From Mycobacterium sp. Marseille-P9652 (GTDB taxonomy: Bacteria > Actinomycetota > Actinomycetes > Mycobacteriales > Mycobacteriaceae), in NCBI RefSeq assembly GCF_902652685.1, contig NZ_CACRUY010000004.1, positions 62,001 to 126,000 on the forward strand: 64,000 nt of DNA, in the 5' to 3' direction. Below the pieces are notes generated by a model that was not told the DNA's origin, did not search any database, and saw nothing but the letters and a program-made list of their open reading frames with translations. A program made the position numbers and the translations under genes. The first letter of the stretch is position 1. Every line of letters starts with the position of its first letter. Positions 1 to 64,000 of the stretch are shown piece by piece.

Positions 1-2182
<2,182 letters not shown>

Positions 2183-2194
2183 CGCACCGAATTG

Positions 2195-2270
2195 TGGAGC
2201 CGCCTAGGAGAATCGAACTCCTGACCTATTCATTACGAGTGAATCGCTCTACCGACTGAGCTAAGGCGGC
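2195..2270 (-). tRNA. tRNA-Thr (anticodon CGT)
   Basis: A 76-nt cloverleaf on the minus strand. The 7-bp acceptor stem is GCCGCCT/AGGCGGC, the D arm is TAGCTCAGTCGGTAGAGC, the anticodon loop reads CTCGTAA with anticodon CGT, and the T arm contains GTTCGATTC. The 3' CCA is encoded. It sits 12 bp after the membrane protein gene. Confidence 0.97.
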
Positions 2271-2315
2271 GTGCCCGCATTGCGGGCGGCACGAGTCTAC
2301 GGCAGGCGGGGCGAC

Positions 2316-3527
2316 TCACCCAAGTTGCTGCCCGATGGTGGCGACCATGGCGTCGACGGCGAACTTCGGCTTGACGTTGATCGCCAGCGCCTCCCGGCAT
2401 TCGAGCACCGCCTCCATGCAGCGCAGCAGTCGCTCGGGTGGGGCGTGGGCGGCCAGCGCCGCGATCCGGTCGGCCATGTCGGGATGGTTCGCGCGCACCC
2501 CGGCCCCGGCGGACACGGCGAGCGCGTCCCGGAAGTAGGTGGCCAGGTCGATCAGCGCCCGGTCGAGCGCATCCCGCGACGCCCGCGTCTGACGGGACTT
2601 CTGCCGCCGCTCGAGGTCCTTCATCGCGCCGGCGGCACCCCGCAGCGCGCCGGCCGTGCCCTTGCCGGTGCCGCCCGCCCCGAGCGCCGTGCGCAGTTCC
2701 TCGGTTTCCGCCTCGGCCCGGTCGGCCGTCAGCACGACGGCCTCGGCCTCGGCGGCGGCCACCAGCTCCTCGGCGGCGGCGTAGGCCCGCGACGGGGTCG
2801 CCGCGTCGCGCACCAGCCCCAACGCGCGCTCCCGCCGCTGCCGGGCCTCCGGGTCGGTCGCCAGCCGGCGCGCCCGCCCGACGTGTCCGCCGCTGACCGC
2901 CGCCGCCCACTCCGCCAGGTCGGGGGCCAGGCCGTCGCTGTCCACCAGGACCCGCGCGATCGCCTCCGTCGACGGCGTCACCAGCGCGACGTGCCGGCAG
3001 CGGGAGCGCAGGGTGACCGCGATGTCCTCGGGATCGACCGACGGCGCGCACAGCAGGAAGACCGTCGACGGGGGCGGCTCCTCGACGACCTTCAGCAGGG
3101 CGTTCGCCGCGCCCTCGGTCAGCCGGTCGGCGTCTTCGATCACCACGATCTGCCGGTTCCCGGTGGTGGGGCGACGCGACGCGATCTGCACGATCCCCCG
3201 CATCTCGTCGACCCCGATCGACAGGCCCTCCGGAATCACGCGGCGGACGTCGGCGTGGGTGCCGGCCATCGTCGTCGTGCAGGCCCGGCAGCGCCCGCAC
3301 CCGGGGCCGCCGTCGTCAAAGGACGTGGTGCACTGCAGCGCCGCCGCGAAGCACAGCGCCGCGACCGAGCGGCCCGAGCCGGGCGGGCCGGTGATGAGCC
3401 AGGCGTGTGTCATAGTTCCGTCGCCGGCGTCGCTGTGAACGGAATCACCCCGGGCGGCCCGTGCGGCGGCCAGCAATTCGGCCTCCACCGCCGGTTGGCC
3501 TACCAGCCGCGTAAACACCCCGGTCAT
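2316..3527 (-). CDS. holB: DNA polymerase III delta' subunit
   Basis: 403 residues of the clamp-loader AAA+ family, the length of Rv3644c. The P-loop is GPPGSGRS, with Arg in place of the usual Lys, as expected for a delta' subunit that need not hydrolyse ATP. It is followed by a four-Cys zinc module (CGRCRAC plus an upstream Cys), IEDADRLTEGAANALLK (Walker B region) and the TLRSRCR sensor region. The delta' subunit helps open and load the beta sliding clamp. ATG 3527 is chosen over an earlier in-frame codon because MTGVFTRLVGQP is the conserved family start, and a TACTGT box lies 8 nt upstream. Confidence 0.93.
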   Translation of the reverse strand: MTGVFTRLVGQPAVEAELLAAARAARGDSVHSDAGDGTMTHAWLITGPPGSGRSVAALCFAAALQCTTSFDDGGPGCGRCRACTTTMAGTHADVRRVIPEGLSIGVDEMRGIVQIASRRPTTGNRQIVVIEDADRLTEGAANALLKVVEEPPPSTVFLLCAPSVDPEDIAVTLRSRCRHVALVTPSTEAIARVLVDSDGLAPDLAEWAAAVSGGHVGRARRLATDPEARQRRERALGLVRDAATPSRAYAAAEELVAAAEAEAVVLTADRAEAETEELRTALGAGGTGKGTAGALRGAAGAMKDLERRQKSRQTRASRDALDRALIDLATYFRDALAVSAGAGVRANHPDMADRIAALAAHAPPERLLRCMEAVLECREALAINVKPKFAVDAMVATIGQQLG

Positions 3528-3670
3528 CACCGGCCACAGTAGTGAGCGCGGCCGACAGATACCGACCGGCCACCGGATCGCGACAATGTCGTTACATTTG
3601 CCTCGGTTTCGGCGGCATCGGACGACTTGCCGATCGGGTTGTAAGTTTCCGACAAGTCCCTGCCGACCGA

Positions 3671-3676
3671 TACGGT
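3671..3676 (+). promoter_or_regulatory. -10 box of the adenylyl cyclase gene (leaderless)
   Basis: TACGGT with a 6-nt spacer before ATG 3683. The geometry predicts that transcription begins at or next to the start codon, and it fixes the start against the longer in-frame extension. Confidence 0.55.
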
Positions 3677-3682
3677 GGATTG

Positions 3683-5311
3683 ATGGCAACCGCGGCTGCA
3701 CTGCCCGGGCGGATCAGCGCATTCGTCCGGTGGGTGGTGCGCACGCCCTGGCCGCTGTTCTCCCTGAGCATGTTGCAGGCCGACATCATCGGCGCCTTGT
3801 TCGTCCTGGGCTTCCTGCGCTACGCGCTGCCGCCTCAGGACCGCATCCAGCTGCAGGACCTGCCGGCGCTCAACCTGATCATCTTCGCGACGTCGTTGAT
3901 CGTCCTGTTCCTCGCCGGCTGGCTGGTCAACCTCAAACTGTTGATGCCGGTCTTCCGCTGGCAGCGCCGCGACAACCTGCTGGCCGAGGCCGACCCGACC
4001 GACACCGAGGTGGCGCGGAGCCGGGCGCTGCGCATGCCCTTCTACCGCACGCTGATCAGCATGGTGGCGTGGTGCATCGGCGGGGTGGTGTTCATCATCG
4101 CCAGCTGGTCGGTGGCGCGGTACGCCGCTCCCATCGTGGCCGTCGCCACCGGGCTGGGCGCGGCCGCGACGGCCATCATCGGCTACCTGCAGTCCGAGCG
4201 GGTGCTGCGCCCGGTCGCGGTGGCGGCGCTGCGCAGCGGCGTGCCGGAGAACGTCCAGGCCCCCGGCGTCATCCTGCGGCAGATGCTGACGTGGATGCTG
4301 TCGACCGCGGTGCCGGTGCTGGCCATCGTGCTGGCGGTGATCGCCGACAAGGCCTCCCTGCTGCACGCCACCCCCGACAAGCTGTTCACCCCCATCCTGC
4401 TGCTGGCACTGGCGGCGCTGGGCATCGGCGGGGTGAGCACCCTGCTGGTCGCCATGTCGATCGCCGACCCGCTGCGCCAGCTGCGCTGGGCGCTGTCGGA
4501 AGTGCAGCGCGGCAACTACAACGCCCACATGCAGATCTACGACGCGAGCGAGCTGGGCCTGCTGCAGGCCGGGTTCAACGACATGGTGCGCGACCTGTCC
4601 GAGCGGCAGCGGCTGCGGGACCTGTTCGGCCGCTACGTCGGCGAGGACGTCGCCCGCCGGGCCCTGGAACGCGGCACCGAGCTGGGCGGCCAGGAACGCG
4701 ACGTCGCGGTGCTGTTCGTGGACCTCGTCGGTTCCACCAAGCTGGCGGCGACGCGGCCGCCCGCCGAGGTGGTCCACCTGCTCAACGAGTTCTTCCGGGT
4801 GGTCGTCGAGACGGTCGGTCGGCACGGCGGGTTCGTCAACAAGTTCCAGGGCGACGCCGCGCTGGCCATCTTCGGCGCGCCCATCGAGCACCCGGACGCC
4901 TCCGGCGGCGCGCTGGCCGCCGCCCGCGAGCTGCACGACGAGCTGCTGCCGGTGATCGGCTCGGCCGAGTTCGGCATCGGGGTGTCGTCGGGCCGGGCCA
5001 TCGCCGGCCACATCGGCGCCCAGGCCCGCTTCGAGTACACGGTGATCGGCGACCCGGTCAACGAGGCAGCGCGCCTGACCGAGCTGGCCAAGCTCGAGCC
5101 CGGCCACGTGCTCGCGTCGGCGATCGCGGTCAGCGGCGCGCTGGACGCCGAGGCCCTGTGCTGGGACGTCGGCGAGGTCGTCGAGCTGCGCGGCCGCACG
5201 GCGCCCACCCAGCTGGCCCGGCCGGTGCATCTCGTCGGGTCCACCGACCACCATCCCGTGCGGGCCGCGGCGCAGGAGATGTCCGGGGAGTCAATCGGTC
5301 CCGGCTTCTAG
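3683..5311 (+). CDS. Membrane class III adenylyl cyclase with HAMP domain, Rv3645-like
   Basis: 542 residues. Six membrane helices lie in residues ~25-255, followed by a HAMP linker (~255-305) and a class III cyclase domain (~340-510). The catalytic set is complete: metal-binding D347 and D391, purine-selecting K387 and D457, and transition-state N460 and R464. The K/D pair predicts ATP, hence cAMP synthesis. In M. tuberculosis Rv3645 is a main source of cAMP; the likely partner here is crp at 36.8 kb. The gene is convergent with topA, with 9 bp between stops. Confidence 0.93.
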   Translation: MATAAALPGRISAFVRWVVRTPWPLFSLSMLQADIIGALFVLGFLRYALPPQDRIQLQDLPALNLIIFATSLIVLFLAGWLVNLKLLMPVFRWQRRDNLLAEADPTDTEVARSRALRMPFYRTLISMVAWCIGGVVFIIASWSVARYAAPIVAVATGLGAAATAIIGYLQSERVLRPVAVAALRSGVPENVQAPGVILRQMLTWMLSTAVPVLAIVLAVIADKASLLHATPDKLFTPILLLALAALGIGGVSTLLVAMSIADPLRQLRWALSEVQRGNYNAHMQIYDASELGLLQAGFNDMVRDLSERQRLRDLFGRYVGEDVARRALERGTELGGQERDVAVLFVDLVGSTKLAATRPPAEVVHLLNEFFRVVVETVGRHGGFVNKFQGDAALAIFGAPIEHPDASGGALAAARELHDELLPVIGSAEFGIGVSSGRAIAGHIGAQARFEYTVIGDPVNEAARLTELAKLEPGHVLASAIAVSGALDAEALCWDVGEVVELRGRTAPTQLARPVHLVGSTDHHPVRAAAQEMSGESIGPGF

Positions 5312-5320
5312 CCCCAGGAG

Positions 5321-8146
5321 CTAGGTGCGCTTGGCGGCCCTCTTGGCCGGGGCCTTCTTCGCCGGCGACTTGCGGGCCGCCTTCTTCGCGGGCCGCTTCG
5401 CCGGACCGCGGGCGCGCCGGTCGGCGAGCAGCTCGGCGGCACGCTCGTCGGTGATCGACAGGACGTCGTCGCCCTTGCGCAGGCTGGCGTTGGTCTCGCC
5501 GTCGGTCACGTACGGGCCGAAGCGGCCGTCCTTGATCACCATCGGCTTGCCGGACGCCGGGTCGGTCCCCAGCTCGCGCAGCGGCGGCGCGGCGGCGCTC
5601 TGCCGGCCGCGGCGCTTGGGCTCGGCGTAGATCTTCAGCGCCTCGTCGAGCGTGATCCCGAAGATCTGGTCCTCGGTCGCCAGCGAGCGAGAGTCGTTGC
5701 CGCGCTTGAGGTATGGGCCATAGCGACCGTTCTGCGCGGTGATCTCCTCGCCGGTCTGCGGGTCGACGCCCACCACCCGGGGCAGCGACAGCAGCTTGAG
5801 CGCGTCCTCGAGGGTGATGGTCTGCAGGTCCATGCTGCGCAGCAGCGACCCGGTCCGCGGCTTCGGTCCGGTGGGCTTCTTGCCCTTCTTGGCCGGGGCG
5901 CCGGCGCTGCCGTCGTCGTCATCGTCGGCCTTGGGCAGCACCTCGGTCACGTACGGCCCGTACCGCCCGTCCTTCGCGACGATCTCGTGCCCGGTCTCGG
6001 GGTCCACCCCGAGGACGCGGCCCTCCTGCGGGGTGGCGAACAACTCCTCGGCCACCTCGAGGGTCAGCTCGTCGGGCGTCAGCGAGTCGTTGAGGTTCGC
6101 CCGCTGCGGCGTCAGCGCGCCGTCATCGCCGGCCACCATCCGCTCCAGATAGGCCCCGTTCTTGCCGACCCGGACATACACCGAGCGGCCCTGCGCGTCG
6201 TCGAACACCTTGATGGAGTTGACTTCTCGCGCGTCGATGCCCTCCAGGTTGACGCCGACGAGCTTCTTCAGGCCGCCGGAGCGCGCCACCGAGTCGGCCA
6301 CGCCGTGCTCGCCGCCGAAGTAGAAATTGTTCAGCCAGTCGGTCCGTCGCTCCTGGCCCGAGGCGATCGCGTCCAGCTCGTCTTCCATGGCGGCGGTGAA
6401 GTCGTAGTCCACCAGCCGGCCGAAGTGCTGCTCCAGCAGACCCGTCACGGCGAACGCGACCCACGACGGCACCAGGGCGCTGCCCTTCTTGTACACGTAG
6501 CCGCGGTCCTGGATGGTCTTGATGATCGACGAGTACGTCGACGGGCGGCCGATCCCCAGCTCCTCGAGGGCCTTGACCAGCGACGCCTCGGTGTAGCGGG
6601 CCGGGGGGTTGGTCGCGTGACCGTCCGGGGTGAGTTCCAGGGCCGCCAGCCGCTGCCCCTCGGTCAGCTGGGGCAGGCGGCTCTCGGCGTCGTCGGCCTC
6701 GCCGCCGACCAGCTCGTCCACCGTCTCGACGTAGGCCTTCAGGAAGCCGGCGAACGTGATGGTGCGCCCGCTGGCGGAGAACACCACCTCTCTGTCGCCA
6801 GATCGTCCGCCGATCCGCAGGCTCAGCGTGGTCCCGCGGGCGTCGGCCATCTGCGAGGCCACCGTGCGCTGCCAGATCAGCTCGTAGAGGCGGAACTCGT
6901 CGCCGTCGAGCTCGCGGCGCACCGCGTCCGGCGTCGCGAACGTCTCGCCGGCGGGCCGGATCGCCTCGTGCGCCTCCTGGGCGTTCTTCACCTTGCGCGT
7001 GTACTGCCGCGGCGACGGGGAGACGTACTCGGCGCCGTAGAGCTGCCGCGCCTGCGTGCGCGCGGCGTTGATCGCCGACTCCGACAGCGTGGTCGAGTCG
7101 GTACGCATATAAGTGATGTAGCCGTTCTCGTAGAGCCGCTGCGCGATGCTCATCGTCCGCTCGGAGGAGAACCGCAGCTTGCGGCCCGCCTCCTGCTGCA
7201 GCGTCGACGTCATGAACGGCGCGTACGGGCGCCGGGTGTAGGGCTTCTCCTCGACCGACGCCACCGTCAGCTGCGCGCCCTGCAGGCCGGAGGCCAGTTC
7301 CGCCGCGCTCGCCTCGTCGAGAATGACCACCTCGCCGCTCTTCGTGCGCAGCTGGCCCAGGGAGTCGAAGTCGCGGCCGGTGGCGACCCGCATGCCGTCG
7401 ACGCCGGTGAGCCGGGCGGCGAACGTGGGGGGCTGTGCCTGCGGGTCCGAGACGCTGGCGTCCAGCTGCGCGACGATGTCCCAGTAGGACGCGCTGCGGA
7501 ACGCCATGCGGTCGCGTTCCCGCTGCACGATGATCCGGGTGGCCACCGACTGGACCCGGCCGGCCGACAGCCTGGGCGCGACCTTCTTCCAGAGCACCGG
7601 GCTGACCTCGTAGCCGTACAGCCGGTCCAGGATGCGGCGGGTCTCCTGCGCGTCGACCAGGTCGATGTCCAGGTCACGGGGATTCTCCGCGGCCTCCAGG
7701 ATCGCCGGCTCGGTGATCTCGTGGAACACCATCCGCTTGACCGGGATGCTCGGCTTCAGGGTCTGCAGCAGGTGCCAGGCGATGGCCTCGCCCTCGCGGT
7801 CGCCGTCCGTGGCGAGGTAGAGCTCGTCGACGTCCTTGAGCAGGCCCTTCAGCTCGGTCACCGTGCTCTTCTTCTCGGGACTGATGATGTAGAGCGGCTC
7901 GAAGTCGTGGTCGACGTTGACGCCCAGCCGCGCCCACGGCTCGGACTTGAACTTCGCGGGCACGTCGGCCGCGGCGCGAGGCAGGTCGCGGATGTGACCG
8001 CGCGACGACTCGACGATGTAGCTGGAGCCCAGGTAGCCCGCCAGTTTGCGCGCCTTTGTGGGCGACTCGACGATCACCAGTCGCCTGCGGCTTCCGTTGG
8101 GACCGCTGCCGGCGGTTCTCGAGTCCTTCAATTTCGGGTCAGCCAA
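5321..8146 (-). CDS. topA: DNA topoisomerase I
   Basis: 941 residues, type IA topoisomerase that relaxes negative supercoils. The Toprim domain is at ~21-140 (IVESPTKA, DGDRE at 114-118). The catalytic tyrosine is Y346 in YITYMRTDS. The C-terminus has the repeated mycobacterial TopA repeats (GRYGPYV-type motifs near 735-895) instead of zinc fingers, and ends in a Lys/Ala-rich basic tail needed for strand passage in relatives. The start codon is TTG (MADPKLK); the next candidate would remove the Toprim strand. It matches Rv3646c closely. Confidence 0.97.
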   Translation of the reverse strand: MADPKLKDSRTAGSGPNGSRRRLVIVESPTKARKLAGYLGSSYIVESSRGHIRDLPRAAADVPAKFKSEPWARLGVNVDHDFEPLYIISPEKKSTVTELKGLLKDVDELYLATDGDREGEAIAWHLLQTLKPSIPVKRMVFHEITEPAILEAAENPRDLDIDLVDAQETRRILDRLYGYEVSPVLWKKVAPRLSAGRVQSVATRIIVQRERDRMAFRSASYWDIVAQLDASVSDPQAQPPTFAARLTGVDGMRVATGRDFDSLGQLRTKSGEVVILDEASAAELASGLQGAQLTVASVEEKPYTRRPYAPFMTSTLQQEAGRKLRFSSERTMSIAQRLYENGYITYMRTDSTTLSESAINAARTQARQLYGAEYVSPSPRQYTRKVKNAQEAHEAIRPAGETFATPDAVRRELDGDEFRLYELIWQRTVASQMADARGTTLSLRIGGRSGDREVVFSASGRTITFAGFLKAYVETVDELVGGEADDAESRLPQLTEGQRLAALELTPDGHATNPPARYTEASLVKALEELGIGRPSTYSSIIKTIQDRGYVYKKGSALVPSWVAFAVTGLLEQHFGRLVDYDFTAAMEDELDAIASGQERRTDWLNNFYFGGEHGVADSVARSGGLKKLVGVNLEGIDAREVNSIKVFDDAQGRSVYVRVGKNGAYLERMVAGDDGALTPQRANLNDSLTPDELTLEVAEELFATPQEGRVLGVDPETGHEIVAKDGRYGPYVTEVLPKADDDDDGSAGAPAKKGKKPTGPKPRTGSLLRSMDLQTITLEDALKLLSLPRVVGVDPQTGEEITAQNGRYGPYLKRGNDSRSLATEDQIFGITLDEALKIYAEPKRRGRQSAAAPPLRELGTDPASGKPMVIKDGRFGPYVTDGETNASLRKGDDVLSITDERAAELLADRRARGPAKRPAKKAARKSPAKKAPAKRAAKRT

Positions 8147-8339
8147 CTACCCTTACGCTCCATCTCTTGTCGCGGCCCCCCTGCGGGACCGCCTGCGAGA
8201 AGAATGACAGGCCGGCGCCGAAAATTCCGCGGAACTTTCAGTACGCCGGCGTTCCTTCGCCTTCAGACACCTCACAATTTCGCACCCCCGGGCGGGGCTG
8301 CGCAAACCGGATGCCGGAAACGCAGATCGTATCCGGTGG

Positions 8340-8930
8340 TTATACCCGCGGCCACTGGGCTGACGCGTCGGCATCGTCGGGAGGCTCGCCCACGTTCTCT
8401 ACCAGGCGCGATAACCGGCGACGGCCGCTGATCCGAAGCGCCGGGCGCCCCCCGCGGGTGCCGATCAGCGTGGGCGCGATCCCCACGCGCATCAGGGCGG
8501 ACGCCAGCGGGGAATGGGTATCGGGCGCGTGTGGGTCCAGACCGAGGAGATAGTGGTCGCCGTCGGTGCTGCCGGCCGCCAGCGCCCACGCCCGCAGCTC
8601 CCGCGGCCCGGGCAGCCAGCGCGGCGGCACCGTCTTGACGGCGCCGCGCGTCCAGTCGGCGGCGATGCCGGCCAACGACGCGTCGACCGCCGTGCGCACC
8701 AAGGGGCTGCCCTCGTCCGTGCGGCCGATCTCCGGCACCAGGCCGGCCTCGGAAATCATCGCGGCCAGCGCCGTAGCGCGCCACGGCGCGTCGACGACCA
8801 CCGAAAGCCGGGCGCCCTGGATCTCGGGAGCCCCCACCAGCACGATCTGGCCGGAGGCCGCCAGCACCCCCGAGAGATCGGCGACCGCGGGCGGCACCGA
8901 CTCCGCTGTGAAGAAGGAAAGCTGGCTCAC
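8340..8930 (-). CDS. Conserved hypothetical protein, Rv3647c-like
   Basis: 196 residues, GTG start, no signal peptide or membrane helix. No catalytic motif was recognised. The sequence is mixed alpha/beta with a conserved core (VLVGAPEIQGARLSVVVD, LPGPRELRAWALAAGS). It sits between topA and cspA on the same strand, as Rv3647c does. The 193-bp gap to topA contains a TTCCGCGGAA palindrome at 8225-8234 and holds the topA promoter. Function unknown. Confidence 0.85.
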   Translation of the reverse strand: MSQLSFFTAESVPPAVADLSGVLAASGQIVLVGAPEIQGARLSVVVDAPWRATALAAMISEAGLVPEIGRTDEGSPLVRTAVDASLAGIAADWTRGAVKTVPPRWLPGPRELRAWALAAGSTDGDHYLLGLDPHAPDTHSPLASALMRVGIAPTLIGTRGGRPALRISGRRRLSRLVENVGEPPDDADASAQWPRV

Positions 8931-8995
8931 GCCACCGACAGTAGGCCAGGTCGCCGGTTCGCGCGCTCAACTATCCGGCGCGCCGGAGAAACGAG

Positions 8996-9039
8996 AACCC
9001 CCCGTGCGGGACCCGCTGGGCGGGACGGCACGGGGGGTT
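8996..9039 (-). terminator. Hairpin terminator of cspA
   Basis: A 12-bp perfect stem (AACCCCCCGTGC / GCACGGGGGGTT) with a 20-nt loop starts 22 bp past the cspA stop. There is no U-tract, which is common for mycobacterial hairpins. Confidence 0.7.
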
Positions 9040-9060
9040 CCGTGGAGTGTCAGCTCGTCT

Positions 9061-9264
9061 TTAGACGGAGCGGACTCCGGTGGCCTGGGGGCCCTTAGGG
9101 CTGTGGCCGATCTCGAACTCGACCTTCTGATTTTCCTCGAGGGTGCGGAAGCCCGAACCCTGGATCTCCGTGTAGTGGACAAAAACATCCGCGGAACCGT
9201 CTTCGGGAGCAATGAACCCGAAGCCCTTCTCCGCGTTGAACCACTTCACAGTTCCCTGTGGCAT
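9061..9264 (-). CDS. cspA: Cold-shock protein A
   Basis: 67 residues, a single cold-shock OB-fold domain. RNP1 is KGFGFIAP and RNP2 is VFVHYTEI. The family binds single-stranded RNA and DNA and melts RNA structure. ATG 9264 ([10 protein letters not shown]) is preceded by an AAAAGGAAAG ribosome site; the longer frame adds twelve basic residues absent from relatives. The ~240-bp divergent region to the helicase gene gives a long 5' region, as is usual for csp genes. Confidence 0.97.
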
Positions 9265-9513
9265 CTCTCGATCTTTCCTTTTCTTCTGGGTGCGGGGCAC
9301 CGCCTTTCGACGCCCCGGGCCGGTTCGACCGCCATACCTCGCTCAGTCGCCGGAACTTCACCCGACCGATTAACCTCGCAGGAACCGCGGCCGCAACACA
9401 AGATCCTGCGAAAGTTTGACACGAACACAGAAGCTGCGACCGCAATCATCCAATCATGTTCGTGGCGTCGGCGACAGACTTGTGCCGTCGGGGAGTGTAA
9501 GGAGGATGTGAAC

Positions 9514-11856
9514 TTGGCGACCTTCGGCGGCGAGTTGCTGGCCGTCGCGCTCGCAGGCACCACGGCCGGCGAGCATCCGCTGCGCCACGTCGCCGAATTG
9601 CCCGCCCGCGGCGGGCGGCCGAGCAGCTGGCCAGAGTGGGCAGAGCCCGACGTCGTCCGCGCGTTCGCCGACCGGGGCATCACCCGACCGTGGGATCACC
9701 AGCGCACGGCCGCCGAGCTGGCCCACGCGGGCCGGCACGTGGTGATCAGCACCGGCACCGCGTCGGGCAAGTCGCTGGCCTACCAGCTGCCCGTCCTCAA
9801 CGCGCTGGCGACGGACCCGCGGGCCCGCGTGCTGTACCTGTCGCCCACCAAGGCGCTGGGGCACGACCAGCTGCGGGCCGCCCACTCATTGACCGCCGCG
9901 GTTCCCCGGCTGAACGATCCGCGTTTGGCGGTGGCGCCCACCGCGTACGACGGCGACACCGCAACGGAGGTGCGCCGATTCGCCCGCGAACGGTCGCGGT
10001 GGTTGTTCTCCAATCCCGACATGATCCACCTGTCGATCCTGCGCAACCATCCGCGCTGGGCCGTGTTCCTGCGCGGCCTTCGGTTCGTGGTGGTCGACGA
10101 ATGTCATTACTACCGTGGCGTGTTCGGCTCCAACGTGGCGATGGTGCTACGACGCCTGTTGCGCTTGTGCGCGCGGTATTCGGCCAGCCCGACGGTCGTG
10201 TTCGCCAGCGCCACTACGGATTCCCCGGGCGCGACGGCCGCCGAGCTGATCGGGCTGCCGGTCGAAGAGGTCGTCGACGACGGCTCGCCACAGGGGGCGC
10301 GCACGGTCGCCTTGTGGGAACCCGCGCTTCGCGACGACCTCGTCGGCGAGAACGGCGCGCCGGTGCGCCGCGCCGCCGGGGCCGAGGCCGCGCGGGTGAT
10401 GGCCGACCTGATCGCCGAGGGAGCCCAGACTCTCACCTTCGTCCGGTCGCGGCGCGCCGCCGAACTGACCGCCCTGGGTGCGCGGGGGCGACTGGCCGAC
10501 ATCGCGCCCGAATTGGCGGACAAGGTGGCCTCATACCGCGCCGGTTACCTCGCCGAGGACCGCACCGCGCTCGAGCGCGCCCTGGCCGAGGGGCGGCTGC
10601 GGGGCCTGGCCACCACCAACGCCCTGGAGCTGGGTGTCGACATCGCCGGCCTGGACGCGGTGGTGTTGGCCGGCTTCCCCGGCACGGTGGCGTCGTTCTG
10701 GCAGCAGGCCGGCCGATCGGGCCGGCGCGGCCAGGGCGCGCTCGTCGTGCTCATCGCCCGCGACGACCCCTTGGACACCTACCTCGTCCACAATCCCGCC
10801 GCGCTGTTGGGCAAGCCGGTGGAGCGGGTGGTGATCGACCCGGCCAACCCATATCTGCTGGGTCCCCAATTGCTCTGCGCGGCAACCGAACTCCCGTTGG
10901 ACGAAACGGAGGTCCGCGACCTGGGCGCCACGGAGATGGCCGCGGATCTGGTGGAGGAGGGACTGCTGCGGCGGCGCAACCGGCACTACTATCCCGCGCC
11001 GGGTCTGGAACCCCATGCCGCCGTGGACATTCGGGGCTCGACGGGCGGTGAGATCGTCATCGTCGAGGCGGGCACCGGGCGGTTGCTGGGCAGCGCGGGC
11101 GTGAGCCAGGCCCCCGCCTGCATCCACCCCGGGGCGGTCTACCTGCATCAGGGCGAGACCTACGTCGTCGATTCCCTGGACACCCAGGACCAGATCGCGT
11201 TCGTCCACGCCGAGGACCCCGGCTATTCGACGTTCGCGCGCGAGATCACCGACATCGCCGTCACCGGAACGGGTGAGCGCCTCGAGTTCGGTCCGGTCAC
11301 GCTGGGCCTGGTGCCCGTGACGGTGACCAACCAGGTCGTCGGCTACCTGCGCCGCCGGCTCAACGGCGAAGTCATCGACTTCATCGAACTCGACATGCCG
11401 GCCAGCACCCTGCCGACCACCGCCGTCATGTACACGATCGCCCCTGAAGCGTTGTCGCTCAACGGCATTGATGCGCCGCACATTCCCGGGTCGCTGCACG
11501 CCGCCGAACATGCGGCCATCGGCCTCCTGCCCCTGGTGGCCAGTTGCGATCGTGGCGACATCGGCGGCCTGTCCACCGCGATAGGCCCCGACGGGCTCCC
11601 CACCGTCTTCGTCTACGACGGGTACCCGGGCGGGGCCGGCTTCGCCGAGCGGGGCTTCCGGCGGGCGGCCACGTGGCTGGGCGCCACGGCCGACGCCATC
11701 GAGGCGTGCGAGTGCCCACGAGGATGCCCCTCGTGCGTGCAGTCACCCAAATGCGGCAACGGCAACGACCCGCTGGACAAGGCCGGGGCCGTGCGGGTGC
11801 TGCGACTGGTGCTGGGCGAGTTGGGCGAGCGCCCCTGGGCGTCCCGCGGGGCTTGA
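9514..11856 (+). CDS. DEAD/DEAH-box ATP-dependent helicase, Rv3649-like (Hrq1/YprA type)
   Basis: 780 residues, superfamily 2. Motif I is STGTASGKS, motif II is VVDECHYY (variant of DEAH), motif III is FASATT and motif VI is QQAGRSGRRG. A C-terminal four-cysteine cluster (CECPRGCPSCVQSPKCG) is the DUF1998-like zinc module of the MrfA/Hrq1 family, which act in DNA repair and tolerance of DNA crosslinks. The start is uncertain. AAGGAGG at 9499-9505 is 8 nt from TTG 9514 but only 2 nt from GTG 9508, so TTG 9514 is preferred. Confidence 0.93.
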   Translation: MATFGGELLAVALAGTTAGEHPLRHVAELPARGGRPSSWPEWAEPDVVRAFADRGITRPWDHQRTAAELAHAGRHVVISTGTASGKSLAYQLPVLNALATDPRARVLYLSPTKALGHDQLRAAHSLTAAVPRLNDPRLAVAPTAYDGDTATEVRRFARERSRWLFSNPDMIHLSILRNHPRWAVFLRGLRFVVVDECHYYRGVFGSNVAMVLRRLLRLCARYSASPTVVFASATTDSPGATAAELIGLPVEEVVDDGSPQGARTVALWEPALRDDLVGENGAPVRRAAGAEAARVMADLIAEGAQTLTFVRSRRAAELTALGARGRLADIAPELADKVASYRAGYLAEDRTALERALAEGRLRGLATTNALELGVDIAGLDAVVLAGFPGTVASFWQQAGRSGRRGQGALVVLIARDDPLDTYLVHNPAALLGKPVERVVIDPANPYLLGPQLLCAATELPLDETEVRDLGATEMAADLVEEGLLRRRNRHYYPAPGLEPHAAVDIRGSTGGEIVIVEAGTGRLLGSAGVSQAPACIHPGAVYLHQGETYVVDSLDTQDQIAFVHAEDPGYSTFAREITDIAVTGTGERLEFGPVTLGLVPVTVTNQVVGYLRRRLNGEVIDFIELDMPASTLPTTAVMYTIAPEALSLNGIDAPHIPGSLHAAEHAAIGLLPLVASCDRGDIGGLSTAIGPDGLPTVFVYDGYPGGAGFAERGFRRAATWLGATADAIEACECPRGCPSCVQSPKCGNGNDPLDKAGAVRVLRLVLGELGERPWASRGA

Positions 11857-11900
11857 GCCCGGCGCCCGGTGTCCGTGATCGGCCGGCCAAAGCGCAGTGA

Positions 11901-11932
11901 ACGGGTCGCACCCGGCGACCCGTCTGGATTTT
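11901..11932 (+). terminator. Hairpin terminator after the helicase gene
   Basis: A perfect 9-bp stem (ACGGGTCGC / GCGACCCGT) with a 5-nt loop, followed within a few bases by TTTT, 45 bp past the helicase stop. Confidence 0.7.
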
Positions 11933-12400
11933 CGCGTTGCCCCGCGGCGATCGCCGAAGACCGACCGACCCCTCGACGGTCGACCTTCACGAATCGTCGG
12001 CGCGGCAACTGCCCTGGTGGACAATCCCTCGCGGCTGAAGGAGACGCCGTGTGCTGTCGCAGCGGGCGAACGGTCGGACAACACGAGCCGTCCGCATCCG
12101 ATGCGAACCGAATCCACTGCAACTAACGCGCGGCGCAGGTTCTTCGCTGCACATCATCGCGCATCCGATACGGAATTTTCGTCGTTTCCGTTGCTGCGGC
12201 CTTGGGTGAAAATCGGGAAATTCAATTCCCGGCGCGCGCCTGAAGGCAATTCGGCCGAATAACATACTCGACAGCACCGGCTCTGCGAATTATCGGTCTT
12301 TCAGCATGATTTGGGGCGTCCTCGCCTTGCTGCGCACTTCGCCCGCGGGGATGCGGCCGAGCGGTTTCCACCTGCCTTATTCGTCACGCGCCTCACCGCC
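11933..12400. other. Intergenic region without a recognised gene
   Basis: About 470 bp between the helicase terminator and the next promoter. Short frames exist on both strands but none has a family signature or consistent ribosome site. Base composition falls to moderate GC after 12130, with a small inverted repeat CGGGAA/TTCCCG near 12210-12230. In H37Rv the corresponding interval carries PE/PPE-type genes, which are absent here. Confidence 0.5.
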
Positions 12401-12406
12401 TAAAAT
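12401..12406 (+). promoter_or_regulatory. -10 box (leaderless) of the DUF5593-like gene
   Basis: TAAAAT, 7 nt before ATG 12414. It excludes the longer in-frame start at 12306. Confidence 0.55.
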
Positions 12407-12413
12407 CGGCGCC

Positions 12414-13466
12414 ATGGCCCACGACTGGTTGCTCGTGGAGACGCTCGGGGGTGACCCTGCCGTCGTGGCGCAGGGATCGCAGTTGAAGAACCTCGTACCG
12501 ATCACCACCTTCATGCGCCGCAATCCGCACCTGTCGGCGGTCCGCACGGCGATCGCGGAGACAGTGCAGACGGGGCAGAGCCTGACCAGCATCACCCCGA
12601 AGCGCGACCGCGTCATCCGCACCGAACCGGTGGTGATGTCCGACGGCCACATCCACGGCGTGCACGTCTGGACGGGGCCGGCCGACACCGAACCCCCCGA
12701 GCGGCCGACCCCCGGCCCGCTGAAATGGGACCTCACGCTCGGGGTGGCCACCGACACCCGCGAGTCGCTGATCAACAGCGGTAAGAACCCCGAAGCCGAG
12801 GTGACGTTCGGCCGGGCGTTCGCCGAGGACCTGCCGTCCCGCGAACTCAACCCGAACGAGACCAAGGTGCTCGCCATGGCGGTCAAGGCCAAGCCCGACC
12901 AAACCCTCTGCAGCACCTGGGATCTCACCGACTGGCAGGGCAAGCCGATCCGGATCGGCTTCGTGGCGCGCACCGGCCTGGAGGAGGGACCCGACGGCCG
13001 CGATCACCTGGTCGCGCGGGCGATCAACTGGCGTTCCGAGGTCAAGGGCCCGGTGGTGTCGACCGACGACCTCGCGCAGCGGATACTCAGCGGACTCGCG
13101 CAGGCCGGGGTGCACCGGGCCCTCGTCGACCTCGACAAGTGGACGCTGCTGAAATGGCTCGACGAGCCGTGCCCGTTCTACGACTGGCGGGGCAGCAAGG
13201 CCGAGCGGAACTGGGTTCATCCGGACGACGAGCACCTGATGACCTCGATGACAACGGAATTCGCCGACGGTGCGACCAGCCGGGTGCTGCGGATGCGCGG
13301 GCACGACGCTGACTGGGTGCCGGTGCACGTCACGGTCAATCGGGTGGAGCTCGAAACGGACGTCTTCGCCGGGTTGGTGTCGTTGCGCCTGCCGAGCGAC
13401 GAGGAGCTCGCCGCCGCCGGGCTGCCGGAGGCCGGCAGCCCCGCCTCGGGTGACGGCGCGGACTAG
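12414..13466 (+). CDS. Mycobacterial DUF5593/PAS-like protein
   Basis: 350 residues, soluble. The N-terminus (MAHDWLLVETLG, then LKNLVPI and FMRRNPHLS) is typical of a mycobacterial family annotated as DUF5593 or GAF/PAS-like. It has two alpha/beta sensory-like halves and an acidic Ala-rich tail. No catalytic residues, DNA-binding motif or output domain were seen. The family assignment is from memory of related annotations. A small-molecule sensing role would be inference. It stands alone between an intergenic gap and a convergent lipoprotein gene 42 bp away. Confidence 0.8.
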   Translation: MAHDWLLVETLGGDPAVVAQGSQLKNLVPITTFMRRNPHLSAVRTAIAETVQTGQSLTSITPKRDRVIRTEPVVMSDGHIHGVHVWTGPADTEPPERPTPGPLKWDLTLGVATDTRESLINSGKNPEAEVTFGRAFAEDLPSRELNPNETKVLAMAVKAKPDQTLCSTWDLTDWQGKPIRIGFVARTGLEEGPDGRDHLVARAINWRSEVKGPVVSTDDLAQRILSGLAQAGVHRALVDLDKWTLLKWLDEPCPFYDWRGSKAERNWVHPDDEHLMTSMTTEFADGATSRVLRMRGHDADWVPVHVTVNRVELETDVFAGLVSLRLPSDEELAAAGLPEAGSPASGDGAD

Positions 13467-13508
13467 CGTCCGGGCGGGCGGTTTCTCGCGCCGCGGCTAC
13501 CCAACGGG

Positions 13509-14252
13509 TCAGCCTTCCTTCGAGTAGCTGTTGTTCAGATCGTCCTGCAGGACCTGGGCGCTGCTCGACGTCGTGCTGACCTGGAGCGCCGACGACAACG
13601 TCCTGGCTTCGTATTTCCATCCCGACGGCAGCGCCAGTCGCGGCGCCAGGGCCGGCAGATCGGCCTCCGAGAGCTTCGGGTCCTTCTGCTGGCTCCAGGT
13701 CTGCATGACCCAACGAGCGCCCGACCGGTCGACGAGCTCGTAAATCTGCCGGCCCGCACCGAACGTGAACACGGTCTGGCGATTGACGGCATGCGGGGTG
13801 TACGGGCGCATCGCCGATGTCGGATCACCGATCTGCACGGTCGCCGCCTTGTGCATGGCGATTCCACCGAACGTCAGTGTCTCCTGCGGCGAATCCTCCT
13901 TGGTGATCGAATCCATCAGCCAGTAGCGCGGCCCGTTGAGCACCGCGCGCAACGCCCCGTTGTCGCTGGCGATCTGCTGACCGTCCAGCGCGCTCCATGC
14001 GGCCTGCGGGCAGTCGTTGAGCCCGTAGGAGTTGTAGACGTCGGCGGTGAGCCCCGAGAGGCCGAGGTGGACGAGCAGGACCTCGCAATACCGCCTGCCG
14101 CGCAGATCGGTCGCCACCACCGGTGACGTGCTTGTCGTCACGGTCGCCGTCGACGAGGTGACCGGCGGCGCGTGGCACGACGCGACGACCAGGCTCAGCC
14201 CGGCGATCGCGGCCGCCATTGCGACCCTGCCGAGGGGCCTGCGAGATTCCAT
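13509..14252 (-). CDS. Putative exported lipoprotein
   Basis: 247 residues. The N-terminus has Arg residues, a hydrophobic stretch (VAMAAAIAGLSLVV) and a lipobox VVASC, so it is likely lipidated on Cys and anchored to the outer face of the cell membrane. After a Ser/Thr-rich linker the mature domain (about residues 45-247) has conserved Cys and aromatic residues but no recognised fold. ATG 14252 is chosen over GTG 14261 because TACCGT at 14265-14260 lies 7 nt upstream, giving a leaderless start. It is divergent from the TetR gene and probably controlled by it. Confidence 0.8.
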   Translation of the reverse strand: MESRRPLGRVAMAAAIAGLSLVVASCHAPPVTSSTATVTTSTSPVVATDLRGRRYCEVLLVHLGLSGLTADVYNSYGLNDCPQAAWSALDGQQIASDNGALRAVLNGPRYWLMDSITKEDSPQETLTFGGIAMHKAATVQIGDPTSAMRPYTPHAVNRQTVFTFGAGRQIYELVDRSGARWVMQTWSQQKDPKLSEADLPALAPRLALPSGWKYEARTLSSALQVSTTSSSAQVLQDDLNNSYSKEG

Positions 14253-14259
14253 GCCCGGC

Positions 14260-14265
14260 ACGGTA
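14260..14265 (-). promoter_or_regulatory. -10 box of the lipoprotein gene (leaderless)
   Basis: TACCGT on the minus strand with a 7-nt spacer to ATG 14252. The expected -35 position (about 14283-14288) falls inside the palindrome at 14282-14304. Confidence 0.5.
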
Positions 14266-14281
14266 ACACGCGAACCGTAAG

Positions 14282-14304
14282 TATTGCGAGTCCTACTAGC
14301 AATA
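14282..14304. promoter_or_regulatory. Palindromic operator shared by lipoprotein and tetR promoters
   Basis: Arms TATTGCGAG and CTAGCAATA (one mismatch in nine) are separated by TCCTA. The palindrome covers the expected -35 positions of both divergent promoters, so one bound dimer could repress both. TetR proteins usually autoregulate through such sites; the link to the adjacent TetR is inference. Confidence 0.65.
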
Positions 14305-14319
14305 GTTTTACATCGCGGG

Positions 14320-14325
14320 TACGGT
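14320..14325 (+). promoter_or_regulatory. -10 box of the tetR gene (leaderless)
   Basis: TACGGT, 7 nt before GTG 14333. It favours GTG 14333 over GTG 14324, which lies inside the -10 box. Confidence 0.5.
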
Positions 14326-14332
14326 GGTCGGC

Positions 14333-14953
14333 GTGAGCACCGAACCGGTCGACGGCCGGCGGGCGCGCCGCGACCGCAGCCGCAAAGCCGTGGTCGATGC
14401 GGCGTTTTCGCTGATCTTGGAGGGCAAGGTCCCGCCGTCGGCCCAGGACGTCGCAGACCGGGCCGGCGTGTCCGTGTCCTCGGTGTTCCGTCAGTTCGAT
14501 GGCCTGACCGACCTGCAGCACCAGGCCATCGACCGGTTCCGTTCGCGCTATTGGCATCTCATCGTGGCCAGACCAGCGCGGGGCGCCGACCTCGACTCGC
14601 GAATCGCGTTCTACGTCCGCAACAGGCTCAGCCTGTACGAGCAGGCCGGTCCCTTGCTCATGCTGGGCCGGATGCGCGCGGTGGACCACGAGACGATGGC
14701 CGCGGGCGTTGCACAGAACCGCGCCGCGCTGGCTGCGCAGGCGCGCGAATGCTTCGAGGCCGAAATCGCAGGCCGCACAACGGCCGATGCGTCCGACCTG
14801 ATTTCCCTGATCGACTCGCTCACCAGTCCCGAGGCGTTCGACCTGATGACCAGGGCGCATCGGCGGTCCGCCCGCCAGGTCGGCCGGTCCTGGCGCATGG
14901 GACTGCGGGTCCTCATCGCGGGATGGCCGCCCGCTCCGCCACGGAAAGGGTAA
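14333..14953 (+). CDS. TetR-family transcriptional regulator
   Basis: 206 residues. The N-terminal TetR DNA-binding domain (~15-65) has AQDVADRAGVSVSSVFRQFDG as the helix-turn-helix. The remaining ~140 residues form the ligand and dimer domain, Ala-rich with no diagnostic pocket motif. It is followed by a coupled 26-codon ORF and the DUF gene at 15048, which probably share its transcript. Likely an autoregulated repressor; the ligand is unknown. Confidence 0.9.
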   Translation: MSTEPVDGRRARRDRSRKAVVDAAFSLILEGKVPPSAQDVADRAGVSVSSVFRQFDGLTDLQHQAIDRFRSRYWHLIVARPARGADLDSRIAFYVRNRLSLYEQAGPLLMLGRMRAVDHETMAAGVAQNRAALAAQARECFEAEIAGRTTADASDLISLIDSLTSPEAFDLMTRAHRRSARQVGRSWRMGLRVLIAGWPPAPPRKG

Positions 14954-14970
14954 GAAAGGAGAACCACCCG

Positions 14971-15051
14971 ATGATTGGGCCTGAAGCCCGGGCGGCGTTC
15001 GCCCAGCCACCCGAGCGCGGACAAACTTCCCGCCGCGGAGACCGGCGGTGA
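14971..15051 (+). CDS. 26-residue micro-ORF coupled to the next gene
   Basis: ATG 14971 is preceded by AAAGGAG with a 9-nt spacer, and the frame ends in TGA at 15049-15051, overlapping the GTG of the next gene (GTGA). The peptide (MIGPEARAAFAQPP, then an Arg-rich tail) is hydrophilic with no signal. The strong ribosome site and exact overlap suggest translational coupling. It could be a leader peptide whose only role is to deliver ribosomes. Translation is inference. Confidence 0.45.
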   Translation: MIGPEARAAFAQPPERGQTSRRGDRR

Positions 15052-15683
15052 GCGGCGGCTGGTGGGTATGGGCCGCGGCGGCCGGGCTCTACGTCGTTTT
15101 CCGCCTGTTCTATGACAACGGGCGGGGCAGGTTGTCGCCCAACGAGATTGACGACATGCTGGCCCGGGCCCAGGCAGCGGGCGAGTCGGCGGACCTGACG
15201 GACCTAACCACGGTGCGGGAATTCCTGGAACAGGACGACGGGCGCGAATTCGTCATGGTCAACCTGGTGCGGGTGCCCGACACGATGGTCGAACATCCCG
15301 ATACCGGCGCACAGGTACCGGCGAACGAGATGATGCGAGCGTATTCCCGAGCCTTCTTCCCGCTGCTGCTCAAACACGGCGGGCATCCCGCTCTGGCGAC
15401 GCGGAAGGTCGGGGGTTACGTCGACTCGTGGAATGTGAGCCCCGATCCGGGCTGGACCATCGTCGGATTCATGCGCTACCGCTCACGTCGCGACATGATG
15501 AAAATGGTGCTCGACCCCGCCTTCAGGGACGCCCACAAGTACAAGCCGCTGGGCATCTCGGAGACGTTTTCCTTTCCGACGCAACCGTTCCTGCGCGCCT
15601 ACGTCAGCCCGCGCGTGTCGGTCTTCCTCATTCTCGCCCTGGCGGCGGCGCTCGCGCAGATCGGCATCCTCGTCACCCGCTGA
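15048..15683 (+). CDS. Membrane-tethered hypothetical protein with a dabb-like core
   Basis: 211 residues with one N-terminal helix (~3-20, WVWAAAAGLYVVFRLFY) and one C-terminal helix (~190-208). Between them is a soluble domain whose FVMVNLVRV and WTIVGFMRYRSRRDMMKMV strands resemble ferredoxin-like alpha/beta-barrel proteins (DUF1330 type). No other ribosome site precedes its GTG, so translation probably depends on the overlapping micro-ORF. Its stop overlaps the convergent pilin gene by 11 bp. Function unknown. Confidence 0.8.
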   Translation: MSGGWWVWAAAAGLYVVFRLFYDNGRGRLSPNEIDDMLARAQAAGESADLTDLTTVREFLEQDDGREFVMVNLVRVPDTMVEHPDTGAQVPANEMMRAYSRAFFPLLLKHGGHPALATRKVGGYVDSWNVSPDPGWTIVGFMRYRSRRDMMKMVLDPAFRDAHKYKPLGISETFSFPTQPFLRAYVSPRVSVFLILALAAALAQIGILVTR

Positions 15684-15972
15684 GCGCCGCCGGACCCGCC
15701 CGTGCCGCGGCCCGCGCCGCACCGGCGAACGCGACGGGGACCCGCGCGGTGACCACCACGTCAAGCCCGTCGACCTCGCAGCGCGCGTCGGTGACCCGCA
15801 TCGCGTCGGCCACCGCGGTGGCCCGCGCACACGCCGCCGCCGTGCCCGACGGCAACCGGGCGGCGCCCGCCAAAGCGGCCAGGTCAGCGGCCGCCTGCGC
15901 TCGATGACGCGCCACCACCACCGATCCGAGGTACGCGCCGGCGCCGGTGAGCCAGAGCAGGACCACGACCAT
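15673..15972 (-). CDS. Minor pilin/TadG-like exported protein, Rv3654c-like
   Basis: 99 residues from ATG 15972: one membrane helix (MVVVLLWLTGAGAYLG), then a small Ala-rich domain with two cysteines (ACARA, ARCEVDG) matching Rv3654c. The conserved upstream segment DDRGSATIVAAA, the usual prepilin-like leader of such proteins, lies before this ATG in the same frame with no ATG, GTG or TTG of its own. The true start may be non-canonical or translation may couple from the overlapping tadE frame. Rv3654c has been reported as a secreted protein affecting macrophage apoptosis. Confidence 0.75.
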   Translation of the reverse strand: MVVVLLWLTGAGAYLGSVVVARHRAQAAADLAALAGAARLPSGTAAACARATAVADAMRVTDARCEVDGLDVVVTARVPVAFAGAARAAARAGPAALSG

Positions 15973-16003
15973 CGCCGCCGCGACGATCGTGGCCGAGCCG
16001 CGA

Positions 16004-16333
16004 TCATCTCCGGGCCTCCGCCGCCGAGACCGCTCTGGCGGCGATCTCCAAGCGCGGCAACAGCTTCGAATGCGCCACCACCGTGGCCACGAAGAAGTCG
16101 CCGTCGCGATCGGTGTGGATTCGGGCCCCGGCGGGCGCGATGCGGCGGGCGGCGTCGACGGCCGAGCGCTCGTCGCCCCGGGCGGCGAGTCGGGCGGCCT
16201 CCCGGGCGGCGTCGACGCAGCGCACCTGCATCGACACCGCGGTGACGCCGGCGAGGCACAACGCCAACACGACGACCAGCGCGGCGATGGCGAGCGCCGC
16301 TTCGACGGTGCCGGCACCCGCACAGCTCGCTAG
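16004..16333 (-). CDS. tadE: TadE-like minor pilin, Rv3655c-like (start unresolved)
   Basis: The frame encodes AGAGTVEAALAIAALVVV, a prepilin signature with Glu at +5 before a membrane helix, then a ~70-residue periplasmic domain (MQVRCVDAAREAARLAARGD). The coordinate shown is the codon overlapping the flp stop. Between there and the middle of the helix no ATG, GTG or TTG occurs in frame; the first is GTG 16270, which would cut the helix. H37Rv is recalled to start at the codon that is GTC here. A GTG at 16323 exists only in the neighbouring frame. TadE helps assemble Flp pili. Confidence 0.75.
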   Translation of the reverse strand, partial: LASCAGAGTVEAALAIAALVVVLALCLAGVTAVSMQVRCVDAAREAARLAARGDERSAVDAARRIAPAGARIHTDRDGDFFVATVVAHSKLLPRLEIAARAVSAAEARR

Positions 16334-16530
16334 ACCTTGGTGTTGAGCGCGCGACCGATGATGTTGGTCAGCGCGCTGACGATCGAGTCGCCGGTGACGA
16401 CGGTGTAGAGGATCGCGCCAAAGGCGGCGGCCGCGATCGTCCCGATCGCGTATTCGACGGTGGACATCCCCGACTCGTCGGTGGCGAGCACCACCGCGCG
16501 CGCGAGGAGCGATCGAAATGCTTTCAGCAT
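16330..16530 (-). CDS. flp: Flp-type major pilin, Rv3656c-like
   Basis: 66 residues. A basic leader ends at ESG, cleaved by prepilin peptidase, followed by MSTVEYAIG with the required Glu at +5 and one long helix (TIAAAAFGAILYTVV). These subunits polymerise into the Flp pilus. ATG 16530 is favoured over TTG 16533 by an AGAAAGGAAA ribosome site. It is separated by 15 bp from tadC. Confidence 0.93.
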   Translation of the reverse strand: MLKAFRSLLARAVVLATDESGMSTVEYAIGTIAAAAFGAILYTVVTGDSIVSALTNIIGRALNTKV

Positions 16531-16545
16531 CAATGCTTTCCTTTC

Positions 16546-17133
16546 TCACAGCAGCCCAGACTGCAGGACCTCGCCGGCCAAGCCGGCCACCACCGGGACG
16601 ATGCCGAGGCATACGAACGCCGGCAAAAAACAGAGCCCGAGCGGTCCGGCGATCAGCACGCCGGCCCGCTCGGCGGCCGCGGCGGCCGCGTGCGTGGCAT
16701 CGTGACGGGACTGGTCGGCCAGTTCGGCGACTCCTCCGGCGAGCGCCGCGCCCGAGGACGCCGACCGGCGCGCCAACCGCAGCAACGCATCGACCTGCGT
16801 ATCGGTGGCGTCGCCGGCCCGCGAATGAGCCCATGCGACAGCGGGATCGGCACCCAATGCCAACAGGTCGGCGGCGCGGCGCAGAACCGTCGCCAGCCCG
16901 GTCGGCGCCGAACGGGCGGTCGCCGCCGCGGCCGTCGACACCGGCATGCCCGCCGCGAGGCAGACGGCCAGCACATCGAGGCTGGAGGCGAACGCCAGCG
17001 GGTCCGGACCGCTCGCCGACCCTTCCGGCTGTGGCCGTCGCGTGCGGACCGGCGGGCCGGCGCGCGCCCGCACAGCCGACGGGCCGGGGCCGACGAGCAG
17101 CGCCGCGGCCAGCAGCACCGCCGCGGCCGTCAC
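16546..17133 (-). CDS. tadC: TadC-like pilus assembly membrane protein, Rv3657c-like
   Basis: 195 residues, with a T2SF/GspF-type domain. An N-terminal helix follows the start (VTAAAVLLAAALLVG); the cytoplasmic helical bundle spans ~50-150; the C-terminal helices (LIAGPLGLCFLPAFVCLGIVPVV) end the protein. GTG 17133 overlaps the tadB stop (GTGA). It is shorter than proteobacterial TadC, as in H37Rv. Together with TadB it forms the inner-membrane platform of the pilus machine. Confidence 0.9.
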   Translation of the reverse strand: MTAAAVLLAAALLVGPGPSAVRARAGPPVRTRRPQPEGSASGPDPLAFASSLDVLAVCLAAGMPVSTAAAATARSAPTGLATVLRRAADLLALGADPAVAWAHSRAGDATDTQVDALLRLARRSASSGAALAGGVAELADQSRHDATHAAAAAAERAGVLIAGPLGLCFLPAFVCLGIVPVVAGLAGEVLQSGLL

Positions 17134-17930
17134 GACACCAGCCCGTCGGTGAGCCGGTCGGACCACAGCATCCCGGCGCACGTCAGCAGCGACCCGACCA
17201 CCAGCACCCAGCCGCCCCCGCCCCCGCGCAGGAGGAAGCTCAACGGCCGCGCACCGATGAGCTCACCCAACGCCACACCCAGCGCCGGCAGGGCCGCCAG
17301 TATGGCGGCGGTGGCCCGCGCACCGGCGAGGCTCGACGACACCCGCGCCGAATACCGCTGACGCTCGGCGATATCGCGTTGCGCGGCGCGCATCAGCGTG
17401 GCGATCGCCAGGCCATGCTGCGACGCCAGCTCCCAACCGGCCGCCAGCCGGTCCCAGTGCGCGGGCAGCGCCGACGATCGCGCCGCATCCCGCAGGCCGG
17501 CCGTCACGTCGCCGCCCAGCCGGCCGCGTGCGGCGACCGCGCGCAGCGCCGTGGCGACGGCGCCGTCGCTCTCGTCGGCGGCGACACGGAACGCCTCGAC
17601 CGGATGAGAACCCACCCGCAGCTCCCCGACCAGCACGTCGAGGGCGCCTTCGAGGGCCCCGCCCTCCCGGACGCCGCGCCGCCGCCGAAGCCGGCGACGG
17701 TGACGCAGGGCAACGGTGGCGCCCACCGCCGCGGCCGCCAGCACCGTCGTCGTCGGCAGGAGCATCGCCGCCGCAAGCAGGAAAGCCACCGCGGCACAGG
17801 CGATCCCTTTCATCCCCGGCCAGCGCAGCCGACGGACCCGGCGCGCGTCCCGTGCGAGCCGGCGCCCGGGCGGCGGCGCAACCAGCGGCGCCAGCGCCAG
17901 CAACACCGCCGGGACCACGACGCCGTTCAT
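17130..17930 (-). CDS. tadB: TadB-like pilus assembly membrane protein, Rv3658c-like
   Basis: 266 residues, the same length as Rv3658c. It has N-terminal helices, a basic segment (RRRLRRRRG), a T2SF cytoplasmic domain (~90-200: GALDVLVGELRVGSHPVEAF) and C-terminal helices. It overlaps tadA by an ATGA. Confidence 0.92.
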   Translation of the reverse strand: MNGVVVPAVLLALAPLVAPPPGRRLARDARRVRRLRWPGMKGIACAAVAFLLAAAMLLPTTTVLAAAAVGATVALRHRRRLRRRRGVREGGALEGALDVLVGELRVGSHPVEAFRVAADESDGAVATALRAVAARGRLGGDVTAGLRDAARSSALPAHWDRLAAGWELASQHGLAIATLMRAAQRDIAERQRYSARVSSSLAGARATAAILAALPALGVALGELIGARPLSFLLRGGGGGWVLVVGSLLTCAGMLWSDRLTDGLVS

Positions 17931-19102
17931 GCCGGCGTCCGGCTGCGCAGCAGCTCCCGCAGCACGCCCGCGTCGTCGGTCATTCCGCCCTCTGCGCGCC
18001 AGGCGGTCACCGCCCGCACCCCGCCCCGACCGCGGCGCAACACCGCGATCTCGCCGAGCCGGCGCCGGCCGCCCGGGTCGCGCTCGACGTGCAGCAGCAC
18101 CTGGACGGCGGCGGCGAGTTGGCTGTGCAGCGCCGCGCGGTCCAGACCGCCGAGCGCGCCCAGCGCCTCGAGCCGGGCCGGCACCTCGCCGGGGCTGTTG
18201 GCGTGGACCGTGCCCGCCCCGCCGTCGTGGCCGGTGTTCAGCGCGGCGAGCAGATCGACCACCTCCGCGCCGCGGACCTCACCCACGACGATGCGGTCGG
18301 GCCGCATCCGCAGCGCCTGGCGGACGAGCTGGCGCACCGGCACCTCGCCGACTCCCTCGACGTTGGCGCACCTCGCGACCAGCTTGACCAGGTGCGGGTG
18401 CGCGGGAGCCAGCTCGGCGGCGTCCTCGACGCAGACGATGCGCTCGCCCGCCGGCACCGCACCGAGGAGCGCCGCCAACAGCGTCGTCTTGCCGGCGCCG
18501 GTACCCCCGCACACCAGGAAGGCGAGCCGGGCGGCGATCATGCCGGAGATCAGGCCGGCCGCCTCCGGGGCGATCGCGCCGGCCTCGACCAACGCCGGCA
18601 GCGTCTGCGTCGCCGGGCGCAGAACCCGCAGGGACAGGCAGGTGCCGGCGGCCGCCACCGGCGGCAGCATGGCGTGCAGGCGCACCGCGCAACCGCCGCC
18701 GCCCATGCGCCCCAGGTGGCCGTCCACCCACGGTTGCGCGTCGTCGAGTCGCCGGCCCGCGGCCAGGGCCAGGCGCTGGGCAAGCCGCCGCACCGCCGCC
18801 TCGTCGGCGAAGCGAATCTGGCTGCGCCGCAGCCCGTTCCCGTCATCCACCCATACCGCGTCGGGTGCGGTCACCAGGACATCGGTGGTGCCGTCGGCGG
18901 TGAGCAACGGTTCGAGGATCCCGGCGCCGTTCAACTCGGTCTCCAGCACCCGAAGATTGGCCAGCACCTCGGCATCCCCGAGCATGCCGCCCGACTCGGC
19001 GCGGATCGCCGCGGCCACCGCGCTGGGCCTCAAAGAGGTTGTGGCCGAGACGGATTCGGCGGCCAGCCGTTCGCGAACCCGCTCGATCAGGGATCCGCTC
19101 AT
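17927..19102 (-). CDS. tadA: TadA/CpaF-type secretion ATPase, Rv3659c-like
   Basis: 391 residues. The N-terminal domain is ~1-150; the P-loop GGTGAGKTT is near 210; Asp and His box residues follow (VEDAAELAP, RPDRIVVGEVRGAE, TGHDGGAGTVHANSP). It powers Flp pilus polymerisation as a hexamer at the cytoplasmic face. ATG 19102 overlaps the upstream stop (ATGA), so the operon is translationally coupled. It is somewhat longer at the N-terminus than the annotated Rv3659c. Confidence 0.94.
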   Translation of the reverse strand: MSGSLIERVRERLAAESVSATTSLRPSAVAAAIRAESGGMLGDAEVLANLRVLETELNGAGILEPLLTADGTTDVLVTAPDAVWVDDGNGLRRSQIRFADEAAVRRLAQRLALAAGRRLDDAQPWVDGHLGRMGGGGCAVRLHAMLPPVAAAGTCLSLRVLRPATQTLPALVEAGAIAPEAAGLISGMIAARLAFLVCGGTGAGKTTLLAALLGAVPAGERIVCVEDAAELAPAHPHLVKLVARCANVEGVGEVPVRQLVRQALRMRPDRIVVGEVRGAEVVDLLAALNTGHDGGAGTVHANSPGEVPARLEALGALGGLDRAALHSQLAAAVQVLLHVERDPGGRRRLGEIAVLRRGRGGVRAVTAWRAEGGMTDDAGVLRELLRSRTPA

Positions 19103-20202
19103 GCCGCCCTGCCATCCTGACCCGACCGGGACCGCGACAGCACCGCGAGCACCCGGTTCGCCGCGATGCCGAGCGGCGACGGCCGTCGCAGTCGCAGGCC
19201 CCGGCGTTCCACCCGCTCGGCGAGCTGTGGCAGGGCGCGCACCGACGCCAGCAGCGGGACACCCGTGATGTCGGCGACCTCGGACGCCCGCAGGCCGCCC
19301 GGCGACGGACCCCGCACCACCAGGCCGACACTCGGGTTGATCGCGGCCAGCACCGGGGCCAGCGCGCCGGTGGCCGCGCACGCCCGCACGTCGCAGCGGG
19401 TGAGCACCACGACGAGGTCGGCCGCGTCCAGCGCCGCCTGGGTGGCATCGGTGAGCCGGCGCGCGAGGTCGCAGACCACGGTGACTCCCCCGCGGCGTCC
19501 GGCGTCGATCACGGCGTCGACGGGCGCGGCCTCGAGTTCGTACCCGCGCCGAGTGCCCGACAACACGCTGACACCGCGGTGCCGCGGCAGGGCCTCGCGC
19601 ACGGCCGGCCAATGCAGCCGGCCACCCCGCAAGGCGAGGTCGGGCCACCGAAGACCCGGGGCCGCCTCGCCGCCGACCAGCAGGTCGATGCCGCCACCCC
19701 ACGGATCGAGGTCGAGCAGCAGGGCGTCGGCGGCGGACTGCGCCAGGGCGACGGCGAAGGTCGAGGCGCCGGCACCGCCGCAGCCGCCGACGACGGCCAC
19801 GACGTGACCCGACATGCCGTCGTCGCGCGCCGCCTCGGCGGCCTCGGCGAGTTCGGCGACCAGCTCGCGTTCCTGGTGGGGCAGCCGCAACACCCGCTCG
19901 GCGCCGGCGGCGACGGCCGCCGCCCACGTGGTCGCGACCGGGTCACCGGTGGTCACCACGCTGACGTGGGGCCGCCGTGGCAGCGCCGCCTGACCGCAGC
20001 GGTGCGCCGCGGGCTCGTCGAGCACGACGGCCGCGGCTGCCACCCAGGACTTCCGGCTGACCGGTGAGGCGGCGCCGGCATGGACCACCCGGACTCCGAC
20101 GGCCGCGGCCACGCGGTCGACCTCGTCGCGCAATTCCGGATCCATCGAGACCGCCAGAACGCCCGCGGGACGGTCCGTTGCCGGGTCGGTGTGGGCGCTC
20201 AC
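19099..20202 (-). CDS. ssd: CpaE/MinD-like ATPase, septum-site-determining protein (Rv3660c-like)
   Basis: 367 residues. The N-terminal ~120 residues resemble a receiver-like domain; a ParA/MinD-type ATPase follows with a deviant Walker A (GGCGGAGAST), LLLDLDPWGGGID and a C-terminal helix-rich end. CpaE-type proteins place the Tad machine at the cell pole; Rv3660c has been called Ssd for an effect on septation. GTG 20202 is preferred; earlier in-frame codons lead into the upstream non-coding region. First gene of the pilus operon. Confidence 0.9.
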   Translation of the reverse strand: MSAHTDPATDRPAGVLAVSMDPELRDEVDRVAAAVGVRVVHAGAASPVSRKSWVAAAAVVLDEPAAHRCGQAALPRRPHVSVVTTGDPVATTWAAAVAAGAERVLRLPHQERELVAELAEAAEAARDDGMSGHVVAVVGGCGGAGASTFAVALAQSAADALLLDLDPWGGGIDLLVGGEAAPGLRWPDLALRGGRLHWPAVREALPRHRGVSVLSGTRRGYELEAAPVDAVIDAGRRGGVTVVCDLARRLTDATQAALDAADLVVVLTRCDVRACAATGALAPVLAAINPSVGLVVRGPSPGGLRASEVADITGVPLLASVRALPQLAERVERRGLRLRRPSPLGIAANRVLAVLSRSRSGQDGRAA

Positions 20203-20380
20203 CCGACCACCCTGCAGGGCTGTGACCTTGGCACACCAGTCCCAAACAGGCGTTTTGTGGATAGAGACGGGAGTGTGCACAAATGGGCCGCGCAGGGGCG
20301 AGCCAGCCAACGAGGGGGAAAGTCCCGCAACACCCGAGCCGGCCGGCCGGGCCGGCTGCGATGGTGGATTACTTACCCGA

Positions 20381-20477
20381 GAAAAGGGACGACCCCCGCC
20401 AGGGGGGGAGGAGGCGAGGGTCGTCGTGTATCAGCCCCGGGGGGTCGGGCTGATACACCCTCGGCTCAGGCCGAGTA
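20381..20477 (-). ncRNA. 6C small RNA (B11)
   Basis: Two hairpins, each with six or more C in the loop when read on the minus strand. The first is a perfect 12-bp stem (20426-20437 with 20447-20458) with loop GACCCCCCG. The second is an 8-bp stem (20388-20395 with 20418-20425) with a C7 run in the loop, ending in CTTTTC as a terminator. A TATAGT -10 box precedes it, giving ~97 nt. This is the 6C RNA of actinobacteria, in the same Rv3660c-Rv3661 interval and orientation as B11, which pairs with mRNAs through its C-rich loops. Confidence 0.92.
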
Positions 20478-20483
20478 ATGCTT

Positions 20484-20489
20484 ACTATA
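20484..20489 (-). promoter_or_regulatory. -10 box of the 6C RNA
   Basis: TATAGT on the minus strand, about 7 nt before the inferred RNA start. A weak -35 (TTGCGT at 20514-20509) has a 19-nt spacer. Confidence 0.6.
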
Positions 20490-20630
20490 CACATGACAGT
20501 CCGCATTAACGCAAGTAGCTTTCGATCCCAAAATGTCGTTGAGCCGCGAAAACACTGCCGAGGGCAATGATTGCACTCGGTTGAGCCGGAGTTTCGGGGG
20601 CGAGGTCGCGGTCCCGGCGCTCCGCCGACC

Positions 20631-20636
20631 TATGCT
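20631..20636 (+). promoter_or_regulatory. -10 box of the HAD phosphatase gene (leaderless)
   Basis: TATGCT, 6 nt before GTG 20643. It rules out the longer frame beginning at 20571. Confidence 0.6.
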
Positions 20637-20642
20637 GGGTTG

Positions 20643-21500
20643 GTGACCGTCTCCGATCCGGCCGCGCACCAGCAAACCCCATTAGACACAGGTGCAACAA
20701 GCGCGCCCGGCGCGCGCACCGCCGCCTTCTTCGACCTCGACAAAACGATCATCGCGAAGTCGAGCACGCTGGCGTTCAGCAAACCCTTCTTCGATCAGGG
20801 GCTGCTCAATCGCCGCGCCGTCCTCAAGTCGAGCTACGCCCAGTTCATCTTTCTTCTCTCCGGCGCCGATCATGACCAGATGGACCGGATGCGCACCCAC
20901 ATGACGAACATGTGCACCGGCTGGGACGTCGAGCAGGTGAAGTCGATCGTCAACGAGACGCTGCACGACATCGTGACCCCGCTGGTGTTCGCCGAAGCCG
21001 CCGACCTGATCGCCGCCCACAAGCTGTACGGCCGCGACGTCGTCGTGGTCTCGGCGTCGGGCGAGGAAATCGTGGCCCCGATCGCCCGGGCCCTGGGCGC
21101 GACGCACGCGATGGCGACCCGGATGGTCGTCGAGGACGGCAAGTACACCGGCGAGGTCGCGTTCTACTGCTACGGCGAGGGCAAGGTTCAGGCGATCCGC
21201 GAGCTCGCGGCCCGCGAGGGCTACCCGCTTGAGCAGTGTTACGCGTACTCCGATTCGATCACCGACCTGCCGATGCTCGAGGCCGTCGGCCACCCCAGCG
21301 TGGTGAACCCCGATCGCGGGTTGCGCAAGGAGGCGGTCGAGCGCGGCTGGCCGGTGCTGACGTTCTCGCGGCCCGTCTCCCTGCGTGACCGGATCCCGGC
21401 CCCGTCGGGCGCCGCGATCGCGACCACCGCCGCCGTCGGCGTCAGCGCGCTGGCCGCCGGCGCGATCACCTACTCGCTCCTGCGCCGCTTCGCGTTCTGA
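20643..21500 (+). CDS. HAD-superfamily IB hydrolase (SerB-like phosphatase), Rv3661-like
   Basis: 285 residues. Motif I is FFDLDKT (nucleophile Asp plus acid Asp), motif II is VVVSASGEE, and motif IV is AYSDSITDLPML. A helical cap follows motif I. The C-terminus has a hydrophobic helix (AAIATTAAVGVSALAAGAITYSL is its region, ~255-278) and ends in Arg-rich residues, so it may be membrane-associated. It resembles phosphoserine phosphatases and CicA/HAD-IB proteins; the substrate is unknown. Confidence 0.92.
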   Translation: MTVSDPAAHQQTPLDTGATSAPGARTAAFFDLDKTIIAKSSTLAFSKPFFDQGLLNRRAVLKSSYAQFIFLLSGADHDQMDRMRTHMTNMCTGWDVEQVKSIVNETLHDIVTPLVFAEAADLIAAHKLYGRDVVVVSASGEEIVAPIARALGATHAMATRMVVEDGKYTGEVAFYCYGEGKVQAIRELAAREGYPLEQCYAYSDSITDLPMLEAVGHPSVVNPDRGLRKEAVERGWPVLTFSRPVSLRDRIPAPSGAAIATTAAVGVSALAAGAITYSLLRRFAF

Positions 21501-21599
21501 TCCGGGCCCCTCGCGGCCCAGCAAACGCCACTCCTACACACCCAGATGCGCTTCGCAATTGGGCCTTGCTGCGCTACCACTCGAGGAGTACAAAGGAAA

Positions 21600-21900
21600 C
21601 CACGGAAGCCCGGCTAGGCCAAGGTCGATCCGGAAGAGAAGGGTCGTTCTCCCGATCCGGGCACCCAGCACGGTTCCCGGCACCCACGCGGAGTCATAGC
21701 CGCGATAATGGCAGAAGTGTTGCGGGCCTGCGTAATTGCGAAAAGTGAAAGGCGTCGACGGCCCTTTGGGTGGGGTTGCAGCCGGCAGCTTCGCAAGATC
21801 GCCGAGGCCAACCCACGCAGCCCCGAAATGCACGCATGGTAACCGGGTTCCGTGTTAGCGGGCGGCGGACCGAATACTTCGGGACGCCGCCCGCTTTACC
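21600..21900 (+). ncRNA. Ms1 / MTS2823 6S-like RNA
   Basis: The interval between the Rv3661 and Rv3662c orthologues holds a long structured RNA. CACGGAAGCCCGG at 21601-21613 pairs with CCGGGTTCCGTG at 21843-21854 (one bulge), closing a ~255-nt structure, and a strong terminator follows. A TTGCTG -35 and TACAAA -10 with a 17-nt spacer lie just upstream (21566-21594). The ~300-nt size, place and strand match Ms1/MTS2823, which binds RNA polymerase core and accumulates in stationary phase. The exact 5' end is inferred. Confidence 0.85.
21857..21900 (+). terminator. Terminator of the Ms1 RNA
   Basis: An 11-bp perfect GC-rich stem (AGCGGGCGGCG / CGCCGCCCGCT) with a 17-nt loop, followed by TTTACC on the plus strand. 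Confidence 0.8.
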
Positions 21901-21930
21901 TTGTGAAGCACTTCAACTTTCGGCCTCCGG

Positions 21931-22689
21931 CTAACGATTCGCCATGGCGTCGGCGATCGACAACGCCTCCTGCGCGCCCGCCCGCATGGCCCGGCAACAC
22001 AGCACCAGCCACGCCGTCACCCCGTCGGGCGAACCGGTGGCGAACCCCACGGCCGCATCGCGATACTCCGCCGGCTGCCGCATCCAACTGACCTCCGGGA
22101 TACCCAACCCGTGGGGATCGAGGCCGCCGGCGATCGTCACCAGCCGCGACACCGCGCGGGCCACCACGCCGTCCGCCGCGCCGAATGGTTTCAGCGTCAG
22201 CAACTCTCCGTGGGCGACGGCGGCGACGACGGGCGCCGACGCTGCCGTGCGGCCGGTCACGAGGCCGGCCAGCAACTCCAGCCGCGGGCCCACCTCGGGG
22301 TCGGTGCGCGGGCGCCCCAGCCGGTCCGGCTCCACGAGGTCGGCGGCGGCCAGCATGTGCAACCGGGCCAGCGCCTGCAGCGGCGCGCGCTGCCAGACGC
22401 CGACGACGGGCCCGCCACCGCCCTCCAGCGCCTGGGCCACCCGCAGCGACCCGGCGAACACCGGGTCGCTGACCTGGCCGGCCTCCGTCACATCGTCCAT
22501 TCGCACGGGACCGCCGTCGAGCACCGAGGACGCACGCGCCGCGCGCAGCGCCGCCTCGGCCGCGGTGACCGGCCACCCGCGCAGGTTGGCCCGATGGCGA
22601 TGGGCCTGGCCCAACGCCTCGCGGGCGCGGTCGCTGGCCTCGGCCACGCCCGGGAGGTCCATCAGCGCAGCAAGCGGGTCAGCCGTCAC
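21931..22689 (-). CDS. Rv3662c-like protein with degenerate Fic-type fold
   Basis: 252 residues, GTG start, soluble and Ala-rich. The stretch HGELLTLKPFGAADGVVARA aligns by pattern with the Fic motif HxFxxxNGRxxR, but the catalytic His and the NGR triad are not conserved, so AMPylation is unlikely. It lies 10 bp past dppD on the same strand and probably shares its transcript. Function unknown; the Fic link is by eye only. Confidence 0.8.
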   Translation of the reverse strand: MTADPLAALMDLPGVAEASDRAREALGQAHRHRANLRGWPVTAAEAALRAARASSVLDGGPVRMDDVTEAGQVSDPVFAGSLRVAQALEGGGGPVVGVWQRAPLQALARLHMLAAADLVEPDRLGRPRTDPEVGPRLELLAGLVTGRTAASAPVVAAVAHGELLTLKPFGAADGVVARAVSRLVTIAGGLDPHGLGIPEVSWMRQPAEYRDAAVGFATGSPDGVTAWLVLCCRAMRAGAQEALSIADAMANR

Positions 22690-22699
22690 AGCTTGAAAC

Positions 22700-24304
22700 C
22701 TAGCGGGACGACGATGGTGCCTTCGGAATGGCCTCGAGCAGCCGCCGGGTGCATTCGTGCTGCGGGCGGGTGAACAGCTCCTCGGTGGGCGCCCGCTCCA
22801 CGATCCGCCCCGCTTCCATGACGAGCACCTCGTCGGCGATCTGACGGATCACGGCCAGGTCGTGGCTGATGAACAGGTAGGTCAGGCCCAGCGTGGCCTG
22901 CAGTTCGCCCAGCAGCTCCAGGATCTGTGCCTGCACCAGCACGTCCAGGGCCGAGACGGCCTCGTCGAGGACCAGCACGTCGGGCCGCAACGCCAGCGCC
23001 CGGGCGATCGCCACCCGCTGCCGCTGCCCGCCCGAGAGCTCGCGGGGCAGCCGCCTCGACAGCGACGACGGGAGCGCCACCTGGTCGAGCAGGTCGCGCA
23101 CCGCCTGCTCGCGCTGTGCCCGGTCGCCGATCCGGTGAATCCGCAGCGGCTCCTCGATCGCACGGAACACCGAGTACATCGGATCGAGGCTGCTGTAGGG
23201 GTTCTGGAACACCGGTTGCACGCGCCGGCGGAATTCCAGCACCTGGTCGCGGCGCAACGCGCGATCGATCCGCGTGCCGTCGAAAGCCACTGTGCCTGAG
23301 GTCGGTTCCAGCAGGCCCAGCACCATGCGCGCCAGGGTCGACTTGCCCGAACCCGACCCACCGGCGATCGCCAGCGTGGTCCCCCGGCGCAGTCCGAACG
23401 AGACGGCGTCGACGGCGCGGAAGGTCGTTCGCCGCCACGGCGCTCCCCCGGACCCGGGATAGACCTTCGTCAGCCCGGAGGCGACCAGGATGTCGCCGGC
23501 CGGTGGGTCGTCCCTCCGCGCGCGCGCCCGGGCCGTCAGCGCCGGGGCCGCGGCAACCAGGCGCCGGGTGTACTCGTGCTGCGGGTCGCGCAGGATCCAT
23601 TCCGCCGCACCGGTTTCCACGACGGTCCCGCGGTGCATCACGACCACCGACTCGGCCCGCTCGGCGGCCAGCGCCAGGTCGTGGGTGATGAGCAACAGCG
23701 CGGTGCCCAATTCGTCGGTGAGGCGTTGCAGGTGGTCGAGCACCTGCCGTTGAACGGTGACGTCGAGCGCGGACGTCGGCTCGTCGGCGATCAGCAGCTT
23801 GGGCCGGCCCGCGAGCCCGATGGCGATCAGCGCGCGCTGGCACATGCCGCCGGACAGCTGGTGCGGATACCGGGCGGCCGCCGTCACGGGGTCGGGCATG
23901 CCCGCCTCCGCGAGGAGCTCCACCGCGCGTCGACGCGCCGTGGAACCGTTGGCGCGCAACGCTTCCCGGATCTGGAATCCGACCTTCCAGACCGGGTTGA
24001 GGTTGGCCATCGGGTCCTGGGGCACGTAACCGATGGAGCGGCCTCGGATCGAGCGCAGCAACCGGCGGTCGGCCCCGGCGATGTCGTGCCCGTCGAACAC
24101 GATGCGCCCGGCGGTGATGCGTCCCCCGGGCGGCAGCAGGCCGAGAATCGCGGCGGCCGTGGTGGACTTGCCCGACCCGGACTCGCCCACCACCGCGACC
24201 GTCTGGCCCGGCAGCACGGTCAGGTCCAGGTCGCGCACCGCCGGATCGTCCGCGCCGAACCGCACGTCCAGGCCCTCGACCGACAGCAGCGGCGGGGTGC
24301 TCAT
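22700..24304 (-). CDS. dppD: Oligopeptide/heme ABC transporter ATPase (fused double NBD)
   Basis: 534 residues made of two ABC ATPase domains in one chain, as in Rv3663c. Domain 1: GESGSGKST, LSGGM, ADEPTSALD. Domain 2 (from ~265): GGSGSGKST, LSGGQRQR, LDEAVSALD, ISHDLAV. Each ends with the Opp/Dpp C-terminal extension. It energises import through DppB/DppC of substrates delivered by DppA. The M. tuberculosis system has been linked to dipeptide and heme uptake. ATG 24304 overlaps the dppC stop (ATGA). Confidence 0.95.
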   Translation of the reverse strand: MSTPPLLSVEGLDVRFGADDPAVRDLDLTVLPGQTVAVVGESGSGKSTTAAAILGLLPPGGRITAGRIVFDGHDIAGADRRLLRSIRGRSIGYVPQDPMANLNPVWKVGFQIREALRANGSTARRRAVELLAEAGMPDPVTAAARYPHQLSGGMCQRALIAIGLAGRPKLLIADEPTSALDVTVQRQVLDHLQRLTDELGTALLLITHDLALAAERAESVVVMHRGTVVETGAAEWILRDPQHEYTRRLVAAAPALTARARARRDDPPAGDILVASGLTKVYPGSGGAPWRRTTFRAVDAVSFGLRRGTTLAIAGGSGSGKSTLARMVLGLLEPTSGTVAFDGTRIDRALRRDQVLEFRRRVQPVFQNPYSSLDPMYSVFRAIEEPLRIHRIGDRAQREQAVRDLLDQVALPSSLSRRLPRELSGGQRQRVAIARALALRPDVLVLDEAVSALDVLVQAQILELLGELQATLGLTYLFISHDLAVIRQIADEVLVMEAGRIVERAPTEELFTRPQHECTRRLLEAIPKAPSSSR

Positions 24305-25164
24305 GGCCGCCAGGCCCGCGATGCCGGATCCAGGGCGTCCCGGAGGGCGTCGCCCAGCATCATGAACGACAGCACCGTCAACGCCAGTGCGCCGGCCGGG
24401 TAGAACAGGATCGGCGACCCCGATCTCAGGCGGCTCTGCGCCAGGTTGATGTCGCCGCCCCAGGACACCACCGACGGCGGCAGTCCGACGCCGAGGTAGG
24501 ACAGCGAGGCCTCGGTCACGATGAAGATGCCCAGCGACAGGGTGGCCACCGCGAACACCGGCCCCAGCGCGTTGGGCAGCGCGTGGCGCAGCAGGATCTG
24601 GAAGTCGCTGAGCCCCAGCGCCTTCGCGGCCAGCACGTAGTCGCCGGCACGCGCCTCGAGGACCGCTCCGCGGGCGATCCTGGCCATCTGCGGCCACCCG
24701 AACAACGCGAGGATCGCGATCACCGTCCACACCGTCCGGTGGCGCATGACGCCCATGATCACGATGGCGGCCAGCAACAGCGGCAACCCGAAGAACACGT
24801 CGGTGACCCGCGAGACCACGGCGTCGATCCAGCCGCCGTAGAAGCCCGCGAGCGCCCCCAGCGCCCCGCCCACGAGGAAGACGGCCAGGGTGGCGCCGAG
24901 GCCGACGGTGACGGACGCGCGGGCACCGTAGACGGTGCGCGCGTAGATGTCGTGGCCCTGCAGGTCGGTGCCGAACCAGTGCGCCGACGACGGGGGCAGA
25001 AGGCTCTGATGCGGGTCGGCGTAGGCGGGGTCGATCCCGGTGAACCAGGACGGGCACACCGCGACGACGACGATGACGACGATGAGCGCCGCGGCGACGA
25101 CGAACTTCGGACTCCGGCGCAGCCCGCGCCAGGTGTCGCGCCAAAACCCATGCCGCTCAGCCAT
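24301..25164 (-). CDS. dppC: ABC transporter permease DppC
   Basis: 287 residues with an N-terminal OppC-type helix, five further helices and the coupling-helix motif (EARAGDYVLAAKALGLSDFQILLRH, about 160-184). It starts inside the dppB stop region (8-bp overlap). Confidence 0.95.
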   Translation of the reverse strand: MAERHGFWRDTWRGLRRSPKFVVAAALIVVIVVVAVCPSWFTGIDPAYADPHQSLLPPSSAHWFGTDLQGHDIYARTVYGARASVTVGLGATLAVFLVGGALGALAGFYGGWIDAVVSRVTDVFFGLPLLLAAIVIMGVMRHRTVWTVIAILALFGWPQMARIARGAVLEARAGDYVLAAKALGLSDFQILLRHALPNALGPVFAVATLSLGIFIVTEASLSYLGVGLPPSVVSWGGDINLAQSRLRSGSPILFYPAGALALTVLSFMMLGDALRDALDPASRAWRP

Positions 25165-26083
25165 ATCGGATCCGGGGATCCAGGGCGGCGTAAAGCAGGT
25201 CGACCGCGAGGTTGGTGACCAGGTAGATCAACACCAGCACTGTGACGATGGACACCACCGTCGGCGCCTCCTGCCGGGTGACGGCCTGGTATAGGACGCC
25301 GCCGACGCCGTGAATGTTGAAGATGCCCTCGGTGACGATGGCCCCGCCCATGAGCGCCCCGAGGTCGGCGCCGAGAAAGGTGACCACCGGGATGAGCGAG
25401 TTGCGCAGGATGTGCACCGTCACCACGCGTGGCCGCGAGAGGCCCTTGGCGGTGGCGGTGCGTACGTACTCGGCGTGGGCGTTGGCGGCGACCGCGGACC
25501 GGGTCAACCGCACCACGTACGCGAACGACACCGAGCCCAGCACGATCCCGGGCAAAAGCAACCGCCCGAACGTCGCCCGCTCGCCGACCGTGACCGGCGC
25601 GATCCCCAGGCGGACGCCGAAAACGAACTGGGCCAGAAAGCCCAGCACGAAGATCGGGATCGCGATGATCACCAGGCCGGTGATCAGCACGGTGGCATCG
25701 AAGATGCCGCCGCTGCGCAGGCCGGCAACCACGCCGAAGCCGATTCCCAGCACCGCCTCCACCGTCACCGCGATCAGCGCGAGCCGCAGCGTGACCGGAA
25801 AGGCATGCGCCAGAACCGAACTGACGGGCAACCCGGAGTAGGAGCGGCCGAGGTCGCCGTGGGCGATGCCCGCCAGGTAGCGCAGGTACTGCACCAGGAA
25901 GGGGTCGTCGAGGTGATAGCGGGCGCGCAGCGCGGCGGCCACCGCGGGCGTCAGGGGCTTGTCCCCGGCCATGGCGGCGACCGGATCGCCCGGCAGCAGG
26001 AACACCATGCCGTAGATGAGTAGCGTCGCGCCCAGGAAGACGGGCACCATGATGGCGAGTCGCCGCAGGAAGTACCAGCCCAC
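25157..26083 (-). CDS. dppB: ABC transporter permease DppB
   Basis: 308 residues, the length of Rv3665c. It has six membrane helices with the classic first-helix start (GWYFLRRLAIMVPVFLGAT) and the EAA-type motif (EYVRTATAKGLSRPRV). GTG 26083 lies 1 bp after the dppA stop; the longer upstream frame is a dppA shadow. Confidence 0.95.
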   Translation of the reverse strand: MGWYFLRRLAIMVPVFLGATLLIYGMVFLLPGDPVAAMAGDKPLTPAVAAALRARYHLDDPFLVQYLRYLAGIAHGDLGRSYSGLPVSSVLAHAFPVTLRLALIAVTVEAVLGIGFGVVAGLRSGGIFDATVLITGLVIIAIPIFVLGFLAQFVFGVRLGIAPVTVGERATFGRLLLPGIVLGSVSFAYVVRLTRSAVAANAHAEYVRTATAKGLSRPRVVTVHILRNSLIPVVTFLGADLGALMGGAIVTEGIFNIHGVGGVLYQAVTRQEAPTVVSIVTVLVLIYLVTNLAVDLLYAALDPRIRYG

Positions 26084-26084
26084 G

Positions 26085-27713
26085 TCAGCCCTTGACGATG
26101 TTTTCGTAGTCCGGCAGCCCGTTCCACGTGACCGTGACGCCTTTGACGTCCGCCGCCCAGCCCACCACGCTGATGTTGTCCCACAGCGGGACGACGGGCA
26201 TGTCGCGCAACAGGATTCGCTGGGCGGAGTTGGCCAGGGCGTTGGACTCCTGCATCGTCGGCGCGGCCTCCGCCGCCGCGAGCGCGGCGTCGAAGTCGGG
26301 ATTGCTGTAGCCCACGTCGTTCGAGCCCGCCCCGGTCGCGAACAGGGGAGCGAGGAACTCCAGCAGCGACGGATAGTCACCCTGCCACGCGGCGCGGAAG
26401 GCGGTCGTGATCGTGTGGTTGGTGATCTGGGTGCGGAAGCCCGCAAAGGTCGGCTGGGGCGCGCCGGCAGCGGCGATCCCGAGGGTGTTCTTGATGCTGT
26501 TGGCCACCGCGTCCACCCACTCCTGGTTCCCCGCGTCGGCGTTGTAGGCGATCGTGTACTGGCCGCTCCACGGCGAGAGGGCGTTTGCCTGTGCCCACAG
26601 TTGTTGTGCGCGTTGCGGATCGAAGATCAGCGCCTCGTTGCCGGGCACGTTGGGGTCGAATCCCGGCAGCGACGCCGCGGTGAAGTCACGCGCCGGGCTG
26701 CGGGTGCCCATGAAGATCTGCTTGCAGATCTGTGCGCGGTCCACCGCGGCGGAGAGCGCGAGCCGGCGCAGCCGGCCCTCCTCGCCGCCGAAGTGCGGCA
26801 GCCGCAGCGGCGTGTCGAGGCTGTGCTTCACCGCCACCGGGCCACTGGCGAAGTGGTCGGCCAGGTCACGCTTGTACACGGGCAGTGCGCTCGGCGGGAT
26901 CGTGTCCAGCACATCGAGGTTCCCCGACAGCAGGTCGGCGTAGGCCGTGTCCAGGTTGGCGTAGAACTCGAACCGCAGGCCCTTGTTGTGGGGCATCCGA
27001 TTGCCGTGGTAGTCGGCGTTGGGACGCAGGTCGATCCTGACGTTGTGCTCCCACGCCGGCCCGTCGGGGCCGTCGGCCAACCGGTAGGGGCCGTTGCCGA
27101 TCGGGTTTCGGCCGAACGCCGCCATGTCACGGAACGCCACGTCCGGGAGCGGGTAGAAGGCGCTGTGCCCCAGCCGCAGCACGAAGTCGATGGTTGGCGC
27201 CTTGAGCCGCACGGTGAACTCCAGGTCGTTGACCACCCGCAGGCCGGACATGGTGGTGCGCAACGGCTTTCCGTCACCGCCGACGCCGGCGACGTCGTCG
27301 AAGCCGTCGATCGGGCTGAAGAAGCTCTGCTGCAGTTGGGCGTTGCTGCTCAACGCCCCGTAGTTCCACGCGTCGACGAACGAGTGGGCCGTCACCGGCG
27401 AGCCGTCGGTAAATTTCCAGCCGGGCTTGAGCACGATCCGGTAGTTGACGTTGTCGGCCGTCTCGATGGACTGCGCGACTTCCTTCGAGGGGTTCCCGGC
27501 GGCGTCGTAGGACATCAGGCCCGCGAAGAGGCGGTCGATGATGCGACCGCCGTTGCCGTCGTTGGTGCTGGTTGGGACGAGCGGATAGGGCGGCTCCCCG
27601 CCGTTGACGAGCACCAGGTCGGGGCTGAGGATCCCGCCGCCGCAGCCGGCCAGCGACGCGGCGGCCGCCAGCCAGGCGAGCACCGAGGCCAGCCAGGCCC
27701 GTGTCCGACGCAT
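26085..27713 (-). CDS. dppA: Substrate-binding lipoprotein DppA
   Basis: 542 residues of the SBP_bac_5 family. The signal peptide ends in lipobox LAGC (Cys ~24). The mature protein has typical motifs (IIDRLFAGLMSYD, WKFTDGSPVTAHSFVDAW, NPIGNGPYRL, and NALSPW near 450). It captures the substrate outside the membrane for DppBCD. First gene of the operon; a TAAGGT box lies 8 nt before ATG 27713. Confidence 0.95.
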   Translation of the reverse strand: MRRTRAWLASVLAWLAAAASLAGCGGGILSPDLVLVNGGEPPYPLVPTSTNDGNGGRIIDRLFAGLMSYDAAGNPSKEVAQSIETADNVNYRIVLKPGWKFTDGSPVTAHSFVDAWNYGALSSNAQLQQSFFSPIDGFDDVAGVGGDGKPLRTTMSGLRVVNDLEFTVRLKAPTIDFVLRLGHSAFYPLPDVAFRDMAAFGRNPIGNGPYRLADGPDGPAWEHNVRIDLRPNADYHGNRMPHNKGLRFEFYANLDTAYADLLSGNLDVLDTIPPSALPVYKRDLADHFASGPVAVKHSLDTPLRLPHFGGEEGRLRRLALSAAVDRAQICKQIFMGTRSPARDFTAASLPGFDPNVPGNEALIFDPQRAQQLWAQANALSPWSGQYTIAYNADAGNQEWVDAVANSIKNTLGIAAAGAPQPTFAGFRTQITNHTITTAFRAAWQGDYPSLLEFLAPLFATGAGSNDVGYSNPDFDAALAAAEAAPTMQESNALANSAQRILLRDMPVVPLWDNISVVGWAADVKGVTVTWNGLPDYENIVKG

Positions 27714-27745
27714 GACACCCGACCTTAACGACGGGCGCCCCGGCG

Positions 27746-28288
27746 TCACCCCTGGGTGATCGGATGCACCTGCAGCGCGCAGGCGTCGATCGCGGCCGGC
27801 ACGGTGAACACCTGGGTGGTGTCCGGCGGTGTGACGAGCAGGCCCGTGTACGTGGGGCACGGGTTGCCGGCGCGGTCGGTGGCCAGGCCCTCCACGACGG
27901 CCTGTCCCTGCGACGACAGCGACAGGGTCACGATCGGCGGCGCCTCGACGCCGGCGGGCAAGCCGCCCATGTAGCCGCGGGCCGCGCGCTCGGCGTGGAC
28001 GAGCGGGCCGCCGTCGCCCGAGTCGACTCCGGGGTAGCCGGTGAGCGTGCACGGTTCCGCACCGCCGGCCAGCGCGAAAAGCAGCGTCACCGCGCGGTGC
28101 CCGACGGCCGCCTGCACGGGCGAGGCGCTGACCGTGATCTGGTCGGACCTGCAGGGCGCCGGCTGGTCCGCGCCATCGGGGGGCGCCGCCCACGCGGGTG
28201 CACCCAGCATGACGCTGACGGCGGGGGTTGCGCACGCGGCGACAACGGGGGTGAGCCGGCGGCGGCGCCGCTCTGAGGGTCCGGGCAT
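27746..28288 (-). CDS. Secreted DUF4232-like protein
   Basis: 180 residues. A basic start (SERRRRRLTP) and a hydrophobic segment with AWA/AP cleavage form a Sec signal peptide. The mature domain resembles DUF4232: paired cysteines (APCRSD, EPCTLTG, NPCPTYTG, DACALQV) and HRAVTLLFALAGG and GYPGVDSG strands. ATG 28288 is used; a start at 28321 would place 11 extra residues before the signal. No counterpart sits here in H37Rv. Role unknown. Confidence 0.82.
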   Translation of the reverse strand: MPGPSERRRRRLTPVVAACATPAVSVMLGAPAWAAPPDGADQPAPCRSDQITVSASPVQAAVGHRAVTLLFALAGGAEPCTLTGYPGVDSGDGGPLVHAERAARGYMGGLPAGVEAPPIVTLSLSSQGQAVVEGLATDRAGNPCPTYTGLLVTPPDTTQVFTVPAAIDACALQVHPITQG

Positions 28289-28401
28289 CCAGTGATTATG
28301 CGACACGAGTGCAATTTGCACCCGAAATTGGACGACCGCTTTTCATCTTGCGGCGATAGGCTCACAGACGGTTTCCACGCCTCGACACAGGAGAAAACCC
28401 A

Positions 28402-30357
28402 GTGACCGCCACCGACATCCACGGCAATTCGTATCCGCCCCCGGCCGAGTTCGCCGCGCAGGCCAACGCCGGCGAAGAGTTGTACCGCGAGGCCGAGGAG
28501 GACCGGCCGGCGTTCTGGGCCAAGCAGGCCAACCGGCTGTCGTGGGCGCAGCCGTTCACCGAGACCCTCGACTGGTCGAACGCCCCGTTCGCGAAGTGGT
28601 TCGCCGACGGCAAGCTCAACGTCGCGTACAACTGCGTCGACCGCCACGTGGAGGCCGGGCTCGGCGACCGGGTCGCCATCCACTGGGAAGGCGAACCCGG
28701 CGACAGCCGGAGCCTCACCTATGCGGACCTCCAGGAACAGGTGTGCAAGGCCGCCAACGCGCTGACCGGGCTCGGCCTGGTTGCCGGCGACCGGGTGGCG
28801 ATCTACATGCCGCTGATCCCGGAGGCGGTGGTCGCGATGCTCGCCTGCGCCCGGCTGGGAGTCATGCACAGCGTCGTGTTCGCCGGCTTCACCGCCAAGG
28901 CGCTGCGCGCACGGATCGCCGACGCCCAGGCCAAGGTGCTCATCACCAGCGACGGGCAGTTCCGCCGCGGCAAGCCCGCGCCGCTGAAGGACGCGGCGGA
29001 CGAGGCGGTCAAACCCGGCGACGACGGGGACAGCCCCGTCGAGCACGTGCTGGTGGTGCGGCGCACGGGAATCGACGTGTCGTGGAACGACGGTCGCGAC
29101 CTGTGGTGGCACGACGTCGTGGACGCCGCGTCTCCCGAACACACCCCGCAGCCGTTCGACGCCGAGCATCCGCTGTTCCTGCTGTACACGTCGGGCACCA
29201 CCGGCAAGCCGAAGGGCATCATGCACACCAGCGGCGGCTATCTCACCCAGTCGTCCTACACGCACTACTACATGTTCGACATCAAGCCGGAGACGGACGT
29301 GTTCTGGTGCACCGCCGACATCGGCTGGGTCACCGGCCACACCTACGGTGTCTACGGGCCGCTGTCCAACGGCGTCACAGAGGTGCTCTACGAGGGCACC
29401 CCTGACACCCCGACCCAGCACCGGCACTTCGAGATCATCGAAAAGTACGGCGTGACAATCTATTACACCGCGCCCACGCTGATCCGCACCTTCATGAAGT
29501 GGGGCCGCGAGATCCCGGACGCGCACGACCTGTCCAGCCTGCGCCTGCTCGGATCGGTCGGGGAACCGATCAACCCCGAGGCGTGGCGCTGGTACCGGAA
29601 GGTCTTGGGTGCCGACAACGTGCCCGTCATCGACACCTGGTGGCAGACCGAGACGGGTTCGGCGATGATCACGCCGCTGCCGGGAGTCGCCGCGGCCAAG
29701 CCGGGTTCGGCGATGCGGCCGCTGCCGGGCATCTCGGCGAAGATCGTCGACGACCACGGCGACGAACTGGTGCCCGGCGTCCACAAGGGCGAGCACATCA
29801 CCGGCTACCTCGTGCTCGACCAGCCGTGGCCGTCCATGCTGCGCGGCATCTGGGGCGACCCGGAGCGGTACGTCGAGACGTACTGGTCACGCTTCGCGGA
29901 GCAGGGGTGGTACTTCGCCGGGGACAGCGCCTATTACGACCGCGACGGCGCCATCTGGGTGGTCGGCCGCATCGACGACGTCATGAACGTGTCGGGGCAT
30001 CGGCTCTCGACCGCGGAGGTGGAGTCGGCGCTCGTCGGCCACTCCGGGGTTGCCGAGGCGGCCGTCGTCGGTGCGACCGACGAGACCACCGGCCAGGCCA
30101 TCTGCGCGTTCGTCGTGTTGTGCGCCGACTACCAGGTGCACGACGGGATCGTCGAGGAGCTGCGCGTGGAGGTGGCGCGGGAGATCTCGCCGATCGCCAG
30201 GCCCCGCGAGGTTCACGTGGTGCCGGAGCTGCCCAAGACCCGCAGCGGCAAGATCATGCGCCGGCTGCTGCGCGACGTCGCCGAGAACCGCGAGTTGGGC
30301 GACACCTCGACGCTGCTCGACCCCGGCGTGTTCGACGCGATCAGGTCAGCGAAGTAG
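28402..30357 (+). CDS. acs: Acetyl-CoA synthetase
   Basis: 651 residues, AMP-forming, ANL superfamily: acetate + ATP + CoA to acetyl-CoA. Motifs include YTSGTTGKPKG (A3), WWQTETG (A5), YYDRDGAIWVVGRIDDV (A8) and the C-terminal KTRSGKIMRR, whose Lys is the one acetylated in relatives to switch activity off. GTG 28402 has CAGGAG 8 nt upstream and a TAGGCT -10 box at 28357-28362. In mycobacteria Acs is controlled by a cAMP-responsive acetyltransferase, which fits the cyclase and crp in the window. Confidence 0.96.
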   Translation: MTATDIHGNSYPPPAEFAAQANAGEELYREAEEDRPAFWAKQANRLSWAQPFTETLDWSNAPFAKWFADGKLNVAYNCVDRHVEAGLGDRVAIHWEGEPGDSRSLTYADLQEQVCKAANALTGLGLVAGDRVAIYMPLIPEAVVAMLACARLGVMHSVVFAGFTAKALRARIADAQAKVLITSDGQFRRGKPAPLKDAADEAVKPGDDGDSPVEHVLVVRRTGIDVSWNDGRDLWWHDVVDAASPEHTPQPFDAEHPLFLLYTSGTTGKPKGIMHTSGGYLTQSSYTHYYMFDIKPETDVFWCTADIGWVTGHTYGVYGPLSNGVTEVLYEGTPDTPTQHRHFEIIEKYGVTIYYTAPTLIRTFMKWGREIPDAHDLSSLRLLGSVGEPINPEAWRWYRKVLGADNVPVIDTWWQTETGSAMITPLPGVAAAKPGSAMRPLPGISAKIVDDHGDELVPGVHKGEHITGYLVLDQPWPSMLRGIWGDPERYVETYWSRFAEQGWYFAGDSAYYDRDGAIWVVGRIDDVMNVSGHRLSTAEVESALVGHSGVAEAAVVGATDETTGQAICAFVVLCADYQVHDGIVEELRVEVAREISPIARPREVHVVPELPKTRSGKIMRRLLRDVAENRELGDTSTLLDPGVFDAIRSAK

Positions 30358-30372
30358 GCCGGCTGTCTCGGC

Positions 30373-30396
30373 GAGCGTCACGCCGGAGTGACGCTC
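30373..30396. terminator. Bidirectional hairpin between acs and the protease gene
   Basis: A perfect 9-bp stem GAGCGTCAC/GTGACGCTC with loop GCCGGA, between convergent genes, 16 bp after the acs stop. Confidence 0.7.
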
Positions 30397-30447
30397 GGCG
30401 ACGAACGCCACGCTCACGTGACAGTCGGCGGGCCGGCTCACGCCGAC

Positions 30448-31146
30448 TCAGGCCGGCAGCGGCGCGAACCCCGCGCCCGGCCGGTGCTTGGCGTTGATGT
30501 CGGCCAGGATCGCGCTGAACGACTGCACCACCGCCGGGGTGTGCAGCGGGATGTATTTGATGATGCAGGTCGGCAGGTTGTCGCTGAACGCCCCGTGGAT
30601 CATGCCCACCAGCAGGCCGTTGACGGTCACCGGCGCGCCCGAGTCGCCCGGCTGCCCGCAGACCTGCATGACGATCGTGCCCGGGTCCTGACCCGGGCCC
30701 CAGGTGACGCCGCACGAATTTCCGGTGGTGCGGCCCTGCTTGCAGGCGATCTGGCCGAAGGCCGGATCCGGGGCGACGCCGTTGATCGGAAAACCGTTGA
30801 AGTTGGCGGTCGGCGTGACCTTGGCCGGATCGAACTTGATCACCGCGTAGTCGAGGCTGTCGTTGCCGGCGACCATGGTGCCGAGGATGCCGGCGTTTTC
30901 CGCCCCCTCCGCGGCCACCTGAGCCCCCGGACCCCCGCAGTGCGCCGAGGTGAAGCCGATCAGCTCGCCGGCGGCATCATTGCCGATCGTGGTCAGCGTG
31001 CACATCGTGTCGCCGTTGATGACGATGCCCGCGCCGCCGCCCATCGGTACCCGGACGTCGGCCGCCGCCGCGCGGGCCGGCATGCCCATCAGCGCCACGA
31101 ACGTGGCCAGCATTGCCGCCACGAAGTACCGGTGCGCCGAGAGCAC
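30448..31146 (-). CDS. Secreted chymotrypsin-like serine protease, Rv3668c-like
   Basis: 232 residues, the length of Rv3668c. The signal peptide is ~1-28 (VAAMLATFVALMGMPARAAA). The catalytic triad is visible: His in FTSAHCG, Asp in NDSLDYAV and Ser in QPGDSGAP. Cysteine pairs suit an extracellular enzyme of the S1 fold. GTG 31146. Substrate unknown. Confidence 0.93.
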   Translation of the reverse strand: MLSAHRYFVAAMLATFVALMGMPARAAAADVRVPMGGGAGIVINGDTMCTLTTIGNDAAGELIGFTSAHCGGPGAQVAAEGAENAGILGTMVAGNDSLDYAVIKFDPAKVTPTANFNGFPINGVAPDPAFGQIACKQGRTTGNSCGVTWGPGQDPGTIVMQVCGQPGDSGAPVTVNGLLVGMIHGAFSDNLPTCIIKYIPLHTPAVVQSFSAILADINAKHRPGAGFAPLPA

Positions 31147-31309
31147 AGCACCACCCCCATCGATTGGCCGGACAGCGCCAGTCTATGGGTTCCGCGGCCC
31201 GGTCCGCGCCTGCAGCGCGCTTCGGCTGCCCTCGTTTGCGCGCGCACCGGCATGGCAACATAAACCGCGACGGCAGCGCGCCGGGGCAAGAAACGAGAGA
31301 GGTTCGTCC

Positions 31310-31855
31310 GTGAGCAAAGCCGATGACAAGAACGGTGTGCCCAGCACCCTCACCACGATTCCGTTGACAGACCCGCACGCCAGGCCCGCCGAGCCGTCGA
31401 TCGGTGACCTCATCAAGGACGCGACCGCCCAGATGTCGACGCTGGTGCGCGCGGAGGTGGAGCTCGCGCGCGCCGAGATCACCCGGGACGTGAAGAAGGG
31501 CCTGACCGGCAGCGTGTTCTTCATCTCGGCGCTGGTGGTGCTGTTCTACTCCACGTTCTTTTTCTTCTTCTTCCTCGCCGAGTTGCTCAACACCTGGTTG
31601 TGGCGGTGGGTGGCGTACCTGATCGTGTTCGGGCTCATGGTGGTCGTCGGCGCCATCCTGGGGCTGCTCGGCTTCCTCAAGGTCCGCCGGATCCGCGGGC
31701 CGCGGCAGACGATCGAATCGGTCAAGGAGACGCGCACCGCGCTGACGCCGGGCCACGACAAGTCAGCCGGGTCGCCCGCTGCGGCCAAGGCGCTCACCGA
31801 GCCGCACGGCCGGCACGAGAAGGTCGACTCCCCCACCGATCCCTCGGGTTGGTAA
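31310..31855 (+). CDS. Holin-X-type membrane protein, Rv3669-like
   Basis: 181 residues of the actinobacterial phage-holin-3_6 (DUF1469) type. A soluble N-terminus contains an amphipathic helix (AQMSTLVRAEVELARAEITRD), two membrane helices follow (one is an unusual Phe run, STFFFFFFLAELL), and a charged tail closes the protein. GTG 31310 has GAGAGAGG upstream. The stop abuts the ATG of the hydrolase gene with no gap, so the two are co-transcribed. Confidence 0.88.
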   Translation: MSKADDKNGVPSTLTTIPLTDPHARPAEPSIGDLIKDATAQMSTLVRAEVELARAEITRDVKKGLTGSVFFISALVVLFYSTFFFFFFLAELLNTWLWRWVAYLIVFGLMVVVGAILGLLGFLKVRRIRGPRQTIESVKETRTALTPGHDKSAGSPAAAKALTEPHGRHEKVDSPTDPSGW

Positions 31856-32812
31856 ATGCCCGCACCGGACCCGTCGGTGACCCGCATCGGCGGGCCCTGG
31901 CGCCACCTGGATGTGCATGCCAACGGCATCCGCTTCCACGTCGTCGAGGCCCTGCCCGCCGACGCGACCGGGCCGGCCACCGCGCGTCCGCTGGTGATGC
32001 TGCTGCACGGATTCGGGTCCTTCTGGTGGTCATGGCGTCATCAGCTGCGCGGCCTGGCGGGTGCGCGGGTGGTCGCGGTCGACCTGCGGGGATACGGCGG
32101 CAGCGACAAGCCGCCCCGCGGGTATGACGGCTGGACGCTCGCCGGCGACACGGCCGGCCTGATCCGCGCGCTCGGGCACTCGTCGGCGACGCTCGTCGGG
32201 CACGCCGACGGCGGGCTGGCCTGCTGGGCCACCGCTCTGCTGCACTCCCGGCTGGTGCGGGCCATCGCGCTGATCAGCTCGCCGCATCCGCGGGCGCTGC
32301 GACGGTCGACGCTGACGCGCCGAGACCAGGGCCGCGCGTTGTTGTCGACGCTGCTGCGCTACCAGGCGCCGGTCTGGCCCGAGCGCCTGCTGACCCGCCA
32401 CAACGCGGCCGAGATCGAGCGCCTGGTCCGGAGCCGAAGCGGAGCCAAATGGATTGCCTCCGAAGACTTTTCGGAGACGATCGGCTATCTTCGGCTGGCC
32501 ATCCAGATTCCGGCGGCCGCCCACTGCGCCCTGGAGTACCAGCGGTGGGCGGTGCGCAGCCAGTTGCGCGACGAGGGCCGGCGATTCATGAGGTCGATGT
32601 CCCAGCAGCTCGCCGTGCCCCTGCTGCACCTGCGCGGGGACGCCGACCCGTACGTGCTGGCCGACCCGGTGGACCGCACCCAGCGCTACGCACCGCAGGG
32701 TCGCTACGTATCAATCGCCGGCGCAGGGCATTTCAGCCACGAGGAGGCGCCCGAAGAGATCAACAGGCACCTGATGAGGTTCCTCGAGGGCGTCCACGGA
32801 ACCCGCGGCTGA
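31856..32812 (+). CDS. ephE: Alpha/beta-hydrolase, epoxide hydrolase EphE-like
   Basis: 318 residues, alpha/beta-hydrolase fold. The oxyanion region is LLHGFGSFWWSW; the nucleophile elbow is GHADGG, with Asp as nucleophile as in epoxide hydrolases and dehalogenases. The catalytic His is in AGHFSHEEAP, and an Asp in LRGDADPYV is the likely acid. Matches Rv3670 in place. Substrate unknown. Confidence 0.88.
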   Translation: MPAPDPSVTRIGGPWRHLDVHANGIRFHVVEALPADATGPATARPLVMLLHGFGSFWWSWRHQLRGLAGARVVAVDLRGYGGSDKPPRGYDGWTLAGDTAGLIRALGHSSATLVGHADGGLACWATALLHSRLVRAIALISSPHPRALRRSTLTRRDQGRALLSTLLRYQAPVWPERLLTRHNAAEIERLVRSRSGAKWIASEDFSETIGYLRLAIQIPAAAHCALEYQRWAVRSQLRDEGRRFMRSMSQQLAVPLLHLRGDADPYVLADPVDRTQRYAPQGRYVSIAGAGHFSHEEAPEEINRHLMRFLEGVHGTRG

Positions 32813-32818
32813 CTCCGG

Positions 32819-34012
32819 TCAGCTGACGCAGGAGCCGGTGGCCGCCTGTTGCGTGGCGCCGATCTTGGCGAGCTGGCCGGCAACCTCGTCGGCCGTCAGG
32901 ACGAAGCCGGTGTCGGGGTCGTCCACGGCGGCGCCGAACACGACACCGAGGACCTGGCCGTTGAGGTCGATCAACGGGCCGCCCGAATTGCCTTGCTCCA
33001 CATTGGCTCTGATCGTGTAGACGTCGCGGGTGACCGGCGTGGGGTCACGGTAGATGTCGGGGCCGCTGAGCTTGATGGCCTCGCGGATGCGCGCCGGGGT
33101 CGCGGTGAAGTTGCCACCACCGGGATACCCGAGCACCACCACGTTGGCGCCGGACTTCGCCTCGTTCTGCGCGAACGCCAGCGGCGGCGGCTGCAGGTGC
33201 GGGACGGCGAGGATCGCGATGTCGACCGAGGGGTCGTAGGACACGACGGTGGCGTCGAGCGGGTTGCCGCTCGCGTACACCTGCACGCTGTTGGAGCCGG
33301 CCACCACGTGCGCGTTGGTCATCACCCGATCGGGCGCGATCACAAAGCCGCTGCCCTCCAACACTTTCTGGCAGCTGGGCGCGAGGCTCCGCACCTTGAC
33401 GACGCTGGGCGCGGTGGACAACACCACCGGGTTGTTGACCAGGGCGGGGTCGGGCGAGGCAACCGGGATCACCGGGGTGCGGCTGAACGGCTCGAGCACC
33501 GCGGGCAGACCGGAGGTGTTCAGCAGCGCGGACAGTCGCTTGGGCACCGTCTTCAACCACGGCGGCGCGACCTCGTTGACCTGGGCCAGCACCCGTGATC
33601 CCTTGACGGCCGAGGCGAGTTCGGGCTGGTCCTTCGACTGCGTGAGCGGCGTCGCGAGGAGCCAGGCCGCGGTCAGCACGACGACGAGCTGCACCCCCAC
33701 GCCGATGATCGAGTCGACCGTCCGGATCGTGCGGCTGCGGATCGCGCCGCGAACCGCCCGGCCGAGCACCACGCCGGCGACCTCGCCGACGACGAGCGGC
33801 GCGAGGATCAGAAACAGGGCGGTGAACAGCTTGGCGCGCGGGGCGGCGATGTGGCTGACGATGTGCGGGGCCAGCAGCACGCCGGCGATCGCCCCGAGCA
33901 ACACCCCGGCGAACGACAGCAGCGACCCCAACGCCCCGGAACGCCAGCCCGAGATGGCGGCGATGAACGCGACCGCCAGGACGGCGACGTCGAGCCACTG
34001 CGAGGGCGTCAT
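32819..34012 (-). CDS. marP: Periplasmic serine protease MarP
   Basis: 397 residues, the same length as Rv3671c. Four membrane helices of CvpA type (1-120) are followed by a chymotrypsin-like protease domain with H235, D264 and S343. C214 and C395 match the regulatory disulfide pair. MarP protects M. tuberculosis against acid and oxidative stress by cleaving peptidoglycan hydrolases. The ATG at 34012 gives the conserved MTPSQWLD; ATG 34027 overlaps the upstream stop and is an alternative. Confidence 0.96.
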   Translation of the reverse strand: MTPSQWLDVAVLAVAFIAAISGWRSGALGSLLSFAGVLLGAIAGVLLAPHIVSHIAAPRAKLFTALFLILAPLVVGEVAGVVLGRAVRGAIRSRTIRTVDSIIGVGVQLVVVLTAAWLLATPLTQSKDQPELASAVKGSRVLAQVNEVAPPWLKTVPKRLSALLNTSGLPAVLEPFSRTPVIPVASPDPALVNNPVVLSTAPSVVKVRSLAPSCQKVLEGSGFVIAPDRVMTNAHVVAGSNSVQVYASGNPLDATVVSYDPSVDIAILAVPHLQPPPLAFAQNEAKSGANVVVLGYPGGGNFTATPARIREAIKLSGPDIYRDPTPVTRDVYTIRANVEQGNSGGPLIDLNGQVLGVVFGAAVDDPDTGFVLTADEVAGQLAKIGATQQAATGSCVS

Positions 34013-34023
34013 CGAGTTCATGT

Positions 34024-34857
34024 TCATCGCAGGGAACCGCCCTGTTCGCCGACGAGCGCCATCGCCGCGTCCAACTCGCGCATGTCGGTGGTGTCCCACG
34101 GCTTGGCCCAGCCGGCGACGTCGAGGATCGCGGAAATCACCTGCCCAGTGAATCCCCAGACCAGCATCTCGTTCAACAGAAACGCCGGACCGGCCCAGCG
34201 GCGTCCGAGATCGCCGCGGTACACCATCAGCCGATTGTCGGGATTGACGAAGGCGCGCAGGGGAACTCGCGCGACGTGCGCCGTCTCCGCCTCGTTGACC
34301 ACGCTCACCGGCCCGGGGTCGGGCGAGTAGGCCAGCACCGGGACGACGTGGAACTGGGACGGGGCGATGAACGTCCGCTCCATGGTGGCCAGGGGATGCA
34401 GCCTCGACAGGTCGATCCCGGTCTCCTCGCGCGCTTCGCGCAGGGCGGTGGCCACCGGGCCGTCGTCGGTGGGATCGGACGCGCCGCCGGGGAAGGCGGC
34501 CTGGCCCGCGTGGTGGCGCAGCGTCGAGGACCGCACGGTGACCAGCAGGTCGACGTCGTCGGGGACGCCGCCGTCGGACTGTCCGCCGTCGGGGCCGGAG
34601 AACAGCACCAGCACGGCGGCTTCGCGAGGGTCCCCGCGCAGCGACGCCATCGCCGACGCGGCCTTCACGGTCACCATCGCCAGCACGTCGGCCGGCAACC
34701 GCCGACGGTACGCGTCCGGGATCGACCCGATGTTGTCGAGCAGCGGACGCAGCCAGGACGGGCACAGTTCGGGCCTCAGCGCAAGCGTCCCCGAGGCCCC
34801 CGGCGGACGGGCGGCGGGACCCCCAGCACTCACCGGCGCCTCCTCGACAATCTTCAC
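34024..34857 (-). CDS. CoA-pyrophosphatase-type Nudix hydrolase, Rv3672c-like
   Basis: 277 residues. LRHHAGQAAFPGG is the UPF0035/NudL motif of CoA pyrophosphatases, directly followed by the Nudix core REAREETGID. The Glu of the Nudix box spacing is replaced by Asp, as in NudL proteins. It would hydrolyse CoA or its thioesters to 3',5'-ADP and phosphopantetheine. GTG start; it overlaps or abuts marP and follows the thioredoxin-like gene by 15 bp. Confidence 0.9.
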   Translation of the reverse strand: MKIVEEAPVSAGGPAARPPGASGTLALRPELCPSWLRPLLDNIGSIPDAYRRRLPADVLAMVTVKAASAMASLRGDPREAAVLVLFSGPDGGQSDGGVPDDVDLLVTVRSSTLRHHAGQAAFPGGASDPTDDGPVATALREAREETGIDLSRLHPLATMERTFIAPSQFHVVPVLAYSPDPGPVSVVNEAETAHVARVPLRAFVNPDNRLMVYRGDLGRRWAGPAFLLNEMLVWGFTGQVISAILDVAGWAKPWDTTDMRELDAAMALVGEQGGSLR

Positions 34858-34872
34858 CCCGGCTCGTTCGGG

Positions 34873-35502
34873 TTATCCCGCGTCGTTTCCGACGGCCGCC
34901 GCGATCTCGTCAGCACTGGCGAAGGCACGCGGCAGCGTCTGCGCAACGCTACCGTCTGGCCGCAGGACCACGGTCGCGGGCATCACATTGACCACCCGCA
35001 GCGCGGCCGCCACCAGGCGACGGCCGTCCTGCAGGGTCGGCAGCCGAACGCCCAACTCGGCCAACCGCAGCAGGGCGGCGGTCTCGTTCTCGTCCTGGTG
35101 CACCGTCACCACCGTCACGGCGGGCCCCGCCCGCCGCTGATACTCCGCCATGGCGGGCAGTTCGGCCGCGCACGGCGCACACCAGTACGCCCACAGGTTG
35201 AGCACCACCCGGCGTCCGGCCAGCGCGCGCGCGACGTCGACGGCCGAGCCGTCGGCCGCGCACTCCACGGTCACGCCGCGCAACTCTGCCGGACCGGGCC
35301 CCTCGCCCGACGGGCACGGCGGCAGGCCGGCGCGCTCGCGCGGTCCGGCGAGCGCGGCCGGGGTGTCGGCGTCCCGGTGCTCGCGATTGGCCGCCGGCGC
35401 CGTGTCCGGGGCCGGCGTGTCACGCAGTTCGGCAACCAGCGCCGCCGTCAGCGCGGCCACCACGGCGAGGATCGCGATGGTCCAGCGGGTCGTGCGCGTC
35501 AA
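34873..35502 (-). CDS. Membrane-anchored thioredoxin-like protein, Rv3673c-like
   Basis: 209 residues with one N-terminal helix (WTIAILAVVAALTAALVAEL) and a ResA/TlpA-type thioredoxin domain facing outward, active site AYWCAPCAAEL, cis-Pro in VMPATVV. It likely reduces or isomerises disulfides outside the membrane; MarP next door has a disulfide. The only usable start is TTG 35502, 8 bp after the nth stop; the longer frame is an nth shadow. Confidence 0.88.
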   Translation of the reverse strand: MTRTTRWTIAILAVVAALTAALVAELRDTPAPDTAPAANREHRDADTPAALAGPRERAGLPPCPSGEGPGPAELRGVTVECAADGSAVDVARALAGRRVVLNLWAYWCAPCAAELPAMAEYQRRAGPAVTVVTVHQDENETAALLRLAELGVRLPTLQDGRRLVAAALRVVNVMPATVVLRPDGSVAQTLPRAFASADEIAAAVGNDAG

Positions 35503-35510
35503 GGCGGTGG

Positions 35511-36296
35511 CTACAGCCCGGCCAGGGACAGCAGGTGCTCGGTCTCCGGGCCCTTCACCAGGGGCGCGGCGAGAAGGGGTTCGGTCGGGCCGAGACCGAA
35601 GGAGGGGCAGTCCTTGGCGACCACGCACACGCCGCAGGCCGGCTTCCGGGCGTGGCACACCCGGCGGCCGTGGAAGATCACCCGATGGCTCAGGTCGGTC
35701 CACTCGCTGCGTTCGATCAACTCGCCGACGGCGTGCTCGACCTTGACCGGATCCTCCTCGAGGGTCCACCGCCACCTGCGCACCAGGCGCCCGAAGTGGG
35801 TGTCGACGGTGATGCCGGGAATGCCGAACGCATTGCCCAGGATGACGTTGGCGGTCTTGCGGCCGACTCCCGGCAGCGTCACCAGCTCGTCCATGGTCGA
35901 CGGCACCTGGCCGCCGAACCGTTCGACCAGGGCCTGCCCCAGGTTGATGAGCGAGGTGGCCTTATTACGGAAAAAGCCGGTGGGCCGGATCATCTCCTCG
36001 AGTTCGGCCCGATCGGCCCGCGCGTAGTCCAAAGCCGTGCGGTAGCGCGCGAACAGGGCCGGCGTCGTCATGTTGATCCGCTTGTCCGTGCTTTGTGCCG
36101 ACAGGATCGTGGCCACCGTCAGCTCCAGCGGCGTGGTGAAGTCGAGTTCGCAGTGCGCATCGGGAAAGGCTTGCGCCAGAGCGCGATTCATCCGTCGCGC
36201 ACGTCGCACCAGGCCGACTCGAGTTTCATCGGCGAAGCGCCGGGAGAGCGCGGGCGGTGTTGACTTCCCACGCCCGGTCGACTTTGCCTCTGTCAC
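35511..36296 (-). CDS. nth: Endonuclease III
   Basis: 261 residues. The helix-hairpin-helix is [14 protein letters not shown] with catalytic Lys, the catalytic Asp is in ITVDTHFGR, and a [4Fe-4S] site C-x6-C-x2-C-x5-C ends the core. It removes oxidised pyrimidines in base-excision repair. TACTCT lies 7 nt before GTG 36296, giving a leaderless start. Confidence 0.96.
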
Positions 36297-36303
36297 CTAC
36301 GAC

Positions 36304-36309
36304 AGAGTA
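36304..36309 (-). promoter_or_regulatory. -10 box of nth (leaderless)
   Basis: TACTCT on the minus strand with a 7-nt spacer to the GTG. Confidence 0.5.
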
Positions 36310-36352
36310 CTGATTTCGTGATCTCGCCGAGACCTCGTGTTGACGCAAGGCC

Positions 36353-36748
36353 ATGTTTACTCTCCATGTGTCATGGTTGCTGGTGGCCGGCGTTCCCGGG
36401 CTCCTGATGCTCGCGGCCCTCGGCCTGGGGCGACTGGAGCACGACCTTGCCCGTGGCACCGCCAGGGCGGTCGACGTCGACGAATTCCTGCGGCACGCGG
36501 AGGCCGTCGGCATGCAGGCGCTCGCGCGGGCCGGGATGCCGGAGGCGCTGGAGTACCTGCACCAGCGCCCGGCTTCGGGGCTGTGCGCGCCTCCTCCGAC
36601 GGGCCGCCACGCGTTGCCGATTCACGCCGCGCCGCTCTTCGCGGTGGACTCCCGGGACCATCGTCAGGCCGTATTGAGCATGCGAATACAGGCCCATTCG
36701 CGCGTCAATCCCGAATTTGGGCTAACTACACACGTGAATCGTGTGTAG
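36353..36748 (+). CDS. Small membrane protein, Rv3675-like
   Basis: 131 residues: one N-terminal helix (VSWLLVAGVPGLLMLAALGLG), then a soluble domain with conserved FLRHAEAVG and ALEYLHQRPA. Its last codons and stop form one arm of a perfect palindrome. Same place as Rv3675, upstream of crp. Function unknown. Confidence 0.85.
   Translation: MFTLHVSWLLVAGVPGLLMLAALGLGRLEHDLARGTARAVDVDEFLRHAEAVGMQALARAGMPEALEYLHQRPASGLCAPPPTGRHALPIHAAPLFAVDSRDHRQAVLSMRIQAHSRVNPEFGLTTHVNRV
36726..36748. promoter_or_regulatory. Perfect 9-5-9 palindrome upstream of crp
   Basis: CTACACACG and CGTGTGTAG flank TGAAT. It ends 99 bp before the crp GTG, and a TAGAAT box at 36780-36785 lies downstream. It could be a regulator site for crp or a weak terminator. 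It does not have the exact TGTGA-N6-TCACA spacing of a CRP site. Confidence 0.5.
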
Positions 36749-36847
36749 CGTTGGCACATTGGACATATAGGCCTACCTCTAGAATCATTCCGCGGGCGAG
36801 AGGTTAGCCTGCCCATGTACACATCGTTGGAAAGCTGAAGAGGCAAC

Positions 36848-37522
36848 GTGGACGAGATCCTGGCAAGGGCAGGAATCTTCCAAGGGGTTGAGCCCGGCGC
36901 AGTCGCCGCTCTCACCAAGCAACTGCAACCCGTGGATTTTCCCCGGGGACACACCGTTTTCGCCGAGGGGGAGCCGGGTGACCGGCTGTACATCATCGTC
37001 TCGGGCAAGGTCAAGATCGGTCGGCGGTCGCCGGATGGCCGGGAGAATCTGCTGACGATCATGGGCCCGTCGGACATGTTCGGCGAACTGTCCATTTTCG
37101 ACCCCGGGCCCCGGACGTCGAGCGCGACCACCATCACCGAGGTGCGGGCGGTTTCGATGGACCGCGACGCGCTGAGGGCCTGGATCGCCGACCGTCCCGA
37201 GATCGCCGAGCAGCTGCTGCGGGTGCTGGCACGCCGGCTGCGGCGCACCAACAACAACCTGGCCGACCTGATCTTCACCGACGTGCCGGGTCGCGTGGCC
37301 AAGCAGTTGCTGCAGCTGGCGCAGCGCTTCGGCACCCAGGAGGGCGGCGCCATGCGCGTCACCCACGACCTGACCCAGGAGGAGATCGCCCAGCTGGTCG
37401 GCGCTTCGCGCGAGACCGTGAACAAGGCGCTCGCCGATTTCGCGCACCGCGGCTGGATCCGCCTGGAGGGCAAGAGCGTGCTCATCTCGGACTCCGAGAG
37501 GCTGGCGCGCCGAGCGAGGTAG
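36848..37522 (+). CDS. crp: cAMP receptor protein
   Basis: 224 residues, the same length as Rv3676 and nearly identical by eye. The cyclic-nucleotide domain (~15-115) has [16 protein letters not shown] with E80 and R89, which contact cAMP. The winged helix has [24 protein letters not shown] (~175-198). It is a global regulator; the cyclase in this window could supply its ligand. GTG 36848 follows GAGG. Confidence 0.97.
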
Positions 37523-37540
37523 TGCGAGTCTGCGCTCGGG

Positions 37541-37625
37541 GCGTCGACTTTGCGCCCACCGCGCCGAGTCTGCGCCCAGCGCACGAAATTCGTCGTCGAC
37601 GCGATCTGTGCGCAGTATCGGCGCG
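37541..37625. repeat. 85-bp direct repeat, copy 1
   Basis: Matches 37668-37752 at 82 of 85 positions. GCGTCGAC at the start pairs with GTCGACGC at 37595-37602. Non-coding; lies just after crp. Confidence 0.85.
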
Positions 37626-37667
37626 ACTGTACGAAGCTCGGCGCGCTCAAAGAGGTAAGCGCGCGCG

Positions 37668-37752
37668 GCGTCGACTTTGCGCCCACCGCGCCGAGTCTGC
37701 ACCCAGCGCGCGAAATTCGTCGTCGACGCGATCTCTGCGCAGTATCGGCGCG
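37668..37752. repeat. 85-bp direct repeat, copy 2
   Basis: Second copy, 127 bp downstream of the first. The 42-bp spacer is rich in GCGC and AAGAGG. The region 37523-37881 otherwise holds no gene. Open frames through it are made by the repeat and lack any family signature. Confidence 0.85.
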
Positions 37753-37881
37753 CTGAGCGCAGGCTCGGCGCACGAAGCGCAGTCGATTGGCAGCAGTTGG
37801 CAGCACTTTTCATCGACCCGCCACGCGCGCGACGGCACGATTGGGGGCGTCATGCGCCACGCCCATCGATCGGAGGACCTC

Positions 37882-38232
37882 ATGCCGCATCCGCTTCTGA
37901 CCGCCTTCGCCGCAATGCGCCTGACTGTCGGCGCCGGCACTTGGCTTAGCCCCCGAACCTCCGCGCGGCTCTTCGGGCTCCCGGCCGACAGCTCGCCTAT
38001 TCTCGGCCGCCTGTTCGGCGCGCGGGAGGCGGCGCTGGCGCTCGGCGCGCTGAGCCCCGACGCGCGGGTGCGCCGGACGGCACTGGGCGCCGGAATCGCC
38101 ATCGACGGCGCGGACACCGTGGCGTCACTCCTGGACCTCGCCGCCGGAAAGATGACCCCCCGCGCGGGAATCCTCGTCGGCGGTGGCGCCGCTGTTTTCG
38201 CCGCGTTGGGCGTGGCATCGCTGAGGGTATGA
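37882..38232 (+). CDS. Small membrane protein, DUF4267-like
   Basis: 116 residues, mostly hydrophobic Ala/Gly helices with a conserved FGARE motif and a DGADTVASLLDL segment. ATG 37882 has GGAGGA 5 nt upstream; an earlier ATG 37852 adds ten His/Arg-rich residues. No counterpart at this place is recalled in H37Rv. Confidence 0.75.
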   Translation: MPHPLLTAFAAMRLTVGAGTWLSPRTSARLFGLPADSSPILGRLFGAREAALALGALSPDARVRRTALGAGIAIDGADTVASLLDLAAGKMTPRAGILVGGGAAVFAALGVASLRV

Positions 38233-38245
38233 GCCCGCGCGGCTT

Positions 38246-39037
38246 TCAGGCCCGGAGATAATCCAGTTGCGCCTGGACCGACCATTCGGCCGCGTCCCAC
38301 AGCTTTTCGTCGACGTCCACGTAGACGTGCTCGACGAGCTGCCGGGCGGTCGCGTCCTCGCCGATGTCGCGCAACGCCGCGCGCACCTGCTCGAGCCGTT
38401 CGTGCCGGTGTCTGAGGTAGCCCGACGCCGCGTCCTGCAGGTCGGGCAGCTCGGGGCCGTGCCCGGGCAGCACCGCCCGCGAGCCCAGGCCGCGCAGGCG
38501 CCGCAGCGACTCGAGGTAGTCGGTCAGGCTCCCGTCTTCCTTATCGATGACGGCGGTGCCGCGGCCCAGCACGCTGTCGGCGGTGAGGACCGCGTCGTCG
38601 AGGAGGAACGACAGGGAGTCGGCGGTGTGGCCCGGGGTGGACATGACCTTGATGGTCAGCCCGGCCGCGTCGATCACCTCGCCGTCGGTGAGGTGACCGC
38701 CGAGGCCGCGCAGGAATCCGCTGCCGGCCGAGCGCACGGTCGCGCCGGTCAGCTCGACCAGCTTGTCGATGCCGTCGGTGTGGTCGATGTGGCGGTGACT
38801 GATGAGGACCAGCGTGACGCGGCCCAAGGCGGCGATCCGTTCGATGTGGCCATCGTCGTCCGGACCGGGGTCCACGACCACAACCTCGTCGCTGCGCGGG
38901 CCGCGCAACACCCAGGTGTTGGTGCCCTCGAGCGTCAACAGCCCCGGGTTGTCGGCCAGCAGCACCGATGCCGTCTCGGTGACCGCCCGCAACCGTCGGT
39001 AGGCGGGATGGGTCAGCGCTTCGGCGGGCTCGCTCAC
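38246..39037 (-). CDS. Metallo-beta-lactamase-fold hydrolase, Rv3677c-like
   Basis: 263 residues. The metal site SHRHIDHTDG (HxHxDH) is at ~80, further ligands are in STPGHTADS, LTADSVLG and LPGHGP, and a C-terminal winged-helix-like end is typical of LACTB2-type hydrolases. GTG 39037 overlaps the RidA stop (GTGA). Substrate unknown. Confidence 0.92.
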   Translation of the reverse strand: MSEPAEALTHPAYRRLRAVTETASVLLADNPGLLTLEGTNTWVLRGPRSDEVVVVDPGPDDDGHIERIAALGRVTLVLISHRHIDHTDGIDKLVELTGATVRSAGSGFLRGLGGHLTDGEVIDAAGLTIKVMSTPGHTADSLSFLLDDAVLTADSVLGRGTAVIDKEDGSLTDYLESLRRLRGLGSRAVLPGHGPELPDLQDAASGYLRHRHERLEQVRAALRDIGEDATARQLVEHVYVDVDEKLWDAAEWSVQAQLDYLRA

Positions 39038-39498
39038 GGCTGGGAGCCGACCTCCACGATCAGCTCGACCTCGACCGGCGCGTCCAGCGGCAGCTCGGAT
39101 ACGCCGACCGCCGAGCGCGCGTGGGCGCCCGCGTCCCCGAACACTGCGCCGAGCAGTTCGGATGCCCCGTTGACGACGCTCGGCTGACCGTTGAAACCGG
39201 GAGCGGACGCGACGAACCCGACGACCTTGACCACCCGGGTCACCGCGTCGATCCCCGCCAGGGCGTCGACGGCCGCCAGCGCGTTCAGCGCGCAGGTCCG
39301 CGCCAGGTCCTTGGCCTGTTCCAGGGTGACCTCGGCGCCGACCTTGCCCGCGGCGACCAACTTGCCGCCCACCATCGGCAGCTGGCCGGAGGTGTAGACG
39401 AGGTCGCCGGTTCGCACCGCCGGAACGTAAGACGCAAGGGGCGCAACGACTTCCGGGAGCGTGATGCCGAGCTCCCCGAGCCTGGCGGAAGCGCTCAT
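39034..39498 (-). CDS. RidA/YjgF-family protein, Rv3678c-like
   Basis: 154 residues. Motifs GDLVYTSGQLP and ALNALAAVDAL fit the trimeric RidA fold, which hydrolyses reactive enamines/imines in family members. ATG 39498 is the conserved MSASARL start. Confidence 0.9.
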   Translation of the reverse strand: MSASARLGELGITLPEVVAPLASYVPAVRTGDLVYTSGQLPMVGGKLVAAGKVGAEVTLEQAKDLARTCALNALAAVDALAGIDAVTRVVKVVGFVASAPGFNGQPSVVNGASELLGAVFGDAGAHARSAVGVSELPLDAPVEVELIVEVGSQP

Positions 39499-39500
39499 TG

Positions 39501-39662
39501 CTATTTGGGACGCTTCAGGTACGCGACGTGCTGCTCGCCGGTCGGCCCGGCCAGGACGGACACCAGCTCCCAGCCGTCGGCACCCCACTGGTCGAGGATT
39601 TGTTTCGTGGCGTGCGTCAGCAGCGGAACCGTGACGTATTCCCATGCGATCGGTTGGCTCAT
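39501..39662 (-). CDS. 53-residue DUF4177-like protein, Rv3678A-like
   Basis: Begins MSQPIAWEYVTVPLL and contains DQWGADGWELVSVLAG, the hallmark of DUF4177 proteins, and ends LKRPK. Stop lies 2 bp before the RidA start. TAAGCT is 6 nt before ATG 39662, so the gene is probably leaderless and heads the three-gene unit. Confidence 0.88.
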   Translation of the reverse strand: MSQPIAWEYVTVPLLTHATKQILDQWGADGWELVSVLAGPTGEQHVAYLKRPK

Positions 39663-39668
39663 GGGCCG

Positions 39669-39674
39669 AGCTTA
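39669..39674 (-). promoter_or_regulatory. -10 box of the Rv3678A-like gene (leaderless)
   Basis: TAAGCT on the minus strand with a 6-nt spacer to ATG 39662. Confidence 0.55.
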
Positions 39675-39727
39675 TCGGGCGGGTGCGAACGGCTCTGGCC
39701 AGCCCAAGGGCCCGATCCACGTCGGGC

Positions 39728-39733
39728 TAGCAT
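39728..39733 (+). promoter_or_regulatory. -10 box of the first ArsA-like gene (leaderless)
   Basis: TAGCAT with a 6-nt spacer to GTG 39740. Confidence 0.55.
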
Positions 39734-39739
39734 GCGAAG

Positions 39740-40762
39740 GTGGCAACCACTTCTAGCGAAGACGCTAGTTCCATCGGCTGGCCCGCGCGCCTGTCGAAAG
39801 CCCGCCTGCACTTCGTCACCGGCAAGGGCGGCACGGGCAAGTCGACCATCGCGGCCGCGCTGGCCCTGACCCTCGCGGCAGGGGGCCGCAAGGTGCTCCT
39901 GGTCGAAGTCGAAGGGCGGCAGGGCATCGCGCAACTCTTCGACGTTCCACCGCTGCCCTACGAGGAGCTCAAGATCGCGACCGCCGAGCGCGGCGGGCAG
40001 GTCAATGCCCTGGCGATCGACATCGAGGCCGCGTTCCTGGAATACCTGGACATGTTCTACAACCTCGGCATCGCCGGCCGAGCGATGCGCCGCATCGGCG
40101 CGATCGAGTTCGCGACGACGATCGCTCCCGGTCTCCGCGACGTCCTGCTCACCGGCAAGATCAAGGAGTCGGTGGTGCGGGTCGACAAGAAGAGGGTCCC
40201 GGTTTACGACGCGATCGTGGTCGACTCGCCGCCCACGGGCCGGATCGCGCGCTTCCTCGACGTCACCAAAGCGGTGTCGGACCTGGCCAGGGGCGGGCCC
40301 GTGCACTCGCAGGCCGAGGGGGTGGTCAAGCTGCTGCACTCCGATCAGACCGCCATCCACCTGGTCACCCTTCTCGAGGCGTTGCCGGTCCAGGAAACGA
40401 TGGAAGCCATCGAGGAGTTGGCTGAGATGAAACTGCCGATCGGCAGCGTGATCGTCAACCGCAACATCCCGCCCTTCCTCGAGGCCCGCGACCTGGCCAA
40501 GGCCGCCGAGGGAGACATCGACGCCGACTCGGTGCGGGCGGGACTGGAGATGGCGGGAATCACGCTGGAGGACAAGGAATTCGCCGGCCTGCTGACCGAA
40601 ACCATCGAGCACGCAACGAGAATCACGGCCCGTGCGGAGATCGCCCAACAACTCGACGCGTTGAAGGTGCCCCGGCTGGAGCTGCCGGCCATCTCCGACG
40701 GCGTCGACCTCGGCAGTCTCTACGAACTATCGGAAGCGCTTGCGCAACAGGGGGTTCGATGA
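39740..40762 (+). CDS. ArsA/GET3-type ATPase, Rv3679-like
   Basis: 340 residues, SIMIBI class. The deviant Walker A is [10 protein letters not shown]; switch I/II regions include [13 protein letters not shown]. No membrane segment and no Cys metal site, so arsenite export is unlikely. It pairs with the next gene, overlapping by ATGA. The H37Rv pair Rv3679-Rv3680 has been described as a heteromeric anion-transport-type ATPase affecting tolerance to glycerol-derived stress. Confidence 0.92.
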
Positions 40763-41916
40763 GTGTCGCACCGCCGGCCCTGGATATGGCCGCTATCCTC
40801 GCCGACACCACCAACCGCGTCGTCGTGTGCTGTGGCGCCGGCGGGGTGGGCAAGACCACCACGGCCGCCGCGATCGCCTTGCGCGCGGCCGAATACGGGC
40901 GCAACGTGTGCGTTTTGACGATCGACCCCGCCAAGCGGCTGGCGCAGGCGCTGGGGGTGAACGACCTCGGTAACACCCCGCAGCGCGTCCCGCTGGCGCC
41001 GGAGGTTTCGGGCGAGCTGCACGCGATGATGCTCGACATGCGCCGGACGTTCGACGAAATGGTGGTCCAGTACTCGGGTGCCGGTCGGGCGCAAGCGATT
41101 TTGGACAACCAGTTCTATCAGACGGTCGCGAGTTCGCTTGCGGGCACGCAAGAGTACATGGCGATGGAAAAGCTGGGTCAGCTGCTGGCCGAGGACCGCT
41201 GGGACCTCGTGGTGGTCGACACTCCCCCGTCGCGCAACGCGCTCGACTTCCTCGACGCCCCCAAACGCCTGGGCAGCTTCATGGACAGCCGGCTGTGGCG
41301 CCTGTTGCTGGCGCCCGGCCGGGGCATCGGCCGGCTGGTGACCGGTGCGATGGGCCTGGCGATGAAGGCGATGTCGACCGTGCTCGGGTCGCAGATGTTG
41401 AGCGATGCCGCGGCGTTCGTGCAGTCGCTGGACGCCACCTTCGGCGGCTTCCGCGAGAAGGCCGATCGCACGTACGCGCTACTGAAGAGACGCGGCACGC
41501 AGTTCGTCGTGGTGTCGGCGGCCGAACCGGACGCCCTGCGGGAGGCGGCGTTCTTCGTCGACCGGCTCTCGCAGGAGGGGATGCCGCTGGCCGGCCTGGT
41601 CCTGAACCGCACGCATCCGCCGTTGTGTTCCCTGCCGGTGGAGCGGGCGATCGACGGCAGCGAGACGCTGGAGGCCCAGCAGGACTCGGAAGTGGCGGCT
41701 CTGGCCGCCGGGGTGCTGCGGATTCACGCCGACCGGGCGCAGACCGCCAAACGGGAGATCCGGCTGCTGTCGCGCTTCACCGGCGCCCACCCGCACGTGC
41801 CGGTGGTCGGGGTCCCTTCGCTGCCGTTCGACGTTTCGGACCTCGAGGCGCTCCGAGCCCTCGCCGACCAGATCACGTCGGTCGGCGACGGGGCGGGCCG
41901 CTCGGCGGCCCGCTGA
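40759..41916 (+). CDS. ArsA/GET3-type ATPase, Rv3680-like
   Basis: 385 residues. The deviant Walker A is [10 protein letters not shown], followed by [26 protein letters not shown] and a helical middle domain with several Met/Ala-rich helices ([15 protein letters not shown]) that could hold a hydrophobic ligand. Forms a two-gene operon with the Rv3679-like partner. Confidence 0.92.
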
Positions 41917-42179
41917 ACAACCCGGACTTCGCCCCAGCCCTTCGGGCCTTATTAGTCACGCGCCAGTTGTAGCCCAGGAAGCGCAAAAGGTAGCTGGCGA
42001 ATTCTTAATGGACACAAGCGCGTTCGTATTCGACACGCGCAGAGGCGTTATTAGACACTATCGCTGATGCGTCGCCCGAGAGCCGTAACATTGACGTAAT
42101 CACGAAAACTGCAATTTTCGTTACCGGGGCACACATCGCGGCGTCATCACCTGGAGACGCCCTACGGGGCGCGTACGCG

Positions 42180-42530
42180 TCAGCTGACGCCGCGGTTCCT
42201 TCTCTTGTCGAAGAAGTCGGACCACGAAACGACCTCGGGATGCTGCTTGAGCAGCGCCCGGCGCTGCCGCTCGGTCATGCCGCCCCATACGCCGAACTCG
42301 ACCTTGTTGTCCAGAGCGTCGGCACCGCACTCCTGCATCACCGGGCAGTGGCGGCAGATCACGGCGGCCTTGCGCTGGGCGGCGCCCCGGACGAACAGCT
42401 CGTCGGGATCCGTGGTCCGGCACAACGCTTTTGAAACCCAGGCGATTCGTTCCTCGGCGTCAACGCTTCGGAGCACACCTTGTGCGGCCGCGATGTTCGT
42501 CCTACGCGCGGCAGGCCGTGATCCTGACAC
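42180..42530 (-). CDS. whiB4: WhiB4 iron-sulfur redox regulator
   Basis: 116 residues. C37, C59, C62 and C68 bind a [4Fe-4S] cluster, and the GVWGG turn (80-84) is followed by a basic DNA-binding tail. WhiB4 senses oxygen and oxidants in M. tuberculosis. GTG 42530 gives the conserved SGSRPAARRTN start and has GGAAGGGAA upstream. The stop codon lies in a 14-bp palindrome (42177-42190), and a 6-bp hairpin at 42140-42161 may terminate it. Confidence 0.95.
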   Translation of the reverse strand: MSGSRPAARRTNIAAAQGVLRSVDAEERIAWVSKALCRTTDPDELFVRGAAQRKAAVICRHCPVMQECGADALDNKVEFGVWGGMTERQRRALLKQHPEVVSWSDFFDKRRNRGVS

Positions 42531-42887
42531 GAGCTGTTCCCTTCCTGTCGGCCGCTCGTCACGACCGGCTTCTTCGGGTGCAGACCCCTCCGCGATCCAC
42601 GCCACACTGTGCACTTCGGTGTTATCTGAATCTCACCGTGTGTCTAAGTTAGGTGGTCAAGGGGGAATTGCGCAACAGTCTGATAACGCTTTTTTTGGGA
42701 CGCGCGTGCAGTCTTGCCCCCGATCGGCACGTCTAGCCAAGCTCTGTCGGGCTACTTCCGAGCGTCCGTAGGGTTACGCGGGTGAAAATTTTGCCCAGAG
42801 CCAGGATAAATTCCCTGGTCACCGCGACGGAAGAGTTTTGCGCCGGTAGCCGTCGGCGGATGCGGCGGTGACGGTCCGGGGGACCGC
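42531..42887. other. Divergent promoter region between whiB4 and ponA2
   Basis: About 360 bp with lower GC than the genes, including a T7 run near 42690 and AT-rich stretches at 42620-42660 and 42780-42830. It must hold both promoters. No gene recognised. Confidence 0.6.
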
Positions 42888-42893
42888 TACCCT
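42888..42893 (+). promoter_or_regulatory. -10 box of ponA2 (leaderless)
   Basis: TACCCT with a 7-nt spacer to ATG 42901. It rules out the longer start at 42868. Confidence 0.55.
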
Positions 42894-42900
42894 AGAACGC

Positions 42901-45327
42901 ATGTCCGACCGCCCGCCGGCAGCGCTCACGATTCTCAAGCTCGCCGGGTGCTGCCTGCTGGCGAGCGTCGTCGTCACCGCCCTGATGTTCCCCCTGGCAG
43001 GCGGGCTGGGCCTGATGTCGAACCGGGCGTCCGAGGTCGTCGCCAACGGGTCGGCGCAGCTGCTGCAGGGCGAGGTGCCCGCCGTGTCGACGATGGTCGA
43101 CTCCAAAGGCAACGTCATCGCCTGGCTGTACTCCCAGCGGCGCTTCGAGGTGCCCAGCGACAAGATCGCCAACACGATGAAGCTCGCGATCGTGTCGATC
43201 GAGGACAAACGGTTCGCCGACCACAACGGCGTCGACTGGAAGGGCACCCTGACCGGCCTGGCCGGATACGCGCGCGGCGACGTCGACACCCGCGGCGGGT
43301 CGACGATCGAGCAGCAGTACATCAAGAACTACCAGCTGCTGGTCACGGCGAAGACCGACGCCGAGAAGCGCGCGGCGGTGGAGACCACGCCGGCGCGCAA
43401 GCTGCGCGAGATCCGGATGGCGCTGACGCTGGACAAGACGTTCACCAAGCCGGAAATCCTGACCCGCTACCTGAACCTGGTCTCCTTCGGCAACGGCTCG
43501 TTTGGTGTGCAGGACGCCGCGCAGACCTATTTCGGCATCAACGCCTCCGACCTCAACTGGCAGCAGGCCGCCCTGCTGGCGGGCATGGTGCAGTCGACCA
43601 CCGCGCTCAACCCCTACGTCAACCCCGACGGCGCCCTGGCCCGGCGCAACCTGGTGCTCGACACGATGATCGAGAACCTGCCGCAGGAGGCCGATGCGCT
43701 GCGGGCCGCCAAGGCCACCCCGCTGGGCGTGCTGCCGCAACCCAACGAGCTTCCGCGGGGCTGCATCGCCGCGGGCGACCGGGCGTTCTTCTGCGACTAC
43801 GTGCAGGAGTACCTCTCGCGCGCCGGGATCAGCAAGGAGCAGGTCGCAAGGGGCGGCTACCTGATCCGCACCACGCTGAACCCCGACGTTCAGATCCCGG
43901 TCAAGGCGGCCATCGACAAGTTCGCCAGTCCGACCCTGCCCGGCATCTCGAGCGTGATGAGCGTGATCCAGCCCGGCAAGGACTCCCACAAGGTGATGGC
44001 CATGGCCAGCAACCGCACGTACGGCCTGAACACCGATGCCGGCGAGACGATGCGGCCCCAGCCGTTCTCGCTGGTGGGTGACGGCGCGGGGTCGATCTTC
44101 AAGCTCTTCACCACCGCCGCGGCGATGGACATGGGCATGGGCATCAACGCGACCCTGGAGGCGCCGCCCCGATTCCAGGCCAAGGGCTTCGGCAGCGGCG
44201 GCGCCAAGGGCTGCCCGAAGGAAACCTGGTGCGTGGTCAACGCCGGCAACTACCGGGGCTCGATGAGCGTCACCGACGCGCTGGCCACCTCACCCAACAC
44301 CGCGTTCGCCAAGCTGATCACCCAGATCGGCGTGGCACGCGCCGTCGACATGGCGATCAAGCTCGGCCTGCGCTCCTACGCCGACCCGGGCACCGCCCGC
44401 ACGTACAACCCCGACAGCAACGAGAGCCTGGCCGACTTCGTCAAACGGCAGAACATCGGCTCGTTCACCCTCGGACCCATCGAGGTCAACGCGCTCGAGC
44501 TGTCCAACGTCGCCGCGACGCTGGCCTCCGGCGGCGTGTGGTGCCCGCCCAACCCGATCGACAAGCTGATCGACCGCAACGGCAACGAGGTCGCCGTCAC
44601 CACCGAGACGTGCGATCAGGTGGTTCCCGAGGGGCTGGCGAACACCCTCGCCAACGCGATGAGCAAGGACGCGGTGGGCGGCGGCACGGCGGCCGGCTCG
44701 GCCGGCGCCGCCGGCTGGGACCTGCCGGTGTCGGGCAAGACGGGCACCACCGAGGCGCACCGGTCGTCGGGCTTCGTCGGATTCACCAGCCACTACGCCG
44801 CCGCGAACTACATCTACGACGACTCGACGAACCCCACGGACCTGTGCTCCGCCCCGCTGCGCCACTGCGGCGAGGGCGACCTCTACGGCGGCAACGAGCC
44901 CGCCCGCACGTGGTTCACCGCCATGAAGCCGATCGCGACGACGTTCGGGCCGGTGGCGATGCCGCCGACCGACCCCCGCTACGTCGACGGCTCGCCGGCC
45001 TCGCGGGTGCCGAGCGTGGCCGGCCTCGAGGTGGAGACGGCGCGCCAGCGCCTCAAGGACGCCGGATTCCAGGTGGCCGACCAGACCAACTCCGTCAACA
45101 GCAGCGCCAAGGCCGGCGAGGTGGTCGGAACATCACCCAGCGGCCAGACGATCCCGGGCTCGATCATCACCCTGCAGGTCAGCAACGGCATTCCGCCGGC
45201 ACCGCCTCCGCCGCCGGAAGGCGTGCCGCCGCCGGTCGGGTCGCAGGTGGTCGAGATTCCGGGTCTGCCGCCGATCACCATCCCGCTGCTGGCGCCCCCG
45301 CCGCCGCCGGGCCAGCCGCCGCCCTAG
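42901..45327 (+). CDS. ponA2: Bifunctional penicillin-binding protein PonA2
   Basis: 808 residues, class A PBP. A membrane anchor (~10-35) is followed by the glycosyltransferase domain ([23 protein letters not shown]). The transpeptidase domain has the SxxK motif GSIFK (Ser acylated by beta-lactams), SPN and KTG (SGKTGTTEA). A PASTA domain ([17 protein letters not shown]) and a Pro-rich tail end the protein. It builds peptidoglycan and aids survival under acid and starvation in M. tuberculosis. Confidence 0.97.
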
Positions 45328-45386
45328 TCGGCGACGCGATCAGAAACTGTGGCGCGCGGAATGCGCTGCCAGTTCGCAACCGGCAG

Positions 45387-45392
45387 TAGGCT
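45387..45392 (+). promoter_or_regulatory. -10 box of the metallophosphoesterase gene (leaderless)
   Basis: TAGGCT with a 6-nt spacer to ATG 45399. Confidence 0.5.
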
Positions 45393-45398
45393 TCCTGC

Positions 45399-46355
45399 AT
45401 GGCTGTCTTGCCCGTCCTGACACGCACCGGCGCCGCCGCGCTCGGCTCGGCCGTCGCCGGCATCGGTTACGCCTCGCTCGTCGAGCGCAACGCATTCACG
45501 CTGCGCGAGATCACCATGCCCGTGCTGACGCCGGGTTCGACGCCGCTGCGTGTGCTGCACATCAGCGACCTCCACATGACGCCCAACCAGCGCCGCAAGC
45601 AGGCGTGGGTCCGCGAGCTGTCCGCCTGGGAGCCCGACCTGGTGGTCAACACCGGCGACAACCTGGCGCACCCCAAGGCGGTGCCGGCGGTGATCCAGGC
45701 GCTCGGGGACCTGCTCGCGCGGCCGGGTGTGTTCGTCTTCGGCAGCAACGACTACTTCGGACCGACCCTGAAGAACCCGCTGCACTACGTGACCAATCCC
45801 GCGCGCCGCGTCCGCGGCGAGGCGCTGCCCTGGCAGGACCTGCGCGCGGCGTTCACCGAACGGGGCTGGCTCGACCTCACCCACACCCGGCGCGAGTTCG
45901 AGGTGGCCGGGCTGCACGTGGCCGCCGCCGGCGTGGACGACCCGCACATCGACCGCGACCGGTACGACACGATCGCCGGCCCCGCGAACGCCGCCGCCAA
46001 CCTGCGGCTGGGGCTGACCCACTCGCCGGAGCCGCGCGTGCTGGACCGCTTCGCCGCCGACGGCTACCAGCTTGTGATGGCGGGGCACACCCACGGCGGT
46101 CAGCTCTGCCTGCCGTTCTACGGCGCCCTGGTGACCAACTGCGGCCTCGACCGTTCCCGGGCCAAGGGACCGTCCCGCTGGGGCGCGCGCATGCAGCTGC
46201 ATGTGTCCGCCGGGCTGGGCACCTCCCCGTACGCGCCGGTGCGCTTCTGCTGCAGGCCCGAGGCGACCCTGCTCACGCTGATCGCCAGCCCGATGGGCGG
46301 GCGGGACGCGACCAGCGACCTGAGCCGGTCGCAGCCCACCGCCTCGGTGCGGTGA
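45399..46355 (+). CDS. Calcineurin-like metallophosphoesterase, Rv3683-like
   Basis: 318 residues, with an N-terminal hydrophobic segment that may anchor it. Metal ligands are in ISDLHM, NTGDNL, GSNDYF, LTHSPEP and AGHTHGGQ. YkuE/YaeI-type enzymes act on phosphodiesters or lipid pyrophosphates. GTGA overlap with cds1. Substrate unknown. Confidence 0.92.
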
Positions 46356-47476
46356 CCGAGGCGACTCCGACCGCCACCCGTACCCCGCCGCGCCGCTGGA
46401 CGGACAACGCGGTCCGGCTCATCCAGGCCGACGCCCGGCGCAGCGCCGACACGCACCTGCTCCGGTATCCGCTGCCGTCGGCGTGGTCCTCTAACGGGTC
46501 CGACGGACCGGGCGCCCACGTCGCGCTGTACCTGAAGGACGAGTCGACGCACATCACCGGCAGCCTCAAGCACCGCCTGGCGCGCTCGCTGTTCCTCTAC
46601 GGCCTGTGCAACGGCTGGATCCGCGAGGGCACCACGGTGGTCGAGGCGTCATCGGGGTCGACGGCCGTGTCGGAGGCCTACTTCGCTGCGCTCCTGGGCC
46701 TGCCGTTCGTCGCCGTCATGCCGGCCACGACCAGTCCGGCCAAGGTGGCGCTGATCGAGGCGCAGGGCGGCCGTTGCCACTTCGTCACGGATTCCAGCCA
46801 GGTGTACGCCGAGGCCCAGCGCGTCGCCGACGAGACCGGCGGGCACTACCTCGACCAGTTCACCAACGCCGAGCGCGCCACCGACTGGCGGGGCAACAAC
46901 AACATCGCCGAGTCGATCTACGAGCAGATGCGCGACGAGCGGTACCCGATCCCCGAGTGGATCGTGGTGGGCGCGGGCACCGGCGGGACCAGCGCGACGA
47001 TCGGCCGCTACATCCGCTACCGGCGGCACGCGACCCGGTTGTGCGTCGTCGACCCGGAGAATTCGGCGTTCTTCCCCGCCTACGTCGAGGGACGCTACGA
47101 CATCGTGATGCCGGTGTCGTCGCGGATCGAGGGCATCGGCCGGCCGCGGGTGGAACCGTCGTTCCTGCCGGGCGTGGTCGACCGCATGATGACCGTCCCC
47201 GATGCGGCCTCGATCGCCGCCACCCGCCACGCAAGCGCCGTCCTGGGCCGTCGGGTGGGCCCGTCGACGGGCACCAACCTGTGGGGCGCCTTCGGCCTGC
47301 TCGCCGAGATGGTCGCCGACGGGCGCAGCGGCTCGGTGGTGACCCTGCTCGCCGACAGCGGCGACCGCTACGTCGACACCTACTTCAACGACGACTGGGT
47401 GACCGCCCAGGGGCTCGACCCGAGCGGCCATGCCGAGGCGCTGCTCGAATTCGAGCGCTCCTGCGTCTGGGCGTGA
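46352..47476 (+). CDS. cds1: PLP-dependent L-cysteine desulfhydrase Cds1-like
   Basis: 374 residues, cysteine-synthase-like fold II PLP enzyme. The PLP Lys is in [10 protein letters not shown], the phosphate loop is GAGTGGTS and the substrate loop is [10 protein letters not shown]. Rv3684 is reported as Cds1, releasing H2S, pyruvate and ammonia from cysteine. GTG 46352 overlaps the previous stop; the longer frame is a shadow. Confidence 0.9.
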
Positions 47477-47539
47477 CCGCCGCGACGCCGCGATTTGGTG
47501 GGCCGGCGGGCGGGTGCGATAGGCTGTCGGAGCTTCAAG

Positions 47540-47614
<75 letters not shown>

Positions 47615-47685
47615 TCTTATTCAAGGGCCTGACCAGCAGCAAACACTGTCAGTGCTGCTCGGCATCAGGAACTCGCTTGGGCATC

Positions 47686-47723
47686 CGTCCGCAGCGCGTC
47701 CGCAGTACTTTTGCGCAACGCCA
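47686..47723. repeat. CGTCCGCAG-type repeat, left end of island
   Basis: Two CGTCCGCA units in tandem followed by GTACTTTTGCGCAACGCCA; similar to 53913-53953. Could be integrase arm sites of the decayed element. Confidence 0.5.
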
Positions 47724-47851
47724 GCACTGCGGCGTCCAGTCATCTGGGAACAGGTCGGCAACGAGAAGAAGGCTCTCTGGCGCAGCGGATGAACGCAAGC
47801 GGTGAATCGGCGAGCACGCCGCTCTCGCGTTGGACACGCGACACACGCAAC

Positions 47852-50512
47852 TCAACCAGGGTGTTTGAGTTCTGTTCGGGCCTGGTCGATTTGGTCGTAG
47901 GCGTAGGTCACCATTTCGGCGGTGGGCATAGTTTCGCCCTTGCGGGCGAGTGACTCGTACGTCTGGTCGCCGAGGACCTGGCGGAGGTGGGTGATCGCGG
48001 TGGTGATTTCGGGGACCGCCGACGCAGAGAAAGGGCTGAGCGCGAACCCGGCGATGGTGGCCGCCGGTTCGTAATGTCCGAGCCGGTCGAGAAGTGCGGC
48101 GAGGACGGCCAGCGGGGCGCGCACCGCGGTGGCGTTGCCCGCATTGTGGAGGTCGCGGATTGCCAGAGTGAGGTGATCGAATGCGGATAAGGTCTCGGCG
48201 CGTTCGGCCTCGAGTCGTGCCAGAAATATAGCCAGGATTGACACGTTGGCGCGGTTGCCGCTGTCTTGAGCGATCACCAGACCCCGGCCGAGCGCGTGCA
48301 GCGCCCCGATGGGATCTGCGTCACGAAAAGCGGCACCGTAGGCACCGAGGGCGAACGCGAGCTCGGACGGGTTGCCTGTTGTCTCCGCATCCTCGATGAG
48401 GCCATCCGCGCAATCCCTCGCCTCCGCGCCGGACCCGGCCAACGCAAGGGCGCCGACCAGCCATGACCGGATGTGGACATGGGTATCGCGGCGGCGTGCG
48501 AGCTGGGCGCGGCACAACTCGGCCAACCGCTCCGGCTGCCCGATGATTTGATATACCGATCCAAGCCAGGCTTCGATGCCGTGCAGCAGCGCGTCGCGGC
48601 TTCTGCCGAGAAAGATCTGCCCGGCCTCGCTGTAGCCGACGGCCGCCTCAATCCGTCCGGTCGCGTAGCAGCACGACGCAATCGGGTACAGGAACGCCAG
48701 CCGCGGGTGATCGACTGCGCGGGCGGGCTCGATCAGCTCTTCAGCCCAGGCTATCGGCTCAAAGGTTGCGGCACCTATGCCGAGAAACCCCCCATAGGCG
48801 GCGATGGTGGCGGCCTCATCGAGGTCGCCCTGGTCGGCGGCCCACCGAAACGCGGTGCGCAGGTTGGCCAGCTCAATGGCGAACCAGTCGTATGCCTCGC
48901 GTTGGCGCGGGCTGTCCCACAGGGCCAGGATCTCGGCTTCGCGTCCGGCGAAGTACCGCGAGTGGGCGGCCCGCGCCTCGGCGGCTTCTCCGTGGGCGGC
49001 GAGTTGTTCCTCGGCGAACTGGCGGATCGTTTCGAGCATCGAAAACCGGGTCCGCCCCGAAGACCGGTCAGCCACCAGCAGCGACTTGCGCACCAAGGCA
49101 TCGAGCAGATCCAGGGTGGCCAAGTCATCATCGGAACCCATTACGGCACAGGCGCTTTGGAGGTCGAATCCGCCGGCGAACACCGAACACCGCTCTAGCA
49201 GCGGTTTCTCCGCATCGTCGAGGTGGTCATAGGACCACGCCACCGCATGGCGCAGGGTTTGGTGGCGTGACAGGCCGCGTCGGGATCCGACCAGCAGCCG
49301 GAACCGCTGATCGAGACGATCACGCACTTCCCTTGCGCTCATCGACGCCATCCGCGACGCGGCCAACTCGATGGCCAACGGGATGCCGTCCAAGCGGCGG
49401 CAAATCTCCACCACAGCGTCCGCCTCGCCGGATTGAGCCATCACGAAGTCCGACACCACACTTTGCGCACGGTCCAGGAAAAGGTTCACGGCAGCGGATT
49501 CGGTTCCGGCGTTCACGTCGAGCGACGGGACGCGCCATAACTGTTCTTCGCTGATCCCCAAGCCCTCCCGACTGGTCGCCAAGATTGTGACGGTTGCCGA
49601 TGCAGCGAGGATCGCCTCGACCAGATCCGCGACACTGTCGACCACGTGCTCGCAGTTATCGAACACCAGCAGCCGGATCCTCCCTTCCAACGCGGCCGCG
49701 ACACTGTCAGCCACGCTCTTGCCGGGCTGCTGGATGATGCCCAACACCGCCGCGACGGCGTCGGGAACCGCGGCCGGATCCGTGACCGCGGCCAAGTCGA
49801 AAAACCAAGTCCCGTCGGGGAATTCGTCAGCCAACCGGGCCGCCACTTCCGACGCGAGACGCGTCTTACCGACCCCACCCACTCCGGTCAGGGTCATCAA
49901 CCGATGCGCCTTCACCGCGGCTTGCAACTCGGCGACCTCCGCCTCGCGCCCGATGAAGCTGGTGACCGCAGGACGCAGATTTCCCGGACTCGCGTCAAGC
50001 GCGCGTAACGGCGGAAAGTCCGTGCGCAGGCCCACCGCACGGACCTGAAACACCTGAACCGGAGTAGGAAGATCCCGCAACCGCCGCGGTCCCAGATCGA
50101 TGAGATCAACCCCACTGAGCAGACCGGCCGTCGACTCGGCCAGCAGGATTTGTCCGCCATGGCCGGAGGCCATCAGGCGTGCTGCTCGATTCAAAACCGT
50201 CCCGAAGTAATCACCCTCACGCAGCTCGGCTTCGCCGGTGGCAAGCCCCATCCGCACCGGCAACTCCAGCTTTCGCTGCGCGGCTACCGCAGCATTGACT
50301 GCGGAGTTTGGCGAGGCGAAGGCCGCACACACTCCATCGCCGGTGTGCTTGAACAACCAGCCGCCCTGATCATCGACCGCCGAACGCAACACGCCGTCGT
50401 GGGCAGCCAGCGCCGCCCGCATGTCATCGGCGTCCGCTTCCCACCGACGGGTCGAACCCTCCACGTCAGTGAACAGAAACGTCACCACGCCCGAAGGGGC
50501 AGCCGCCGTCAT
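47852..50512 (-). CDS. Class III cyclase fused to STAND-type ATPase (886 aa)
   Basis: An N-terminal cyclase domain (~9-165) with metal-binding D16 and D59, purine-selecting K55 and NRAARL transition-state residues is followed by an NB-ARC/AAA-like ATPase (P-loop TGVGGVGKTR near 215, Walker B LLVFDNCEH, GIPLAIELAA) and a TPR-like helical C-terminal half. Resembles the Rv0891c/Rv0890c and Rv1358-type regulators but has no LuxR DNA-binding domain. ATG 50512 overlaps the ancestral stop of the upstream gene. Confidence 0.9.
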   Translation of the reverse strand: MTAAAPSGVVTFLFTDVEGSTRRWEADADDMRAALAAHDGVLRSAVDDQGGWLFKHTGDGVCAAFASPNSAVNAAVAAQRKLELPVRMGLATGEAELREGDYFGTVLNRAARLMASGHGGQILLAESTAGLLSGVDLIDLGPRRLRDLPTPVQVFQVRAVGLRTDFPPLRALDASPGNLRPAVTSFIGREAEVAELQAAVKAHRLMTLTGVGGVGKTRLASEVAARLADEFPDGTWFFDLAAVTDPAAVPDAVAAVLGIIQQPGKSVADSVAAALEGRIRLLVFDNCEHVVDSVADLVEAILAASATVTILATSREGLGISEEQLWRVPSLDVNAGTESAAVNLFLDRAQSVVSDFVMAQSGEADAVVEICRRLDGIPLAIELAASRMASMSAREVRDRLDQRFRLLVGSRRGLSRHQTLRHAVAWSYDHLDDAEKPLLERCSVFAGGFDLQSACAVMGSDDDLATLDLLDALVRKSLLVADRSSGRTRFSMLETIRQFAEEQLAAHGEAAEARAAHSRYFAGREAEILALWDSPRQREAYDWFAIELANLRTAFRWAADQGDLDEAATIAAYGGFLGIGAATFEPIAWAEELIEPARAVDHPRLAFLYPIASCCYATGRIEAAVGYSEAGQIFLGRSRDALLHGIEAWLGSVYQIIGQPERLAELCRAQLARRRDTHVHIRSWLVGALALAGSGAEARDCADGLIEDAETTGNPSELAFALGAYGAAFRDADPIGALHALGRGLVIAQDSGNRANVSILAIFLARLEAERAETLSAFDHLTLAIRDLHNAGNATAVRAPLAVLAALLDRLGHYEPAATIAGFALSPFSASAVPEITTAITHLRQVLGDQTYESLARKGETMPTAEMVTYAYDQIDQARTELKHPG

Positions 50513-51008
50513 GGCATCGCCTCGGCCCAGGCGATATGGCCCTCGAAGCCTAGCGCTTTTGCCAGGTCGCGGTAGCGATCCCGCAAGTGGGTGTAGGTCG
50601 CGGCATCGCCGTGCGCCCGCGCCAGTAGAGCCCGCAGCCGCAGCAGCCAGACATCGCGTATCACCAGACCCTCTTGGGCTGGCGCGGCCGCTAATCGCTC
50701 GAGCGCGGCCTCGGCTTCGGCCGCATCTCCCTCGGCCCAGCGGTCAAGCAGTGTCTCCACCACAACACCCGTCGCTGGAATGCCCCATGCCAGCAGATGT
50801 TCCTCGCGGAACAGATGGTCAGCGTTGGCGCGCATGAGCCGTATGGCGTCATCGCGATCTCCACGGCGAGCGTTCTCCCGTGCCACGTACACGTTGACGA
50901 GCGGCAACTCGCCCAGATTGTGTCCCCGGCGTACGAACACGTCGCTGACTTCGGCCAGCAGCTTCTCTCCGCGATCACGCTCCGCGGCCGTGTCGCGGTG
51001 TACCAGCG
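50509..51008 (-). pseudogene. C-terminal part of the frameshifted cyclase-ATPase
   Basis: In the frame ending at 50509 the protein continues DTAAERDRGEKLLAEV, FVRRGHNLGELPLV and IRDVWLLRLRALLAR, which is the natural continuation of the TPR-like region of the gene at 50691-53678. It has no good start of its own until ATG 50940. It shares an ATGA overlap with the next gene, so the two were once one operon. Confidence 0.8.
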
Positions 51009-53678
51009 AGCAAGGCCCAGCGTCATCCGGGCGAAAGTCAACATCTGGTTATCACCCGATCGTTCGGCAACCCGCAGGGCAGCCTCGATCTCGCGCATCG
51101 CGGAATCGTCGGGCCTTAGAACGCCATTCGTTATTACGCCGTAGATGTAGGTGACCGCCAGGGTGTAGGACGCAGGGTCGGCAGCACGGGCCAGAGCCAG
51201 CCCCTGCTGTTGGTCACCACGCCATCCCGGACGACCCAGACAGCACCGGGCAATAGCCCGCATCGCAAAGGCGACCGCTAATGGGGACCCGAATAGGAAG
51301 TTGCCCATGGAAGGATCGCCGTGGGCCAAGTCGATGACCCTTTGTGACCACTGCAGCACGTCACAATACTCAGCGCACTCAATCTTGGCGTAGATGGCCG
51401 CAGTGGACAGCCCCACGGTCAAGGTTGGATCGCCGATCGACTCGATGAGGGCCATAGCTTCCGATGCCAGCTCTGACGCCTCGCGCATCCGGTCCTGATA
51501 TACGTGATCCACTACCAGCCCCGCCATGGCGATGGTCAGTGATGCCTTGTCGCCGGCGGCGGTGCATAATTGTCGCAGTTCGTCGAAGCGGGCACCGGCA
51601 ACATGTTCATGGACTCGCCAGGCAATCCCGCAAAGCATGGTGCGCGGGGCGATGCGCATGGCTGCCTGGTTAGGGTCATCGGCAGGTACCGTGTCGGCGA
51701 TCTTTTGTGCGCGTTCCCAGCTCAGTCGCGCCGCATTGATGTCACGGTTGGTCGCCCAGGTGGCGGTGCGCATGTGCCAGCCGTACGCCGTGTGGAGGTC
51801 ACCAGCGGCCTCTAGATGCTCGGCGATCAGCGCCGCCTTCTCCTCCGCCATCGTGGGATCGCGTGATTCGATGGCGGCTGCCACCCGCCGGTGCAGCTCC
51901 GCGCGATCCGCTTTGAGTTGGGATTCGTAGGCCACGGTGCGGATCAGCGGGTGGTGGAACACATACTCGGGGTGTCCGGTGAAGGTGATCTGGTCAATCA
52001 GCTCGCCCGCCAGCAAGTCTTCCAGGGCGGGATCAATCCCCAGCGTTTCCAGCAAGCCCCGGCTGAAGCGTGAACCGATTACCGCCGCCGCGCTCAGCGT
52101 GCGCTTGGCTGCCGGATCGAGCCGGTCAATGCGCGCGGCGATGGTGGCCTGCAAGGTCGCGGGGACGTTCACCTCGCTAACCTCTATCGCCGAGCTGTAA
52201 GCGCCTGGCTCACCCAGCAATACGCCGCGCTCGGCCAGGTCGCGCACGATCTCCTCGGCGAAAAACGGATTCCCGAGAGACCTCTCGGCGATCTTCTCGC
52301 CCAGTGCACCCATCGAGGGGTCCCGGCCGAGCATCCCGGTGACCAACGCTGCGGTCTCTGAATCACTCAGCGGTGCAAGGGCGAGGGTTTGAGCACCGTG
52401 CACCCGGGCCAGCGCGCCTTCGTATTCCGGCCGGCAGCTGACCAGCACGAGCGAGGGCGTCTGCGGGATCACCCGCACAAAGTCGGCGAGCATCGACTCG
52501 CTGACCTCGTCGATCCAGTGGGCATCCTCGATGACGTAAACCCGCGGGCTTTCGCGAGCCAACGAGGCGGCGTTCACCAGCGCGGTCAACCGCCGCCGCC
52601 GCGCATCGGGGTCGATCTTGGGCAGCTCCACCTCGGGGTCGGCGACGGCCAGCAGATCGTCGAAGAGCGCCAAGTCCTCGGGATCGCCAGGGAACTGCGC
52701 CCGTATCCGCGCTCGTGCGGCCAGCGGGTCAAGGCCCGTGATGCCCGTGATCGCCCGCAGCAGCCGTGCCACCGCATGGAAGGGGACCTGGCTGGTGTGC
52801 GACTCGCAAAAGACGCTGAACACCTCCACACGCCGGGAGGCCGCCATCACCGCCACCTCGCGCACCAGACGACTCTTGCCAATCCCCGGCGGCCCGACCA
52901 CACCGACCACCGCGCCGCGCCCGTCAATGGCACGTTCCAACAGGCCCTCGAGGGCCGACATTTCCCAGCGCCGACCCACCAGGTGCGACTCCGCACGCTC
53001 GGCAGTGCGATGTCCGTCGTCCATGGCCAGCAGCCGACGGGCAGGCACCCGCTCGTTGGCACCCTTGATTGCAACCAGCTCGGATTCGCCGAGAGTCGCA
53101 GCGCCCCGCACCAGTCGTGCCGTGGACGCGCTGAGCATCACCCCACCTGGGGGTGCCACCGATTCCATCCGCTGGGCCAACCCGACCTGCTCGCCGACCG
53201 CGGTGTAACCGAACGGACCCGAGCCGATCTCACCGGCGATCACCTCACCGGAGTTCAGCCCGACCCGTAGTTGCAGCTCCACTCCGTCGCGCTTGTAGAC
53301 ATCGACCGCGAGCCGTTTCGCCGCCTCCTGAATCCCCAAAGCCGCAAGGCAGGCCCGGAGAGCATGGTCCTCCAAGGCCACCGGTGCTCCGAAGACCGCC
53401 ATGATCCCGTCGCCGGTGAACTTATCCACGGTCCCGCCGTACCGCTGCACCACCACTGCGCACCGGTCGGCGAGGTCGGTCATGATCTCGCGCAGGCGCT
53501 CTGGTCCGACGATTCCGGCGATGTCCATGGAATGCACCACGTCGGCGAACAGGACGGTTACCTGCTTGTACTCCGCATGGGCCTCATATTTGGTGACTGG
53601 TGCGCCGCAGCCGTCACAGAATCGCGCACCCACGCGCGGCTCAGTGCCACATGTGCGGCACCCGGTCGCTGCGGTCAT
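50691..53678 (-). CDS. Zinc-ribbon class III cyclase fused to AAA ATPase, C-terminally frameshifted
   Basis: 995 residues as read. The zinc ribbon is C7-C10/C21-C24; the cyclase domain (~36-215) has D46, D90 and K86; the ATPase follows (P-loop VGPPGIGKSR near 265, VYVIEDAHWID, GNPFFAEEIVRDL) and a helical repeat region. At 51009-51010 two extra bases shift the frame, and the last ~105 residues (basic, Cys/Trp-rich) are nonsense. ATG 53678 has GGAGGG upstream. Confidence 0.85.
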   Translation of the reverse strand: MTAATGCRTCGTEPRVGARFCDGCGAPVTKYEAHAEYKQVTVLFADVVHSMDIAGIVGPERLREIMTDLADRCAVVVQRYGGTVDKFTGDGIMAVFGAPVALEDHALRACLAALGIQEAAKRLAVDVYKRDGVELQLRVGLNSGEVIAGEIGSGPFGYTAVGEQVGLAQRMESVAPPGGVMLSASTARLVRGAATLGESELVAIKGANERVPARRLLAMDDGHRTAERAESHLVGRRWEMSALEGLLERAIDGRGAVVGVVGPPGIGKSRLVREVAVMAASRRVEVFSVFCESHTSQVPFHAVARLLRAITGITGLDPLAARARIRAQFPGDPEDLALFDDLLAVADPEVELPKIDPDARRRRLTALVNAASLARESPRVYVIEDAHWIDEVSESMLADFVRVIPQTPSLVLVSCRPEYEGALARVHGAQTLALAPLSDSETAALVTGMLGRDPSMGALGEKIAERSLGNPFFAEEIVRDLAERGVLLGEPGAYSSAIEVSEVNVPATLQATIAARIDRLDPAAKRTLSAAAVIGSRFSRGLLETLGIDPALEDLLAGELIDQITFTGHPEYVFHHPLIRTVAYESQLKADRAELHRRVAAAIESRDPTMAEEKAALIAEHLEAAGDLHTAYGWHMRTATWATNRDINAARLSWERAQKIADTVPADDPNQAAMRIAPRTMLCGIAWRVHEHVAGARFDELRQLCTAAGDKASLTIAMAGLVVDHVYQDRMREASELASEAMALIESIGDPTLTVGLSTAAIYAKIECAEYCDVLQWSQRVIDLAHGDPSMGNFLFGSPLAVAFAMRAIARCCLGRPGWRGDQQQGLALARAADPASYTLAVTYIYGVITNGVLRPDDSAMREIEAALRVAERSGDNQMLTFARMTLGLARWYTATRPRSVIAERSCWPKSATCSYAGDTIWASCRSSTCTWHGRTLAVEIAMTPYGSCAPTLTICSARNICWHGAFQRRVLWWRHCLTAGPREMRPKPRPRSSD

Positions 53679-54036
53679 CCGACCCTCCGCCGCTTCCGGC
53701 CCCCGAGGTCCCGGTTCACCAGCATAGGACGCTAGGTGTTGGCGGAACAGGTCTGAACAGTTCATGCTCAGCGGCACGTCTTCGCACGTTAAGGGGACGT
53801 ATCGTTGCTGCCGGCCTCTTCGGCGAGCAGGCTACGGGCCGGCCGGATGCTCGTCGGAACTCGCATGCTCATGCTGGCGGCACCTAAGCGACTGCAATGG
53901 TGTCAGCCCACCCGTCCGCACAGCGTCCGCAGTAGTTTCGTCAAGTCACGCCATCCACCAACAGCTCGAACGCTCTGACATGCGATTTAGTGGTTCAGCC
54001 AACGCGGTCAACAGCTACAAACGCCCACTACGCAGA
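53679..54036. other. Right end of the island, no gene recognised
   Basis: About 360 bp before the right direct repeat. It holds the promoter of the frameshifted gene and a CGTCCGCA-type repeat. No integrase or excisionase frame is visible on either strand. Confidence 0.5.
53913..53953. repeat. CGTCCGCA-type repeat, right end of island
   Basis: Imperfect copy of 47686-47723: two CGTCCGCA units, then GTAGTTTCG and ending in CACGCCA. Confidence 0.5.
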
Positions 54037-54080
54037 GTTCGGGACGAAGAGGCCGTGGGTTCGAATCCCGCCACCCCGAC
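54037..54080 (+). repeat. Right 44-bp direct repeat, putative attR
   Basis: Exact copy of the tRNA-Pro 3' half without an acceptor 5' half, so not a functional tRNA. Similarity to the left side continues imperfectly for ~50 bp, including identical CTCGGCATCAGGA at 47658 and 54117. Confidence 0.85.
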
Positions 54081-54218
54081 CAATGTGTCTGACCCGCAGT
54101 AACAAGGTCAGTGCTTCTCGGCATCAGGACTTGGATGGCGCGACCGGCGCCTACCGCCGTCGTCAGCTTCGAGGAACCCTGCGCCCGCGGGACCAGCCGC
54201 GGTAGGCGAGGTAGCCCA

Positions 54219-54353
54219 TCACCGCGGCGCTGCACCGGTGCCGATCAAGCCCAGCGTCGTGCCGTGGGTGAACACGTTCAGCACGAACAGCGCCAGGAAC
54301 AACACCGACATCGCCGTGAAGAAGACGGGGCCGTACAGGGAGTTGGTCTGCAC
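54219..54353 (-). CDS. 44-residue membrane peptide
   Basis: Begins VQTNSLYGPVFF and contains one long helix (TAMSVLFLALFVLNVF) and a short hydrophobic end. GTG 54353 has AGGAG with a 7-nt spacer, so translation is likely. It is divergent from the drrA-like gene. No family recognised. Confidence 0.65.
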   Translation of the reverse strand: MQTNSLYGPVFFTAMSVLFLALFVLNVFTHGTTLGLIGTGAAPR

Positions 54354-54680
54354 AGGCGTGCTCCTTTCGCCGCGCCCGCCCGGGCGGCGCGGGGCCTGCC
54401 GGCGGGATGCCGTTGCATACGCGATTCTCCTTGGATGCGGCTCCCTGGTCGACCCCAACGCTGGGGCCGCCTCCTTGCCGGGGCGCGTGAATGCTTGCTA
54501 GTCAACGCCATTCGATCGCCACCCGAACGGCTGGTCCGCCATGGCGTTGCCCCGGGCGCGACGCGGGTGTTTAGATCGGGCCTGTGGCCGTGGGTGTCGA
54601 GATGCTACGAAGACCGACACGATGCGTTCGATGGTTTGACCGCCCCGCCCGTTCCCTCTGTGCCGAGCCATAGCGACGCA
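54354..54680. promoter_or_regulatory. Divergent region upstream of the DrrABC operon
   Basis: Contains a perfect 9-bp inverted repeat, CAACGCCAT at 54503-54511 and ATGGCGTTG at 54541-54549, 29 nt apart. The repeat may be a regulator site or part of a leader hairpin. No gene recognised. Confidence 0.5.
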
Positions 54681-55676
54681 ATGCCGGGCCCGGGAAAAGG
54701 CATTGAGGTCGAAGGCATCTGCAAGTCGTTCGGTTCGGTCACTGCGCTGCATGACGTCTCCTTCGACGTGGGCCGCGGCGAGGTCGTCGCTCTGCTCGGC
54801 CCCAACGGGGCCGGCAAGACGATCACCGTGGAGATCCTGGCGACGCTGACCAAGCCGGACCGGGGGCGCGCACGGGTGGCCGGCCACGACGTCGTCGCCG
54901 AACCGGCGATGGTGCGCCGCTCCATCATGCTGACCGGTCAGCACGTCTCGCTCGACGAGATACTCACCGGCTACGAGAACCTGATGATGTTCGGCCGTCT
55001 GCACGGCCTGGACAAGGCAGCGGCCGGGGCCAGGGCCCGCGAACTGCTGCGGGACTTCGGCCTCGAGGACGCAGCCGACCGCCGAGTGGCCACCTACTCG
55101 GGCGGCATGCGCCGCCGTGTGGACATCGCCTGCGGGCTGGTGGTCCGGCCCGAGGTGGTGTTGCTGGACGAGCCGACCGCCGGGCTGGATCCACGCAGCC
55201 GGCGGGCCATTTGGGAATTGATCGCCACGCTGAAGGGCGCGGGCATCGCGACGCTGTTGACCACCCAGTACCTCGAGGAGGCCGACGCGCTGAGCGACCG
55301 GGTCGTCGTGCTCGACGGCGGCAGGATCGTCGCGCAGGGCACCGCGGAGGACCTCAAGGAGCGCATCGGCGGGACCTTCTGCGAGTTCGTGCCCAAGAAT
55401 CCCGCTGACGTCGGCGCCATCGCCCAAGCCCTGGGCCCGCTGCTGCCGGAGACCAGCCGGGCCGCGGTCACCCCGGAGTCCGACCGCGTGGTCATGCCCG
55501 CCCCGGACGGTGCGGACACGCTGGCCGTCGCCTTGACGCGAATCCACTCCGCGAGCATTGACTTGGCCGAAATCGCCCTGCGCAGGCCCTCACTCGATGA
55601 CGTGTTCCTCTCGTTGACCGGACATGCCGAGGGCGGCGGTGCCCGAGCGGCCGACGCGGACGGGGCCGCCTTGTGA
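54681..55676 (+). CDS. DrrA-type ABC exporter ATPase
   Basis: 331 residues, the length of M. tuberculosis DrrA. Walker A GPNGAGKT, signature YSGGMRRR, Walker B VVLLDEPTAGLDP and LLTTQYLEEAD are typical of the daunorubicin-resistance type. The DrrA C-terminal domain ends RRPSLDDVFLSLTG. ATG 54681 is chosen; GTG 54660 is an alternative. It powers export of a lipid or drug-like molecule with the two permeases. Confidence 0.93.
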   Translation: MPGPGKGIEVEGICKSFGSVTALHDVSFDVGRGEVVALLGPNGAGKTITVEILATLTKPDRGRARVAGHDVVAEPAMVRRSIMLTGQHVSLDEILTGYENLMMFGRLHGLDKAAAGARARELLRDFGLEDAADRRVATYSGGMRRRVDIACGLVVRPEVVLLDEPTAGLDPRSRRAIWELIATLKGAGIATLLTTQYLEEADALSDRVVVLDGGRIVAQGTAEDLKERIGGTFCEFVPKNPADVGAIAQALGPLLPETSRAAVTPESDRVVMPAPDGADTLAVALTRIHSASIDLAEIALRRPSLDDVFLSLTGHAEGGGARAADADGAAL

Positions 55677-56482
55677 CCGGCGTGACCCTGACCCATCCGA
55701 AGCCGTCCGGCATGCGGCAGTGGTGGGTGTTGACCGTGCGGCTGATCGCGCCGACCCTGCGCAACGGCGAGGTGGCGGTGGGCGTGGCCGTCACGGTCGC
55801 CGTGACGGCGAGCATCTACATCCCCTTGCACCGGCTCATGGATGGGCCCGACCTGGGGATGAGCAGTTACGCGCAGTTCCTGCTGCCCCTGATCGCTTTG
55901 CAGGCCATCTCATTCGCGTCGATCTCCACCGCCTTCCGGGCCGCGACCGACTCCGTCGAGGGGATCAATCGGCGCTTCCGGTCACTGCCGGTGCCGGTGC
56001 TGACGCCGCTGGCCGCCCGGATCACCGCCAGCATCTATCGCTGCGCTCTCGGGCTGGCCGTGGCGCTGGCATGCGGACACGTGATCGGCTTCCGCTTTCA
56101 TCGCGGACCGGTCGACGCCGGGGCGTTCTGCCTGCTGGCGCTGCTCACCGGACTCGCTCTCGCCCTGCTCGGCGACACCCTCGGCACGCGATCGCGCGAT
56201 CCCGGCGCGATGTCGCAGTGGTTATTGTTGCCCCAGTTGATATTCGGGTTTCTTTCGGTCGGAATCCAGCCGCTGCAACGGTTTCCGCGCTGGATTGCGC
56301 CGATTGTCCGCAACCAACCCGTCTCCCGGATCGTCGAGGCCCTACGGGCGCTTGCCGGTGACTCCGCCGGCGGGGTGGCCCCGGTCAGCTGGTCCGTGAT
56401 CGGACCGGCCCTGGCCTGGGTGGTGGGGCTCATGGCACTGACGCTGCCCTGGGCGTTCGTGGTCTACCGGAGGAGGGCCTGA
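55673..56482 (+). CDS. DrrB-type ABC permease
   Basis: 269 residues, ABC-2 type, six helices. Conserved RNQPVSRIVEALRAL is near the C-terminus. GTGA overlap with the ATPase gene. Confidence 0.92.
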   Translation: MTGVTLTHPKPSGMRQWWVLTVRLIAPTLRNGEVAVGVAVTVAVTASIYIPLHRLMDGPDLGMSSYAQFLLPLIALQAISFASISTAFRAATDSVEGINRRFRSLPVPVLTPLAARITASIYRCALGLAVALACGHVIGFRFHRGPVDAGAFCLLALLTGLALALLGDTLGTRSRDPGAMSQWLLLPQLIFGFLSVGIQPLQRFPRWIAPIVRNQPVSRIVEALRALAGDSAGGVAPVSWSVIGPALAWVVGLMALTLPWAFVVYRRRA

Positions 56483-57300
56483 TGACGGCACTCGCCGACG
56501 CGCTGCCCGGCGCCGAGCCACCCTCTCGAAACCCGCTGACCGAACTCATCTTTCAAACCCGGGTGCTCACCTGGAGGCTGCTCCTCCGCGCGGCCCGGAC
56601 CCCCATGACGCTGGTCCACGGCGTGCTGTTGCCCGCATCGTTTCTGCTCATGCTCAAGGTCGTCTTCGGCAACTCCATCACCGCGATCACCGGCCAGGAT
56701 TCGATATACCGCAGCGTCGCGCTGGTGGCCCTGCTGTCGGCGATGTCGGGCTCCTCGACAGGCATGGTCGGCATCAACACCGAGCGTCTCGGCGGGTTCC
56801 TCGGCCGGTTGTGGGCGCTGCCCATCCACCGCGCCGCGGGTCTGCTCGCCCGGTTGGGGGGCGAAACGGTGCGGCTGCTGTTCACCACGCTGGTCATCCT
56901 GGGTGTCGGTGTCGCCCTGGGGTTTCGCTTCCATCGCGCGGTGGGCGGCGCGGCGCTGTGGGTGGCGCTTCCGGTGGTCTTCGGGGTGGCGTTCGCGGCG
57001 CTGTCCACCACCGCAGCCCTCTACTGGCCCAGGGCCATCATGGTGGAGGCGACGCAGCCGGTGATCGTCCTCGGCGTTACGTTCTGCACGGGATTCGTGC
57101 CGGCGAACATGTACCCCGACTGGGTTCAGCCGATGGTTCGGAACCAACCGATGTCGCTTGCCGACGATGCGATGCGCGGACTGTCCGCGGGCGGCCCGGT
57201 GTGGACGCCGGCAACGGAATTCCTGCTGTGGTGCGGCGGCATCATCCTGGCGTGTCTGTGGCCGATCATGGTGGGCTACCGCAGGGCCAGCACCAGATGA
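56482..57300 (+). CDS. DrrC-type ABC permease
   Basis: 272 residues, ABC-2 type. Similar end motif RNQPMSLADDAMRGL. TGATG overlap with the previous gene. Convergent with the UbiA-type gene, 13 bp away. Confidence 0.92.
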   Translation: MTALADALPGAEPPSRNPLTELIFQTRVLTWRLLLRAARTPMTLVHGVLLPASFLLMLKVVFGNSITAITGQDSIYRSVALVALLSAMSGSSTGMVGINTERLGGFLGRLWALPIHRAAGLLARLGGETVRLLFTTLVILGVGVALGFRFHRAVGGAALWVALPVVFGVAFAALSTTAALYWPRAIMVEATQPVIVLGVTFCTGFVPANMYPDWVQPMVRNQPMSLADDAMRGLSAGGPVWTPATEFLLWCGGIILACLWPIMVGYRRASTR

Positions 57301-57313
57301 GCGCGACACCAGC

Positions 57314-58234
57314 TCATCTGGCGAGACCCTGGCCGACGATGCTCAGATAGAAGACGACGACGAAGAGGGTCGGCAACACCTTGGGATGATCGCGTGCCCG
57401 GGCGTGCAGGAAACTCCACGCTGACACCAGCGGCAGGGCCGCGGTCGAAAGTGGCAGCCACGCCAGCGGCCACCGCGGCCCGGCCCATGACCACGGCATG
57501 GACACCAGGATCTCCGCGACCACCGCGAAAAGTCCGGCGCCGCAGGCCAGTAACGCACTGGCGGTGACCCCGAGCAACTCCGAGTAGGAATGCGGGTCGT
57601 CCCCCACCGCGCCCGCACCGGCCGCCCGCGCGATCTTCCTGGCGAATTCCGCATGCAGCAGTGCGCCGGTGAACACCAACGGCACGCCGGCGAGCCGCCA
57701 CCACGGCGCCTCACCGATCCCGGGACAGCCGGTCATCGCGAACCCCGTGGCCAGGAACTGCGCCGGGCAGACCGCGACCAGGTTGACGATTGCGTTGTCC
57801 CGCAGGAGGTTCCACTTGGTCTCCAGCCACCACACCGCCAGGCTGTACGCCAGGGTGGCGGCGAGCAGTGCGACGGCCCAGCGCGACACCGCGACGGCCA
57901 GGGCCAGCGCGGCGGCGGCCGCCGGAACCATCGCCGCGCGAAGTTCACCCGTGGTGATCCGGCCCTGCACCAGCGGTCGCGTCGGGTGGTGAAGCGTGTC
58001 GTAGTCGAGATCCTTCTGATCGTCGACCATCCGCATGAAGGCGCCGGCCGCCATCAGCGCCAGCGCCTTCGTAGCGGTACCCCACGACGGTCGCCACGGG
58101 CCGGCCGATCCCGCGATGACGACGGTGAGGCTCTCGGCCGCAACCACCCACAGCGCCAGATAAACCGGGTAGACGGGGAGGCATCGCTCGACGAGGAAGG
58201 CTCCGATGCGCCCGGCGCGCGCGGAAACCGTCAT
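57314..58234 (-). CDS. UbiA-family prenyltransferase
   Basis: 306 residues with 8-9 membrane helices. The first Asp-rich motif is MVDDQKDLDYDTLHHPTRP, close to the NDxxDxxxD of UbiA proteins, which bind an allylic diphosphate through Mg; the second motif is less clear (VGDDPHSYSE). The last gene of the operon, ATGA-coupled to the AfsA-like gene. The prenyl acceptor is unknown. Confidence 0.85.
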   Translation of the reverse strand: MTVSARAGRIGAFLVERCLPVYPVYLALWVVAAESLTVVIAGSAGPWRPSWGTATKALALMAAGAFMRMVDDQKDLDYDTLHHPTRPLVQGRITTGELRAAMVPAAAAALALAVAVSRWAVALLAATLAYSLAVWWLETKWNLLRDNAIVNLVAVCPAQFLATGFAMTGCPGIGEAPWWRLAGVPLVFTGALLHAEFARKIARAAGAGAVGDDPHSYSELLGVTASALLACGAGLFAVVAEILVSMPWSWAGPRWPLAWLPLSTAALPLVSAWSFLHARARDHPKVLPTLFVVVFYLSIVGQGLAR

Positions 58235-59178
58235 CGCGGGGGATCTGCTCCACCGGGGTCGTCCGCGGCGACGAAAGCCAACTCCACCGTGGCCCTCGTG
58301 TGACCGGACTGGTGCACCTCTCCGCGGAAAGCCAGCGCGTCGTCGGCGGGTGTCAGCGCGACGCTGCTCACCGCATCCAGTTCCGCGAACGAGTGGAAGT
58401 CGCATCGGAGCCGGGTCGGTCCAACGGTGGTCGCGGCCCGCGGCCCCAGCCCGGCTAGCGAAAGTTGCCGGAACGCCTCGAGAATCAGGCCGCCGGGCAG
58501 GTGGTCGAGCGGGTGGTCGAAGAACGTCGGATTGTGGATGTCCACCACGACGGGCGCACAAACCGAGCCGTCGGCGCCGACGCGAACCGGCTCGCCGATC
58601 ACCACGTTGGCCGGGCGCGTCCGGCCCACGGTCGGCGGATCGGTCGGCGACGGTTGCGCCACCGGTTCCCAGCTCGATCCGGCGCGCATGCGCAGCCAGG
58701 ACTCCTCGGAAACCCAACCGAATGCGCCGGACAGCTCCATCGCCTTCGTCCCGCCCCAAGTCGCTGTCGCGGCGACGTCCAGACCATGGATCCGGCCGTG
58801 CTCGGATCGCCGAAACTCCTTTCGGACAACGGTATCGAACTCGACGTCGAGGTGTTCCGGCCCGGCACCGAGCGCGGCCAGGTCCAGAACGGAGAACTCG
58901 TAGTAACGGACCGTGTGGTGGAAACCGAGAGGCACGTCGTACAGGAGATGGCTGGCGGCGATGCACCCCTGGCGCAGACCCTCGAGCAGGAGAAGGGGAT
59001 CGTAGTAGCCCGATCGGCGGCCGGCGCAATCCGCGTGGAAGCCGTGCCGGCCGGGCAGCCGGGCGTGCGCTGTCCACCCGTTCGCGTCGGCGACCACGGA
59101 GCTGACGAAGGCTTCGGCGGGCGCATGCTTGTGCGTCAGCCGCGGCGCGACCGCGTGAAATCCGTTCTCCTCGTTCAC
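58231..59178 (-). CDS. AfsA-type double-hotdog protein
   Basis: 315 residues. Two hotdog repeats: the first has HGFHAD and YYDPLLLLEGLRQG (~45-71), the second has FFDHPLDHLPGGLILEAF (219-236), the diagnostic AfsA/ScbA motif. AfsA condenses a beta-ketoacyl thioester with dihydroxyacetone phosphate to start gamma-butyrolactone synthesis in Streptomyces. GTG 59178 is used. The neighbouring ACP could present the acyl chain. The actual reaction here is inference. Confidence 0.88.
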   Translation of the reverse strand: MNEENGFHAVAPRLTHKHAPAEAFVSSVVADANGWTAHARLPGRHGFHADCAGRRSGYYDPLLLLEGLRQGCIAASHLLYDVPLGFHHTVRYYEFSVLDLAALGAGPEHLDVEFDTVVRKEFRRSEHGRIHGLDVAATATWGGTKAMELSGAFGWVSEESWLRMRAGSSWEPVAQPSPTDPPTVGRTRPANVVIGEPVRVGADGSVCAPVVVDIHNPTFFDHPLDHLPGGLILEAFRQLSLAGLGPRAATTVGPTRLRCDFHSFAELDAVSSVALTPADDALAFRGEVHQSGHTRATVELAFVAADDPGGADPPR

Positions 59179-59191
59179 CTTCGTCTCGCTC

Positions 59192-59995
59192 TCATCGTCG
59201 ATGCATCGGCAAGTAGGACGCCTCGATCACGGTGCTGAACCAGGGATCGAGGCGAACACCACGCCGGCTCGCCTCGTCCAGGGCGCCCAACCACTCGCCC
59301 CCGGAGCGCGGGCGTTCCGTGATGCCAATTCGCGTCAGTTCGGCGCAGATCGCGTCCTGCGCTGCCGCGAGGTCACCGCTGCGGCGGTCCAGGCCCGACT
59401 CGATGCGGTCGACTATTCTGAACGCCTCGGCTGAGGCGTCCGCACCGGTCGCACACTCCGAAAGGACCTCGCTGAGCAGGGGTTCGGCGAAATAGATGCT
59501 GAGCTCGCGCAGAACATCGTCGGGGTTGTCGGGCGTGTGGATCAGATTGAGCAGGTACGTTCCGGCGCCCAGTTCATGCCGCAGCTGACCCGGTTCCCTG
59601 CGCGCCGGGTCGGCGGGCCCCTTGTCGGCGGTCAAGCGGACGGAGACGGGCTGAGCATCGTCGGGATGGGTGACGACCAGGACCACGGCCGGCGACAGGC
59701 CCGCGAGCCGGTCGGCAAGCCGTCGCCGCTCGCGGGTGGCGTCGTGCCAGTTGAAGTACCAGAGGGCGCGGATGTGCAACCCCGTGAACCGCACGGGGTA
59801 AGCGCCGACGATTCGGTATCCATGGTCGAGAAGCCACGTGACGGCGGGCCGCATCGCGCCGGTGATGGCGGCATCGGGCTTCAGGAGCAGCAGGGCGTTC
59901 CGGCGAGCGAACGCGTCGCGGTCAATCTGCAGCGCGGCCAGGGCGTCGCACGTCTCCAGGAAGTAGGTGTCGCGGTCATACCGTCGGTCGGTCAT
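59192..59995 (-). CDS. Divergent nucleoside-diphosphate-kinase-like protein with extra C-terminal domain
   Basis: 267 residues. Residues ~33-172 follow the NDK fold: LLLLKPDAA (K39), KGPADPARREPGQLRHELG (R139) and NLIHTPDNPDD (N150, H153), with the catalytic His retained although the usual HGSDS is HTPD. Residues 173-267 are a helical extension not seen in housekeeping NDK. It may be a phosphotransferase dedicated to the pathway. ATGA overlap with the SDR gene. Confidence 0.8.
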   Translation of the reverse strand: MTDRRYDRDTYFLETCDALAALQIDRDAFARRNALLLLKPDAAITGAMRPAVTWLLDHGYRIVGAYPVRFTGLHIRALWYFNWHDATRERRRLADRLAGLSPAVVLVVTHPDDAQPVSVRLTADKGPADPARREPGQLRHELGAGTYLLNLIHTPDNPDDVLRELSIYFAEPLLSEVLSECATGADASAEAFRIVDRIESGLDRRSGDLAAAQDAICAELTRIGITERPRSGGEWLGALDEASRRGVRLDPWFSTVIEASYLPMHRR

Positions 59996-61068
59996 CGACC
60001 GCTCCTCATCAGTTGCAGCTCGGCCAGCACGTCGGCCACCGTGGGCTCCGCGCTACCCAGATAGCCTGTCTGCAAGCAGGAATCGAGGACGCGCCGCATG
60101 TATCCGGCCCCTATCGGCGGAGGCACCACGCCGAGCCGCTCGCGGGCGTTCGTGCTGTCGAAGTGTGGGCGGCGACGCAGATACGTCGTGTACAGCGACC
60201 CGACCTTGTGGAAGTACGCACGTTCGATGTCGTCCAGATCGTCGGGGCTGAAGGTGCTCGGGGGCACCAGATCGACCATCCGGAGGCTGGGATATTCGGC
60301 GAGCACGTCACTCATCGACCGCAGGGAAACCTCGTTCGCGCCCACCGCGTGAAAGGTGTGGCCGACGTTGTCCCCGAACCGCTCCACGGCGCTGACGACG
60401 GTGTCCGCGACATGTCCGATCGGGGACAGCGCCAGGGTGGCCGCATAGTTGCCGGGCAGTGTTCGCATCTTGCCTTCGGCGATCAGCTTCAGCACCGGGT
60501 AGATGTGCTTGTGCACACGGCTGTGACCGGTGCGGTACTCGCCCGACACGATCCCGGGCCGCACGACGGCCCACCGCTGCGGGGCCGCCCGCACGAGCTG
60601 CTCGGCCCGGAATTTGCTTCGCTCATAGTCGTTTCCGAAAGGCTGACCGATGTCGAGTTCATCCTCCCGGAACGTCCCGTCGAATTCACCGCACACGTAG
60701 GCCGTGCTGACGTAGATGATTCCGGCGTCCCAGCTCCTCGCCACCTCGAGCGCGTTCGCCGTCCCGTCGACGTTCAGCTCGGTGTACCGGCTCTCGGACA
60801 GACCGAATTCGGTCAGCGCGGCGCAATGGACAATCAGCCCGACCCGGTCGACCAGCCACGAGAACAGCTTGCGATCGAGTCCGAAACCCGGACTGCGGAC
60901 ATCTCCGCGCAGCACCTGCGCCGGATGTGCGGGACGGCCGTTGTTGGCGATGATGCGGACTTCGTCGTGCACCAGGGCGACGACGTCGTGACCGCGCCCG
61001 GTCAGGCGGTGGACCACCTCGGCGCCGACGTGTCCGGCGGCTCCCGTCACGAGCACCGCCGTCTTCAC
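59992..61068 (-). CDS. Extended SDR, thioester-reductase-like
   Basis: 358 residues. The NAD(P) loop is TGAAGHVG, the catalytic residues are S121 (YVSTAYVCGE) and Y148/K152 (NDYERSKFRAEQ). The pattern and the VVRPGIVSGEYRTG segment are like the NAD-binding-4 domains that reduce acyl thioesters to aldehydes or alcohols. The adjacent ACP would be its carrier. GTG 61068 overlaps the ACP stop. Epimerase or dehydrogenase function is possible. Confidence 0.85.
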   Translation of the reverse strand: MKTAVLVTGAAGHVGAEVVHRLTGRGHDVVALVHDEVRIIANNGRPAHPAQVLRGDVRSPGFGLDRKLFSWLVDRVGLIVHCAALTEFGLSESRYTELNVDGTANALEVARSWDAGIIYVSTAYVCGEFDGTFREDELDIGQPFGNDYERSKFRAEQLVRAAPQRWAVVRPGIVSGEYRTGHSRVHKHIYPVLKLIAEGKMRTLPGNYAATLALSPIGHVADTVVSAVERFGDNVGHTFHAVGANEVSLRSMSDVLAEYPSLRMVDLVPPSTFSPDDLDDIERAYFHKVGSLYTTYLRRRPHFDSTNARERLGVVPPPIGAGYMRRVLDSCLQTGYLGSAEPTVADVLAELQLMRSGR

Positions 61069-61307
61069 GACGAACCCCGTTGCGACCGAACAAGATCGAC
61101 GAGATCGCCGACGGTGGACACACCGGCAAGCGATTCGGGGGTGAGCGGCGGCAGGCCGAACGCGCGCTCGAGGGCGATCGACAGCTCGAGGAAACGCAGC
61201 GAGGTGTACCCGAGGTCGTCCATGAAGGTGTCCTGAAGGTGAGCATCATCGGCGGCTGGGGCCATGGCGGCGACCAGGGCGAGCACCTCCTTCTCGGTGA
61301 CGCTCAC
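61065..61307 (-). CDS. Acyl carrier protein
   Basis: 80 residues, four-helix ACP. The phosphopantetheine Ser is in DDLGYTSLRFLEL. Acidic, no fused domain. GTG 61307 overlaps the stop of the ligase gene (GTGA). It is the expected acceptor of the acyl-AMP made by the upstream enzyme. Confidence 0.9.
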   Translation of the reverse strand: MSVTEKEVLALVAAMAPAADDAHLQDTFMDDLGYTSLRFLELSIALERAFGLPPLTPESLAGVSTVGDLVDLVRSQRGSS

Positions 61308-64000
61308 CGCCGCTCCCCCGGTTGGGCGCCGCCACTGGCCAACAGATCCCGCGTTTCGTCGAGTTCGACGTCGGCGTCGAGATATGCCCCCATCCGCAGC
61401 CACTGGTACCCGCGGCGCAGCGTCCGCTGCCACTCTTCCCGCGACGCGAATGACGCGGGGAACGCCTCTCCCCCGGTGGCCTGCCGCACCCGCGCGACGA
61501 ATGTGTCGAGTTCCGATTGGGCGCGGAGGGCTCCATCGCGATCCCGGATCGGCAGGTGCACCAGATCGCGCGCGGTCCGGGCCAGGTCGCGATGTCCGGG
61601 CACGAGCTGCTCGAGGGTGTCGAACAGCACCGGGTCGCCCGGCAGGGGGGTGATTCCCCACGCGCTGGCGAGGATGCGGACCGCCATGACTGCTATGCGG
61701 CGCGCGCACAGCGACGTCACGCGCCATTGTTCGTCCTTGACCGCGCCGTCGAAGTCCTCGCGTGCGTTCTCCAGCACCATGTTGGCCAGCATCAACGCAC
61801 CCGCGCATTCGGCGAACGCCCTCGCGCGCAACGGGGATCGCGCGATGTCGCCGTCGGTGGGGGCGCCGTCGATCGTGATCACCGGCCGTCGCGTCGACGG
61901 CAACGGGGTCAGGGGTCGGTCGGGCTCGCACATCGCGGCCGCCGGCCGGATCAGCCCGGCGCCGCGCCACGCCAGGGCGATGAGCCCGTGCCGGGCGAAC
62001 AGCCGGACGTGCCGGCTCGCCGCCTTGGTGGAGGCGAGCGTCTGGCCGAACACCACGCGCCGCCAGGAGTCGGCGCACGCGGCGGACAACACGAACACGT
62101 CTTCGTCCCGCACAACGTGCGTGGTGGCCCCTATCGGCCACGTCGTCACCCCGGGGACGCGCCTGAGGATGACGTTGGCGGGATCGAACGTGACCGTCGG
62201 GGCGCCGAGCCGCGCCGCCAGGTCGTGCAGCCGCGCGGTCAACTCCCGGCGGCCGCCCGCCGCGGTGGGCGCGTAGTCGAGGGCCTCGTACTCGTCGAGC
62301 AGTTCGGTGGTGGCGCGGTCGGCTTGCCTTCGCAGCCGGGCGATCTGTTGCGGGAGCCACTTGATCTCGAGGTAACCCTCGCCGTGTTCGGCGAGGAAGG
62401 CTTTCATGGCCTGCGCCAACCCTTCCCGGGCCCAGCTGGCCGCCTCGTCCTCGTGGTCGAGGGCGACGAGGGCGGCGCTGTGGCGCAGGCAGTGGGCCGA
62501 CCGCTTGCGCCACCACGTGGCGGTGAGCCCCGTCGCCTCCCGATAGGAGACGATGTCCAGGAGTTCCCCGTATTGTGGCCCGACGCGCAGGGGCACGCCC
62601 CGAAGGAATCGCTGGACGCGGTTGAGCAGATCCTCCGTGACGCCCTTCAGCGAGCCGCTGTCGATCGCTGTCCTGACCCGCAGCAGCCGCTTGCGCGCCT
62701 GATCGTGTGACTGGGCGCGGATCTCGACCCGGTGGCCGTCGACGAACAACACGGTCGGCATGACCGCGTGCTTGGCCGATCCCGGAACCAGCAGCAGGAA
62801 GTCGATGTCGGAGCAAGCATTTCCGAATCCCTCGGCCAGCGAGCCCTCGAAATGGACCGTGGCGTCGTCGGGCACCACCGCCATTGCACGCGCGCGGTCG
62901 AACAGCGCGCGCACCTGGTCGAGCTCGCGCGACGGGTGGCGGGGATCCCGGACCGCCAGCAGTTCCGACCCGGTGAGCCGCCCCGACCGCCATTGCTGCC
63001 AGAGGTATGACCGGCGGGGCTTGCCGCTCGACGTTCTCAGCAGTCCGCCGCGGGGAACGCTGATGAACCACAGTGGCGTGTCGTCACCGGCGTGCGCGCG
63101 CACGGCCGTGATTCCCGCGCGCACCGCGCCGGCGGGCATGGGCGCTGAGGACCTTTCGAACACCACCGCGACACCTGGCACGTCACCGTCGTTGACGGCG
63201 ACGGTGACGAGCCGGCCCGGGCGCAGGGCCATGGCCTCGGTCGCGGCGACATCGAGGTCCTCGGCGAACACGGTGCGCCCGTTGACTTTCAGGCTTGTTC
63301 CCATCCGGCCGAGCACATGCAGCTGCCCGTCCAGCAGGAAGCCGGCGTCGCCGGTGCGGAGGTCACCGCGCTCGAACCGTGTCGCGCCAGCCGGGTCGCC
63401 GCGGTAGCCCTCCGCCACGCACGGTCCGGAGAGGACGATTTCACCGAGAGCACCCTCGGACGCTGCGGCCCCGGACTCATCGACGATGCGGACGGCGTGG
63501 CCGGGTATCGGCCGGCCGACGGAGACGATCCAGTCGGGTGACGGTTCGGCAGCCAGCCCGTCGTCGGTGCGCCCGAGCACCTGGACAGGCCGTCCGGGCC
63601 GAAGCGCCGTTCGGTCGATGCGGGTCATCCGGATGGGCTCGCCGAGACGCTGGCCGGTGGCGATCAAGGTCATCTCCGCCAGTCCGTACGACGGGAGGAA
63701 GGCTGACGGTGAAAAGCCGTGGCCGGCAGTCAACTCGGTGAACGCCCGCAGGTGAGCGGGATTGATCCGGTCGGCGCCGACCACCATCGTGCGCAGGCCG
63801 GACAGGTCGAGGTCACCGAGATCCTGTGGTGTGAGCCGGCGGCTCACGTACTCCAGGCCAAATGACGGCGAGACGGTGTGCTCCGCGAGGGCCGCCGCCT
63901 GCAGCCATCGAAGGGGGTCGCGGATGAACTGGTCCGGACGAAGCAGGCGCACCTCGTACTGGCCGGGAACGGACAGGAACATCCCTCCGATCAGGCCCAT
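61304..64000 (-). CDS. Fatty acyl-AMP ligase fused to a nucleotidyltransferase (5' end outside window)
   Basis: 898 residues in the window; the frame is open at the edge, where the sequence is already inside the HDMGLIGG region, so ~200-300 residues are missing. FAAL part: TVSPSFGLEYVSRR, SYGLAEMTL, RTGDAGFLLDGQLHVLGR, SSGKPRR (A10 Lys). From ~window residue 375 a Pol-beta-type nucleotidyltransferase follows: FEGSLAEGFGNACSDIDF with the GS...SDID metal motif and a later VEIRAQ acid. A long helical region then leads to the end. This fusion is not one I recognise. Confidence 0.85.
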   Translation of the reverse strand: MGLIGGMFLSVPGQYEVRLLRPDQFIRDPLRWLQAAALAEHTVSPSFGLEYVSRRLTPQDLGDLDLSGLRTMVVGADRINPAHLRAFTELTAGHGFSPSAFLPSYGLAEMTLIATGQRLGEPIRMTRIDRTALRPGRPVQVLGRTDDGLAAEPSPDWIVSVGRPIPGHAVRIVDESGAAASEGALGEIVLSGPCVAEGYRGDPAGATRFERGDLRTGDAGFLLDGQLHVLGRMGTSLKVNGRTVFAEDLDVAATEAMALRPGRLVTVAVNDGDVPGVAVVFERSSAPMPAGAVRAGITAVRAHAGDDTPLWFISVPRGGLLRTSSGKPRRSYLWQQWRSGRLTGSELLAVRDPRHPSRELDQVRALFDRARAMAVVPDDATVHFEGSLAEGFGNACSDIDFLLLVPGSAKHAVMPTVLFVDGHRVEIRAQSHDQARKRLLRVRTAIDSGSLKGVTEDLLNRVQRFLRGVPLRVGPQYGELLDIVSYREATGLTATWWRKRSAHCLRHSAALVALDHEDEAASWAREGLAQAMKAFLAEHGEGYLEIKWLPQQIARLRRQADRATTELLDEYEALDYAPTAAGGRRELTARLHDLAARLGAPTVTFDPANVILRRVPGVTTWPIGATTHVVRDEDVFVLSAACADSWRRVVFGQTLASTKAASRHVRLFARHGLIALAWRGAGLIRPAAAMCEPDRPLTPLPSTRRPVITIDGAPTDGDIARSPLRARAFAECAGALMLANMVLENAREDFDGAVKDEQWRVTSLCARRIAVMAVRILASAWGITPLPGDPVLFDTLEQLVPGHRDLARTARDLVHLPIRDRDGALRAQSELDTFVARVRQATGGEAFPASFASREEWQRTLRRGYQWLRMGAYLDADVELDETRDLLASGGAQPGERR

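What the first reader, a model, noticed from the sequence alone, without database searches (positions are those of the whole stretch)
57314..64000. Coupled operon of acyl-AMP ligase/nucleotidyltransferase, ACP, SDR, NDK-like, AfsA-like and UbiA-like proteins
Five of the six genes are joined by ATGA or GTGA overlaps (the sixth by 13 bp), so they form one pathway. Acyl activation, an ACP carrier, a thioester-reductase-like SDR, an AfsA-type condensing enzyme, an NDK-like phosphotransferase and a prenyltransferase would be a plausible route to a prenylated or phosphorylated acyl lipid or butyrolactone-type signal. I do not know a described mycobacterial system with this set.
Basis: partly seen in the sequence, partly recalled or inferred. 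Interest (0 to 1): 0.88.

Follow-up and report, generated by a model that had tools for sequence, protein, structure and literature searches.

The report
Salinipostin-type lipid operon in mycobacterium relative
These genes look like a version, in an unnamed relative of the mycobacteria, of the gene set with which marine Salinispora bacteria make salinipostins (signal-like phosphate lipids), here with a likely exporter beside it; the product itself has not been seen.

Summary
The operon is real and larger than reported. Seven coupled genes run on the minus strand: a RedH/PEP-synthase-like dikinase (outside the window), an acyl-AMP ligase fused to a nucleotidyltransferase, ACP, thioester-reductase-like SDR, NDK-like protein, AfsA-like double hotdog and UbiA-like membrane protein. 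All 30 other family loci found to hold the nucleotidyltransferase have all seven in this order. The same functions plus an F420-type oxidoreductase form a nine-gene run, AfsA ninth, in a genome whose contig length (5,183,331 bp) equals that printed for Salinispora tropica CNB-440. This fits the salinipostin (spt) operon as I recall it; the primary papers were not held. Best reading: an spt-like operon making a butenolide or butyrolactone phosphate-ester lipid, a variant of a known kind. Differences: the fusion, gene order, no reductase in the operon, an AfsA that may not be the ortholog of the Salinispora one, and a DrrABC-type exporter (linked in three genomes) where 15 of 17 other operon loci of the genus have a glycosyltransferase. 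The product is untested.

The parts
61304..64000 (-). fatty-acyl-AMP ligase fused to a nucleotidyltransferase domain (C-terminal about 550 aa, window 61304-62962); the CDS continues outside the window to window-equivalent 64639, where it overlaps by 13 bp a seventh gene, a RedH/PEP-synthase-like dikinase at about 64627-67344
   Evidence: AMP-binding PF00501 163.7 bits; best NCBIfam hits are fatty acyl-AMP ligases, below cut-off. NTase positions G40, S41, D52, D54, E80 identical in 34 of 34 aligned. Dikinase: PPDK_N 211.6 and PEP-utilizers 69.5 bits; NF004881 884 bits against cut-off 883
61065..61307 (-). acyl carrier protein, Ser36 pantetheine site
   Evidence: PF00550 34.7 bits; Ser in 33 of 33 aligned
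59992..61068 (-). SDR of the thioester-reductase / male-sterility kind, probably reduces acyl-ACP
   Evidence: PF07993 115.7 bits; TIGR01746 111.5 bits, below that model's cut-off; three Gly, Tyr148, Lys152 in 34 of 34, Ser121 in 33 of 34
59192..59995 (-). NDK-like phosphotransferase with a C-terminal extension, catalytic His153 kept
   Evidence: PF00334 39.2 bits over cut-off 27; K39, R139, N150, H153, E164 in 33 of 33
58231..59178 (-). AfsA-like double hotdog protein, butenolide-phosphate synthase candidate
   Evidence: PF03756 102.1 bits, two stretches; E66, R69, Q70, D221, H222, D225, H226, E234, R237, Q238 in 33 of 33
57314..58234 (-). UbiA-like membrane protein: first Asp-rich motif kept, second replaced by E-x-x-R-K
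   Evidence: PF01040 31.5 bits, under cut-off 34.2; D71, D75, D79, E196, R199, K200 in 33 of 33
54681..55676 (+). DrrA-type ABC exporter ATPase, linked exporter (start codon uncertain)
   Evidence: TIGR01188 363.5 bits over cut-off 312.45; relatives 76% and 71% identical lie upstream of the operon in L094 and L095
55673..56482 (+). DrrB/C-type ABC exporter membrane subunit
   Evidence: TIGR00025 177.1 bits over cut-off 146.9; 79% and 82% in L094, L095
56482..57300 (+). DrrB/C-type ABC exporter membrane subunit, converging on the UbiA-like gene with 13 bp between
   Evidence: PF01061 53 bits over cut-off 26.9; TIGR01248 139.7 bits, below its cut-off; 69% and 72% in L094, L095

Best explanation
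This is an spt-like (salinipostin-type) biosynthetic operon. Shown: the gene set, its order, tight coupling, conserved active-site positions, and the match to a nine-gene run in a genome with the contig length of Salinispora tropica CNB-440. Inferred: (1) the AfsA-like enzyme joins a beta-ketoacyl thioester to dihydroxyacetone phosphate, giving a butenolide phosphate; (2) the acyl-AMP ligase loads a fatty acid on the ACP and the SDR reduces it off as aldehyde or alcohol, giving a long alkyl chain; (3) the phosphate is kept: the dikinase, nucleotidyltransferase and NDK-like enzyme activate phosphate groups so that the UbiA-like membrane enzyme can join the alkyl chain to the butenolide phosphate, giving a phosphate diester or cyclic phosphotriester; (4) the DrrABC-type exporter carries the product out. 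Order and partners within step 3 are unknown.
For: Seven-gene order in 30 of 30 NTase-bearing family loci besides the window; 20 of those genomes turn up by the NTase alone, so AfsA was not a condition there. L104, a 5,183,331-bp contig, the length printed for S. tropica CNB-440 in PMC4712552 (table passage), holds dikinase 42%, ligase 38%, NTase 41%, ACP 42%, SDR 45%, NDK 40%, UbiA 32%, an F420-LLM oxidoreductase, then AfsA 30% as ninth gene; I recall the ninth gene, spt9, as the butyrolactone synthase. Dikinase passes NF004881 (884 against 883; L104 1490). The positions checked are invariant. Three TetR proteins adjacent to stand-alone AfsA genes (3 of 5 such loci) have no relative at E<=1e-4 in 30 of 30 family operon loci, L104, L003 or L004. 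Exporter linked in 3 of 3 genomes of one supported AfsA subclade (96/99).
Against: The product has not been seen. The AfsA protein does not group clearly with that of L104: holding 26 rows together (operon AfsAs, L096, L104 and L024, which has no operon) is worse by 7.2 log units, p-AU 0.044. No reductase lies in the window operon, so a butenolide rather than a butyrolactone could result, unless a nitroreductase relative elsewhere (6 matches, best 49% and 44%) serves. No beta-ketoacyl synthase is in the operon. Phosphate removal is not excluded: two HAD proteins from stand-alone loci have no relative in the operon loci, but HAD hydrolases of another kind lie upstream of the operon in 12 of 17 genus loci, and one lies about 3.6 kb upstream in L004 on the other strand; other phosphatases were not sought. 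Identity to the L104 proteins is only 30-45%. That L104 is S. tropica rests on length and gene order, not on a named record. The primary spt papers were not held.
Confidence: 0.72

Rival explanations
1. A classical gamma-butyrolactone autoregulator: the operon makes a free butyrolactone or butenolide signal, the phosphate is removed, and the other genes supply or modify its acyl chain.
For: AfsA Pfam match and intact motifs; HAD hydrolase genes upstream of the operon in 12 of 17 genus loci and near it in L004; I recall that the spt work reports both salinipostins and free butyrolactones from one operon.
Against: No relative of the TetR proteins found beside 3 of 5 stand-alone AfsA genes in 30 of 30 family operon loci or in L003/L004. 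NF041195 ScbA/BarX cut-off not reached (162.8 against 200; L104's own AfsA also misses it, 195.2, so this is weak). A dikinase, NDK-like, NTase and UbiA-like set is not needed for a free butyrolactone.
Confidence: 0.15
2. A prenylated or other membrane lipid unrelated to butyrolactones: the UbiA-like enzyme is a true prenyltransferase and the AfsA-like protein has another condensing role.
For: First Asp-rich motif invariant in 33 of 33; L105 (G1340) holds dikinase, NTase, ACP, SDR and a short membrane protein but no AfsA or NDK match, so the core can occur without AfsA.
Against: Second Asp-rich motif absent (E-x-x-R-K in 33 of 33), Pfam UbiA cut-off not reached, no prenyl synthase among the seven proteins; AfsA present in 20 of 20 family genomes found by NTase alone.
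Confidence: 0.08
3. A degraded or silent acquisition with no current product.
For: Patchy spread: 18 of 396 genomes of the genus drawn, own included.
Against: All seven frames open, the positions checked invariant in the copies aligned, overlaps conserved.
Confidence: 0.05

Closest known systems
Salinipostin (spt) operon of Salinispora (taken to be L104)
   Same: Dikinase, acyl-AMP ligase, nucleotidyltransferase, ACP, SDR, NDK-like, UbiA-like and AfsA all present on one strand; first six functions in the same order
   Different: Ligase and NTase fused (29 of 30 family loci); AfsA lies before UbiA; no F420-LLM oxidoreductase; exporter or glycosyltransferase added; AfsA orthology not shown
Cyclophostin / cyclipostins (Streptomyces bicyclic enol-phosphates)
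   Same: Predicted product class: butyrolactone-like ring fused to a phosphate triester with a long alkoxy chain (PMC6681047, passages)
   Different: No gene cluster for them was seen here; product of this operon unknown
AfsA/ScbA/GblA butyrolactone clusters (Streptomyces, Rhodococcus)
   Same: AfsA-type enzyme
   Different: No relative of the TetR receptor-type or GblE-type epimerase proteins of stand-alone loci beside it, apart from a weak epimerase match of L048 to its own SDR gene (PMC5735094 passages)
RedH/PigC prodigiosin ligases and rifamycin phosphotransferase
   Same: Architecture of the dikinase: ATP-grasp plus phosphohistidine domain, His motif in 33 of 33 loci; PDB relatives are PEP synthases
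   Different: Far below those models' cut-offs (330 against 1350; 260 against 999)

Membership tests
spt-like (salinipostin) gene cluster | Co-located dikinase, acyl-AMP ligase, NTase, ACP, SDR, NDK-like, UbiA-like and AfsA genes | tested here: met
   All eight functions in seven genes, as in L104; that L104 is spt is inferred
spt-like (salinipostin) gene cluster | Reductase gene (F420-LLM in L104) in the operon | tested here: not met
   No gene for one between the dikinase and UbiA genes; nitroreductase relatives lie elsewhere in the genome
spt-like (salinipostin) gene cluster | AfsA gene last and orthologous to spt9 | tested here: inconclusive
   AfsA is sixth of seven; p-AU 0.044 against one clade, long branch, group held one non-operon row
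spt-like (salinipostin) gene cluster | Product is a bicyclic phosphotriester | not testable with these tools
   No chemistry available
AfsA/ArpA butyrolactone signalling system | AfsA-domain protein with both hotdogs | tested here: met
   PF03756 102.1 bits, two stretches; motifs in 33 of 33
AfsA/ArpA butyrolactone signalling system | TetR-type receptor gene beside AfsA | tested here: not met
   No tblastn hit of three such TetR proteins at E<=1e-4 in L003, L004 or 30 family operon loci
UbiA prenyltransferase family | Pfam PF01040 cut-off and two Asp-rich motifs (motif rule recalled) | tested here: not met
   31.5 bits against 34.2; motif 1 present, motif 2 replaced
Nucleoside diphosphate kinase | Pfam cut-off and catalytic His with its partner residues | tested here: met
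   39.2 against 27; K39, R139, N150, H153, E164 in 33 of 33; PDB relatives are NDKs. NCBIfam equivalog cut-off not reached (29.8 against 155), so the substrate may differ
NF004881 'phosphoenolpyruvate synthase' subgroup | Curated score cut-off 883 | tested here: met
   884 bits, barely; scored with about 12 residues upstream of the start codon I chose

The most novel reading that the evidence does not exclude
Some members of this genus make and export their own cyclipostin-like serine-hydrolase inhibitor, of a compound class that acts against mycobacteria through lipid and cell-wall hydrolases, left at the butenolide level because no reductase is in the operon; the DrrABC exporter or the glycosyltransferase is the self-protection. 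The dikinase-NTase-SDR-UbiA core would be a portable module for making alkyl phosphate esters, with AfsA as an exchangeable head-group supplier, and the UbiA-like enzyme with its changed second motif would be a new kind of catalyst joining an alkyl chain to a phosphate.
Probability: 0.25. Interest if true: 0.78.

Novelty: new variant of a known kind. Interest (0 to 1): 0.52.

Why it matters
How salinipostins gain their phosphotriester is, as far as I recall, not fully worked out. Thirty compact relatives with the checked active-site positions invariant, plus variants lacking AfsA (L105) or the adjacent ligase (L096), define a minimal core for that chemistry and make it testable gene by gene. 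It also raises a concrete question: bacteria of this genus may make a member of a compound class reported to act against mycobacteria (PMC6681047, passages), with an exporter or glycosyltransferase as possible self-protection.

Tried and rejected
Considered and rejected: a new pathway type (the set matches L104); a true prenyltransferase step (second motif missing); the exporter as an unrelated neighbour (linked in L094 and L095 too).

Led nowhere: plasmid searches with the ligase-NTase (192 records, none covering 80% of the query) and the NDK-like protein (9 records) gave no operon; four hits were opened and list no AfsA gene. The one genome-contig scan returned a single Gordonia locus with AfsA alone. 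PDB sequence searches: nothing for AfsA, no usable hit for the NTase domain, weak for UbiA (E 0.14, a digeranylgeranylglyceryl phosphate synthase). A promoter/terminator scan upstream of the dikinase found nothing. Motif counts used patterns that were too strict, one of them wrong (AfsA 0 of 32); one search replaced them by alignment columns; only the dikinase His count is taken. Trees: one search left out four duplicate short loci; one search also left out L035 and eight near-copies, and its operon group held L024, whose contig (L106) shows AfsA but no operon. The short loci labelled stand-alone in the trees show only AfsA among eight operon queries.

In-print claim: library searches were. 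Of 42 papers holding 'salinipostin' 40 were listed and no listed title concerned a Mycobacterium or Nocardia producer. A Nocardia genome survey (PMC7413640, passages) counts butyrolactone clusters without naming salinipostin. The library is partial, so this does not show absence.
Full report
What is there. The window ends inside the ligase gene. The contig continues (window = G000:C4:62001-126000; stretches), and a seventh gene, a dikinase of the PEP-synthase/RedH/rifamycin-phosphotransferase architecture, overlaps the ligase start by 13 bp. Pfam and NCBIfam give: dikinase (PPDK_N 211.6, PEP-utilizers 69.5 bits; NF004881 884 against a cut-off of 883), AMP-binding ligase, ACP, SDR of the male-sterility/thioester-reductase kind, NDK, AfsA in two stretches, and a UbiA-like protein just under Pfam's cut-off. 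The second half of the ligase protein drew no family match of its own in Pfam, nor did its L104 counterpart in NCBIfam, but it carries a nucleotidyltransferase-type pattern, GS...D-x-D...E (assignment recalled).

Co-occurrence. The AfsA protein was searched in 301 genomes of the family: 86 matched. I fetched 24 loci around those matches, chosen mostly by score, so not a fair sample: 15 (L036-L050) hold all seven genes in the same order and 9 (L051-L055, L106-L109; L107 is a 7.7-kb contig) hold AfsA without the set. A profile of the nucleotidyltransferase domain (A3) then found 6 of 396 genomes in the phylum draw, 18 of 396 in the genus draw and 8 of 397 in the order draw; each draw counts the own genome, and the draws overlap. 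Besides the own genome these are 20 family genomes; 15 were newly fetched (L081-L095) and all 20 hold the seven genes in order. Together with the AfsA-found loci that is 30 of 30 NTase-bearing family loci. Outside the family three genomes were found: G477 (L096: dikinase, NTase, SDR, NDK, AfsA, UbiA, nitroreductase; no ligase or ACP match in the 20 kb), G1236 (L104: all, plus an oxidoreductase) and G1340 (L105: dikinase, NTase, ACP, SDR and a short membrane protein without a Pfam match, but no ligase, NDK or AfsA match; a thymidylate-kinase-like gene follows). So AfsA accompanies the NTase in 22 of 23 other genomes.

The match to a known system. L104 lies in a single contig of 5,183,331 bases. 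PMC4712552 (one table passage seen) prints that size for Salinispora tropica CNB-440. The locus reads dikinase, ligase, NTase, ACP (by tblastn), SDR, NDK-like, UbiA-like, F420-LLM oxidoreductase, AfsA: nine genes, AfsA last. From recall, not from a text seen here, the salinipostin operon spt has nine genes, its ninth, spt9, is the butyrolactone synthase, and spt-like clusters are widespread in actinomycetes (Kudo et al. 2020; Creamer et al. 2021; neither held). What I did see: reference-list entries for Creamer et al., a passage citing it for homologues across 12 phyla (PMC12114271), and passages on the spt family in Salinispora (PMC8609351). So the identification of L104 as spt is strong but inferred.

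Active sites. In alignments of 32 or 33 of the 33 loci (L036-L050, L081-L096, L104, L105; a locus is left out where the gene was not found) plus the window, the NDK set K39, R139, N150, H153, E164 is identical in 33 of 33; NTase G40, S41, D52, D54, E80 in 34 of 34; ACP Ser36 in 33 of 33; the three SDR glycines, Tyr148 and Lys152 in 34 of 34 and Ser121 in 33 of 34; AfsA E66, R69, Q70, D221, H222, D225, H226, E234, R237, Q238 in 33 of 33, F220 and G229 in 32 of 33; UbiA-like D71, D75, D79, E196, R199, K200 in 33 of 33, position 72 D in 18 and E in 15. The dikinase phosphohistidine motif is in 33 of 33 loci. That these residues are catalytic is general knowledge of the families, not tested.

How it may work. 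The ligase, ACP and SDR would supply a long alkyl chain; AfsA the butenolide phosphate; the dikinase, NTase and NDK-like enzyme would activate phosphate; the UbiA-like membrane protein, lacking the second Asp-rich motif, would join the parts. L105 suggests that this core can be used without AfsA. A control was made with stand-alone AfsA loci: the neighbours scanned are a TetR gene in L052, L053 and L055, with an epimerase gene in L053 and L055, and a HAD hydrolase gene in L051 (with a P450) and L054. No relative of those TetR or HAD proteins at E<=1e-4 lies in 30 of 30 family operon loci, L104, L003 or L004; a weak epimerase match in L048 lies on its own SDR gene, and L096 has a weak TetR match. 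Against a kept phosphate: a HAD hydrolase gene of another kind lies upstream of the dikinase in 12 of 17 genus loci (L036, L037, L081-L090; the piece in L036 has PF13242), and L004 has a HAD hydrolase gene at 10918-11742 on the other strand. So only the lack of the receptor type stands; removal of the phosphate is not excluded.

Differences and additions. Ligase and NTase are one gene in 29 of 30 family loci, two in L049 and in L104. A nitroreductase gene sits between AfsA and UbiA in 8 of 30 family loci (L038-L042, L044, L046, L050) and after UbiA in L096, but gave no match in the 17 other loci of the window's genus nor in L043, L045, L047-L049; the own genome has 6 matches elsewhere, best 49% and 44%. 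A glycosyltransferase gene follows UbiA directly in 15 of the 17 genus loci, and one lies 1 to 3 kb further on in 6 of the 13 other family loci. In the other two genus loci (L094, L095), which form a supported AfsA subclade with the window (96/99), a DrrABC-type exporter lies directly upstream of the dikinase on the same strand; its relatives in the window, 69-82% identical, lie on the other side and converge on UbiA. This linkage makes it the likely exporter.

Limits. AfsA orthology with L104 is doubtful (p-AU 0.044, long branch, one non-operon row in the group). No structure could be predicted. Nothing here shows a product. Cyclipostins are described as active against mycobacteria, and analogues of the class were crystallised with antigen 85 and TesA (PMC6681047, passages), which is why an exporter or glycosyltransferase beside the operon is of interest.

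Noticed in passing
L105 1539-12729: A genome of another family (G1340) has dikinase, NTase, ACP, SDR and a short membrane protein with a similar R-K motif, beside what read as a P450, a methyltransferase and an acyl-CoA dehydrogenase, and a thymidylate-kinase-like gene (PF02223), without AfsA, NDK or ligase matches: a possible AfsA-free use of the same core.
   Followed up: partly
L056, L057, L058 (plasmids of Streptomyces and Enterobacter chuandaensis): NDK-like proteins related to the operon's (26-36%) occur in other biosynthetic-looking gene sets with aminotransferase, nucleotidyltransferase or AMP-ligase genes.
   Followed up: partly
L051 and L054: Stand-alone AfsA genes with a HAD hydrolase beside them (in L051 also a P450) and no adjacent TetR match, unlike the TetR-linked type in L052, L053 and L055.
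   Followed up: partly
L036 50-818 and matches in L037, L081-L090: A HAD hydrolase gene lies upstream of the operon in 12 of 17 genus loci, in L036 followed by a polyketide-cyclase-like gene just under Pfam's cut-off; whether they belong to the pathway is open.
   Followed up: partly
L004 7632-9708 (upstream of the dikinase): A P450 gene and an Mrr-type nuclease gene on the same strand precede the operon; P450 genes also lie near the operon in L036 and L091.
   Followed up: no
L108 and L109: Genomes G258 and G271 hold a second AfsA gene away from their operon.
   Followed up: partly
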